DNA of 64,000 nucleotides, taken from NCBI RefSeq assembly GCF_963675165.1, contig NC_087380.1, positions 3,649,803 through 3,713,802 of the forward strand. Reading direction: 5' to 3'. The stretch's first letter is position 1. Each line of letters opens with the position of its first letter. Source of the stretch: Halichondria panicea. Lineage: Eukaryota; Porifera; Demospongiae; Suberitida; Halichondriidae. The notes beneath the pieces were generated by a model. The model was given only the letters and a program-made list of their open reading frames with translations, searched no databases and was not told the DNA's origin. The position numbers and the translations under genes are program-made. Shown one piece after another: positions 1 through 64,000 of the stretch.

Positions 1-559
1 CCTGAGCTCCAGCCACTCTTCAAACAGCTCTCCAGACTGACCTACTGACATAGACTTCTCCACTGCACTACCTGTGAGAGGAGTAGTGCTTTACACATAA
101 CTACGATCTTTTGTATAGGATACTCTTACAGATTGTAAAAAAAATTTTTTACACATAATTACCATGCCAGTATCAAGATACAAATCTAAAACCTTATTAC
201 CACCTACGCATTATTAATTATGACTGTATAGATCTCTAAACTGACTTTGGAATTATTAACCTTTCGAAGCATATCTCAATATTCTGATACCTCACCTTCC
301 CCGAACTCGTTCAGGATGACGGCTATCTTCTTCTGATGCTGTTCAGTGAGGATGTAGTTCAACAGAGTCGTCTTACCAGCACCTGCATGATAGGGGGGCA
401 CAAGATCAATTCTACCACCCACAGGATCGGAGTACAGGGCACAGTATTATTAAAGTTCTTCCAAAACCTACCCAGAAACCCAGTAATTATTGTGACAGGA
501 ATTTTGACTATGGGAGGTATAGGTACCAGCTCTGGGACATCATCTTCTGAGTCTGACAT
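1..559 (-). CDS. ZNG1: CobW/COG0523 metallochaperone GTPase (ZNG1/CBWD type), 5' end only
   Basis: Three exons are visible on the minus strand: 472-559 (ATG at 559), 296-382 and 1-62, where the gene runs off the window. The protein starts MSDSEDD, has an acidic head with a PELVPIP motif, then [11 protein letters not shown] joined across the first intron to [12 protein letters not shown]. That is a Walker A P-loop (GAGKTT) in the CobW context, followed by [10 protein letters not shown] and [11 protein letters not shown]. Splice phases agree (GT donors at 471 and 295, AG acceptors at 384-383 and 64-63). Members of this family are zinc-transfer GTPases; the metazoan form activates methionine aminopeptidase 1. 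The acidic ...CPELVP-like N-terminus is where the family member binds its client, but the Cys is replaced by Val here (DVPELVP). The family's metal-binding CxCC motif would lie outside the window. Head-to-head with the gene at 738. Confidence 0.9.
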
Positions 560-737
560 GACTTTGACCAGAGCAAGTCTTTTTTTACTTTTCTGGGACT
601 CAAAGGTGGGTGGGGATTGGATAAAAGGGGAGTGGCTCAGTTGCTGCTGAGCTCAGTTTTGATCGAGTGTGCGATCCTCTTTCTCTAAGATCTAATTGCC
701 GGAATCTAGATGATCTGTTGCTCTGTTGCAGTTCAGT
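560..737. promoter_or_regulatory. Putative bidirectional promoter between ZNG1 and TYW2
   Basis: Only 178 bp separate the ATG of the minus-strand GTPase gene (559) from the inferred ATG of the plus-strand TYW2 gene (738). Both 5' UTRs and the core promoter must fit here or overlap the coding exons. I see no convincing TATA box for either direction. The call rests on gene arrangement alone. Confidence 0.5.
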
Positions 738-3700
738 ATGAGTGGAAATGTTCTTCTGGTGAAAAACAGGAGTCAAGTAAAAGGAATAAGGTAGATCTAT
801 ATCTATAGAGTAGTATCTAGACTATTAATAATTAATTTTATATCGATAGATACCGTACTGTATAGAGTAAACAATGGAACTTCGAACAACACGGATTTTT
901 GAACGATTTAGCACCACGGTAAGCAAAAACAAACAGCGATATGCAGAATCTGACCCTACACAAGCCGACTTACATGCCTTAGGAACAAGCTGGGTTGAAT
1001 AGCAACATCGTAGCTCTTGCAATGATGACGTAATAATCCAGAAAACAAAAGTGTGCGATAGTTGGAATTTCGAAAAAAGTAATGTATCCCCGAACCGAGG
1101 TACTTGCCGCTTTAATTAGCTAATATCGAGCTTCCCATCAGCTTTAGTATGTCCTATTTAGGTATGTAGTGAACATAAGCAACACACTAAAATTACTTCA
1201 CTGCTACTCAAAACTGTATACAACCATCCACGTGGGTGTTAAAAGTGCTGATTCAGCACTTACTGTTCGAAAGTTTATTGTTTGTTTTGAGTAGCAGTGA
1301 AGTAATTTTAGTGTTGCTTATGTTCACTACATACTAAATAGGACATACTAAATAGCTGATGGGAAGCTCGATATTAGCTAATTAAAGCGGCAAGTACCTC
1401 TGTTCGGGGATACATTACTCTTTCCGAAATTCCAACTATCGCACACTTTTGTTTTCTGGATTATTACGTCATCATTGCAAGAGCTACGACGTTGCTATTC
1501 AACCCAGCTTGTTCCTAAGGCATGTAAGTTGGCTTGTGTAGGGTCAGATTCTGCATATCGCTGTTTGTTTTTGCTTACCGTGGTGCTAAATCGTTCGAAA
1601 ATCCGTGTTGTTTGAAGTTCCATTGTTTACTCTAGCGGGTATATTTCGAGGGTAAAAATTCTACCTGTATCATGTGTACATGTACCGTATAGAGGGTATA
1701 TTTCGAGAGTATAAAAATGTTCGTGGTTTTCGCAGATTAAGCATGTACCGCGAACATTTATAACCGCGAATTTAATATCGCATGCATAATTATATGCTGC
1801 AAAAGGCTGCTATTCCATGAAAATGAAATCCGCAAAAACCTTTCTAAAGGCATTTTCATGAACATTTTTACCCTCGAAATATACCCGCTATACAGTATCT
1901 ATCGATATAAATTATTGTAAACTGTTAGATTAATGTTTTACTTCAGGAACCTTCTTGAGGGGTCTGGTTACTATGACAGATCCCGTTGCATTCAGCATAT
2001 CAACTCTACAATTTCTGGGAACTCAGACAATTATTTTGCAATCCCCATCACAACCGCGTGCATCGCACACCTCAACCAGCTGGCAACCCTCCCCATACCT
2101 TATACTGACTGTATTGTAGCACACGCCCAACTCCCTCTCTCTAAGAAAGCAAGAGCCAAGTTGCAGACGCCTTATCAAGTTCTCCGAGAAGCTGTTAAAA
2201 GTTTTCTCATCGACACACAACAATGCACCGTTGAGGACATTGAAACTCTGTTAAAGGACGTACCAAGATCGTGGGAAAGACATGGCGACTTGATTGCCTT
2301 GCCAGAGGACTCGTTCAGCGACTCAAGATGGCAAAAACATTTGCAATTGGTGAACGTAGAAATCCATAAACCCATTAGTGAAGAAATGCTGTTTGAGCAA
2401 AATCCACAACCAGGTGATGATGGTGGTATAACTATGAAGGCAGGAACAGAGGGCACAACACGCTCCCTGCTAAATGTGATAGCTGTTGCTCTCAACTGCA
2501 GAAGACTTGCTATCGACAGAAGTATATCATGTGACTCTTATCGGAGCTCGGGTGCATTGCTGTTGCTAGGAGACGACGGATGTGTGGAGCACGTGGACAA
2601 TGGTGTACGTTACGTGTTTGATGTCACCAAGTGTATGTTCTCCTCTGGTAATATAAGTGAGAAGTTACGAGTGGCCAACTTTAATTGTAAAGGAGAGACA
2701 GTTGTTGATTTGTATGCTGGTATTGGCTACTTCACCTTGCCCTACTTGGTACACACTGGCGCAGCTGTGGTACATGCTTGTGAGTGGAACAGTCATGCTG
2801 TGGAGGCTTTGGAGCGAGGTTTGCGTGCTAACAACGTCCACGACAAATGTGTTATTCACCATGGAAACAATCAAAAGGTGTGTGTCTTATCAGTACGTGC
2901 TCACAATCATATATTATAATTTGTGTTGAAATTTTTGCTGAACTAACGGGCAAAACATAAAGATCCAATAGATTTGTTCTCCGGAAGAAAATTGTTTATA
3001 CGGTTCCGGTTTAAATTTACTAGCTACGTAAGTGCTATAATTATGAAGTACCATGTTACACCACCCCCTTCAGGTGGCTCCAGTGGGTGTGGCTGACCGT
3101 GTAAACTTGGGACTGGTGCCGAGCAGTGAAGGAGGATGGGCTGTAGCGTGTAGAGCACTCAGGCAAGACACTGGGGGATGGATGCACGTTCACGGTAACG
3201 TCTCGTCAAAATTCAAAATTGGAAGTTTGAGCAAACAATCTAGCGATGATACTGGTAGTGAGAGCAATCCATGGGAAAAGACATCTGTCAAAGCTAGCAA
3301 GAGAGTGTCTGATGAATGCATTTGTAAGAACTCGTATGTAAAACTGAAAGAGCAATCATTATCTGCTACAAGCATCGGTCAAGGAGAAGTACTCTGTGTT
3401 TGTGATCATCAGCAAATGAATGAAACAACATCAGGCCAAGAAAAAATCGGGAAAAAATCGAAGCCATTAAGTGATGGTGAAACTGCTTGCAAATCTAGAG
3501 CAATGTCTCCTCAAGAAGTGTCAACTGATACAAGCCAAGACGGAACCACAATCCACACAGAACACTTAACTTCTTGTAGCAGAGTATTTCACGAATCCAA
3601 GGCCCCTATGAAACGAGAATTGTGGGAGGGATGGGCTCGCCATGTGGCTGGAGATATGTTAGAGTTGCTAAGAGCGCAAACCCCTGTTGGTGGGAAAGAT

Positions 3701-3796
3701 TGGAAGGTCACTGTGGGACACTTAGAGCACGTTAAATCTTATGCTCCTCATGTTGATCACATTGTTGTGGACCTTGAGTGTAGACCAACTATATAA
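738..3796 (+). CDS. TYW2: tRNA wybutosine-synthesizing protein 2 (TYW2/TRMT12)
   Basis: Three exons: 738-790, 1947-2877 and 3074-3796 (stop TAA), 568 aa. The first exon is inferred from phase: it ends in AG and the next begins with G, giving an uninterrupted frame. TYW2 transfers the 3-amino-3-carboxypropyl group of S-adenosylmethionine to the tricyclic base at position 37 of tRNA-Phe, a step of wybutosine synthesis. Visible family signatures are PRSWERHGDL, LLLGDDGCVEHVDNG, KCMFSSGNISEKLRVA, the SAM-binding DLYAGIGYFTLP, HACEWNSHAVEALE and the C-terminal VKSYAPHVDHIVVDLEC. The vertebrate protein is about 450 aa. The excess is mainly a Ser/Lys-rich low-complexity insert between the GWMHVHGNV motif and the terminal domain, roughly 3195-3600. 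Intron 1 contains a large foldback element. The N-terminal exon is the least certain part. Confidence 0.9.
848..1915. repeat. Large foldback element in TYW2 intron 1
   Basis: Two arms of about 350 bp, 863-1214 and 1284-1634, are near-perfect reverse complements around a 69-bp loop. Outside the arms, 1635-1890 carries CGGGTATATTTCGAG blocks related to the TACCGTATA miniature elements elsewhere in the window. The outermost borders (about 830-858 and 1889-1915) are again inverted copies of TATCGATAGATAC. There is no coding capacity. It looks like a nested foldback or MITE-type DNA element. Confidence 0.85.
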
Positions 3797-4110
3797 TCCT
3801 GCTTACAGCAGTAATCAAAACTGTTGACTACATGTATAATAAATATGCTATTTTATGGAATTCAATCAAATCTGACACACAAAATTGACATGCAAACATC
3901 ATCAGTTATGCATGGGGAAATAAAAGAAGACATTCATAATTATTATGCTGCATACATGCATGTGTGTCCAGTTTACAAAACTAAAAAGAGAAGCAAAAAA
4001 ACGCCAATACCGGTAATGCAGTGCACATACGTAGGTATAGGCTACTCACACAAATAAATTTACATGTATATACTACACATGAACAGTGAAGATTTGAGCC
4101 ATTTAAATCT

Positions 4111-7100
4111 TCATCCAATTGATGTCCCTCCAACGTACAGGCTTCGCATGTCACCCAGCCTGCGAGTGTTTGGTCCAGCTGCAGAAACAACAAGAGATAA
4201 TTAAAGGGCCATTAGATGATGAAACCTAGCTGACACTGTATACTCATATGGCAACTTTAAAGGATCCTTGTAACATCTCTAAGGACTATAAATCTTTATG
4301 AGACAAACCTGAAGGACATACATAATTATTTCCTCCACGGTCCTTTTAAATGGTTCACTGTTAATATCGAGCTCAAGCTAATTTATATAGACACCTAACT
4401 CACCGTGACTCTTAGCTGGAGATTGGTAGTGGAACATTCCCACACTGGTCTGTGCATGTGTTTGGTACGCCTGTAGTTGTGAGGTAATGGTGGGCGTGGC
4501 TCTTGATTGTCTCTGCTGTAATACAACAGTCGAGCTTTTAGAGATCCCCCTGCTGTCAGGTGTACTGTAGCTACTGGAAGCACTCGATGCTCCTGAAGAA
4601 ACAATAGTGTGAGAGTACTAGTGATATGTAATTACCAAAACAACATGCACACATGTCGATGCATCATTGGATTTACTGCAGATCGAGGGTGCACGTGTTC
4701 TATCAAGTATAGAATGACTAGCCGGTGTATAGGATATATGTTTCTAACGCAAACATTTATCTGTGACCATCATGGATACTATATAGATCCATGCACTTAC
4801 GTGATAGTCACTGTCAAGCATGACAGGATTGTGGCTAGATCTTGTAATTTGCTACTATATACATATCATATCCAGTATAAAGTTATAGCTATAGGACTTA
4901 CTTGATTTCCTTGTGACTGGTGGTGTCTTGGGCAGCCTCCTGTAAAAATAAGTAGATGCCTAATTTGTTCACACCATGCACACATTATTTCTAAACTGAC
5001 TTTGCCAAATAGCAAATTCAGTTATTGAAATCTCTGCCAATGAAATAGCATCTTCCATTTCAATATTAGATATACATGTACAATTCTTACTTTGTCATCA
5101 GCCTTCTTGAAGAGGAAATAGTGTTTTTCACATTCCCATTCGGTTTAGCAACAGCCCAAGCGTCATACTTGACAGAAGATTGATGTCTCGTCCTTTCTCC
5201 GGCCCTGGAACTTAGTTGAAACGGTCTGGTTGAGGTGTACGAATCCATGGGAGACATGTGAGGTTCCATCCGAGCACTCTCTTTTAGGCTTTCCATCTGA
5301 TGGCAACTGTGAGGATTGGAAGACTGAGAACAATTAGGAAGAGATTTCTCAGCTTCCCAGGTATTCACAAGAAGAACTTTAGGTGGTAAGGTCTTTAAAA
5401 TGTCTCTTTCAGTTTCTTCACTGTCAGGTACTGGTTTGTTTAGGATAGTCACAGATTCGGGGCTCGCCGTGATTGGTTCTGTTTCAAGGTTGTGAGCAGA
5501 ATATTGCTGTAGGACATGTCTCCGGTGCTCAAGTTGGGGACTGCCAGGAGGGTTAGTACCGGAGGTGGCTACATCCACTCTCATGACGGGTGACTCATCC
5601 TCTTCTGCAGACTCGTCCAGCTCCTGTTCACGCGTGTACGTGTATGTGCAAGGAAATACCATATGTACTATAATTATTGCACCTACTTGTTAACTCACAA
5701 ATTTTATAAACCATGTACGGCACACCAAACCAGCAAACAAAGGGTATAGACTATATACAGTGACTCGATCATATACAGTGGGTCAATACGACAAATGACA
5801 AACGAGTGTAACATGGCTATAAATATGTACCACACAGTGACAATATAGGAAGCATGTGTATGCATGAGCGTGCAGAGAGTATCCAAATACTTGACATGCA
5901 CTTACATCTTGTGAAGGTATAGTCTGCAGGTCATCTGACCTATAGCTCAGTTGGGATATTGGTCGTCCATACGGGATTGGACTATAATAGGAGCTGATGT
6001 CAGAGGTTTCAGTCTTGAGTGTGTACTCGCTACCGTCCAGAGAAGATGAACTAGGGAGAGTGAGAGTGGAGTGATCATGGGCTGGGGGAGGGGAGGGGGT
6101 GAGACGACTACGACTCAAGTCAGCTCCCAGGTTGTCCTTTGTCCAGCACCCAAGCTGTCGATCCCAGAGGAATCCACTTGTGTCAGTGTAAAAGTACGAG
6201 TCAGAAAAAACTACAGTATGGGAGAGAGAGCTTAATTCTGTGGATTTACAATTGGAATTGCCGCATGCAGATAAACATGCACTAGCTGAAAATGGTCTAC
6301 GTCTCGTAAATACTATAAATTTAGTCACTCAATGTATACCTTTTTTGGAGTTCATTTGCAGAACGGCTACTCCAGATTCTTGTATTGCAACAATCCTTGC
6401 AGCTTGCTATAGAGTGTGTAATAACTCACTACAAAACGAACACTGGGTTAGACTCACATTGTCACTGACAAGCACCAAATCTCCCAGTTCTGGCTCCCTG
6501 TGTGATCTAGAGTTGGTGGCACTCTTTGACGAAACTCTGGTTCGGGGTCTTCTTGAGACGGCACCAGCAGATAATGCTCTCAGGGCTCGTCCAGGAGACT
6601 TGGATTGAGTCGACTGTGAATGTGTGTTTGAGTAATGTGTGAATATTTTGTCAGGGTGGTCAAGCTGTCCCAGGCGCTACATTTATAATTAAGCGTGTGT
6701 TTGAATCTTACTTCATTTACTAAATCGTAAACGTATGTTTTATTGCTCAACCTTTTACTAGCTAACCTGTAGTAGTTGTGAAGTCGTACGTTGAACAGTC
6801 TGGCGATGTCTGAGTCTTCTGTTCCCTTTCACGTTAGCACTGGTTGCTTCAAGCAGATAGCTGGCCACATCATGGTACACATCCCAAACGTCACCCTACA
6901 CAACAAAAAATCAGTTAGCTGCAATATAATTATAGCTATAAGCTCATTCGGAGCTAAAAGATTGGCCAATAGTTATTGCCCACCTCACTTCAGTGTATAA
7001 TTTATATCAAGTCATAAAAAGTAAAAAAGTTGCTCACCCCTCGCGATTGGACCTTCCAAGCTATGCTTCCTATGATGTCCGACACATTTGAGGTCTTGGT

Positions 7101-10100
7101 AGCCACTGCCATCATTCTCATGAGGCCTGAGTGAGAAAAGATCCAGTCAGAAGTAAGTACATGAGTCAGTTCGTAGTTTACATGCAATTGTAGACTACGA
7201 CCTGACTCACTCGTCCCACGTCTGACATAGTTTTCTTTTAAAACTTTCTCAGGCAGACCGAATCTGAAGTAGTATCAAAAACAAGTCAGGATGGCCGAGT
7301 GGTCTAAGGCGCTACGTTCAGGTCGTAGTCTACAATTGTAGGCGTGGGTTCGAATCCCACTTCTGACATATTTTTGGCTATAAGTTTTTCAGGCAGACAG
7401 AATCAAGTCAGGATGGCTGAGGCGCTACCATTCAGGCCGTATGTTGTTAGGCGTGTGGGTTCGAATCACTCTTCTGATATACTTTTTGTTTTTGGGCTAT
7501 CAACAATTTAAGTTTCTCAGGCAGACCGAATCTAAAGTTAATACTTCCAACAAGTCAGGATGGCCGAGTGGTCTAAGGCGCTACGTTCAGGTCGTAGTCT
7601 ACGATTGTAGGCGTGGGTTCGAATCCCACTTCTGACATACTTTTTGGCTAGGAACGTTTCTCAGGCAGACCGTGTCTAAAGAATTTCTTACATAGCAAGT
7701 TAGAATGGCTGAGGCGTGGCTGAAGCGCTACATTCAGGTCGTATGTTGTTAGGCGTGTGGGTTCGAATCACACTTCTGACATACTTTTTCTTTTTGGACA
7801 AGTTTCTCAGGCAGACCAAATCTAAAGTAGTACAAGTCAGGATGGCCGACAAGTGGTCTAAGGCGTAGCGCTACGTTCAGGTCGTAGTCTACGATTGTAG
7901 GCATGGGTTCGAATCCCACTTCTGACATTTTTGGCTAGGAAAGTTTCTCAGGCTGACCGGCATCTAAAGTATTTCTGCCCGTCAGGATGGCTGAGGCGCT
8001 ACATTCAGGCTGTATGTTGTTAGGCGTGTGGGTTCAAATCACTCTTCTGATATAACTTTTTTATTGGGTTATCAACAAGTTTCTCAGGCAGACAGAATTT
8101 AAGTACCTCCAACAAGTCAGGATGGCCGAGTGGTCTAAGGCGCTACGTTCAGGTCGTAGTCTACGATTGTAGGCGTGGGTTCGAATCCCACTTCTGACAT
8201 AGTTTTTCTTTTTGGGCTATTAAAAGGTTTCTCAGGTAGACCGAATCTAAAGGTAGTTCCTACGCAAGTCAGGGTGGCCGAGGCGCTCTTCATTTAAGCC
8301 TTACAGTCTACGATTGTGGGCGTGTGGGTTCGAATTACACTTCTGATACATGTATACTTTTTCTTCTTGTGCTATCAAACAATTTCTCATGCGGACCGAA
8401 TCTAAAGTGGTACCTCCAACAAGTCAAGATGGCCGAGTGGTCTAAGGCGCTACGTTCAGGTCGTAGTGTATAGGTGTGGGTTCGAATCACACTGCTGACA
8501 TACTTTTCTTTTAATTCTTGGGCTGTTAAAAGTTCGCAGACCAAATCTAAAGTAGTAAACAAGTCAGGATGGCCGAGTGGTCTAGGCGCTACGTTCAGGT
8601 CGTAGTCTACGAGTGTAGGTGTGGGTTCGAATCCCGCATACCTTTACTTGATTCCATGGACTCGAAGAACATTGGCACTAAGCACATCAGGTGGATCACT
8701 TCAGAGGCAAGTAGACAGTGGCACTGCAAGTAGCTGCAAAGGAAAGAAAGCACTCTACAATAATTAAGTCATCAATTGCAATATACACTTACAATGCTTC
8801 TTTCTCTTTTCTTGGGCTCTTTGTTGTAAAACTACACAGCAGGGATATATCAATGAGTGCATGAGCTTTGGAAAACGTTATGTATGTGACCTTATCTCCA
8901 GTGAGCCCATCTTATTCTGTACACTTTCCATGATAACACAGAGACTCTTGTACAACTCCAGATAAAGGTTCCCTTCACGCTGTATAAGAAAGAATCGATG
9001 CCATCTCAACACACATTCTAAGCTATTAGCAGGAGAAATAGCCCAGGGATTAAATGCAAAAGCAAATTAGAAAAAAATTGGCAACTCTGAAAGATGTACA
9101 TGTATGCGTTGCTTTGCAAAGCAGCATCCCACGTGCACGCTGAGTGCTCACCTTCTTCTCTTCTCTGTCAACAGCTGCAGCACTGAGGAGTAGTGAGGCA
9201 TAGTCCAGGGTCATGTGAGCTGGCAGCCCAAATAAGTCCACACACCTCACTTTCCTGTGGTATGACAGAACACATTCAATTTCATATATGTAATCACATA
9301 ATTGTATTATGTGTTAAACGTACAGACATCTATAATTATAGCTAAACATGAGTCCTTGAATGGAACTATATAATTATGTTAGCGTAAGTACCAGTAGATA
9401 GTTCATCGTAGCTAAATGTACTTAGCATTCTAACAGAGACAAAATGGCTAATCAATAATTTTGAGTATGACATCGTTTTTGACATGACTACTATGGACGA
9501 TCCCAATCATTCAAAAAGTGTGAAAAACACTGTATACCCAGTGTAGGTCTGACATGCACACGAATCACTACAAGTTCAGTGCATTTGGCCTGGACGTTAT
9601 CACGTGACCGTAATGATATCAATGCACTAAACTTGTAGTGATTCACGCACGTATGTCGCCTCCTCTGACTCTTACCCAATAAAGTTTAATTTGGCTGTCT
9701 CCAGTGTGGCTCTCATGAGGTTGAGGGGAAGATCATATTCAAGCCCTGCCATTAACAACAGTAGGAGCATGTTGCACTGCTCCGTTTCTTTTTCTCTCTC
9801 CTCTATTAGTGCCTCCAGGTCCGGGAGGAGGGGGGTGTGGTGTGTGTACCGCTGCTGCAGCTGCAACTCTTGGTGGATGGAGTAGGCCAAGTATGATAGT
9901 CGTTTCTTGTCCATTTCTGCATACAATGAGAAACAGTGTAAATTAACGATGGTATATACGCACTGTGATTGCACTTACCAACATTGTGTGTGTAATTGAC
10001 TGGGAAACAGGCCATAAGGTGAGTTGTCTGTAAAAACAAGGCATAATGCGTGAATGATTAAACATAATATTGTCATGCAGCCTCAAGGACAAGGTTTTTA

Positions 10101-12054
10101 TATGTATGTGTATACATGTAGTTCTACACTGCTGTGATTGATATAATAATAAAATGAAAGCACTGCGGGTGCTGATGCCTCGATGGAGGTGTCAAAGCTA
10201 TATATAATTTATCATAAAGCTACTAGCTAATTGCTAATTATACATACATTATATCATGATGAAAATGTTTGCATTTGCAAGCAGAATCCAGAATCACAGG
10301 GAAACTCAAAAAGTGGGAAATGATCGACCATAATTGTTGTTAAAAAGAATCGCTCTCTTCTCACTTTTGCAGCTACCAATAGCTAGCATTCTAATGCAGA
10401 GCTATAACTACTAGAAACGCTCCATGGACAAGTTTTTCTACGCACTCTTCTGAAAAGGATGCATTGGCATTCCAAGTAAGCAAAACTATAGCCATAAACT
10501 CGATAGAACCAAGCATTATTTTGATAGTCATGTTTTCATGACTAGAAACTCTTACTTGCACTTTATGGATTTGAACAGCTGTAGCAGTCTACACAGACAG
10601 ACACACAAACACACTACCGTATATACCTCGCTTGCGAATGCGCACCATGGCATATAATTATATGCTCTGCATGAATACTACAACAGAAATAATTCGGCTT
10701 CTATATATACCCCACTATACATCTTCCTAACTATACTACATAGCGTTAGACCTTATCTCCGAACACTCCAGTGACAAGTAGATTCTTCATGGAAGAGGGC
10801 ACGAACACAGACTCAGTAGCTTTGTGTCTCTACACATTGACAACAGTTTAATTATAGTTATAGGCATTTGGTAATTGATTCCCACAAAACATGTATATAT
10901 GAATTTTAATAAAAGTGCAGGCATGATTATGACATTGCAACCTTCACCTCTGTGGCAAACATCTTTATAGAGATCAAAGGGCTCAAGGCTCGTACATTTT
11001 AAACTAAAGACCTCATTCAAAAAACAAGAGGAATTAGGTAATGTACTCACAACAGGCTGTGCTGAAGATTGAGACTGAACGAAGAACTGGGATAAATTTT
11101 TCTTTTCTTCAGCTAGACAACAAAACAGTGACATACGTAATAACAGTGCATATTCTTCAGTGTATCTACGGTTATACCTGAGACTATTCTCCCATCCAGC
11201 ATCCAAACATGAGGCAACGTGTCCACTACATGCTTACGATCTGTACAGTAAGTTATATTAATCCACCATTAATTTTCGCAAAATAATACAACTACATCTA
11301 TAATTGTATTGCTGACATGTATAGCACCATAGAGGCAAATATTGTCAAGGAGATATACTGTTGCTACGAATCCAACCCTAGACCACTAGAGAAAAGTGGA
11401 TGCATGGACATACAGTGAGGGTCCGAGTCCAATCGTTCGTTGCCTAGCAGTGTGAGTGAGATGATGGTCATGTGAGAGAGGTGCTTCAGCTCCTTCCAGT
11501 CCAGGTGATTGTAGCCAATTTTGAGGATACCCAAAACAGGAAACCTTGACAACCCACTGAGGCTTTTCACCTGTAAATACATTATGAAAACTGGTTGAGC
11601 ATCTGAAAATCGCAGCCTATGTGGGGATGGTTTGCTGTACTGTTTGTTGTGTTTCAGGGCTCATTACTTGTACGTAGGCGTACAGCTGTTAGATTTCCAA
11701 CTAAAATGTAGCCACATGTACCTGGATCTTTACAACCAAAGTCACCTTGTTTCCTGCGAGGTTGATGCTCCAGAGCTGTCGACAGTGGTAGAGGTTCCGT
11801 ACGGAGTCTATCAGGTTGTTGCATAGCACCAGTGTTTGCAGTCTCCTGCATACCTCCAGCCTTTCTATAGCAACTGTAAGGGAGTACTGTGTGATAGTAG
11901 ATACTATACACCCATTGATTGATTCACTAATGATTAGAGCCTATAATAATTATAGGAAACAATATGAAATTACCTAGAGCTTACCGATTTCATTCTCCGA
12001 AAGATCAACGTACTCCACCTCATTCAGGGGAAAGTTTGTATACTTTTTTAGAAG
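4111..12054 (-). CDS. Leucine-rich-repeat protein, multi-exon, family member not identified
   Basis: Exons read on the minus strand: 11985-12054, 11746-11864, 11414-11570, 11178-11240, 11051-11112, 10752-10829, 9979-10027, 9676-9916, 9152-9254, 8891-8979, 8793-8831, 8642-8733, 7038-7126, 6767-6895, 6458-6613, 5906 to about 6210, 5091-5623, 4902-4939, 4404-4592 and 4111-4178 (stop TGA). Phases agree at every join except 6458/6210, where one base is unaccounted for. The N-terminal part is a run of LRRs (VEYVDLSENEIG, LQTLVLCNNLID, LWSINLAGNK, LGILKIGYNHLD) closed by an LRR-cap motif, DPHYRKHVVDTLPHVWML. The middle is helical (about 9.7 to 8.6 kb), and the C-terminal third is Ser/Pro/Arg-rich with an acidic stretch. 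LRR caps of this kind are common in cytosolic and ciliary adaptors, but I do not recognise the orthologue. The start codon and first exon were not found and may lie beyond the palindrome at 12.4-13.7 kb. The gene converges on TYW2, and the tRNA-Leu array sits in its 7127-8641 intron. Confidence 0.8.
7185..7205 (-). repeat. Inverted fragment of tRNA-Leu
   Basis: These 21 bases are the exact reverse complement of the anticodon-arm and variable-arm segment of the first intact tRNA copy (near 7318-7338). They are followed at about 7214-7231 by a direct fragment of the 3' half (CCCACGTCTGACATAG). This is a rearranged remnant at the left edge of the array. Confidence 0.75.
7285..7368 (+). tRNA. tRNA-Leu(CAG), array unit 1, intact
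   Basis: An 84-base type II tRNA. The acceptor stem GTCAGGA pairs with TTCTGAC, followed by discriminator A. The D-arm carries an A-box (GGCCGAGTGGTCTAAGGC). The anticodon stem CTACG/CGTAG encloses the loop TTCAGGT with anticodon CAG, there is a long variable arm, and the T-arm GTGGG TTCGAAT CCCAC is the B-box. A T-run for pol III termination follows within 10 bases. It is transcribed opposite to the host LRR gene. Confidence 0.95.
7407..7479 (+). pseudogene. tRNA-Leu-derived degenerate unit 2
   Basis: Starts GTCAGGATGGCTGAGGC, so most of the D-loop is missing. The anticodon stem is mismatched (CTACC against CGTATG), the variable arm differs, and the T-stem is imperfect (GTGGG/CACTC). It shares the form TTCAGG..GTATGTTGTTAGGCGTGTGGG with units 4 and 6. 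Confidence 0.85.
7554..7637 (+). tRNA. tRNA-Leu(CAG), array unit 3, intact
   Basis: 84 bases, identical to unit 1 except within the variable arm. All stems pair, the anticodon loop is TTCAGGT (CAG), and the A- and B-boxes are intact. Confidence 0.95.
7699..7781 (+). pseudogene. tRNA-Leu-derived degenerate unit 4
   Basis: The acceptor 5' strand is GTTAGAA against TTCTGAC. The D-arm is replaced by a duplicated GCTGAGGCGTGGCTGAAGC. The anticodon-stem 3' side is GTATG instead of CGTAG, and the T-stem is altered to GTGTGGG...CACAC. It belongs to the degenerate class of the array. Confidence 0.85.
7836..7927 (+). tRNA. tRNA-Leu(CAG)-like, array unit 5, with D-arm insertions
   Basis: The acceptor stem, anticodon arm (TTCAGGT, CAG) and variable arm match the intact class. 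Extra bases in the D-arm (GCCGACAAGTGGTC and AAGGCGTAGCG) bring the length to 92 and disturb the A-box spacing. One T-stem pair is changed (ATGGG/CCCAC). Probably not functional, but much closer to the intact class than units 2, 4, 6 and 8. Confidence 0.6.
7981..8052 (+). pseudogene. tRNA-Leu-derived degenerate unit 6
   Basis: Same truncated D-arm form as unit 2 (GTCAGGATGGCTGAGGCGC) and the GTATGTTGTTAGGC variable region. The B-box is changed to GGTTCAAATC. The acceptor 3' side ends TTCTGATA. Confidence 0.85.
8116..8199 (+). tRNA. tRNA-Leu(CAG), array unit 7, intact
   Basis: 84 bases. All stems pair, the anticodon is CAG, the A- and B-boxes are intact, and a T-rich tract follows. Sequence matches unit 3. 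Confidence 0.95.
8268..8348 (+). pseudogene. tRNA-Leu-derived degenerate unit 8
   Basis: Starts GTCAGGGTGGCCGAGGCGC. The D-loop is deleted and the anticodon region reads TTCATTTAAGCCTTACAG, so the anticodon arm is lost. The T-arm is GTGGGTTCGAATTACAC. The most diverged member of the degenerate class. Confidence 0.8.
8423..8500 (+). pseudogene. tRNA-Leu-derived unit 9, variable arm shortened
   Basis: The D-arm and the CAG anticodon arm are intact. The variable arm is cut to about eight bases, the acceptor stem has two mismatches (GTCAAGA against TGCTGAC), and the T-stem is CACAC-type. Derived from the intact class. Confidence 0.75.
8563..8637 (+). pseudogene. tRNA-Leu-derived unit 10, 3' acceptor missing
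   Basis: Matches the intact class from the acceptor 5' strand through the T-arm, with a two-base D-loop deletion, but stops after CCCGC. The acceptor 3' strand is absent. On the opposite strand the bases just after it (8641-8636) form the GTATGC splice donor of an LRR-gene exon. Confidence 0.8.
10155..10630 (-). repeat. Dispersed repeat, family A (copy 1)
   Basis: About 480 bp that recurs at 38697-39245 (opposite orientation) and 62155-62615, with fragments near 23085-23165, 40842-40872, 42130-42180, 47583-47850 and 54539-54720. One end carries GCACTGCGGGTGCTGATGCC, the other TACCTCGCTTGCGAATGCGC. Inside are GCTACCAATAGCTAGC and CTCCATGGACAAGTTTT blocks. No coding capacity is seen. Confidence 0.75.
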
Positions 12055-12410
12055 CTATGGTTAAATAGCAAAGTTAATCAGAGAGACACCTGGTTTAGCT
12101 GCTAGCTTAGTCTCTCTTAGATTTCTAAGACTACTGTATATATACCTGTTTTGTGATCCTCATGATTTAAATGATAACCACAGTAGGTTTAATTTGTGTC
12201 TTGCCTAGGTGGAAGCATATAGTTGAGTCGTAGACTGGTGCTAAGACAATGTAAACATAGTTCTATAGTACTAGATCTAGCTTCTACACACAGTACAAAT
12301 TATACTGAGGGGGAGTACACTCTATGCTAAACAAAAGGGGGCGTATCTCAATTCTGTAGTCTACATTCCATTTGCTGTAAATAGATTAATGAGGCATTTT
12401 CCAAAGATGT

Positions 12411-13684
12411 ATGGGGTGCCGTTTGTGTCAAAATGCTGATTTTATCCACTTATGCAGAAGTACACTGACTTATACACAAGTGCACAGACTTATACCACAA
12501 GTACACTGACTTATGCAGAAGTACACTGACTTATGCAGAAGTACACTGACTTATACACAAGTACACTGACTTATACACAAGTGCACAGACTCATACACAA
12601 GTACACTGACTTATACATAAGTATGCTGACTTATACACAAGTGCACTGACTTATACATATAACCTGACTTGTATACAAGTACTTTCACTTATGCACAAGT
12701 ATGCTGACTTATACACAAGTATGCTGACTTATATACAAGTACACTGACTTATGCACAAGTGCACTGACTTATACACAAGTGCACAGAATTATTTTAACTT
12801 TTAACCTTTAACCCTTGCACTTACAGAAGCTCTGTAAACATTACTAAGAACAGGCTAGGCACATGCATGTACAGGCAGAGTCAAGGGGCAGACAATAGTA
12901 ATGTTTACAGAGCTTCTGTTAAGAGTTGTAGCAGCTTGAAAATTGCATTAGTAAACAGGTTTAAAGCGTTTGACAATACTTGCACATTTACTTGAAGATT
13001 CTGTCATGTCTCTAGTCTATAGAACAACCATGTGCAAAGGGTTAAAGGTTAAAGGTTAAATTAATTTAGCACGTGCACTTGTGTATAAGTCAGTGTACTT
13101 GTGCATAAGTCGGTGCACTTGTGCATAAGTCAGTGCACTTGTGCATAAGTCAGCATACTTGTGCATAAGTCAGTGCACTTGTGCATAAGTCAGCATACTT
13201 GTGCATAAGTCAAAGTACTTGTACAAGTCAGGTTATATGTATAAGTCAGTGCACCTGTGTATAAGTCTGTGCACTTGTGTATAAGTCGGTGCACTTGTGT
13301 ATAAGTCTGTGCACTTGCGTATAAGTCTGTGCACTTGCGTATAAGTCGGTGCACTTGCGTATAAGTCGGTGCACTTGTGTATAAGTCAGTGTACTTCTGT
13401 GTAAGTCAGCATACTTGTGTATAAGTCAGTGTACTTGTGTATAAGTCTGTGCACTTGTGTATAAGTCAGTGCACTTCTGCATAAGTCGGTGCACTAGTGT
13501 ATAAGTCAGTGTACTTGTGTATAAGTCAGTGTACTTGTGTATAAGTCTGTGCACTTGTGTATAAGTCAGTGCACTTCTGCATAAGTCAGTGTACTTGTGG
13601 TATAAGTCGGTGCACTTGTGTATAAGTCAGTGTACTTCTGCATAAGTGGATAAAATTAGCATTTTGACACAAACGGCACCCCAT
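12411..13684. repeat. Giant palindrome built from a 20-bp minisatellite
   Basis: The left arm starts with a unique block (ATGGGGTGCCGTTTGTGTCA at 12411) that returns as its reverse complement at 13665-13684. Between them lie roughly 18 units of a 20-bp repeat (TTATACACAAGTGCACTGAC) at 12432-12790, and roughly 28 units of its reverse complement at 13068-13650. The centre has two further inverted pairs: TTTAACCTTTAACCC-type blocks (about 12795-12820 and 13036-13060) and AGAAGCTCTGTAAACATTAC against GTAATGTTTACAGAGCTTCT (near 12826 and 12899). Units vary in sequence (TATGC/TATAC, GTGCA/GTACA) but keep period 20. Confidence 0.95.
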
Positions 13685-13828
13685 AGATGGGTGCCCACAG
13701 AAGTTAGAACAAATTTGTAAAAAACTCATAGTGGGAAAATAAGCACTGAATCTCTATTAACTACAACAACAATAAAAAGTTTCTATACAGATGTCGTGGG
13801 ACCACAGATTATTGATCTATGGTGGGGC

Positions 13829-16535
13829 TTAGTGTGGTTTTGAGTCTGGGGAGTATGCTTTTGTGGATCGCTTGCGAGGTTTCGGCAGTGGTGGTGGTGA
13901 GGATTGGGGAGAGGGGAGACGAGCTCGCGGTGATCGAGAGGGAAATTGGTCACTCTGTAGGTTGGGGGGTGGTTGTTGGAGGCTTTGTACTGGAGGAAAC
14001 TGACGAGATGGATGCTCGCTTGATATGGAACTAAAGTGTGTACGGCATGGCTGCTGTCTCGATGTGAGAGGAGAAACTTCCTCATATGGTAATGGAGGAA
14101 GCTGACGAGATGCCTTTTCATAAGGTGGTGAAGGGGGAGAGGATGGGAGTGATGGTAGTACTGGAACACTAGTAATATCATCATCATCATCATCATCTGT
14201 GGGAAAGTTCCTTAATGGAGAGTCAGGCTTTATCCAAATGCCATAGTAACCGGTTTTGAAGTTCCCACTATAAAAATAAATGATATGTGAGTTCACACAA
14301 AGCTACAGGCTATAGCTATGTACAGCAGGACAAGGTAGGTTACTACATTACCTGGTGCCTAGTTTTCTTGTTGTCAGCCCAATGAATACGGAACGAATGA
14401 GCTTTCCAAAGACCGCTGCATTGACAGGATTGATACTAAATGTAGCACAGTGCCTCAGGTAATGATTATAAAGTGTTTTCTTGGAAACATTGCAGCCTTC
14501 AGAAGCTTCAAAATTTTCACAAAGCCATTGGATCTATGAACACAAAGATCAGATAAAGAGAGGATCAGTTATTAGCAACAACAAAACAACAGACTTAGTT
14601 ATGTTTTGTGTGAGGCTTCTGAACGTTTGATATACCTATTTTATACAAACTTAAGTCAAATTGACATTGACAGCAGTACGTAAGAACAACTTACAGTCTG
14701 TGAATGGATTTTGTAAGCATATCGCATTCCCATCTGTCCTTGTTGAGCATCTGCGGACACAAGCTTACCGGACCTGTATTGCAACAACATACTAATTCAT
14801 TTGGTATAATTATGACGATCACTATGCCAGACATGAGAGTGTGACTAGGAGCGATCATGCTCCAGCTTGGAGTGATCATTATTTTGCTTAATTAGTGTGT
14901 GCTTTGCCTTACTTGACTAAAGATGAGTACGGTCCAGAATCATTTCCCGAGAATGTAGCGCAGAGTGACGTATACTGATTGGCATCCTTTACAGACACTA
15001 TAAAAATCACATACAGTCATATTTTTATGCTTGTCAAAAATTAATTTACCTGAACCAGGATCTGCAGATGAAGAAGTTTGGAGTCGTCCTTGAATCCAAT
15101 TCTGTCGGATTTCTTCTCCAGTGCCGTACCCACTCTCCCCTGTCACATCAGTAGCTTCTTCTTCATTTGTAGGGAGATCAACTTCTGTATAAAGTATACA
15201 TAGTTGAAAAAATAATACAAGCGTTGTGCAGATCCTATAAGTCCTACACCTGGTACGTGGTATAGTCGAGCAACAATAGAAATTACCTGCTAATATACGT
15301 TTAGTAGAACCTTTCCTTCCAGATCTTATAGTAACGATACCATCTAGGTCAGAAAACTTCGCTAATGACCTGGACTCATCTTCCTCTTCATCAATGGCGC
15401 CTAATCCGAATCGGCTCAATTCTATTAACTGAGCATCAGAAATCGGCAGAACGTTTGTAGCTATTGAAACTGGAATAGAAAATGTTAGGAATACACATCC
15501 CTTTTGAATAGATTCTAATGACAAAGCCCAAGAATTTATGTGCAAGGTCTTAGCTATACGGTTACAGAGTATAGTTATCTGCTGCAACATAATGGGACCT
15601 TCTTCAAAGTATTTCAGAGCAAACTTTGAGTGTTTACTGTCCTCGTTTTGACCAGGATGAAACACAGCGTGTGGCACTTCGAACACATTGTGTTTACAAT
15701 ATGAATTGAACTCATCCAAGTACTTTTGCATTTCGCGTTTGTCTTCTGATGACCCATATTCATTCACGACTAACTCTATAGTTTGATGATTGAAGAAAGA
15801 AGCCCTTTCCAGTAGAAGAATCATAAGCACTTGAGTCATTGTCTTCGAACTCATCAGCTGCATCTTTTCTTCTTTTGAAAAGATTGCAGAGGCTGATAAG
15901 AAAAGCTTAACACTATCTATTTCATCTTTGAAAGCTGGGGACTTCGACAGTGACAAGCAGAGCTTACGAAATGCACTCACAATTGATTTGTAATCAGTAG
16001 TTAACTTGTCGAGTAACATGTGTTTCTCTGGCTCACTTAAACGTTTAGTATCGAGATAAGGAAAAGTTGGTGAGCTAATACTAGGAGTTGTTTTCTCTGC
16101 TTTTTCTTGCGGACATCCAGACATGAAGAAATCTTCTAGAGTACACTTCTGACAGTATGGGCACACAAATCCTGGACCTTCACTTTCTTCAGAACTTACG
16201 AGTTGCTTCCCTTTGTAACATTCCTCGACTTTTCTGGTACAGTCATGCATCCATTCACCTTGACTCCTCAAAACAGCAATAAAATCTTCAAACAGTGCCG
16301 GTCGAGACTTTACCCTACATTCTACAGCACTGATAATTTTTCGAGCCCTAATAGAAGGTTCTGAGCCGGGGCCAACCTGTTTCAAACTTTCATATTCACT
16401 CTCTGATAAAAACCATTTACTATGGAATTCATTCCCCATATTGTCGATATTTCCTTTAATTGAGTCGATGAGTAGTACAGAACACTCTACAATCGTCTCC
16501 CATTCTGGCGATGCTTTTTCACGAGACGTATCCAT
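13829..16535 (-). CDS. CARD-type death-fold protein fused to an RFX DNA-binding domain (copy 1)
   Basis: Six exons: 15287-16535 (ATG at 16535), 15050-15184, 14913-14997, 14695-14773, 14352-14533 and 13829-14267. They sum to 2169 nt (722 aa) with every phase consistent. Residues about 10-100 look like a CARD (LLIDSIKGNI, FLSESEYESL, RARKIISAVE, LFEDFIAVLRS). Cys 125, 128, 131 and 141 form a possible small metal knuckle. Residues about 155-390 are a conserved alpha/beta region I cannot name (FPYLDTKRLSEPEKHML to LSRFGLGAI). Linker exons 2-3 carry GESGYGTGE and DSGPYSS. Exons 4-6 encode an RFX winged helix, about residues 514-597: QTIQWLCENFEASEG, TLYNHYLRHC, NPVNAAVFGKLIRSVF, TTRKLGTSGNF and YYGIWIKPDSPL. 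One family Arg in the wing (GTRGN) is Ser here. The tail (598-722) is Pro/Ser-rich and ends in basic residues. Likely a nuclear regulator controlled by death-fold assembly (inference). The exon structure is predicted from sequence alone. Confidence 0.85.
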
Positions 16536-17411
16536 GTGTGATGGTATAGGCTTAAACTTGAATAATATCTATTGCTGGACTTGAGAGATGAGTCCACAAT
16601 AATAATTATTTGGCTAACATAAATTCTAAATGACACTTTGGCAAGGCATGAATAGCTACTGTTTGCGTATAAAACCATCTTCTATATGTAATAACGCAGG
16701 GATCAGGGTTTTTTTGTGGCTTAAACATTGTCAACACAATGTCAACAGTCATGGTCGAAACATGCACACTCCCACAACTATGTATGGGTTCTATTATTGT
16801 GTGGTCTGACTAGTCCACATATTCACGTACACATGTTGACAGCTTTCTTGTTTTTTAGAACAGTCAGTCACAATAACTACAAGAGCCCATAAAGATGAGA
16901 AGTGCCTGTAACTGAAAGTCACGCTTCATAAGTGGCTATGATGACATTGCTGTATATAAGGAGAGTGCCAACTTGTACTTGCACTCCACGAAAATTTCCC
17001 AATATACAGTATAGATCTAGGCACTAGATCTATAGCCGCAGTGGCACAAGCACTTACTGTAATCTACCGAGATTGCGCCTACCCTAATTTTATGCTACAA
17101 AAGCAGCTACAGGTGGGATGGGCTTAATTTTGGATGTGGGCGTAATCTCGGCGGAGTAGGGTATATAATTATGTCACTTTCCACATATACGGTCAATCTT
17201 ATATTATACGCTATGCTACACATACATCCCTGTTGTGCCCCCATTATTATTGCTAAAGTGCATGTATATCATTATTTTGATATGCAAATTTGGGATAAAA
17301 TTTCCACGATTATTATCAAATGTACACAACTTTATATAACAAGATCTAGAGATATATAAATATGATTGTACAATACATGTACAGTATTAGGGTATATAGA
17401 ATGATACTTGC
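16536..17411. other. Intergenic region between copies 1 and 2
   Basis: Upstream of copy 1 and downstream of copy 2. AT-rich, and I see no further exon. Contains a short inverted pair, TAATCTACCGAGATTGCGCC (17060) and GGGCGTAATCTCGGCGGAGTAGG (17131), typical of the small palindromic elements of this window. Confidence 0.6.
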
Positions 17412-20047
17412 TTAAATTTTTTGTTGCATTCTCAGCTTGCTAGGTTTTGGAAGTGTTGGAGGCGGACGACGAGAGGGCTTACGAGCTTTTGGTAGTCTAA
17501 GAGGAAATTGTTCATTTTGTAGATTGGGAGATGGGAAGGACAACTGCTGAAGGAACGATTGTGGGAGACGCTTCAGTACTTGAGGGAGCTTACTAAATGT
17601 AGATGGCAGCTCACTTTGTAGAGAATGGTCCGAGGGATGATATGACTGCTGTACTGGTAGAAGAGGCGGTTGCATTTGATGATCAGATTCCTCACTTGGT
17701 AGTGGAGGTAACTGGTAAGCCAATTCCTCACTTAAAGGCTGACAAGACAGTTTTTCATTTGGTAGCGGAAGAGGGGAGGATAGCAATGGTGATAGCACTT
17801 GAACTTCAGGCATCTCAGTCTCATCTGTGGGAACGTTGCGTAAGGGAGAGTCAGGCTTTATCCGGATGCCATAGTAACAAGTTTTGAAGTTCCCACTACA
17901 CATAAAATTATAAAGATAAAGGAGAGGTATTTCACTATAGAAGGTATTACTTCTATATACTTTACCTGGTGCCTAGTCTTTTTGTTGTCATCCTAGTAAA
18001 CAATGAGTGAATGAGTTTTCCGAACACTGCTATAGTGACAGGCTCCATACTTAACGCAGTACAGTGTCTCCGGTAATGATCATAAAGTGTAGTCTTGGAA
18101 ACATAGCAGCTTTCAGAAGATTCCAAATTTTCATGAAGCCAGTGGAACTTTTATGGGAAAATTAACCAGATGAAAAGTAGGTGTTGGAAAAAATACTATA
18201 GCTATATTAAAGTAGATTTAGGAATATAACGTCAAGAACCATGCAAGACATACTGAACTCAAACATGACAAAAATACAATGTACCGTCTGCGTCCTGAAA
18301 GCGTATCGCATTCCCATCTGCTGTTGGAAAGCATCTGAGGACACAAGCTGGTTTGACCTGTATAGCATGTAACGATAGGAGGAGGATCACTCTGCCCGAC
18401 ATGCAACATGAGACTGCATGCTCTTAGGGATACACGTATATAGTTCTCCAGAGACTGAGTGCATGCATGTGTTTGGCCTTACTTGACTATATATAAAGAT
18501 TCGTATGGTCCAGAATCCTTTTCTGAGAGTGTAAGAAGTGGCGTATACAGATGCCAGTCCTTGATAGACACTGCATAATTATTTCAGACGACTAATAAAG
18601 TCCTCCATTGCCACAAATATTTACCTAAGTCTGAATCTGTAGACAAAGTGCTTTGATGTCCTTCACCAATCCACTCCTGTAGGACTGCCTCTCCAGTGCC
18701 GTATCCACTCTCCCATGTCACATCAGTAGCCTCCTCTTCATTATCAACTTCTGACAATATAGAAATTATAAATGTTGCATGCGTTTTGAACATTAGAAAT
18801 ACCTGCTTTATATAGTTCATGTTTGGTAGAATTTTCCCTGTCGAGCTTTAAAATAGTATCGTCAGTAGTATTCGAAAACTCTTCTAACGCTCTATCATCA
18901 ATGGCACCTAATCCATATCGGCTCAATTCTGTCAACTGACCTTCAGAAATTGGTAGAACATTAGTGGCTATCGCAATAGGGATGGCAAATGTTACGACTA
19001 TGCACCCCTTTTCAATGGATACCAATGACAAAGCCCAAGAATTTATGTGCAAGGTCTTTGCTATACGGCTGCAGATTTTAGTTATCTTCTGTAACTTAAT
19101 GGGATCTTCTTCAGAATCAGAGTATTTCAGGGCAAAGTATTTCGAGTGTTCTCTGTCCTCGGTATGACCAGGATGAAACACAGAGTGAGGTACTTCGAAC
19201 ACATCGTGTTCACAATAAGACTTAAACTCCTGCAAGTATTTTTGCATTTTGTGTTTGTCATCTGATGACCCAAATTCATTCACGACCAACTTTATAGTTT
19301 GATGATTAAAGAAAGAAACCCTTAGTTGAAGAATCATGAGCACTTCAGTCATTGTCTTTGAACTCAGTAGTTTCATCTTTTCTTCTTTTGAGAAGATTGC
19401 AGAGGCTGATAAGAAAAGCTTAATATTTTCTATCTCATCTTTCAAAGCTGGGGACTTGGACAGTGCCATGCAGAGCTTACAAAATGCACTCACAATCGAT
19501 TCATAATCAGTAGTTAACTTGTCAAATAACATGCGTTTCTCTGGCTCACTTAAACGTTTAGTATCGAGATAAGGAAAAGTTGGTGAGCTAATACTAGGAG
19601 TTGTTTTCTCTGCTTTTTCTTGCAGACATCCAGACATGAATAAATCTTCTAGAGTACACTTTTGACAGTACGGGCACACAAATCCTGGACCTTCATTTTT
19701 TCAGAACTTACGAGTTTCTTCGCTTTGTAACATTCCTAGACTTGTTTGGTACAGTCACGCATCCATTCACCTTGACTCCTCAGAACAGCAACAAAATCTT
19801 CAAACAATGCCGGTCGAGACTTTACCCTACATTCTACAGCACTGATAACTTTTCGAGCCCTAATAAAAGGTTCTGAGCCGGGACCAATCTGTTTTAAACT
19901 TTCGTATTCACTCTCTGATAAAAACCATTTGCTACGGAGTTCATTCCCAATACTGTCGACACTTCCTTTAATCGAGTCGATGAGTAGTGAAGAACACTCG
20001 ACAATCGTCTCCCACTCGGGTGAAGCTTTTTCACGAGACATATCCAT
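17412..20047 (-). pseudogene. CARD-RFX paralogue, copy 2, with exon 1 disrupted
   Basis: Same layout as copy 1. Exon 1 covers 18803-20047, then 18625-18750, 18483-18570, 18285-18357, 17966-18147 and 17412-17895 (stop). The CARD part (ATG 20047) is intact for 103 codons. Then a GAG codon is TAG (19736-19738), and a one-base loss in an A-run near 19700 shifts the frame just before the Cys cluster. From FVCPYCQKCTLEDLF onward the frame is open to the end of exon 1, and all later splice phases match copy 1. The RFX domain is complete (FHWLHENLESSES, TLYDHYRRHC, VFGKLIHSLF, KRLGTSGNF, YYGIRIKPDSPL) and the Pro-rich tail is kept. Either this is a recent pseudogene, or a downstream start or alternative splicing yields an RFX protein without a CARD. 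Assembly error in the A-run would explain the frameshift but not the stop. Confidence 0.75.
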
Positions 20048-21974
20048 GATTAAATATGATAAATATGACTGAAACTTGATGAAGGAAAATATTGCTATAC
20101 TGGATTGCTGGGCTTGAGAGATGATTCAACAATTCAGAAAATAGTGACATTCCTTTACCGGTAAGGTATACTAGATTTACTTTTTCCGTTGAAATTTTAG
20201 TTCTATGTCAACTAACAGTTAGTTGAAACATGCACACATGTACATATACGGGTTCTATTATAATTATGGGCTGTATTTAGAATGTAGCCCCATTAGTTGT
20301 ATATGTGAATACTTATTGTTCTTCAATCACCCCACAAAAGTTGCATTGTACATATTATCCTCGTGGATGAGGCATAGTATAAACATAAGCACATGCACTG
20401 CAAATATTCATGCACACCGATGTAATAAAGCCTAACAAGGAAGTATAATTGTACATACACACTCAGTGACACTTGATGCCTGACCGCAAAGATCCCAAAG
20501 GTCATCAAAGCATTCCAGTACTATCATTCCAGTACTATGTATTCGATGTGTTCAATTGCACTAGATCTACCCAGAAGAGGTACGACAGGCGCAGTGCAGC
20601 TCTATAGCAACGAGGTATAATTAGTTTTGATTGAGCAGTAATTATATGCCTACGCCCAGCCCGTGTCGTATGTTTTTGCTGAGTGTAATCATGTCAGAGG
20701 TTATAATTGTTTGAGCTGCACTGCGCCTGTTGGACCTCCTCTGAGATCTACATATCACATTATTAGGATGGTATTCTGATACATCATGTATACAGATTTG
20801 TCAAAAATTCCTAAATCCTACTTAGGCAAGTGCGTGTATTCTTATCACTATACATGTATGGTATAATTATACTGTTGGGAAGGTACATGCATAAATTGAA
20901 GAAAAGGATACTATAATTTTTTTTAATACCGCGAAACTTTCGAGGTGCTTAATTTCAATCCTCCACGAAAGTTAAGCTCCCACGAAATACTTAGCTAACG
21001 GAAAATGCAACATCATTTGACCAAATAGCACGAAATTTTCCACGAAACGCTTTTAGAGACACTTTCATGAAAATTAAGTGCCTCGAAAATTTCGCGCTAT
21101 ACGGTATACTAATTGTAAAGGCCATGCACCAAGGGGCAATATGTTATAGTTATTGACTGATTTATTTACTGCAAAAACAGCAAAACAGTCATTTGAACAT
21201 CAGTGGAGACAGTCAAGCTTGCTCTCACAGCCTCAGAATATGCAGTTGAGAACAGCTACATGGCATAGAGCTATACTGTATAGAGCTGCTGGTTCAGCTG
21301 GAAGCCATACATTTTGACCATGCAGACCAGCCCACCACCACTACATGCAGCTGCATGCAGCTGGCTGAGGTTTGCTCTTGTTTGTTAGCTAGCTAGCTGA
21401 GTAGTCTTACCTAGTCTGTTAGGTTATTGTCGACAAAACTACAACCTACTTGCAATTCTCTACCTCTGAGCCACAGCCTTGACTACTGAAAAAGCACAGA
21501 GCAAGAATTTGACTGCAGGCCTCATGAACATGGTAGATCTAGCTCAGTTCAATCCTGCACTATTAAATTTTTTCAATTTCATTGGTGTACACACATAATA
21601 TATTGTCAAGATGCTTCATGTCAATTCAAATCTGCTGAGGAAGTAAGATAATAAGAATAGTGCCTGGGGGAAGTAATTAATCACTGGACATCACCTAAGA
21701 TACAAAGTGAATCAGTAAATAAACGATTAATACGCATGCTGACACAGCAAGAATAGAACAAACATTATAATAATTTTACATTTCTGTCTGCGGCTATATA
21801 TGCAGCATGCATGCATGTGTAGCATAATTATATCTCTAGTATAATTATACGAAACTATACTTGTAATAATTAATATGCATGAAGACACCTTTTAATTTCT
21901 GCATTAAAGAGCTTACAATAATTTAATAGACATGCATATACAATCAAGATATAGCGTAAAAATAATTATAGAGA
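20048..21974. other. Intergenic repeats between copies 2 and 3
   Basis: No gene seen. Contains a palindromic element with ends GAGGTACGACAGGCGCAGTG / CACTGCGCCTGTTGGACCTC (about 20576-20742), a TACCG-type miniature element (20926-21107), and an unremarkable AT-rich remainder with many TATAATTATA stretches. Confidence 0.6.
20926..21107. mobile_element. TACCGTATA-family miniature inverted-repeat element
   Basis: Ends AATACCGCGAAACTTTCGAGG and CCTCGAAAATTTCGCGCTATACGGTAT are inverted copies. The interior is rich in CACGAAA and TTTCGTG. About 180 bp, no coding capacity. Same terminal theme as the elements at 22297, 34536, 35737 and 57020. Confidence 0.75.
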
Positions 21975-24900
21975 CTAAGAGAGCAAGGCTGCGTGTACAG
22001 GGTATTTTAAGGTGGTAGTGAGTCTATGGTTATGCTCTTCTAAAGAGTTCTCTTTGTAGAAAAAGACCAACTCCTCCAGGGAGTTTGAAGTACACGGGAG
22101 AGAGAAACCATATTTATTATTAAGAGTGAACACCTTCAAGTGGATAAGGCCATTATACCTGTGGGGTGTGCATGTGTGTCAAAGATTAGCACAGTCTTTA
22201 ATAAACACAACAAGACGTTGTAGTATACAGAAGCCTGTAATTATAGAGGTCGAATGAAAACTATATGCCCAAGAGCAGGATATATATACAGCTGTATACC
22301 GTATAGCGTGTAATTTTCGGGGGACAAAATATTCGTAGTTGAGCAGTATTTAGTCATTTGTGCATATTATTTTCGTGGTTGCTGCTTGCACTGCAGGTAA
22401 AAGTAGGCAAGGTCGCTTCATTCGTGGGTAAAATATTCGTGGTCAGACCTTCAACCACGAAAACCACGAATATTTTGCCCCACGAAAATTACCCTCTATA
22501 CGGTAGTAAACATAGACCTTTCCTGTGGTTGGAAAATAGAGGAAGTTTGAGGAAAATAGAACACAGTCAAGGGCTTAAAATCGAATAATTGTAGCTGCCA
22601 CATGCAGTTGCAATGCGAGTACGCTCGATCAGTGGAGTATAGGACTAAAATATTGGGGAGCCTATAATTATGTGGCCCCCCTGTTCCTACTCCACTGCAG
22701 CTATAAGTGTTTTAAGCTTCTATAGCCATGCTCTATAGCTCTTGAATTTGATTAGCAAATCATTAATTATAGGCTATAATTATATACATATTGCTTACGG
22801 TTACCAGTACTTAAACTTGAAGGTCAACGTTGCTATTCTACTTATATAGGAGTTTTAGCTCTACACCAGAGCGCTATAGCAACTGCTAGAATGATAAAAG
22901 AGCTGCAAAGCTGCACTAAGCAGCAGTTGCAATGCACAGTTTTCCGATCGTACTATAATAGCTCACATAATTTATGGCGGATATTATTTGCCAACGATAT
23001 CCTCAGAAATGCTTGTCACAAATGGTGCAATCTGATAGGTTACTGAGAGGTCCCTTATGAAAATTTATGTTTCAAGTCATAGCAATGATGATGCAGTGCA
23101 TTAAGTATTTTTGTGTTCTGCAGTGCAGCTTTGCAGCTTTTGTCTTACTCATGCAGCTACCAATAGCTCCTAGTGTAGAGCTAACTACTAAGACTCAGTG
23201 GCGTAGGCAGAGGGGGGCTGACGGGGCTAGAGCCCCCCTTTTGTGCGTAGTTACTAGAATGATGTCATTCAATGGAAATGTGGGCAAGGCCATCTACTGC
23301 ACTAGCCTCGATTCCAGGCTGAGTTATTTCTAGCTAGACCGACAACTTCGTTTTATTAAAAAAAAAATCAGCCTGGGATCGAGGCTATACTACTGCGCAT
23401 GCTTACTGCTGATGAAAAAGTGATTACCTTTTTTTTAGGTAAAATTGCAAGCTATTCAGCGCCTGCTCTGGCCCTGCTCAACGGATTTGAGCCCTGCCCT
23501 TCCCAAAATCCCGGCTACACCACTGTAAGTAGAATAGCAACTTTCTATTAGCAGTTTTTGCTATGCATGATTCTCAAGAGACAGAAACCGGCGGCCTTCA
23601 GTGTGAGTTTTTTTTTATATAGACTAGCCAGAGTGAAGCTTAAACATTGCTTGCAGAGTCTTCTTTGTGTTAATATATAGCCTAGCTTGCTTAGCACTAT
23701 TCTAAATCAGGCCTCGTCCAACGGTCACTGTGGGATTATGAGACCTCAGGCCCTTAGTAGCGCCCTCGCTGTGCTTGGGCCCTCGGGGTCTCATAATCCC
23801 ATAGAGACCTTGGACTCGGGAGTGCATTAACTAATTACAATACTTTTTGTTCACAGTAAGACATGCATGCACGTCTATAGAGATTTACCCATGAGTCTCA
23901 AGTATACACTCACATTATATAGAGGAAGTACGCGTGCATACTGAGCACTATAATTATACATGGGGACAATATATGTGCGTACGTACTAAGTTTGTGCATT
24001 ATAGGGAAAAAGCACTCACACAATGTCAATGCTGTGAGTATGTAGTAGCTGCTCTCCCTTCGGCAATAACCATTGGTTAACAGTGGGCCGACAAAGGAAG
24101 GTACCATTCTCTTTATTCCTCAATAGCTCACTAGCCATGTGCCTATAAAGGGGGAGGAAAAAAACTGTAATACTAAATCGGTACAGAGTGTGGAGCAAAA
24201 GCATACTAATTTTCTATAGCTGCATGCATCTTGACCATTATTTTAGCTAACATAATTATTAGACAAGTATACAATACAGGTTATAGGCTCACCTGTCTAC
24301 CTCACAATACCATGTCTCCCTTCTTAAGTGAGTGTTAGATGCCCCCTACAAAGAAAAATTATCACATCTCTGAGAACAAGATGCTGATAGAACATTCATC
24401 CTGTATGTGCACTGGCATTATACAGAATTAATTTTATACACATTTAGCTTATCTATATAAACTCACTGAGAACAAAAGACTTATTTACATGCATCTATTA
24501 ATTGTTGTTATCTATTGCATTATGTAGCTTATTACCAGGACCTCAAGAAAGAAGAAAATTGATTCTTCCAGGATCTGCAACCATTGAGCAGTTACAGCTG
24601 CAACAGACACACACGTACACACACACAGTCAGCTTTACCGTATCGTTCGTGCGGCTACGCCTCGAAACATAATTAGAGCACTGAAGTGCTAACCCTCGGC
24701 TATTGACATGAAAATTGCTAGGATTGGCCGGGAAAAACGACTCGTAAACGAAAAAAGTACATGTGAATGATGCTTTTGGTGGTTCCTCTGGCCAATCCTA
24801 GCAATTTTTCACATTTCAAATGTTTTTCTAGTCGGATATCTAGATGATTGGGGAGAGTTGGTACCATTGGTTAATTATCACTCTCAATTCTCAATATCTG

Positions 24901-27514
24901 CATGGTTGTCATTTTCTTACAAACGCCAACACTAGTACTCACCCCCGCACCTTTTGTATACCCTCTCAAAGTACACACACACACACACACAAACGGGCCG
25001 ACATGCAGAGCAATCATTATACCCCTGCAGCGTATATCTGCATTTGCACACTCGGGATAACTATTTACATGCGATCTTGAAGTGACAGCTATATATGAAG
25101 TTACTTACTGATACTGAGTAGAGTATTTGATGTGTTGGTGTTGTAGGTAGTGGGGGAAATGGTTTATCCTCTCTATCCGGTCGAGGAGGCCGTCTGGGAA
25201 GGATGCCCCTATGATTACAGGGGGGTAGTTTTAGGGTAAGCAAACTCAGCTGTATGTCTGGCAGTGGTGGGAGTGCCCTTTGACTATAGGAGTGAGTGGG
25301 AAACTGGAAATACTGGGGCGAACAATTTTTTTTGGGAGTGGTGGTGCAGTATTGGGAACTGATATGAGGGAAACAAGATCAATAGTAACGGTTCACTTGG
25401 GGCAGTAGTGTTTGATTGTATCACAAACTCTATTTATACATATAGCTATAAGCTCTTTAATCCCATTCTAATCTAACCCACCGAGTCAGAATTGAGTTGG
25501 TTGTGACAAAGCGTTAAATAGAAGGTATTTACATGGCTGCATGTGCATGCATGGGTCACCGGGGTGTTCCTATAATTATATAGAGTATATGTGTGTAGCT
25601 TCAGCCGACTGTTTCACTTGTAGTCGTCTTTACTCTATGTGCATGTTGACAGAACTAATCTGAGCTGACCAGGATTCAATCAGGATTAAAACCTCGTGTA
25701 AACACGGCTATAGAGAGAATGGTTAAACCTATTAACTTATGGACTAAAGTAATATAATTATACGTAAAATAAGTAGAATTGTCTCTGCAGCTTCAAGAAT
25801 ATGGCACCCAAACATACCACGCCTGAGAAATATAATGCAGTACAAATGAACATTGGCAGGCAGCGTTGCTGGCCACGGTGCTCTCAGAATGCTTATGTCA
25901 TGCTCTTTAAACTTCGTATGTATGGCCTTACTTGACAGATGTGTACGGTCCAGAATCAATTTCTGAAAATGTAGCAAGCAGTGGCGTATACTGATTGGCA
26001 TCCTTTACAGACACTGTATTTCAGACAAATAAAATAATGTATAGTCCTAAATTGCCAAAAAACAATTTACCAAAGTCTGAATCTGCAGACACTGACATGC
26101 TTTGGAGTCCTCCTTGGATCCATTGTTGTCGAACTGCTTCTCCGGTGCCATACCCACTCTCCCCTGTCGTGTCAGTAGCATTCTCTATAGTAGTAGAAAT
26201 GCCAACTCATATATAATTATAGAAGGTACAGATAACAGTATAAGTTAGCCATTGGTATACACGTACCTATCAATTCTTAGATTATAGAACTTCACTTACT
26301 CAATACATACCTGATTCATATTCTTCTGTTGTAGCAACTTTTCCATGTGAGTCTTCTAATGCACCAATGTCTTTATCACCACCTAATCCGTATCTGCTCA
26401 ATTTCATCAACTGAGCTTCAGAAATTGGCAAAACCTCAGTAGCTATCGCAATAGGAATGGCAAATGTTAGGAATACACACCCCTTTTCAATGGATACTAA
26501 TGACAACGCCCAAGAATTTATGTGCAAGGTCTTCGCTATACGATTACAGATTTTATTTATCTTCTGTAACATAATGGGACCTTCTTCAGAGTATTTTAGG
26601 GCAAATGTTGAGTGTTTAATATCCTCGTTTTGACCAGGATGAAAGACAGCGTGTGGCACTTCGAACACATTGTGTTTACAATACGAATTGAACTCATCCA
26701 AGTACTTTTGCAATTCACATTTGTCATCTGATGACCCATATTCATTCACGACTAACTCAATAGTTTGATGATTGAAGAAAGAAGCCCTTTCCAGCAGAAG
26801 AATCATGAGCACTTCAAACATTTCCTTTGAACTCGATAGTTGCATTTTTTCTTCTTTTGAAAAGATTGCTGAGGCTGATAGGAAAAGCTTAATATTATCT
26901 ATCTCATCTTTTAAAGTTTGGGACTTGGACAGTGTCATGCAGAGCTTACGAAATGCACTCACAATTGATTCATAATCAGTAGTTAGATTATCAAGCAACA
27001 TGTGTTTCTCTGGCTCACTTAAACGTTTAGTATCGAGATAAGGAAAAGTTGGTGAGCTGATAGGAGGTATTTTCTTTTCTTTTATTTTCGGACATCCAGA
27101 CATGAAGAAGCCCTCTAAAGTACACTTTTGGCAGTACGGACACACAAATCCTGGACCTTGACTTTCTTTAGACCTTTTAAATTGCTTCGCTTCGTAGCAT
27201 TGCTCGACCTTTTCGGTACAGTCACGCATCCATTCACTTTGACTCCTCAAAACAGCAACAAAATCTTTAAACAATGCTGGTCGAAACTTTACTCTATCTT
27301 CCACGGCGCTGATAATTTTTCGAGCTCTAATAGAAGGTTCTGAGCCGGGACCAATCTGTTTCAAACTTTCATATTCACTCTCTGATAAAAACCATTTGCT
27401 ATGGAATTCATTCCCAATGTTGTCGATATTTCTTTTAATTGAGTCGATGAGTAGTGTAGAACACTCGACAATTGTCTCCCATTCGAGCGAAGCTTTTTCA
27501 TGAGACACATCCAT
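21975..27514 (-). CDS. CARD-type death-fold protein fused to a p85-type SH2 domain (copy 3)
   Basis: Predicted exons: 26311-27514 (ATG 27514), 26071-26184, 25932-26013, 25109-25208, 24293-24345, 24020-24142 and 21975-22158 (stop TAG). They total 1860 nt (619 aa) with all phases consistent. The first three match copies 1 and 2: CARD about 10-100, Cys cluster (FVCPYCQKCTLEGFF), the unnamed domain, GESGYGTGE and DSGPYTS. Instead of RFX, the next exon is proline-rich (LPRRPPRPDREDKPFPPLP). The last three encode an SH2 domain, about residues 505-610: ETWYCEVDRHMASELLRNKE, GTFLCRP (FLxR arginine kept), HSIDIVYNGLIHLKV, KYGFSLPCTSNSLEELVFFY and NSLEEHNHRLTTTLKYPV. The closing motif matches the C-terminal SH2 of PI3-kinase regulatory subunits. 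No second SH2 or inter-SH2 coiled coil was found. A competing phase-compatible exon at 25744-25896 would instead end the protein after about 24 residues, so the SH2 could belong to an isoform or a separate gene. Confidence 0.65.
22297..22505. mobile_element. TACCGTATA-family miniature element in copy 3 last intron
   Basis: Ends TACCGTATAGCGTGTAATTT and AAAATTACCCTCTATACGGTA are inverted copies, with internal CCACGAATATTTTG blocks. About 210 bp. The copy at 57020-57217 is the closest relative, in the opposite orientation. Confidence 0.85.
23190..23530. mobile_element. DNA-element fragment with CAGTGGCGTAGGC / CACCACTG ends
   Basis: Begins CAGTGGCGTAGGCAGAGGGG and ends CCCGGCTACACCACTG, inverted ends of a type also seen at 40867-41785. 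Inside is a second palindrome (CTAGCCTCGATTCCAGGCTGA near 23303 against TCAGCCTGGGATCGAGGCTA near 23369). No open reading frame of note. Confidence 0.6.
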
Positions 27515-28120
27515 GTATGAGGGTAGCTTGATAAGTCAAATATTTTAGGCTTAAGTAGCGATGTCAGACCAATTTTCGTTTTGCTGTTTCTAACTCCTAT
27601 GTTCTCTTTTGCAGACTCTAGGCAAACCAGAAAAACCTGGATTTGGTCAAGCCATAGATAGCAGGGTGTTTTTTTTAGATATAAAGTAACCATGCTATCT
27701 TTTCTTTCGTATATACACAGTATCATGTGTCAGAACTCTCATCAATATCCACCTTACGCTTGTTTAAGCAACTTTTCTGTCAGTTTCATTTGATAGTGTG
27801 ATGTAGATTTAAGGCCATGCAACTATAGATCTATGATGCAACTTTGTTGACAGCTTCTAATTAATACAGTAGATTACTCCTGTCTTGTTTTGTGTGCAAA
27901 TTGAATCCTGTTCTTGCAATTTGTAGATTGCATTGTTGTCCCTGGAATTATCTCCCTTCAACAGAGGTTTTCAAATTGCTTCAGTAATATTACTTTCAGT
28001 TAGAGTAAGTAACCGATCTTCGCCAGATACCTATAATCGGCGGCTATTGCTCGAAGCACAAGACGATTTTGCACAAAACTAACTACATGGACCTACAGAT
28101 GGGTAAGAAAGTAACAGCTC

Positions 28121-28722
28121 CCAAAAATTTGGAAAGAATAACTCGCTTGCGGACGGAGTGGTGGTCATGAGAAGTGAGCTGCCGAATTGATCAATTGTTG
28201 TCAGTGAGACATTTATCTCCGTCTTTGCACACTTACTAAGCACTGAAACTACCAACACTAAACAACATTTCTTGGCACAACTCTAACTAGTGAGCACTAC
28301 TTGCAGGTAAAGCAGGTAAAGCAGCGTTAGCTGCAGATCGAGCCCCACCCAGCTAGGCATGACAAAAATGTTATGCTGATTCAGCAATAATTATGCACAT
28401 AATCTTCAGTGCGGCCTGGAATCGAGGCTAATTCCTTTAATTATTGCTGACTGTGCACAATTGTTGCTGAATCAGCATTAAAATATTCGTCATGCCTAGC
28501 TGGGTGGGGCTCGATCTGCAGCTAACGCTGCTTTGCCTGCAAGTAGTGCTCACTAGTTAGAGTTGTGCCAAGAAGTATTGTTTAGTGCTGGTAGTTTCAG
28601 TACTTAGTAAGCGTGCAAAGATGGAGATAAATGTCTCACTGATGACAAATGATCAATTCGGCAGCTCACTTCTCATAACCACCACTCCGTCCGCAAGCGA
28701 GTTATTCTTTCCAAATTTTTGG
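28121..28722. repeat. Foldback element, arms about 275 bp
   Basis: 28121-28398 and 28452-28722 are near-identical inverted arms (outer ends CCAAAAATTTGGAAAGAATA / TATTCTTTCCAAATTTTTGG) around a loop of about 50 bp. The arms include GCTGCAGATCGAGCCCCACC. No coding capacity. Confidence 0.9.
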
Positions 28723-28756
28723 TTAAGAAATAAATACAGGTAGACTCTACACCAGA

Positions 28757-29345
28757 GGAGGTACGACATAGGTTGACCTTTTGCTAATGAGTTCCCGTAT
28801 TGCATTCCTGCAGCATGACATGATGGCACGCCCACATTTACCTAGAGGAGGTGTGGCCTTGCGTCATAATTTATCATCAAGTTTCACGGAGGAATTGTGA
28901 GTGTACGGAGAAAGAAGAGAATATACGGAAGCACAACACCAAAACTTGCTCTCCTAGCTAGCTAAAAGACTACAAACGATCGTAGTACTCTACAGTAGTT
29001 ATAAATAATGCCTAGCTATATCCTGTGACATAAGAAAATGAATAGCATAGTCATTGTTGGAGAAATAAGCTATAAACTTACAGTGTAAGAGTTTGTTGCG
29101 CTTTCTATGGCTCCTGTGTTAATGTAACACTTATAGTAGATACTAAGATTGATAAACTAGTAGAAAATGCCTCTTGGAGAGACTCCAGAAGAGATAAACA
29201 CAAAGAACAGTAAAATAGCGCTGACGGTGCATAAAATACCTGCTGAATTAACACAAATATTATGTGGGCATGACATCCTGTCATGCTGCAGGAATGCAAT
29301 ACGGGAGTAACTCATTAGCAAAAGGTCAACCTATGTCGTACCTCC
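28757..29345. repeat. Inverted-repeat pair flanking about 440 bp
   Basis: GAGGAGGTACGACATAGGTT followed by GACCTTTTGCTAATGAG at 28757-28830 returns inverted at 29270-29345. The AGAGGTACGAC end is shared with the element at about 20576. Probably a non-autonomous element with terminal repeats of about 75 bp. Confidence 0.75.
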
Positions 29346-29387
29346 TCTGTCTCTTGCTTGAGCAAGCTTATGATCATGCATAGACAA

Positions 29388-29745
29388 CAATAAGCAATCA
29401 ATAAAAGGTATAAGCATGGTCTATATATACATGTATTATCAATGTTCTTCCAGTGATTTCTCAGTCCCAAGTTCTTGCCACATCGACACTGCGGTGACAA
29501 AATCAGAGCATGAATAGTGATTTTCAAAATCTAATGGCAATAATAATAATGGACATTGATCTTTAATACTGCCGAGTCTCGAATATAAACTCAGCTTAGT
29601 TATGGAGAAGCTCCCCCGCAAAGATGTCTAGTGGAAATCAACAAATCGGCCAATAACTCAAGAAGTATGATATCCCCACTTCTAATATAATATAGCTGAA
29701 GCAATAAAATAGCTAAAGCAATAAAATACCATCATGTACTACTAC
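29388..29745 (-). repeat. Dispersed repeat, family B (copy 1)
   Basis: The reverse complement matches 57825-58190 over about 350 bp, for example the ATCACTGGAAGAACATTGAT and TTGGCCGATTTGTTGATTTC blocks, with scattered differences and small indels. No coding potential recognised. Confidence 0.8.
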
Positions 29746-31144
29746 ATGTACTGGTTTTTGTGTTTTTCCTAGTAATTTTTATTAATTTTTTGCAAGGTAT
29801 GTTATGTGTTTGTGATGTTTTCCCTTACAGTACAGTGTTGAGCAAACATGCAAGTGTTGGATGTGTGAGTGGAGATTGTGATTCTTATTTCTTATTCTCG
29901 GTTCATTTTTACCCAACTTGTGTTTTGATTCTAAAATCATTATCAATAGTAGGCCACTCGACTGTACATGTTCCATGACGTTGTAACAGATTGGAGTTAT
30001 GCACTCGCCGAATTTCTTGTTTCTTCGCTTTTTCGCGCTTTTCTTTTCCTGGCAATCCTAGCAACGTTCACATTGCAAATGTTTTTTAGTTTTGATTCCC
30101 TTTCTTTTTCATTACAGTAGTACATTGATGATAAGATAAATGTGACGTTGATTAATTTGTCATCGTCCTGTAATCTTGTTGAAGATAATTATAAGTGGTC
30201 GTTGGACAGAAGTATATTATACTCTTCAATAATGAAAGCGAAATACCTGAAGAGGAACATCAAGAAGCAAGAGAAGTTCAAGAAGAGAAGACAGAACTGG
30301 AAGAAACATTATTATTTTATTCAGAATCTATGTGATAAAATGACAGCCATGTTTATACTATATACTGTAGATGTACTTCCAAGTGCAAAAGCATGGAGGC
30401 CTATGGCTATGGTATATCCAGTCAGTGCATACGTCTAGCATAAATAGCATACCTGAAGTGAGAGAATGGAGAGCTGAGCTGAAGAAAGGAGGCTTTGTAC
30501 TTTGTGTTATCGATGTCAAAGCCACGCCCATCTCATAAGTTGCCATGTGCGTTGCTGTGGCAGTCATTTAAAGATGGCGGAATTGCGTAGGTAAGAAAAG
30601 TAGAGCGTGAGAGGTCATCTGCCTCTTGGAAGCGAACGCAATTCTGAGAAAAACGCCCATGGTCCGGGTTCTAGTCGACTAGAGGCTGTATCTAGAATCT
30701 TCTGAACATGTCTGTACAAGGAGGAAATGCTTTCCAAGAATGTTACTTACTAACTTACTTACTTAGTCAGTCAGACGAAACGCGATGAAATATGAAAATA
30801 GTGCAATTTTTCAAATATCAATAGTAATGCATGAGAATATTCATTGACTATAATTTCACACATTTAGACAGATAAAAGGCTAACTAAGCTATCTGTCAAC
30901 TCAGTTTCTTGCTGTGGCCTTTCCCTGCAGAAATAGAGCAGTCTAAACACGAGTCAAAATTTGTGCAATAATTGAAAACACACACAACTGCACTGTCAAT
31001 CCTATGTACAACCTACTGGTTGTACTAATAGACTCACAACTCACACACACACATGTCAGACCAATGGAGAGTGGTCGAGGAGTGCACCTATAATTATAAA
31101 TTATAACTATACTAGTCAATACTTAATTTATATTGATTTCCCAG

Positions 31145-31551
31145 TTGTTGCTTGTGGTCCTCTCTCCGATCCTGTGAATGGACGAGTGGACACATCCTCT
31201 GGGAACATCTTCATGGATAGAGCTACCTACACGTGCGATAGTGGATACCTTCTAAGCGGGCCTGCAACACGGAGCTGTGGTGCTGACAGACAATGGACGG
31301 ACACTGAACCAACTTGTAATCGTATGATTTTGTGCACTAATGCAGTTTTAACTTTCATTGTGTCCTTTTTTCAGCTGTGGATTGCTGAGCTTTAGCTGAT
31401 CCTGCTAATGGAAGGGTTGATGCTTCGTCCGGAACCACATTCATGAACACAGCACTGTACAGCTGCAATACTGGGTATGACTTGGTTGGTGAGGGTACAA
31501 GGGTGTGTGAAGCTAATGGAAACTGGTCTCCTGTCACACCAACTTGTCAGA
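31145..31551 (+). pseudogene. Two complement-control-protein (sushi) exons, second with in-frame stop
   Basis: Exons 31145-31321 and 31375-31551 are each 177 nt, both begin after an AG and end before a GT, and are symmetric in phase, as expected for shuffled CCP modules. Module 1 reads VACGPLSDPVNGRVDTSSG ... YTCDSGYLLSG ... QWTDTEPTC, with four Cys and the conserved Trp. Module 2 reads LADPANGRVDASSG ... YSCNTGYDLVGEG ... NWSPVTPTC, but the codon after VDC is TGA where a Gly is expected. A decayed end of a third module (QTNGEWSRSAP) lies at about 31055-31089. No signal peptide, membrane segment or further modules were found nearby, so this is probably a remnant of an extracellular sushi-repeat gene. 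Confidence 0.65.
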
Positions 31552-33590
31552 GTACGTTCAAAGTCAGAGGTATATAGGAGGAACCACTTGGTCTTAGTTA
31601 ATTAAAGATCTTAGTTTTTGTGAAACTTCACCGCAAACACATATAGAACACTCATGTTACATGCATGTAGTCTCATGCATGTAATTGCGCGGCTATGAAT
31701 GAATCAAGTATATAAGTAGCTTTAAATCTCGCCAAATCTGTACGAGAGTAGAGATAACAGCTGGTCAGATCCGGCCATGATATGATTTTCATTCGTATGT
31801 CACTTGAGCACTCTGCATAGAATTTTATCGTGGACTTGGTCAGCTATTAGTGTCATGTACATGTTGTAATTGCGCATGCATGTCAAGTATATAGATGCAT
31901 GTATAAGTATAGATGTAAGAAAAGAAACGGTATATATACATGCAGATTTAGCGAGATTTAAACGACCTCTACTTGAAATACGTATTTTGAGTTGCCATGG
32001 TAGAAATTTGAATCATATTATGCTGGCGAAGTTTTACAAAACTAAACACCGTATATCTTCTAATTTATCGGACAGCAAAAAATAATTATTTTGGAAATTG
32101 TCCAGGTATAATTGGAACAGATTTTTATAGGGCATGCGAAGTGTCCGGAATAATTAGAACAAGCAAGCAGCTGCATGCGAGCTAGCTAAGTTTAATAGAA
32201 CAGGGTACGACTGAATAGTTGCACTAGTATCTAAAACTAGCTACTCAAAGCTATCTAACTGCAGCACTCTAAGTCTTACTTGCCGTCTATGAATGGTAAC
32301 TCAACTTTTCAAGGTATTGTCCGGATATTTGTAATATTAAAGTACAGGAGTGTCCGTTGTATTAGAACAACGAAAATTGCCCAAAAGAGTGTCCGGGGTA
32401 ATTAGAAGTGTCCGATAAATTAGAAAATATACGGTAGTAAAGTAATAATACATTTAGATATTCATTTACTTTTGTATCTGATTCTGCGTGACTTGCTTTA
32501 CTAATAAACCACTTTGCTAAATTGGTATGTTACAGTTTTACAGTAAAATACTTGCATTTCATTACATGCAGTTATAGAATTTATAGCAAGAATACTGGAG
32601 GCCATGATGGCATCTCTGGATGAATAACTTTGTTAGAAACTGAAACAATAATAATGCATGCATGTAGATAAGTCGAACCAGTTACAGTATTATATACATA
32701 TAGGACAAGTACAATAGCTATTGATTTCTGATTGATGTATGGACTACATGATTGTACTCTTGTATACATAGATCTAGCTGGATTTAAGTTGTTAATTGAT
32801 TTTTTATTTTTAGTTTATAGGCCTTGTTGTTCAAATGTTCACCATTGAAAAAAACTTGATTATCTTTTTTACATTATACCTCGAGGCGTAGCCACACAAG
32901 GGATACGCGGTGGCCTTGAAGGTCGTGCTATCGATGTGCTATACGAATTTGCCATAATGCACTTGTTAAACTAATGCCCCACCCCCTATCGGGAATAGGT
33001 GGGGATTAGACCAATCACATGATCTAATCCACTTACCTTTGGGCATGTTATTTGGTTTAATCCCCTGCATGGTAACCCCTAGTACAACATATAGGGTTAT
33101 GTGGGGAAAGTGTATTCAACTCTAAGTTCCTCCCTATAGGGAAGCAATTTCAATTAAGTATAATTCCCAACTAATTCCTATTTATCTCTGGTAGGAGGAC
33201 TGGGGAGTGGGGCATTAGTTTGACAGTGCATAAAGGACTTGTAACTATAAGAAGCCATAATTATGGCATACATGAGGCTGAAATTAGGAGTAGTGTAATA
33301 AGATGGTATTGCCAAGGGGTGCTCATATTTTGTGTTGGTTTACGTGGAATGACCCTCATGCATATGGACATATGTACACTGGTGCGATAACCATATGTTC
33401 GTTTAGCATGGAATGACCCTTACATGGATTTATTGCTCATTGTAGTCAGACATCAAAGGATTGTACTACTGTTGGTATTGTAAATACAGTATGAGGTAAT
33501 ATCAAGAGTTCACTCCAATAGACAGTAAACAAGTATATACCAATTGAATGACTCACAAAAGTACAGCTGGACAGACAGTAAATGAAACGG
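31552..33590. other. Intergenic region with one miniature element
   Basis: No gene supported. Contains the element at 32048-32436 and AT-rich sequence. A CCTCGAGGCGTAGCC stretch at about 32879 resembles family A ends. The 3' UTR of MTREX would begin just left of 33591. Confidence 0.6.
32048..32436. mobile_element. Miniature element with TATCGGACA-type inverted ends (copy 1)
   Basis: Left end ACCGTATATCTTCTAATTTA then TCGGACA; right end TGTCCGATAAATTAGAAAAT then ATACGGTA. Internal TGTCCGG..ATTAGAA motifs repeat several times. A second copy is at 52210-52734. About 390 bp, no coding capacity. Confidence 0.85.
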
Positions 33591-36500
33591 TCAAAGGTAT
33601 AAGCTAGCAGCAAACACAATATCTCTCTTGATCTTAACAATTCCTGCAGAATAAATAATTATAAATAACCACAGTAATAGAGTCAGGGCTGTCCCAATTA
33701 TATAGACAGGCAACTCTTTTGGTTTACAATGGAGTAATGCATGGGTATACCGTTAATTTGCATGCTTTTATCATAGATTGAAAACTCTAACTCTTCAATC
33801 TATGCTTCTATTCACCAATAAATATATGGGCCTATTTCTCCCCGGCTCATTAATTATAGAGTACACACTTCACCTTCAGCAAACTTGTTTTCTAGTTCAG
33901 TGTTTCCGATGGCCTTGGAGGCCTGACACATTTGCCTCATCAGTTCCTCTAGCCGGCGCATGCACCGAATCACACTGCCCTCAAACACATCCGTCATTTT
34001 GCATATCTGGGCGAACGAGGAGCCCTGCAAAAAGATATAATTATATGAAATACTGAGTGATGGTCAATCTGGAATGTTGTACAATAATTTCAGAATTCTA
34101 TGTCTATCATAGTGAAGTTTTACAGTGGGTGTGTAGGAGAAGCTACCAGTGGAATATCACTGCAGAACGACCTTCGCTTCTAATGTACGTAACTATTATT
34201 CTTAGCGCAAATGCCCTTACAAAAATAGTAGTGTTATACTTATGAACACAAATACCATATATTATTGGTTCGCATATACCGTTGCCCAAGCGTGCACTAC
34301 GTCCATGAGATGAGGTCTGAATTTCTCCACGTACTTGTCCTCCTCCAAAGGAAGTTTAGCCTCCACCGCCACCCTCGCTATCCTTCGGGCAGAGTCCTGC
34401 ATCATTTTGAGGGGCGTGGCCAACTCCTCTGTTAGTCGAGGAATCTCATCAGCCTGTGTGCATGGGGACGGTGTGTGGTTCTTACCATCTGCGAGCATTG
34501 CAACAAAAGATGCATAAATGAATACTGTATGATACATACCGTATATAGCGAGAAATTTTCGTGAGGTGCAAAATTTCGCTTTTTTCGAGGGCAGAGCCAG
34601 TTAAAGTGAAAATTAAAACTGGGATAAACTCCCACGCACCGGTATTTCACATGCAAAGCTCCTGGTGGTGGGTGTGGTTTCGTGGCAATGAAACGCGAAT
34701 ATTAGAACCCACAGAACATTGCTGCTGAGGGCCTAGCTGGAGGCAAATAGCAAAAATGTGCACCCGCAAAAATTTTCCACTATTCGGTACACAAACTACT
34801 CAGGTAGGTTAAGGCTGCTTTTTTCTTGAAATTGTTGAAATTGAAGAAAACGTGTACTACAAAAAACTACCATTTTTTGAAAAAATCTCGTCAATTACAC
34901 ATTATTTTTTCCAAAATGTATTGTAAACATGAATACCTTTCATCTGAAAACATATTACCATGGTTACTATCTTGGTATGTGCGTTAACTGTGACCAAATA
35001 CGACTTACCTTAACAATAGTTTTGAATACGCTGCCTCCAATACCAAGTTTTAGAAAGCTATATTGGTATCAAAAGAAAGCTTTTAGTCAGATCTACTAGA
35101 AACAAGGTGGATATTTGGTATGTACTCATTCTAGCTCTGATTACAGCAAATTTATTGAAAAAAATGCTAAAAAAATGTAAACATTTATGATTTGTATGCC
35201 TACTGTACAAAATACGTGATAGCAGCCCTAAATATCCACTTGGTTTCTATTGCATTGTAGTAAGCGCTTTCTTTTGATACTAAGATTGTACCATGAAAGT
35301 GATTATTGGAGGCAGCGTTCTTTGGTTTAAGTAAATAGCAAGTTAACGTACGCAGCAAGGCAGTATCCATGGCAACAATGTTATCATCCTGATCCATTTT
35401 ACGTTTATAATATGAATCCCGAATATAAAGGTACACAATGAAACCATTACACAATGACAATGAATGGATTGCAATGCACCCTCATTTATGGCCCATATTT
35501 ATGAAACGGCCTTAACCAACCTGAGTAAACAGCAAATTAATCGGCATGATCATTACTTACAAACCAAATGTGTGAGGCTTTGATCACAAAAACTTTGTAT
35601 CACCTTTTCTTCGAATACGAAGCAGGAGAGAAGAGCTACGGCTTGTTCCACTGACAGAGCGTTGAAGGCACCATTAAATATCAGCTCCGTCAACAGTAGC
35701 TCATCACCACTGCAATATAATAATAATATTACTTATACACCGTATAGCGGGACATTTTTGTGAGGTGCAAAATTTCGCTTTTTTCAAGGGCAAAGCAGTT
35801 CAAGCAAAAAGTTAAACTCCCACGCACCGGTATTTAAGCTTTTGGTGGTGGATGTGGTTTCCAGGCATTGAAACGCGAATATTAGAACCCACGAACATTT
35901 TTGCTGAGGGCTCTGGAGCCAAATAGCAAAAATGTTGGACCCGCGAAAATTTCCCGCTATACGGTATGCAACATAATTACAGTACTGTATTGGAAAGAAG
36001 TCACGGTTATAGTGTAGTGGTATCATGCAAGATTCCCATGTATTGTTGCATGCGACCGGTATTTTTCATAACCATGGCAACAAAAAATTACAATTGATTT
36101 TGTCTTGTAGGTAGTAACTAGCACTGCTGGAGTACATGTAGTATAGAAACGAAAGGGATTGGCAACGGGGGCAGTTCACGTGATGCTTTTACATTGAATG
36201 TACACAGATGGGCCTGAAACCATCCGTGTTTCGCCCTAAAACTCCCGCGAAAACCCGGGAAATGAATAATGCCTACTTCTCAAAGACCCCTCCAACACTT
36301 AAACACATGCCCCCTGCATGATGGTAGGTATCATTTAGAATATAATCTTGATTTTCGTGAAGTAGCTAGAGGTACACAGAGCCTCTGTCAGAGGCTTTTT
36401 CATGCTTGTGTTCCTATAGCACCTATGATATAGCTAAGGTTGTGTTACTAAGTAGTGTGCTGTGTCCCAAATCGCCACACAAATGAGGTGAAGTTGATGT

Positions 36501-38734
36501 ATAGCAGTAGAACTGCTTGTAAACTTTTTTTACAGACGGCAAAACAATTCTCATGAATTATTCATGTTTAGACTCCCACGTTAGAAGTAAGCCTTGAGGC
36601 GAAACACGGATGGTACCGGAAGTGCACTCCGTTGCCAATCCCTTTCTCTTCTATCTATGGTGGTATCATGCAAGATTCTGATTCCCAGGCAGTGCACTTT
36701 TTATCGGATATAATACAAACATTCACTTTCATTTTACCAACCTGCTGATCTCACAAGCCACTCTTCCTTTTACCTCTATCACGTCAGTTGCATTAGCATA
36801 GCCCAACCTGTAAAATTAATTGAAAGGTGTGCAGGATTTTTCAGAATCTTCTATGGACAACTAAGTTAAAATAATTATGGTAGTTTTTAAAATGCACAGT
36901 ACACTACTGCATGCACTGTACCGTAGTGCTCTTATATATGTATACACATGTCATAAGACTGCCATTATGGACAACCTTCATGCCACTGCAAAGATTCTGT
37001 AAACCCTGTAAAACAATATCTAAAAATTTCCCGTACTCTATTGGTCAATCAGAATTGGTATAACTGAGCCAAAAAATTCAGCTATTCTTTACCGTCTTAG
37101 CACTCTTTTTCTGCTCTTGAGTTCATCCATTTGCATGATGGTCTGTGCTTTTTTTAACTCCCTCTTAGCAGTACTAATCTCAGCATCAAGCTACATGCAG
37201 GGGTAATTATGCATGATAAGAGCATGATAGAAGCACATGTGTTTCAGGTGCAGACTAGACATTAGGGGAAATAAATATTTAGAAACTGAGAATAGTTAGC
37301 AATTACCCTCTCGGGCAATTTTGCTGTGCATGCAGTTCCTAGAACATTGGCGAGTATTATTCATAAAGTTTACTTCTTCCACGTTTACTCACGACATATA
37401 CGATACTATACAAGACGTATACAGAGTTATCCGATAAGACACCATATCATGTACATGTAAGTAATCAGCTTATCCCCAAACAGAGCCACATCCACGCCCT
37501 TGCACACACTCACACACATTATTTACCTCTATTTTTTCCCCACATAGGTTGTAGTTCTCATCCAGGTCGGCCATTTTGTGGGCAGAGCCAGCATACATCC
37601 GAGCCTCCAGAGTCTCTATCTTACGAACTATCTTCTTGAACTCCTCCTGCAATGTGTGGTCATGTATTATGCAGTGTGAGCACCGAAATAATTTATATAG
37701 TTATCAAAACCACTAACTATACCAGATTGATGAAGACAGTTATTGCCCAAGAATAACTATACCGTATACACATACAAATCGTACAATCAGGGTTATTTTC
37801 AGGATTTTGCACAAGTGGGCGAAAATGTGGGTTCCAAATATTAAGTGTGTGCATGATCGACAGGGTGAAAGTAGGAAATTTACTTGCTCCAAGCGGGTGA
37901 AAATTAACCCGCTAACCCGGACTGAAATGAATTTGCATCTTAATTATATAGCGTTGAGCCTGTACCCTATTTGCTCACTAAAACCATTATAACCTTAATA
38001 CTGTTAAGCATTATTATTGGCTACTAAAAACGTTTACACAGAGTATATTATGGTGTAAGTAGCCAGTTACCGTACACCATGCATGGTCAGAGTCAAGAAT
38101 TTATTAGACAAAACATGTAACTCATTTTATATCAGTCTGATGGCTAAAAGTTTGCTTACAGCTTTGGTATGCTTCCAAAATACACGATACAAAACAAAAT
38201 ACGAATGACCAGAATAACCAACACAGACAGACAGACACACAGACAGACAGAATGTTGGGGACTCGCTTCGCTCACCCTAATTATTATAACCCGGATAATA
38301 GAGAAAGAAGGGGATTAAAAACACTCTGTATATTGGATGCACACATCTTTTACATGCTAAACAACATAAACATTCATGTTTTCAACACCATTGTGTGTGC
38401 TCCCTCAGGGTGTCATACATGATTTTGAAGTAGAGGGGGAAACATTTGCTAAAAAAAAAGGTCTACTGTTATTTCAATACCATGTACTAGTTGTATGACT
38501 GAGTGTCCATAGCTGGCATACTAATGCCAGCGCTATGGACGCTCAGTCATACAACTAGTACATGAATGCAAATGTTAGGGGGGATATCCCCCCTTTCCCC
38601 TGTATGACACCCTGTCCCTACATTTAATATAAACGTAGAAGGTCTAGGCTTCAGTCAAATAGTACACAAAGCTGACAAGTACTGACAGCACATTATTATA
38701 CCTCGGTGCGCATGCGAAAGCGAGGTATACGGTA

Positions 38735-38766
<32 letters not shown>

Positions 38767-41700
38767 ACTGCTACAGCTGCTCAAGGATCAATCAAAAGTG
38801 CAAGTAAGAGTTTCTATAGGCTTCTAGTCATGTTTTCTTGGATTTTAATTCGTGGATTTGCAAAATAATGCTTCGTTCTCGAGTTATGCCTAGTTTTGCT
38901 TACTTGGAATGCCATTGCAGCCTTTTCAGAAGAGCACATAGCCAAACTTGTCTACCGAGTGTTGCTACTCTACTTAGTAGTTAGCTCTGCACTAGAACGC
39001 TAGCTATTGGTAGCTGCAAGAGTGAGAAGAGAGCTGCAAGGCTCTGCTGATGGCAGCCACTGACTTTGGCATCGATCGTTTTTAACAACAATCATGGTCG
39101 ATCATTACCCACTCTTTGAGTTTGCATGCAGCATGCAAATTAAAAAATGTTCATCATGTGTATAAAATTAAGCTATTAGTAGCTTTATGTTATGTAGCTT
39201 TGGCATCTTCACCGAGGCATCAGCACCTGCGGGTGCTTTCATTATAATTATGACTAACCAAATATCTATATAAAATTATTGTTGCAGCTGCACTTACTAC
39301 AGATAAAGATCGTCTGAAGTGCATTATATGCATGCATGTGTTCAACGTTCAAGTTCGCAGTGTGCAAGAATAATAATTATCGTGCTGCAAGTGTGTATAA
39401 CAGAGATATGACATCATTCACTTTCATTGTAATGTAGCGTTTATTATTATGATCACACGTACCTGTACAAGTCTGAATAACCCCAGGCCTCATCAGTTCC
39501 CCCCAAAACAATATTATTACTAAAAGTTAACAATACAATACCTTTGTGATGTGCATGTCCTCGACAGGATCGAGCAGTGGCAGACCATCAGGAAACCTCT
39601 TCTGTACCTCAAGAATGGACTTCTTCACTGCATGCTTGCTGTCCCCTGATCGAAGGTCCTTAGGCAGGTAGATCCTCACTGAGCTCAGCTTGGACAATTG
39701 GGAGAGGGTCAGTGGAATCACCTATGGAGGATGTCATGGTAAAGATACGAGTGGGGTGCTAGCACACAACAGAAATCAGTCTGACTTCACATTACTGCAA
39801 CCAATAACTAGAGCACTAAAGTGCTAACCCTCGGCTGTTTTATACTTGAATACAAAGTAGTATATGTATGAAGCATGGAAGCTGGCTAAATAGCAAGTAA
39901 CATGAGCAATGAAATTCCATCGTTCCTGGTACAGATCAAATTAGCTGTAAATACGTACCTCAATAAAAGGACACATGTAGAAGCTCGAGGCCAACGTGTA
40001 AGTTTAGCTTTTGCTTGTTTTTATACGACAACGAAGCTTTAACATAGAAATCTGCGCCATTGTTAAAGCTAATAACTTGTTGTGTGAAGGCTATCCATGC
40101 TGTAAACGCAGTGCTATCATCCAGGTGAGTAGATTCACAAATTACAGACAGACAGACAAACAAACAAACAAACAAACAAACCAAACTAGAGCACTAAAGT
40201 GCAAACTATCGGCTGGTGACATGATTATAAAGAAACCAGAGGATCCAGTGCATGTAGTATGTATGTCTAGCACAGCAACTCAGGAGCAATAAAACCAGAG
40301 TGGACTCATGAGGCATGCTGAGAATCGAGTTTTAGTGGTAGGCCTACACATGAGACCATGAGACATGCACTGTGGACTAGGATCACAGCAAAGAAGCCTG
40401 GAGTCTTAGAGAAGTATGGCTCCTTGGTGCTATAGGATCGAGACTCAAGCAAAGAAGTTAACAAACCAGTCACAATTCTAGCTTTCTACTTTAGTGACCC
40501 TTTTCCATTGTTCCTGGTACGGGATCACTTCAACTGCAAATACGTAGTCTATTTCGAATAAAGGCCGCGTGTAGTTAGCTAGCTACCAACGTGCAAGTCC
40601 AAGCTTCTTAGTTTTTGCTCGCTTTTATTTGACAACGAGGCTTTAACATCAAAATCTGCCACTATTAAAACTAATAACTTGTTGTGTGAAGGCTATCCAT
40701 GCTGTAAACGCAGTGCTGTGGCATCCAGGTGAGTAGATCGACTCACTCATTACAAACAGACAAACAAATCAACAGACTACTATACACGTGTGCCTCGGGT
40801 AATGACTACTATACCCACTGGCCGCGACACGACCTCAGGTAAAAAGCACTGCAGGTGCTGATGCCTCGGTAAAGCAGTGGCGGATCCAGAGGGGGTTCTT
40901 TGGGTTCAATCATAGATTAAAGAGTTAGAGGGATAGGAAACGGTTTGTATCTCGAGTAACATCCGCGCTACGCTGCGGTTTAATCGAGGCCATCACAACA
41001 ACATCTATTTCTACACTCAGTGCATAATAAACTACAAGTAACTGTGCTTAGTCCGTGCAACTCACTTATATTTCAAGGTCTATACCTATTGTAGTAGTCA
41101 TAAAACCAGCACGCTTACACGTTATATGTTCCAATAGCTCTAAAACAGCCTTGGGAACATATAACTTTATTGGAAAGTCTCTTTTTACTGGGTGTGGTCA
41201 GACATTAGCAAGTACTACACGTGGCTCATGGACTAGGCGTGTTATAAATTGCTGAAAGAGATGATGTCTCGAGGAAACACAGCTTTGGGAGTTACCCGGC
41301 AAAAATGTGCTTAATAGCCTCGTTCATAGGGCGTAGCGTGGATAATTTTCGAGGCTCCACTGCAGATTCAATGTAAAATCATCACGTGCACCACTCCGTT
41401 TCCTATCCCTCTAACTCTTCAATCTATGGTTCAATCGAACCCCCTTTGAGAAAGAAGTGAGTGGGAGGCTCAAGCAACTAGTTAGCAAGTTGTTCCTTTC
41501 TTACTAGCTTTCACATGCACTTCTCACTTACCTTTAGTCCTTGTTAGTCCTGCGAAGCTTTGTCTGTGCAGTTTCAGTGACTTCATATGAAGGCTAAAAC
41601 TCTCCAGCATAGTGCATGCAGACTGCTTATGAAAAAAAGTGATGACCTTTTTTTTTAGGAAAAATTCAGTGTGTTAATGCGCATGCTCACTGTTTCGAAG

Positions 41701-44700
41701 AAGTGACGACCTTTTTTTTTAACAGTCCTTGACTCCAGGGCTCTGACCAGGAACCCCCTTTCAAGAATCCTAGATCCGCCACTGTAAAGGCCGCACTAAA
41801 CATGAAGCTACTAGATCTAGTTATTAACAAGATGCTCAGTAGAGCATTCACCCCGTGCATTGAGCTTCGTCGCACAAGGGCAAAAAAAGATACGATAACT
41901 TTTTACCGTAATGACTTAAGATTGGATCGTGAATCTATAAAGCAACGATTAGTTTTTGTTGCTACAAGTTTCAAGAATAAGAAGCCTATTATTCAACCAC
42001 TGTCTCATTAGCAGTTAAAGCAGTCCATGAAATTGTCTAGTTCGCTCAAACAGCTCATTTTTGTGTCCACAAACCGACACACACACACACCAATCACTCT
42101 ACCCCTGCTGTGCACACGCGAGGTAAATTTACATTGGTGCAAAAAATGGGAATGATCGACCATGATTGTTGCTAAAAAGAATGCCAAATTTTGACACACA
42201 CACACACACACACAAACACTCTACCATATACCATGTGCAACCAGGCATAATGACATGTGAAATCGCTTACAGTGTAATGTAAACAGTGTTTCCCCCACAT
42301 AGAAAAAAACAGGGCCCTGTTTGAATAGCTAATTGAGTTTGGGAATCTGCACAGGTCAATGTTGATGAATTGGGGAAAGTCCTAGGCTCTCTATTTTGGT
42401 CATGCATATTGTCCATGTATGTGTGTGAGGACATAGAGAAGCTCTGTGCCAAAAATGGCACCCTTCCCCCCTCCTCCTTGTCTTTACACTGGGGGAAACA
42501 CTGTACTGAATCATTCAATAGAGATTCACATTACACCACTACTGATTTAACGCAATAGGTGGTCACTAATGGCGAGAGGTCACATGATACCTGCATTTCC
42601 CCCTTGTCATTGGATAGAGGGGGGCGTGGCACTGTTCTGTTACTGGCCGACTCAGTGGAGATACACAGCAGCACCTCCACAACGTAGATAGTCTCTGAGG
42701 TGTTCTGTCCGAGAGAGATATTGTTGGGTAATTGAATTTTGTTGCCAAATAATTATGATTACTAAAAGTGAAAGTCTGTTCGCTTGGCTACACGTATACA
42801 TGTACATAATTATGAGGAACCAAGTTCTATTTATTAGGGTTAGGGTTTATCCCATTAAAGCAGAGTCAAAGCTTTCAGTTACTGTAACCGAATCTTAAAT
42901 CATAGGACAAAATTGTCTTATGATCCTATTATAAGCAGCAATTTTGCTACTTACAGCAAAGGACTTTAAGAGCAGGATTTTCTACTCACCTTCAAGTTTG
43001 TCTTCTTCTGATAGTTGATGATGCAGCCCCATCCAAAATCAATCTCCTCTATCTCCACCCGCACTAAACGCCCGGATTGCAGGAATGGCACACAGTAAAT
43101 AGGCTGTACAATGTACAATTGTAACTCCTTGCCAAGTTTTTTCAGCTGCTGGCGTATACGATAATAGGCGGTAACATTCTCCTCGTTTTTGATCACTATG
43201 GCGTCCCGCTTGGTCTCTAGGGCTTTCACCTCTGTAGGGGGTGGAAGTAACACCATAATTAGCAGAGACAGCTAAAATGTGGTAGTGAGGATACAATTGA
43301 CCTTACTACCTTAAATACCTTAAACATGCATATGCGAACTTGCGAGGGGGTTGATCAATTCGCAACAATAAAATCGCAAAACCTAAATAATTATTAGTAA
43401 ATTAATACACACGATCCTTGCCAGAACGCAATCGCAAAGGGTCAACTGTTTTGCTGATTTGCAAAGGTTTTTACCCGCAAAATATTCTAGTAATACGGTA
43501 CGTGAGAGAGGGGACCATTGAGGAAACGGTCGGGAGGACAAGGATACTTACAGCCAAAGTGTTAGAATACGCCACAGCAGTCTATAGTTTAAAGCACAGA
43601 GATAGAGACACAAATAATAATCTTAAACTATATCTTCCCAGAGCATATCTCCACCCATCCCTCCCACTCACTCTGCTGCTTGACAGGCATGGCTGTGTTG
43701 TTCTGAAACTGGTAGAAAGACCTCTCGAGCATGTACTCCGGATTGATCTCCTCTACTCTCAGCAGGTTCAGCACCATGTTGTATGTCAGGTGGAATGCCG
43801 AGTTCAGCGCATTAGGTTGGCCCTAGGGCAGAAAAAGAGAGAAATGAAATGTGCATCATTGCTCACTTTTCAGCTTTATAATTAATGTAAGGAATAGCTA
43901 AAAAGATGCCAAGCATACATTCAAGTAGCGTGCATGCGCAGTCAAGCTCTACAGAAAGCTATTTAGACTCCTACAAGGCACTGCCAGCAAGCAGTTATAC
44001 AAAGGTGGGAAATTATAAAGCACCGACAAAAGTATAGATATGCCCACATACACTGGCCAACAAAAATAATCACCTCTTAGGCCTATATAGATACTTTACA
44101 CCATGTTAAAAAAGGCAAATGTATGTGATAAATTGAGACTGTGGTCCTGAAACCTTGAGTATGTCCTTGCCCACATTGGCATCCATCTGCTCATCAATCA
44201 TGAGCATACAGATCCCACGGTCGTCCAGACCACGCCTACCAGCACGCCCACTCATCTGGATGTATTCCCCTGATGTGATCTGCATGGGTAAAAAACAACA
44301 GCATCTTTAGTTAAGTGACAGCTATAAACAAAATAAGTTAATTGCTAGTGCTTTGTCTAAAATATATGCATTAATCGTACACTTCACAAAATGGCTAAAA
44401 TAGTATCGAGCCCAGAGCGCTTTGTAAAGAAACACAATGCATTCATTTGTGACAAAGCACAGCAACTTAATATTTCTGGTTCTGTCCGGTAAGCAGCCAA
44501 CCCACGAAATCAACTAAACGCTTTTAGAGGCCATTCCACAAAATTTAAGTGCCTCGAAGATTTCATGCTAACAAAAATCCCACAATAACCTAAAAGTGTT
44601 ATGGAAGAGGAGCTTGAGAAACAAAAGTCTGGGATGATCTTCAAGGATAGAAACATACCATCATAATTATGTGTACAGTAGAACCTCGATTATCCGGACA

Positions 44701-47700
44701 CCTTGGTTCCAGAAGCAGGCCGGATAAGTGAATATGCCGGGTAATCGAATAGATAAACCACACCTTGATCCACTCACTTTATTGATGAACAGCAGTGCCA
44801 CATGTTGTCTGCGCATGCGCAAAAGAAAAGCAGGCATGTCTCCATGGTAACAGCTGCAACGCGCATGCGCATTTGAGGGACACGCCCATTTTCTGAATTA
44901 TGTAATCTGATTAAAAAGAAAACTGCCAAGCCGGATAATCGAGGTTCCGGATAATCGAGGGCCGGATAATCGAGGTTCTACTGTACTGTATTGTGTACAA
45001 CACGTGTAGGGATTCAACCGTGTAGGGATTCAACCACTTAAGTGACTCTGCAAAATTATATGGAAATGCGGTCATAACCACTTACAAAACGTGATCCCTG
45101 TATCAGCCACTCCTTAACTTATTTATGGGCTCCTGACGTCATGCATGCATATACGTGTCGATTTCGAAATGTATACTCTTAAGCCAATAATATTTTCAAT
45201 GTGGAATATCAAGAAAGGCTGGCGGTTGTCAGGCATTGCCATGCATGCAGGTATATGTTTTTGTATGTTTCCCAGAATCAGCTATAGCAAAACTTCTAAG
45301 TAATAAGCTCACTGGGAAGACTCGTCTAAAACTGTGTTATAGAGCCATGTCAACCAAAGCTACCGCAGCACAGCTTTACTTGGAGAACTCCCTCCTGCAG
45401 AAAGATCATGCAGATCAATTGATGAGCATGCTGAGTGTCCCCTATGGTGGACTGGTCCTAGACCTTGGCTGTGGAACTGGCCATCTTGCTACCATTTTGT
45501 CTGACCTTGTGGGACCTGAGGGACAAGTTGTTGCTGTCGATCCTGATGCAGAGAGAATCAAAGTAGCAAAGAGAGAGAATTCACGACCCAACATCCAATA
45601 CTCTGTCGCAAATGACCAAACATTTCCTGGGAAAAGTTACGATCTGATTGTCTCAACACATGTTATTCACTGGATCAAGAACAAACAAGCTCTTTTAAAC
45701 CGTCTCTACAGCAAACTTGCTCCTGGAGGAATTTTCGGCTTTCTTACTTATGATGGCACTCCAGAATACCCACAAATAGTTAGCAAAGGCCTAAGTGTAT
45801 TAGTTTCCCCCAATTTTGAGAAGAATTTGAAATACAGGGTTTTGCAGAATCTTTGAAATAGAGGGTGTAGAGCGTTCCTTATATGGATATCTAATGTTTA
45901 CACATTGTGGTGTCATATACACATTGTGGTGAAATGCCAAGTCTGATTGGGAAGCAAAATTCAAAAACAAAATGGCTTTTTCTTGTGAAAAAAGCTGACC
46001 AAGGGGATATAAGGTGGAGAATAGTGCATCAGACAGAGCTGCTTGGACTGTCTTATCAAAGTGTTGCTGAGAATCTTCAAATTGATCCATCAACTGTTTG
46101 GAATAGTGCATTGTTGACATGCTGACTAAGATCTACAACTTTATGGTTGACCACAGATAACCTTATAAGGAACGCTCAACGCAAAACGCTTTTTGTGGAT
46201 ATTGCAAAGATTCTGCAAAACCCTGTACACAAGAATGAATTTGAAACGAAAGAATCTTATCATACCCTAGCCAATTCAGCTGGATTTAATGTTGCCTCAG
46301 CTAAAGTTGTTCACAAAGAGTTGACTTTTGTAAGTGTTGATGAGTTCTTAGAGTATTGGTCGGGTGTGTCTCATGGTGACTTCAGTGTCAGCGATGTCGA
46401 TGAGATGAAACTTAAAATCTTTAAAGAAAACCACGAGAAAGATCTAGTATCAAACCCGATAAATCTTGAAACTCTTTGCTTCGTTGTGGAAAAGGTTTAA
46501 TCTAGTTGTGCAAACTTGTATAGTTTGTATATATTGCTTAGGACAGTCTATGGAAAGAACATTACATACCACCATGTGTATGTCATTTATCTTTAATGTT
46601 TCTACTGTAGTGAAAGTATTTGCTAGAGTTGATGTCCATTCATTTTGACAGGTTACTTATGGCGCTATAATTATTAGTTGTATATTTTAACGGTGGAAGT
46701 ATAATAATTATGGGAGGCGATTCCCGCCAATATAGCTCTGTTTTCTTACAGTGCAACAACCAAAGAGAGTAGAACTTTTGTTTTTTTACGTTTTTGTGTA
46801 TATCTTCTAAACTAAATGTGATTGGATCAATTTGAGTGCAGGTACTGAAAGTTCAACTATTGGCGCTTCCAGTGGACCACCACCTGTTACATCATATGAC
46901 ATCATTATTCCAAAATGGCTGCTAGAATATGTGTACATTGGAAAATATGTTAGGCATGGAACTATCTTATATGTTTGAGTTAAGATCTGAAATTTGTTGT
47001 GCAAGTACTTCATTACCTTGCACATCTTTTGAGCTCCAGCGGAAGTGCAGGCTGTTAGTAGGTTCTGAGATACACAGAATTTTGTAAATTTTTAGTAGCA
47101 AATGTGTTAGGCATTGATTTTTTGAGTTTGTGCTAGTTAAGGTCTGATTTTTGAGGAGCATGTACTACAATAGTATACTTTTCATTTGTACTAACTTACA
47201 GGAGCTAGACCAGTCTCTTCTTTGCTAGAGCGGCCCTTCTTGTCAAAAATGGTGATTTTGCTCCATTTTGCTGCTCTTTGCCTGTTTTTGCTAACGTAAG
47301 CAATGATATTCATTGATTTGTGACATCACAAATCATCTTGTCTTTATTTGCTACATCCAAGCTCATGTGATGTCTAACCTGGCAACTACACCCAGTTGAC
47401 AGTCATAATGTGTCACAGGGGCGTGGCAATTTACACTATTACGCAACAGAAACCAAGAAAATCAACAGACAATATCCAATAAAGTACCGTATATATGAGT
47501 GCATAATACCATCTATATAAAAAAAAAGATTAGCAAATACTGGCTTCTCAGTTTGGAAATACTAACTTCTAGTATGCTATTAGCTTGCATCACTCGTTAG
47601 CTCTGCATTAGAACGCTATAGCTATTGGTAGCTGCAAGAGTGAGAAGAGAGTGCTTGGTGCAACAGCCATTAATTTTGGACTTCGGACGTTTGGTATCCT

Positions 47701-50700
47701 TTTTAGCAACAATCATGGCCGATTATTTCCCACTCTTCGAGTTTCCCTGCATGCAGCAAAAATTGATGCTAATTATTATGTGTGCATTAGCAACAGCTAG
47801 TACTTTGTTATGTATAGCTTTGACACATCCACCGAGGCGCCAGATGTTGTAAGACAGGAAGTGCTACAAGTTGCCTCATGAATATATTAATGAGAACAGG
47901 GTTTCTGATAAAAATAAAGGTTTTTAGAGCTATCTAAGTTGAAATATGCAATAAGAAGACAGTTTAACATACGAGTTAATACATTCCAATTTGTCTCCTA
48001 GTAACAAGTTCTAGTTCAGTAAATGGTCTGTGTTACGAGCTTTGGAAATTCAGAAAAATCACCCTTACTACTATCTGGCAGAGTTTGTTGGGTGTCATCA
48101 TTATGAATCTCATTATATAATAATATACAGTTTTGTACATTTTGCTGATATAATTTTTTGTGAAATGTCGATCTGGATACATTAAACAAGAGGGCGGCCA
48201 ATTATTTGTGAGTACTAATTTTTACTCCCATTCGCAGAAATAGCAGAAATTAATACACGCGAAAATATGTCACCTTAAGGTATAGTGTTGTGTGAGGTCA
48301 TCCTTATGAAACCATTAAAATACTTGAGGTATACTGTCTTGTCGGGTGTCTTAGGGCAGAAGACTGAATAGTAAAACTTCTAAAGGTCAAGAATTCTCAC
48401 TGAAAAGATCATCCAAAAACGATTTAGAGCCATGTCAACCATCAAAGCTATCGCAGCACAGCTCTACTTGGAGAACTCTCTCCTCCAAAAAGATTATGCA
48501 GATGAACTAATGAGCATGCTGAGTGTCCCCTATGGTGGACTAGTCTTGGACCTTGGCTGTGGAACTGGCCATCTTGCTACTATCTTGTCTGACCTTGTGG
48601 GACCTAAGGGACGAGTTGTTGCTGTCGATCCTGATGCAGAGAGAATCAAAATATCAAAGAGAGAGAATTCGTGACCCAACATAGAATACTCTGTCGCAAA
48701 TGATCAAACATTTCCCGGGGAAGGTTACAATCTGATTGTCTCAACACATGTTATTCATTGGATCAAGAACAAACAAGCTCTTTTCAACCGCCTCTATAGC
48801 AAGCTCGCTCCTGGAGGAAGTTTTGGCTTTGTTACTTATGATGGCACTCCAGAATTCCCACAGATAGTTAGCAAAGGCCTAAGTGCATTGGTTTCCCCCG
48901 ATTTTGAGGAGAATTTGAAATACACAAGAATGAGTTTTGAAACGGAAGAAACTTACCATACCTTTGCCAATTCAGCAGGATTCAATGTTGTCTCAGCTAA
49001 AGTTGTTCACAAAGAGATGACTTTTGTGAATGTTCACGAGTTTTTAGAGTTATGGTCGGGTGTGTCTCATGGTGACTTCAGTGTCAGCGATGTCGATGAG
49101 ATGAAACTTAAAATCTTCAAAGAAAACCACGAGAAAGATCTTGTATCAAACTCGATAAATCTTGAAACTCTTTGCTTCGTTGTGGAAAAGGTTTACTAGC
49201 TATTGCAAGCTTGTATTCAATATAATTATAATACTTTGTGACAATAAATTTATGTGTGAAAGAATATTGCATGTAATTTTGTCATGCACTATAATTATCA
49301 GTTCCATAATTATACGTCAATGGTGGATATAATTTTATTTTATGAAGTGCACTTTTCAAGTATTTGGAGTATACACGGTTTGTTACAGTTAAGCCGCCCT
49401 CGAATGCCTTTAATACTTTAGATTACCGTTGACCTATGAGGTATAAAGAAGATAGCGGGCACTTGTTGCAGATCCTATATCCTTCCGATGATACATCTCT
49501 CGTGTCGTTTGTCATATGTATATATATGCGAGCGGTTACCATATCGCATATATACTTTTATTCGAGCCTTGTACAATGGGATTGCGGTGTCTTATCGCAT
49601 AAATAATTATACCGCATTACGTTTTCAGGGCCTTTAAACTGGTCAAGTATGATTTTATGCACGCATAGAGAGTGTTTGACCTTGTGGGACCTGGAGGACA
49701 GAGTTGTTCTTGTGAATATCGATCATCAAAAAATTCCTCACAATGCCATGAACAGCTATGTATAGACAATTACGCATTCGTATCACTACATTGCAATTTG
49801 ATGGTTACTCGGCCCTTTTGTTAACATCAAAGATAAATGTCATATAGGCTTTGCAGTATCACAATACAACATTCTTGTCAATTTACTAATTACCTTATTG
49901 TTTTGGACCTCTTTTGATGACATAAGTATCGATTTCGGCATCAATTCTTGACCCCACACATGCAGACATAATAATATATTCAATGTGGAATATCAGGACC
50001 GGCTGGCAGTTGTCACGCGTTGACATACAGGTATTTTTTGTGTAGGTTTCCCAGAAACAGCCATAGTGAAGCTTTAATCACAGCTATGTCAACCATCAAA
50101 GCCATTGCAGCACAGCTATACTTCGAAAACTCTCTCCTCCAAAAAGACCATGCAGATCAATTGATGAGCATGCTGAGTGTCCCCTATGGTGGACTGGTCC
50201 TGGACCTTGGCTGTGGAACTGGCCATCTTGCTACCATCTTGTCTGACCTGAGGGATGAGTTGTTGCTGTCGATCCTGATGCAGAGAGAATCAAAGTAGCA
50301 AAGAGAGAGAATTCACGACCCAACATTCAATACTGTGTTGCAAATGACGAAACATTTTCTAGAGAAAATTACAATCTGATTATCGCAACACATGTTATTC
50401 ACTGGATCAAGAACAAACAAGCTCTTTTCAACCGTCTCTACAGCAAGCTCGCTTCTGGAGGAAGTTTCGGCTTTATTACATATGATGGACCACCCAGTTA
50501 TCCACAGATAGTTAGCAAGTGCCTAAGTGTATTGGTTTCCCCTGATTTTGAGGAGAATTTAGTATACACAAGAATGAGTTTCAAAACGAAAGAATCTTAT
50601 CATACCCTAGCCAATTTAGCTGGATTCAATGTTGCCTCAGCTAAAGTTGTTCACAGAGAGTTGACTTTTGTGAGTGTTGATGAGTTCTTAGAATAATTAT

Positions 50701-53700
50701 TGGTCGAGTATGTCCCACGGTGACTTCAGTGTCAGCGATGTTGACAATAAAAAACTGAAAATCTTCAAAGAAAACCATGAAAAAGAGTTTGTATCAGATC
50801 CGATAAACCTTGAGACTCTTTGCTTCGTTGTGGTAAAGGCTTACTAGTCATTGTAAACTTATATACAATATAATTAATTTTAATTGTTTATGTCATGTGT
50901 ACGTGTAATTCAATGAATCGTAAAGAGGGTAATTTTCGTTGGTGCAAATTTGCGCATAATTTACGAACTGCTTAATTAATATTCCGTATTTTAAATATTC
51001 ATACAGAGTAATTTATTTTCGTATGATGCTCTACAATACGAAATTTCTACCAATGATAATAACTCGTTACACGGTAATTAACTCCTTCAGTTTCTTCTCA
51101 TCGACATCGCTGACACTAAAGACTCCATGAGACACACCCGACCAAAATTTTAAGAACTCGTGAACATTCACAAGTCTTTGTGTTAGATATAGCAGCAACT
51201 AGTAACTAGACTAGAGTAGAGGTATGCTGAAACTTTGAGTTGTCCAGAAATTTCTTGGACTGGTAATTGCCCACAACAACCTAGCCTCGATCCCAGGCCG
51301 CCTCAAAGAGTGGGCCTGGTATCGTTTTAGCAAGGGCGTATGAAGAGAAGAGGGCATGCATGCAACTACAATCTATCAAATTACAAATGGGAGAGGGTGT
51401 GTGCTAAAAATAGACAAGGATGTGCACTTTAATACTCCATAGCTAGCTAGCTAGCTAGCAAGCTGTACTGTTGTAAGCATAATTATCTTGGATAGAGTTA
51501 GCCACAAAGGTCAACAAGCGGGAGAGAAGGACCAATGCTATTCCAGAGCTCCTGCTGTTGCCAAGAAGCAAGCTAACTAACGTTTAATAACAGATGTGCA
51601 TGGAAAGAAGAAAGCCCAGTCCTTGTTAGGGGCTAGGGAGCCTCGCTTCATTGACGTCAGTAGACGTACGAGCTTCTTCTCGGTACTGTTGCTTTGTCAC
51701 TTTAATAGTGGAGAAGCACCTTAATAAGCTGTTTGATACTTCGCACTAACAGCTACTGCAACTATATCTTTGCTGTAACACTGGTGGGTGTCTTGCCAGA
51801 TACGACGAGTCTTCTCATGAGTCTGAACCAAATTCTAGGGCGCTCTTCTAAATCAATTTTACGGTAAATTGCTAGTATAACAGTGTTCACGCCCACTATC
51901 ACGCCTATTTTATAGTGGGCGGTTGGCTAAATATAGTACCGGTTAATAAGCGCATCAACTAATAGGCGCATACTGGTTAGCAGACCAAGAGCCTTGATAG
52001 AAGGCGCATGATTTTCTGCACAGTTCTCTGCCCAACAACTGGTCTCCACACTTCTTTATAGGTGTTAAGTCTCTTTAACTACCGGTAGTTGTGTTGCTGC
52101 TGTCAGATATGACTATAGACATCTTGCAGACAAACGATCGAGCTAGCTAATGGAGATTTGCTTCATTGAAACGTCATGGGTGTGGTTAATTTCTATAAGC
52201 TCATCTAGATACCGTATATCTTCTAATTTATCGGACAGCAAAAAAAATTATAATTTTGGAAATTGTCTGGGTATAATTAGAACAGATTTTTATAGAGCAT
52301 GCGAAGTGTCCGGAATAATTAGAACAAGCAAGCACCTGCATGTGAGCTAGCTAAGTTTAATAGAACAGTGTGCGACTGAATAGTTTCACTATAGCAAGAG
52401 CGCATAAAAGAGAGAGAGCGTGTAACTTGCGCATCTGCTACAGAATCCAAAACCACTACTATAAATAGAACAATTCTTGAAATTGCTCACTGCTGCATGT
52501 GCATGAAAATGTAGTCCCACGTGACCATAGTTATATTTATAGCTATTAAAGCTATCTAACTGCAGCACTCTAAAGTCTTACTTGCCGTCTATGAATTTCA
52601 AGGTATTGTCCGGATATTTAGAACAGATGTAATATTAAAGCACAGGAGTGTCCGTTGTATTAGAAGAAAGAAAATTGCCCAAAAGAGTGTCCGGGGTAAT
52701 TAGAAGTGTCCGATAAATTAGAAGGTATACGGTAATAGGCGCATAGAGGCCTGCTTATTTCCCTATAGGCGCATGCGCTTACTAACCAATGCTGACTCAT
52801 CAATAATTAGACAACTATACATTGCGAGTTGCATACCCTCTTCTCTTCATACGCCCTTGGTTTTAGTTAGTGCATGCCTATGCACTGTACTTGGATTACA
52901 GCAAAGAAGCCTTGAGTCTTAGAAATTAGGATACTGCAGAGTAAGCAAAGAAGCCTTCCAAGACAACAAACCGCAATTATAACAAGTACCTCGAATAATG
53001 GCCGCGTGTAGCTTGTTCTGCCAATGTGCAACTTCAAGCTTCTTAGCTTACATTTGTTAACATCACTATTACAACTAATAACTTGTTGTGTGGAGCCTAT
53101 CCATGCTGTAAACGCAGTCCTGTGCATGGCAGCCAGGTGAACACGGACTCAGAATCACATGCACAGACCAGACAACTACAGAGCACTAAAGTGTAAACTC
53201 TCAGCTGGTGACACGATAATAAAGTAACCAGAGGAGTGATATACAATAAATGCAGTGCATGTAGTAGTATACACAACTGAGCTGTCTCTATATATATATA
53301 GCACAGGCGAAATAAAACTAAACCAGACTGGAGACATGTGCTGAGAACAGAGTTGTAGCGGTACATGAGACATGCACTGTGGACTAGGATCACAGCAAAG
53401 TAGCGTGGAGACTTAAAAGTATGGCTTCCAGAGACTGGGAGTCCTGCTAGCAAAGAAGCTTTCCAAGACAACAACTACAATCAGAACTAGGCTTTCTACT
53501 TTAATGACCCTTTTCATTGTTCCTGGTACGGGATCACTTCAGCTGCAAATAAGTGCCCCGAATAAAGGCCGCGTGTAGCTAGCACAATGTGCAAGTTTAA
53601 CTTCTTTATTCCTTACTCACTTATATTCAACAATGAAGCTTTAACATCAAAATCTGCCACTCCTAACTATTTACTGATTCTCGATAAAATTTCAATCTCT

Positions 53701-56700
53701 GCTACTTCGCCCAGATTCATATGCAAATTTTTGCAACAAGCTCTCACCTACTGACCTCAATTTTGGCCCCTTTTTTCCCATTAGTAACCCAATATATACG
53801 TACCCTAATGAAACTTCTCCCCCTATTCACATTAATGGCCAGAATGTGCAGGGGATTTATATGTTTTCGGCGGCCTTGAAGTACTCTCGGAATTGCAGGA
53901 CGACATTGACAATGACTTCTCAGAATAATTACTTGTTTATTGTTACAAAATAGAAAATGAAATTCTCCATGTCTGGTCAAATTTATGGGTGTCCACACTC
54001 GTTCTTGTATATGAAAATACATTTTTTGTCTTAAAACCTTAGCACATACAAACAAACAAACCAACTGACTGTTATAACCCGTTGGTCGTGGCCGCCCATG
54101 CACCTCAGGTTAACGCACAGTTACTGGTAGTTTTTTTAATTCACTTTTTGTGTACAAATTCCTCTCAAAATCAGGAGAAGAACTCATTACACATTTAGAT
54201 CCGTCGTAATCAAAAATCTGTTTTGGCACTTTTTAGGACCTCAAAAATGATATTTAATCATGGTGTGGTGGCGCTGTAATTACATCACAATTGCTACACC
54301 GATTCTAAATACTATATAACAATGACAAAGGCAGCTACTACTATGCAACCTTATAACTTATATAAATCCCCTGATTTTAAAAACAAGGATGGAATCATAC
54401 ACAGAGACACTCACACTCATAATGACACAGCTGCAGGATGCCACTACATGTGTTGTATACAGATTACTGGGTCACGTGAACGTTTCCAATCCCTTTCTCT
54501 ATTATCTATGCTGGAACATACAGAATCTCTTAGTTATGCCTCGACGTAGCCGCATGAGGAATATACAGTAAAGCTGACTGTGTGCGTGTGTGTGTTTGCA
54601 ATGCGACAAAAACTAACAGCTTCTAGCCACGTTCTTTTGGATTTGGATTTATGGATTAGGATTTGAACTAAAGCTTCTTTCTCGAGTTATGGCTAGTATT
54701 ACTCATTGAAGGCTAATCGAGGCTCAACTGTATAACACTAAACTTCTATTATCATAATTAGATCCATATCCTTAAAGATTATCTCTACTCATGAGGCTCC
54801 TCTTCTTTTGACGGAAGCAAAACATACGTCAAGGCAGTAAGCACGCGGGTGCTTATAGGATTTTGTATTCGCATTACAACTGTTGACCAGAAACAGCTGA
54901 ACACACACACCCGTAAACAAACTAGAAATCTTGAGGATGATACATTTTTTGTCCTGAGATCGCATCTCAGGCACTATACTTGTTGAATATGAGCAATACA
55001 AATACACTCATGCATGTGATACAGTGACATGGGCCGCCTACATCGTTTTACACAGTACTAGCAAACAGTCAATTCAACAATGCATACTAAACAGGGTCTA
55101 AGGTAATTTTTTATTAAGACGTTATCTATAGTGCATTCTCAGGGACAATTCTAGCTTGCAAAGAAGAGAAACTGGACAGATATTACTTAGAGAGCAATTT
55201 GTGTACAGTGTAGCTACAATTAGGCTACATGTATCCATTCCTGTTGACACTGCATCGGTATAGAGAAGCTTTTCCCACCAAAACGTATCAAGTCCTACCT
55301 CGTACAGAGACACCATTCACTCACCCATCTAAACTCCTTGCCATCAAACTTTCGTGCACTGGTGAATACCACTGTTCTAGCCGGCATGTTTAGCCCCAGG
55401 GCAAACGTCTCAGTAGCAAACAGTACCTATGGCATAAGGAGAGCAGTAGGAGACAGAATAATTCATCACTACATACTTCTGTGTATATGCATGCATTCAT
55501 ACAATATAAAATACACACTATCTACATGCATGACATACTTACAACAACTGGGAGTGAGTACTAATAATTATTATACTGTAGTTGTAAGGCTAAATACATA
55601 ATTATATGAACCAAAGGCTATATATTATATATATATATTTATATCCCGTTGCTACGTTGTTACCAAGTGCAATATGAAGCATATTGCACTGCTGAAAGTC
55701 ATATTGCACTGACCGCAAAGTCATATTGCACTGACCGCAAAACGCCCCTCTGGCAATTAGACAGACAATTAAATTAAAATTAAATTAATACGCATGAGAA
55801 ATAACAAGTATCAAAGTATGTCCAGCCATGCAGGAATGAATGTTCAGCACTGCTGGAGTTTCTTCTTGCAACCATGCAGGTTTTAAAATTGTCCAAGATT
55901 CATTTTGTGGAAGATTCTGTGTTCCTAGATCGATCTAGTCCTCGACATCGTGATGCATGTCAATTCTGCTTCACCGTAGCACTAGAAGTGGCTCTTTTTG
56001 CTGGGGGCATGAGCTGTTTTGCAGCAGTGTAGAAGCGAGCTTTCTTGGCTTGGTTATGAGGCCGAGCGTAGACCAGCAGCTAATACGGGGTGGGGCTGTT
56101 TCTTTGCAGCAGTAAGTGGGGCGGGGCTGTTTTGCAGCACCAGAAGTGGGGTGGGGCTGTTTTGCAGATTTCAGTTGAAACTCCAACAATTTTGTGTCAA
56201 GCCATTCGTCGGTCATGCCAATCTTATACGCTGCAGATACTGGCGTCTAGAAGAGAGAAGAGATGGAGCTGTGTCTAGAGTTGTCTCTGTCTTTTTTTGT
56301 GCTGTTTATATTGTGTTACTAGGACAGTGTTATGTTGCTATGCCCTCGGGATATAAACTAGTTATAACACGTGCACTCGGGCTGCATGGCATATATTGCA
56401 CTCAGCCCTCGGGGCTGGCGCCCTCGTGCTTCAGTGCAATATATTCCATACATCCCTCGTGCCCGTGTTATAACTATAACATATATTATCACCAAACTAC
56501 CTCCTCGCCAACACTACACACGTTTAACCTGACAAACTAGCTCCACTCACTTTGATAAGTCCTTCCTGGAACAGAATCTCTGTAGTCTCTTTGAGCAGAG
56601 GGAGAAGTCCAGAGTGATGGATCCCGATTCCTCTCTTCAGCAGAGGAAGGACGTGCTCTACCTGAGGCAGTTTCTTGTCCTCGTCTGATAGACAGTCGAT

Positions 56701-59700
56701 GGCCTTCGTGAACACTTCAGCCACAAGGCTCTTCTCATCCGCTGCGTGTGTGTGTGTGGGTGTGATGGGGTGTGCGTGATTAGGTGTAGGTGTGGTAATT
56801 AGGTGATAGTGGTGTGGGGTGATTACATGTTATACATGTACGGTATAGTAGCTAGTGCATGCTGATTCAGAAGTATTGTAAAATTGGGAATGAAGGGAAA
56901 CACTATTTTTCAATGATGAGACTAAATTTGAGTACTGCATATCATTATAGAAACGGTAAGCGAAAAAGAGCCCACAGAATTTAGTGATACTGAAGGCTAG
57001 ATAGAGAGCATAATGCATAACGTATAGCGGGTAATTTTCGTGGGGCAAAATATTCGTGGTTGGAGGTCTGACCACGAATATTTTACCCACGAAGGAAGTG
57101 ACCTTGCGTACCTTTACCTACAATCCAAGTAGCAACCACGAAAATATTACCCACGAAATGTCTCAATATTGCTGAACCACGAATATTTTGTCCCCCGAAA
57201 ATTACCCGCTATACAGTAATTATGTGCTATTTTCAAAACCTGTGTTGAAGTCGAGCTTGGACATTTGCAGAGCGTAGGCTTCGCAGTCTCGCCTACTGAA
57301 GCTGAACACAATCACCGGCTGCAGCTGCTTCTCCATGATCATCTTCACCACCTGATAACAGAGAAAATATCACAATTATCACAATAGTCCTTTCCACACA
57401 ACGGTAGAAGGGCTTTTCCAGCAGTCTGGGGGACGGAAGTGCTGCTGTCACGGCCACTTGAAGGGGATTGAAAACAGGATCACGTGAGCTTATGCTTGCA
57501 ACGTGAGGCCTCTGGGACCGTGCACGTTGCAATCAATAGACACCTTGAGGTGTGATTTTACTGGTTTTGAGGTAAAGAGAAGCTTTTGAAAAGAAGTAAA
57601 TGAGAGGATACTAGGTAAGTAAATGTATGAATAGCCCTAAAATTTGTCTTGAGGCATGGCTAGGTACAAAATGAAACATTATTACTAGCTAGAAGTCATG
57701 TTCACTCTCGGTAGCACACAAAATTTAAAGATTTTACAACACTTAGCTTCTCCTTTTTATTTGTGGGGTAAGAACTGACTTATGAATTGCATCTATTGTA
57801 AATAAAATAATGGTCACAGTAGTAGTACATGATGGTATTTTATTGCTTCAGCTATATATTGGAAGTGGGGATATCATACTTCTAGAGTTATTGGCCGATT
57901 TGTTGATTTCCACTAGCCATCTTTGCGGGGTATAACTAAGCTGAGTTTATATTAGAGACTTGGAAATATTAAAGATCAATGTTCATATTATTGCTTCCAA
58001 TCCATTAGATTTTGAAAATCACTATTCATGCTCTGATTTTGTCACCGCAGTGTCGATGTGTGGCAAGAACTTTGACTGAGAAATCACTGGAAGAACATTG
58101 ATAATTCATGTATAATTATGTTTAGACCATGCTTATACCCTTTACTGATTGTTCATTGTTGTCTATGCATGATCATAAGCTTGCTTATAAGCTTTCTTCC
58201 ATTAGTGGCACAAAAAGTTTATTGCAAGTTCAGCACTTTAAGCTGCATCCATGTTTAATTGGCCTGGTCTCGAGGCTACATCCATGGTCGCGGCTATAAT
58301 TGAGGTTGTAGCAAGGACGGTCCGTGTGAAATAGTGCTAATTGCCTGTGTTTCCAATCCCCTTCCTCTACTATCTATGGTTTGATTTACTGTCATAACTG
58401 CTTGTTTTCTGTGGGCTATAGCTCCTCTCCTGAGCGCTTGCTAACAATCACTCGTGCATTCAATAGCTAAAACTTCAATTTTGCATACAGTCTTGCATAA
58501 ATAGATCAAGCACATGGCAGTACAGAATGCAGTTGCAACTGAAGTGATCATTTTCATGCACATTTGATAGTAAAATGGGCGTGGCAGCAGCACTTCCGTC
58601 CCCCAGTGAGTCATTGGAAACTAATTGCAATGTCAGCACATTCCATTGAGTTAAGTAAAAAGGTCTATTATAGTGTTTGGGGTTTGAGCACATGACCCCT
58701 TACGCCAAGCTACTAGTATAACTGAACATGCATTCTACTCCAAGCCACAGGCACTTGCTACAGTCAATCAACCAACCAACATTTCAGTACAACTCTCTTA
58801 TGACAACAAAATTAATAGAAACATTCTATAACTCGGCCACAGAACTATACGTCAACTAAAAAACCTGGGACACGACAATCAAAACACTAATTATCGCTAT
58901 CAGTCACATGCAACAATTACGAAAACACGTACAGCACATGACATTCACCCTGAACATGTTGGATCCCCTCTGACCTCCCTTCCTTCCCCGCCCACCCGGG
59001 TCACGCGCACCCCCACTTCCACTTTGCATTTTGGACATGGCCAACTGGAAATTATCATCTCGGAAATTATCCTGCATTGTAAATGAATAGCAGTCAGTGT
59101 TTGCAATACAAGTGATACGTACATCCGACAATAGATAGGTGAATACTGCTGTGCTTTATACACAATGATATGTACATATGTAATTGATGATTGTGCAAAT
59201 CTACTATAAGTTGTAGTATTCTAGTTACTAGTGACTCACCTTCTCATCTTTGACAAGGTAGAGGCCATCCGCTCCATTAGGGTAGATGTAGTGTTGGAGG
59301 GGGGTGGGTCGAAACTCAGTGTACACCACATGACAAGGCTAGGGAGGCAAGTAAAAAAGAAAAGACGGTCAATGCAAGTTTCTATAGTGAGCACAATGGC
59401 TTCATGAATTTCAAAACTGGCGGAACACACATCCCATGCAAGCTATGAGGAAAACCATTACATACAAGTTGGCAATTTTTAGCATTGAAGTGCTATAAAA
59501 ATGGACTCTTTTTGAGACGTCACACGGGATGCAATAGAAATTGTTTGTTAAAGTACCACATAAAACGTTACCTACAGAATACACTTATTTTGACAAGTAC
59601 AATGCACGGGATGCAATAGATGTATTGACTGACTTGGTTGTGTAGATGACAGATCCACTCTGCAAACTGTCGTGCATTAGGTATGGTGGCAGAGAGAAAG

Positions 59701-62700
59701 ACGTAATGCACATTGTCTGGCAGGAGAATGATGGCTTCCTCCCACACCACTCCTCGCTCTGTATAATTACGGAGAAATGCAAAACTGTTACAATAATTTA
59801 TGGGCATCAAAACTCTGAATATTTACACAATTTGTCAACAAATTTTGTATAAAGACCTAATGTTTCATAATCCTTCATAATCCCATGTATGTTAGGTTAG
59901 GGTTAGGGTTAGGGTTAGAAAGTGTTTGTTTATACAAAATTATCACACAGACAGTCATGCATGCAGACATATTTTATTGTTATTTAACTAAGAGGAAATG
60001 TTCATTATGATTGTGTGTGCTACAAAGTGCATGCATAGTACTCTACAAACAGAACACTTCCTATAGTGTTTATATTCAGTTGTGTCATTACCAAAATGCA
60101 GCAACCTTTAGACTATCAACCAGCTACTCTAAGAAACAAAGAATAGAATCAACACTGCTGTCACAATGCTGTGTAAATCATTGAATGTTGCCTCAATTAT
60201 ATTAATACTGGTCATTCTACTCGTTTCAAGTCTTCAAACATTCAGCACACAAAGAGAAGGTATTCACTTTTGCAGTAAGTATACAGAACAAGTTAATTTG
60301 CTATCCCTACATATACATGTAGAGTATTAGAAGTAAAAGCAGTACTAGTCACTATAGTATAATTATTATAATTATGCATAAAAGTATTTACTTTTGCAGC
60401 AACAAGCATAAACTAAGTTTGCTAAGCATAGATAAGAAGGTTTACCTATGTAGCTAAGCAGTACACATGACACATGTCCACACACAGAGCCAGCTGTCTA
60501 CCTTTCCCTGAGGGGGAGGAACTACACCACCAACAACAGTGCTATACTTATCACTCAGATTGGACGAAACTCTGCAGGGAATGCTCTTGTTTGTCACACA
60601 AATTTTGAGAGTTGTTGCGGTAGACAAGACAGAAACCAAAACCGAGGCATTGGACTCTGGTTCTTCCCAAATGGGAGCCAAGTATTAGTAAGAAATAGAG
60701 GTGGAGATATTTACTTCAAAAGAGGAAGACAAATCGTGGCACTGAATCAAAGAAAAGTCGCGGAAGGACCGACTGGTCAATACTGCTGTGTAGTCGAAGA
60801 CAGGAGCAGACAGAATCAAACATTTTGTGCCAATATCGGTAAATACCTACATTGTATTATCTTAGCTGCAATTTACAAATTAAATTTTTTCCTTGCAGTG
60901 TTAACACTTCCTGAATCTCCCACACCAGCAAGAATCAGTTCATCATCTGATATGACATTTTCCACAGTAACTACAATTATAGAAGAAAACCATACTCAAA
61001 ATTTTAACGGGAGTTTATCTATCTCCATTGAAGGAATTAACACAACCAGTACAACCATGAGTAATCATACAGCGAATGTTGGATTGTTCATTGGAGTTGG
61101 GGTCTTCCTGATCATTGCTGGGCTACTCATAACATGCTCAGCTACATGTATAGGCTGTGCTGTAAGACATCGCAGAAAAAAAATGAAAAAGTAAGTTTTT
61201 GTATTAGAGCCTATACGTCATGCAGTATCGCTCTATAGTATCTAAAAAAAATCGTCTATTCCCTAAAACAGGAGTATAACGTCCATGCCAGACAGTCAAG
61301 CACAAACCAAGCAACAAACCAACTCAGAGAACCTGTATGATAGCCTACGACCGATTACACTGACGACTGAGCAAGATAAGGGACTTGGAACGCAATACAA
61401 AGAGCTTGTTGAAGACTCAGGGGTCTATGACTATGCCGACAGAGAGATTGTTCTTCATAGACCAATACGGAACAACATCACAGTGTGCGAACTCACTTCA
61501 AAAAATGGGGAACTTTCAAGTGCAAGATTTGTTGACGATGGTATTTATTATTAGCTTATTAATTTTGTTCAACAGTCAGTACATGTATACATTTTTAATG
61601 CTTTGGAGAACAAAACATAATAAGGCATAGAGCTACAGTAATGGAAGGTAGCCCTACATGTACCAGCTTGCCCTTCGACAGGAAATATTGAAGCTTATCT
61701 AGTGCAGGGTGAAACCTGCAGCTCATGCGCCAATTACACAATAATTTGCAATCTGGCATAACTTTTCCACGGTAAGTACGTTCCATGGAGTTTGCAATGA
61801 TTGGTTGGAAGCTCCTAGTTTGTAGATGATGGTGACCAATGATGGTGACCAATGAATGCTCAACACTTTCTGTACAGCATGTGCACATTCTTGACTCAAT
61901 GTGTTACAACTATAAAAACTTCACACAACAAGTTGCATAAGTGCGCAACAAACACACAGGAAGCACAGACATGATTATTCACTACAAGTGGTGGTTGTAT
62001 GCATGCATGTGTGTGTGTGGTAACATTGACTCTCAGCGTACCTGGGTCCCTCATGTAGTGGATCTCGTCAAATATCACCCATCCCACTTCTCGCATAACC
62101 TGAGAGTGGTCGGTAGGAACATACATAATAATACACATGTTTCAGTCTCACTATTCGTATTGAAAACACCGAGGGTGCTGGTGCCTCGGTGGATGTGCCA
62201 AACATAAAGCTATATACTAGCTATATTGCTAATACACTCAGCTGATGAACATTTTTGCATTAATTTTATTGCATGGAGGGAATCACAGGGAAACTCAAAT
62301 AGTGGGAAATAATTGATCATGATCGCTGCTAAAAAGGATGCTGCATCAGTAGAGCCTTGCAGCTCTCTTCTCACCCTTGCAGCTACAAGTAGCTAGTGTT
62401 CTAGTGCAGAGCTAACTACTAAGTAGAGTAGCAACACTCCATGGACAAGTTTGCTACGCACTCTTCTGAAATGGCTCCAATGGCATTCCAAGTGAGTAAA
62501 ACTAGGTATAACTCGAGAACGAAGCATTATTTTGCAAATCTATTTTGCAAATCTACAAATTAAAATCCAAGAAAACATGACTACTGTATACCTCGCTAGT
62601 GCATGCGCACCTAGGCATAATGAAAATCACAGAAATTTAATACACAGAGTGACATCCAATAAAAGTACCTAATAGATGCAGAACTATAACATGTACCCCA

Positions 62701-63844
62701 GCATACCTCAGACCCTCGGTAGAGCATACTTCTCAGAATCTAAGGGTGAGATTGCATCCATTAGAAAAAGTGACATAAGCATTGTATTTTGCACGTACCT
62801 CTGTCGTCATGACGATGCACGATGCACTGGGGTTGATGGTGACGTCGCCAGTCATTAGCCCAACGTCTTTGAACAGTTCCTGCATCTCCCGATACTTCTG
62901 ATTGCTCAGGGCCTGCAGGAATAACATCATTGTATGAAAACTCGAAAGCAATCACAGATCACTAAACCATCAATCATTTCCCTTAAGCCTAACTCTTATA
63001 TGTATGAGCACTCAAATTTAGCTAACAAAACAGGCCCATAATGTATATATCTCCATGCACAGAATCTAGGAATAACTTGCTTGTAAACGATACACAATGT
63101 AAATATCATTCTTGGTGTGTCTAGCTGTACATAATCTGGGTCTCAATAAGTACCTTGATGGGTGTGGTGTAGATGACCCTCTGTGTGTCCTTGAGCGAGA
63201 GAGCAATGGCGTACTCTGCCACCACTGTCTTCCCCGCTGAGGTGTGTGCCGACACCAACACTGACTGGTAGTTCTCGATGCATCGCAGCGCCTCCTTCTG
63301 GAATGGATCCAGTACGAACGGGTACTCCTATGGGAAGGGGGAGGGGGAGGAGTTAAACAGTGGATCATAGCATAGGCACAATCACTTCCATATAAAAAAA
63401 TTGGACCGAAAATTTAAATGGCCTGACGTAATTTAGTCTGAAGCTACGGTAATTGAAGCTACGGTAATAAGTACAAGCCTTCATCATAAAGCACTATGAA
63501 GACTATGATTATAATCGGAGCCGGCCGGCCACCGCTGTGACTATTGACAACTAAGCACTAAAACTCGAGTATTGTATTACTAGGATATTTTGCTGGTGAA
63601 AAACCTTTGCGAACGAGCCAAATCAGCAGAAAAATTGACCGCTTTTGCAATCTAACTATTGCGTTCTAGCAAGGATCGCATGTAATTATATCAAAGTGAT
63701 CAACGCTCACATAATTTTCATTCTCGCAAATATTTTAGTAATATGGTACGTGAATCTGCACACACGTGCCCTAACCCTCACCTTTGCTGGAGTGGCAGAC
63801 ATTGGTTTCAATGGCTGGTATTCATAAATGGGAGGCACAGCAAC
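33591..63844 (-). CDS. MTREX: Exosome RNA helicase MTR4 (MTREX/SKIV2L2), 5' end outside window
   Basis: Twenty-three exons read in frame (2775 nt, 924 residues): 63782-63844, 63154-63327, 62799-62912, 62707-62739, 62042-62099, 59634-59758, 59240-59338, 58949-59071, 57240-57351, 56551-56741, 55325-55426, 44154-44279, 43672-43822, 42990-43231, 42591-42704, 39542-39721, 37527-37646, 37093-37190, 36742-36807, 35604-35709, 34280-34453, 33874-34024 and 33591-33643 (ends [12 protein letters not shown]). MTR4 is the DExH helicase of the TRAMP/NEXT complexes that feeds RNA to the nuclear exosome. Helicase motifs seen: AHTSAGKT (I), DEIHYMRD (II), LSATIPNA (III), FATETFALG (V) and [10 protein letters not shown] (VI). 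The arch/KOW region and the C-terminal DSHCT helical domain follow. Vertebrate MTR4 is about 1040 aa, so roughly the first 110-120 residues lie beyond 63844. One intron (44280-55324) is about 11 kb. Two introns host plus-strand genes. Every splice site is GT-AG and all phases agree. Confidence 0.95.
34536..34791. mobile_element. TACCGTATA-family miniature element (intron of MTREX)
   Basis: Left end TACCGTATATAGCGAGAAAT, right end AAAATTTTCCACTATTCGGTA. Internal GTGAGGTGCAAAATTTCGC and CTCCCACGCACCGGTATTT are shared with the copy at 35737. About 255 bp. Confidence 0.85.
34799..35527. repeat. Degenerate foldback element (intron of MTREX)
   Basis: CTCAGGTAGGTTAAGGC at 34799 returns inverted as GGCCTTAACCAACCTGAG at about 35505-35523. 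A second inner pair is GAATACGCTGCCTCCAATAC (35026) against TATTGGAGGCAGCGTTC (35305). The arms are diverged. No coding capacity. Confidence 0.65.
35737..35967. mobile_element. TACCGTATA-family miniature element (intron of MTREX)
   Basis: Left end ACACCGTATAGCGGGACATT, right end CGAAAATTTCCCGCTATACGGTAT. Same internal sequence as the element at 34536, so the two are duplicates about 1.2 kb apart in one gene. Confidence 0.85.
36133..36662. mobile_element. Inverted-repeat element, ends AAAGGGATTGGCAACGG
   Basis: Left end at about 36145 (GAAAGGGATTGGCAACGG), right end CCGTTGCCAATCCCTTTC then TCTTCTATCTATGG. About 530 bp. Internal inverted pair GAAACACGGATGGTACCGG near 36600 against CCATCCGTGTTTCG near 36219. 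Solo ends of the same type occur near 54485-54513 and 58350-58380. Confidence 0.75.
38405..38615. repeat. Nested palindromic element
   Basis: Outer pair AGGGTGTCATACATG (38407) and TGTATGACACCCT (38600). Inner hairpin of 33-bp arms, CATGTACTAGTTGTATGACT (38481) against AGTCATACAACTAGTACATG (38545), with a short TGGCATACTAATGCCA centre. About 210 bp. Confidence 0.85.
38697..39245 (+). repeat. Dispersed repeat, family A (copy 2) with a (TG)n tract
   Basis: Begins TTATACCTCGGTGCGCATGC, continues into a (TG)n run at 38736-38764, and ends ACCGAGGCATCAGCACCTGC then GGGTGCTTTC. Matches the reverse complement of 10155-10630 and 62155-62615 along its length. Confidence 0.8.
39985..40790 (+). repeat. 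Duplicated unit, family C (two tandem copies)
   Basis: The block AATAACTTGTTGTGTGAAGG then CTATCCATGCTGTAAACGCAG occurs at about 40071 and again at about 40675. Both are preceded by TTTATACGACAACGA / TTTATTTGACAACGA blocks and followed by CAGGTGAGTAGAT and CAAACAAA runs. The same material recurs at 52975-53690. No open frame spans it. Confidence 0.75.
40867..41785. mobile_element. Nested inverted-repeat elements, CAGTGGCGGATCC ends
   Basis: Outer ends CAGTGGCGGATCCAGAGGGG (40867) and CTAGATCCGCCACTG (41770). Inside, CATAGATTAAAGAGTTAGAG then GGATAGGAAACGG (40910-40943) returns inverted at 41393-41429, so a second element of about 520 bp sits within the first. The inner element keeps TCGAGTAACATCCGCGC-type sequence. 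Solo inner-type ends occur at 33773-33800. Confidence 0.75.
43325..43502. mobile_element. Miniature element with AATATTCTAGTAATACGGTA end (copy 1)
   Basis: About 180 bp including CGCAATCGCAAAGGGTCAAC and GCAAAGGTTTTTACCCGC, ending AATATTCTAGTAATACGGTA. An inverted relative is at 63573-63752. Both lie in MTREX introns. Confidence 0.65.
44676..44983. mobile_element. Pogo/Tigger-like miniature element flanked by TA
   Basis: 308 bp. Left end CAGTAGAACCTCGATTATCC, right end GGATAATCGAGGTTCTACTG, with TA on both sides (44674-44675 and 44984-44985). The end sequence and TA target are typical of the Tc1/mariner-pogo superfamily. No transposase reading frame, so non-autonomous. Confidence 0.9.
45347..46500 (+). 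pseudogene. SAM-dependent methyltransferase copy 1, split by a mobile element
   Basis: Starts [17 protein letters not shown]. Class I methyltransferase motif [14 protein letters not shown] (motif I), [11 protein letters not shown] (acidic loop), [14 protein letters not shown] (motif IV) and [14 protein letters not shown]. This is the UbiE/BioC-like fold; the substrate is unknown. The frame is cut after NLKY by a 391-bp insertion at 45835 and resumes at 46226 ([20 protein letters not shown] ... [11 protein letters not shown]). Read through the insertion, the protein ends after a few foreign residues (VLQNL), losing the last third. Copies 2 and 3 show the uninterrupted site. Nested on the opposite strand in MTREX's 11-kb intron. 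Confidence 0.85.
45835..46225 (+). mobile_element. Tc1/mariner-like element inserted in methyltransferase copy 1
   Basis: 391 bp with inverted ends CAGGGTTTTGCAGAATC... and ...GATTCTGCAAAACCCTG, flanked by duplicated TA (45833-45834 and 46226-46227). Copies 2 and 3 of the host gene read AAATACACAAG at this point, giving the empty site. A reading frame at about 45907-46125 ([20 protein letters not shown] then [13 protein letters not shown]) looks like the N-terminal helix-turn-helix of a Tc1/mariner transposase. The catalytic part is absent, so this is an internally deleted copy. A degenerate solo end lies near 36990-37015. Confidence 0.9.
48432..49199 (+). pseudogene. SAM-dependent methyltransferase copy 2, one nonsense codon
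   Basis: [18 protein letters not shown] to LCFVVEKVY, about 255 codons, the full length inferred for the family. [11 protein letters not shown] is intact. A single TGA at 48672-48674 replaces the Arg codon (CGA) seen in copy 1, after which the frame continues without further lesions. This is the least damaged copy. It is called a pseudogene because the stop precedes motif IV. Confidence 0.8.
50086..50847 (+). pseudogene. SAM-dependent methyltransferase copy 3, deletion frameshift
   Basis: [18 protein letters not shown] with [11 protein letters not shown]. About 11 bases are missing after ILSDL (near 50248), shifting the frame. A second lesion, an AATAATTATTGG change near 50692, alters the EFLE..W region. 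The 5' flank (49977-50060) matches that of copy 1 (45196-45300), so the duplicated unit includes upstream sequence. Confidence 0.8.
50848..52209. other. Intronic sequence downstream of methyltransferase copy 3
   Basis: No gene seen. At 51077-51170 there is a short inverted piece of the methyltransferase 3' coding region (AACTCCTTCAGTTTCTTCTC, GCTGACACTAAAGACTCCAT), a fourth fragment in antisense orientation. The rest is AT-rich. Confidence 0.55.
52210..52734. mobile_element. Miniature element with TATCGGACA-type inverted ends (copy 2)
   Basis: Same ends and interior as 32048-32436 but about 135 bp longer, owing to extra sequence around 52388-52540. Ends TACCGTATATCTTCTAATTT and AAATTAGAAGGTATACGGTA. 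Confidence 0.85.
52860..53690 (+). repeat. Family C repeat (copies 3 and 4)
   Basis: Contains CTATCCATGCTGTAAACGCA at about 53096, GAGCACTAAAGTGTAAACTC at about 53181 and GTTCCTGGTACGGGATCACT at about 53519, all shared with 39985-40790. The shared stretch is several hundred bp and lies in the same MTREX gene. Confidence 0.75.
55620..56490. repeat. Palindromic and tandem repeats in an MTREX intron
   Basis: 55620-55640 is an AT run. TCATATTGCACTGACCGCAA is repeated in tandem at about 55696-55740. At 56080-56170 a block GTGGGG(C/T)GGGGCTGTTTTGC occurs three times. 56335-56480 folds on itself (GTTATAACACGTGCACTCGG against CCCGTGTTATAACTATAAC). No gene seen. Confidence 0.65.
57020..57217. mobile_element. 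TACCGTATA-family miniature element beside an MTREX exon
   Basis: Ends ACGTATAGCGGGTAATTTTC and GAAAATTACCCGCTATACAGT. Interior CAAAATATTCGTGGTTGG and CCACGAATATTTT as in 22297-22505. It ends about 20 bp from the splice donor of exon 57240-57351. Confidence 0.85.
57425..58606. repeat. Inverted-repeat element containing family B repeat
   Basis: CTGGGGGACGGAAGTGCTGC at 57425 returns inverted as GCAGCACTTCCGTCCCCCAG at 58587-58606. Inside lies a second inverted-type pair (GGGATTGAAAACAGG near 57463; TGTTTCCAATCCCC near 58350) and the family B repeat at 57825-58190. About 1.18 kb, no coding capacity. Confidence 0.75.
57825..58190 (+). repeat. Dispersed repeat, family B (copy 2)
   Basis: Matches the reverse complement of 29388-29745, including ACTTCTAGAGTTATTGGCCG and CACTGGAAGAACATTGATAA. 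Confidence 0.8.
59893..59918. repeat. Short interstitial telomere-type repeat
   Basis: TTAGG followed by TTAGGG units (four in total, one imperfect) in the MTREX intron that also hosts the Ig receptor gene. Two further units occur near 42836. Confidence 0.8.
60166..61554 (+). CDS. Single-pass Ig-like receptor with tyrosine-rich tail, nested in an MTREX intron
   Basis: Four exons: 60166-60259, 60488-60838, 60899-61190 and 61272-61554 (stop TAG). They sum to 1020 nt (339 aa) with consistent phases. Residues 1 to about 27 are a hydrophobic signal peptide ([15 protein letters not shown]). Exon 2 is one Ig-like domain with paired cysteines ([13 protein letters not shown] ... GQYCCVVED), a central GLWFFPNGS strand and several N-glycosylation sites. 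Exon 3 is a Ser/Thr-rich stalk and a transmembrane helix (about 209-234, [18 protein letters not shown]) followed by a basic stop-transfer stretch (RHRRKKMKK). The tail has YDSL (Y268), YKEL (Y288), VYDYA (Y298/Y300) and a terminal IYY. The YxxL pair is spaced 16 residues, wider than a classical ITAM. The domain type resembles the small Ig receptors common in sponges. The ligand is unknown. Entirely within the intron 59759-62041 and on the opposite strand. Confidence 0.85.
62155..62615 (-). repeat. Dispersed repeat, family A (copy 3)
   Basis: Matches 10155-10630 in the same orientation: ACACCGAGGGTGCTGGTGCC at one end, ATACCTCGCTAGTGCATGCG at the other, with TACTAAGTAGAGTAGCAACA and CTCCATGGACAAGTTTGC inside. 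Confidence 0.8.
63573..63752. mobile_element. Miniature element with GTATTACTAGGATATTTTGC end (copy 2)
   Basis: Left end GTATTACTAGGATATTTTGC, right end GCAAATATTTTAGTAATATG then GTAC, which are inverted copies. Interior shares AAATTGACCGCTTTTGCAAT-type sequence with 43325-43502. Confidence 0.75.
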
Positions 63845-64000
63845 CTGTACAGTACACACAAACAGATGAAGGAATTATTGTTTTGGCAAGTTTAGCACCA
63901 CACATCACTCTGTTATTAAATATACTGAAGTTTACGTATCATAGTATGCTAATGTCCCTTTTACACAACAGCTTAATTGTTGTATGCTTCTAAGAGAGAC

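Follow-up and report, generated by a model that had tools for sequence, protein, structure and literature searches.

The window, a stretch of 64,000 nucleotides from the sponge Halichondria panicea, lies on a contig (C4) of 7,813,905 bases in an assembly of 131 Mb. At 16535 to 13829 (minus strand), the window sequence holds a gene model of six exons and 722 codons, with GT-AG introns and agreeing phases (copy 1). Its predicted product joins a CARD-like N terminus to an RFX-derived domain. Two related copies lie next to it. The features are as follows.

15287..16535, minus strand: copy 1, exon 1 (416 codons plus 1 base; open frame and donor), with a CARD-like fold (residues 8-109), a zinc-knuckle-like motif CPYCxxC...CP (residues 125-142), a helical region and then a probable TRADD-N-like alpha/beta domain (about residues 298-384), from AF2 models, fold matches and the family alignment
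15050..15184, minus strand: copy 1, exon 2, linker (EVDLPTNEEEATDVTGESGYGTGEE...), present also in copies 2 and 3
14913..14997, minus strand: copy 1, exon 3, linker (VSVKDANQYTSL...), present also in copies 2 and 3
14695..14773, minus strand: copy 1, exon 4, first RFX-derived part (...QMGMRYAYKIHSQT), its 3' end placed at the same point as an exon end in an RFX3-like gene
14352..14533, minus strand: copy 1, exon 5, RFX domain helices (IQWLCENF...TRKLGT), from Pfam, both ends placed as in the RFX3-like gene
13829..14267, minus strand: copy 1, exon 6, RFX wing (SGNFKTGYYGIWIK), acidic stretch, proline-rich tail and stop
17412..20047, minus strand: copy 2, six exons laid out as in copy 1 (20047-18803, 18750-18625, 18570-18483, 18357-18285, 18147-17966, 17895-17412)
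21975..27514, minus strand: copy 3, seven exons, 619 amino acids (27514-26311, 26184-26071, 26013-25932, 25208-25109, 24345-24293, 24142-24020, 22158-21975)

The CARD-like N terminus proposed in the preliminary description was supported at the level of the fold, since AF2 models and fold matches pointed to a CARD-type six-helix bundle. Profile searches on the joined protein, suggested in the same description, recovered RFX_DNA_binding, but no Pfam CARD or Death profile matched up to an E value of 10. Fifteen family members gave no CARD or Death match up to an E value of 1. We took such a match as supporting, not defining, for membership in the death fold. The alpha/beta domain at about residues 298-384 is probably TRADD-N-like, as judged from the models. 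TRADD-N had no entry among 50 fold-match rows, which excludes nothing, and Pfam PF13820 gave zero matches in the genome and also in the controls, so that its absence is not shown. A profile built from the family alignment gave six matches in the PDB, the best with an E value of 0.26.

The RFX domain was confirmed by a near-complete match to Pfam RFX_DNA_binding (PF02257) at residues 514-590, which scored 86.9 bits (cut-off, 27) and was the only match above cut-off, and by a match to RFX1 (1dp7) with an E value of 7.7e-26. The domain scored 88.9 bits against RFX1 and 29.8 bits against RFX5 and is thus nearest to RFX1-3. The dimerisation region of RFX1-3 (PF25340) was not found: across the 722 amino acids, the search returned PF02257 and one sub-threshold DUF. 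RFX5 is not known to have a dimerisation region. In vertebrates, CIITA and NLRC5, which are CARD-containing NLR proteins, work with RFX5 as separate proteins. RFX5 belongs to an RFX group other than RFX1-3, according to a passage in PMC2533330. Since the domain of the fusion is nearest to RFX1-3, a link of the RFX5/CIITA type was not adopted.

The residues of the domain were compared with 20 rows, many of RFX1-3 type, comprising 16 chosen database proteins, two sequences of solved structures and, from the H. panicea genome itself, two exon fragments. Among other changes, three residues conserved in all 20 rows were changed in both copies 1 and 2 (Pro18 to Ser, Arg62 to Ser and Ser65 to Phe), and Tyr67, kept in 19 of 19 rows, was replaced by Thr. 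Arg19 and Ser20 (18/20 each) and His68 (17/19) were also altered in both copies; the change of Arg19 to Lys occurs in RFX5 as well. In both copies, the Arg62 change stems from the base with which exon 6 opens. Copy 1 alone had Arg58 to Lys (20/20 conserved elsewhere) and Arg73 to Trp, and copy 2 alone had Arg57 to Lys (20/20 conserved elsewhere) and Arg48 to His. We take Arg58 and Arg62 to be residues that touch DNA. The nine DNA-contact residues of RFX domains are described in part of PMC2533330 as almost entirely conserved.

The nearest relative of the RFX part is an RFX3-like gene (P0027, at about C4:3915127-3922302), for which PF25340 is listed and which shares the contig with the fusion at a distance of about 250 kb; P0027 matched the contig at 95-100% identity per exon, with one end exon at 92%. 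Two intron places, one at HPQT/V and the other inside GTR, are common to the fusion and this gene, and the split codon is identical. The DNA similarity between them spans exon 5 and reaches into the first part of exon 6, with only a short match in exon 4. Because the introns were kept at the places of the RFX3-like gene with the same split codons, exons 5 and 6 appear to have been copied as DNA. A retroposed RFX cDNA was ruled out by the two introns at identical places. The DNA match between copies 1 and 3 runs through exon 3 and ends at about 14906, 7 bases into intron 3, whereas that between copies 1 and 2 carries on through the RFX exons. The junction therefore lies in intron 3, and it has held two different ends, as copy 3 leads to an SH2 domain there. 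A single capture into intron 3 would have brought in the RFX exons ahead of the divergence of copies 1 and 2; gene conversion would be an alternative account.

The five splice junctions of copy 1 recur in copy 2, which supported the phase-consistent model of 722 codons put forward in the preliminary description. In copy 2, the last CARD helix contains a TAG, and a frameshift follows; the CARD is severed, and the middle domain, linker, RFX part and tail stay open over 540 codons. NCBI isoform X3 of copy 2 (P0007), derived from the same assembly, begins in the middle domain, which it joins to RFX exons 4 and 5; its end lies inside intron 5, and its RFX domain is incomplete. Such predicted isoforms are usually backed by RNA evidence. 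Another database protein, P0018, starts in the same region as this shortened form and may be an equivalent form elsewhere. Copy 3 has the same module and linker exons, followed in phase by an exon rich in proline and then by an SH2 domain of the p85 type, with no RFX part. The best likeness of this SH2 domain was to PI3K p85alpha (E value, 1.2e-19), and its identity stands on that match because Pfam SH2 scored 14.8 bits, short of the 21-bit cut-off.

We rejected an accident of gene modelling on account of the recurrence of the junctions in copy 2 and the in-phase SH2 join of copy 3. We consider it very unlikely that two neighbouring genes were misjoined, that is, a CARD/TRADD-N-like gene that stops after exon 1 or exon 3, next to an independent gene or remnant derived from RFX. 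Two genes would fit the unspliced frame of exon 1, which is 542 codons long from stop to stop, and the absence of the copy 1 fusion protein from a protein database search (7983 scored, 10 passed), but not five phase-consistent junctions shared with copy 2, an NCBI model that links the middle domain of copy 2 to RFX exons 4 and 5, or linker exons that lead in phase to SH2 in copy 3. The comparison of copies thus supports a single gene with CARD-like and RFX parts, a genuine fused gene of H. panicea.

Selection was assessed from dN/dS between the copies (intervals in parentheses). Between copies 1 and 2, the values were 0.34 (0.13-0.80) for the CARD, 0.33 (0.22-0.48) for the middle domain, 0.53 (0.27-0.98) for the linker, 0.55 (0.30-0.97) for RFX exons 4-5, 0.49 (0.13-1.82) for the wing and 0.64 (0.37-1.05) for the tail. 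Between copies 1 and 3, they were 0.29 (0.12-0.61) for the CARD and 0.25 (0.18-0.36) for the middle domain. The middle domain is clearly under constraint. Drift was simulated with substitutions only. At 0.1, 0.15 and 0.2 substitutions per site, the share of runs that left exons 4-6 of copy 1 without a stop was 7.1, 2.7 and 1.2%, respectively; for the 540 codons of copy 2, it was 0.2% at 0.1 and 0% at 0.2. With 7.1% of runs staying open, the open frame of copy 1 is by itself not decisive at low distance. These results bear on a possible decay of the gene, with drift in the RFX part and a locus on course to become a pseudogene, as the severed CARD of copy 2 might suggest. We regard such decay as improbable: copy 1 is intact over its 722 codons, the open 540 codons of copy 2 past the frameshift would be unlikely under substitution-only drift, and the middle domain is constrained. 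Decay would nevertheless be consistent with the TAG and frameshift, the loss of conserved RFX residues, the upper limit of 0.97 in exons 4-5, the tail ratio and the chance opening of exons 4-6 at low distance.

The front end belongs to a large family in the H. panicea genome, with 105 matches, some of them CARD only or middle part only. Adjacent copies bear different ends (RFX in copies 1 and 2, SH2 in copy 3). Downstream open reading frames were listed at 19 loci, and six of them, from six loci, were run against Pfam together with the copy 3 protein; four of the six scored above cut-off (two ankyrin, one Kelch and one Death), one gave a sub-threshold AAA match, and one gave no match. An SH2 domain lay within 3 kb downstream of family members at no fewer than four loci, a lower bound and not a rate, from a comparison of 9 hand-picked of the 105 family places with 7 hand-picked of 71 SH2 places. 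Judged from its sequence, copy 1 is a member of a family with a shared N-terminal unit and varied C-terminal domains. Since the family is large and matches a described sponge kind with swappable C termini, RFX is one C-terminal partner among several. The sub-threshold AAA match (AAA_22) comes from L010, a member on contig C7 in which one long frame runs on into a P-loop region, possibly another partner.

The preliminary description had also proposed a direct link from a death-fold assembly platform to sequence-specific DNA binding. The domain itself was found, but specific binding is doubtful, with Arg62, Ser65 and Tyr67 altered and no dimerisation domain found. Because invariant residues are changed in both copies, we call the fusion an RFX-domain protein and do not class it as an RFX transcription factor. 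Binding of a classical X-box seems unlikely, the wing being altered, and the copied piece, having lost residues normally kept, may no longer read DNA. A signal-gated transcription factor in which CARD assembly replaces dimerisation and gathers several RFX winged helices on DNA would agree with the near-complete RFX profile, the FGKLIRSVF retained in copy 1, the dN/dS below 1 in exons 4-5 and a basic KPRKR stretch near the C terminus, which may be a nuclear-import signal. We hold it to be improbable in view of the residues altered in both copies (among them Pro18, Arg19, Ser20, Arg62, Ser65, Tyr67 and His68). The direct link between death-fold assembly and sequence-specific DNA binding, although possible, is thus not the reading that we favour.

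Given the altered wing and the absence of a dimerisation domain from the search results, the RFX end is most likely a relaxed or re-specialised end that would bind nucleic acid or protein and be clustered by the CARD, and not a classical X-box factor. The CARD would assemble upon a signal and the TRADD-N-like part would recruit partners, as in immune and cell-death adaptors, with the RFX-derived domain as a variable effector or targeting end. We put the probability of this account as a whole, that of a genuine fused gene with such an end, at about 70%. The three rival readings (signal-gated transcription factor, misjoined genes and decay) are not mutually exclusive. A more elaborate version, to which we give little credence, would have the adaptor family take RFX3-like exons, CARD polymerisation replace RFX dimerisation, the product act as an assembly-gated DNA binder or as a decoy blocking the parent RFX, and copy 3 reuse the junction for a p85-type SH2 domain.

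NF-kappaB p100/p105, in which a single protein unites DNA-binding and death-fold domains, is a precedent for the general idea; unlike the fusion, it has a Rel domain and a C-terminal Death domain, with ankyrin repeats between. DEDD2/FLAME-3 combines a death-fold domain with TRADD-N and is called DNA binding and nucleolar in a passage of PMC8195603, but it has a DED instead of a CARD and no RFX domain. RFX1-3 and P0027 share with the fusion the DNA-binding domain and, for P0027, the two intron places, and differ from it in their dimerisation region, intact wing residues and lack of an N-terminal CARD-like module. A further close system is in another sponge: sections of Kaur et al. 2021 (PMC8195603) describe 357 NCOA6-clade proteins in Amphimedon, most with Death-like domain(s) and TRADD-N and with variable C termini including ankyrin and SH2. 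Death-like plus TRADD-N proteins are treated there as lineage-specific expansions in marine invertebrates with a fast-evolving C terminus, and reverse transcription is proposed, in part and on the basis of DEDD2-clade genes, as a source of new fusions. The Halichondria family is alike in its Death-like and probably TRADD-N-like N-terminal unit, its size and its SH2 and ankyrin partners, and differs in the RFX end and in the introns carried along, which argue for copying at the DNA level instead of reverse transcription.

The term RFX had no match in the main text of that paper or in the part covered of a sponge NLR survey (PMC12909245). Among the papers listed by literature searches, no such fusion was found, judging by titles and abstract openings, and none of the 10 proteins that passed the database search was a CARD-RFX fusion from another species. 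Among 22 family proteins in the database, only P0007 has a Pfam label (RFX). Within the scope of these searches, the earlier statement that no CARD-RFX protein has been described holds. Its suggestion of a novel link stands for the combination but not for the front end, which recurs in the genome and is of a described kind; the fusion is a new combination inside the sponge Death-like/TRADD-N kind. It adds a domain of DNA-binding type to the C-terminal partners of that kind and argues for DNA-level exon copying. With donor gene, breakpoint and alternative partner of the domain swap all on one contig, how Death-like/TRADD-N families gain new ends becomes directly testable. Should the domain still bind DNA, CARD assembly would lead directly to gene regulation in an early-branching animal.

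Elsewhere in the window, immediately downstream of the fused gene, a 20-base tandem repeat forms two arrays (12448-12792 and 13073-13647) that seem to be oppositely oriented. Four predicted tRNA-Leu (CAG) genes are clustered at 7285-8500 on the plus strand, with degenerate similar copies between them seen by eye. A methyltransferase-like frame (GETVVDLYAGIGYFTLPY) was noticed by eye at about 1970-3795 on the plus strand; by resemblance, it perhaps encodes a tRNA-modifying enzyme.
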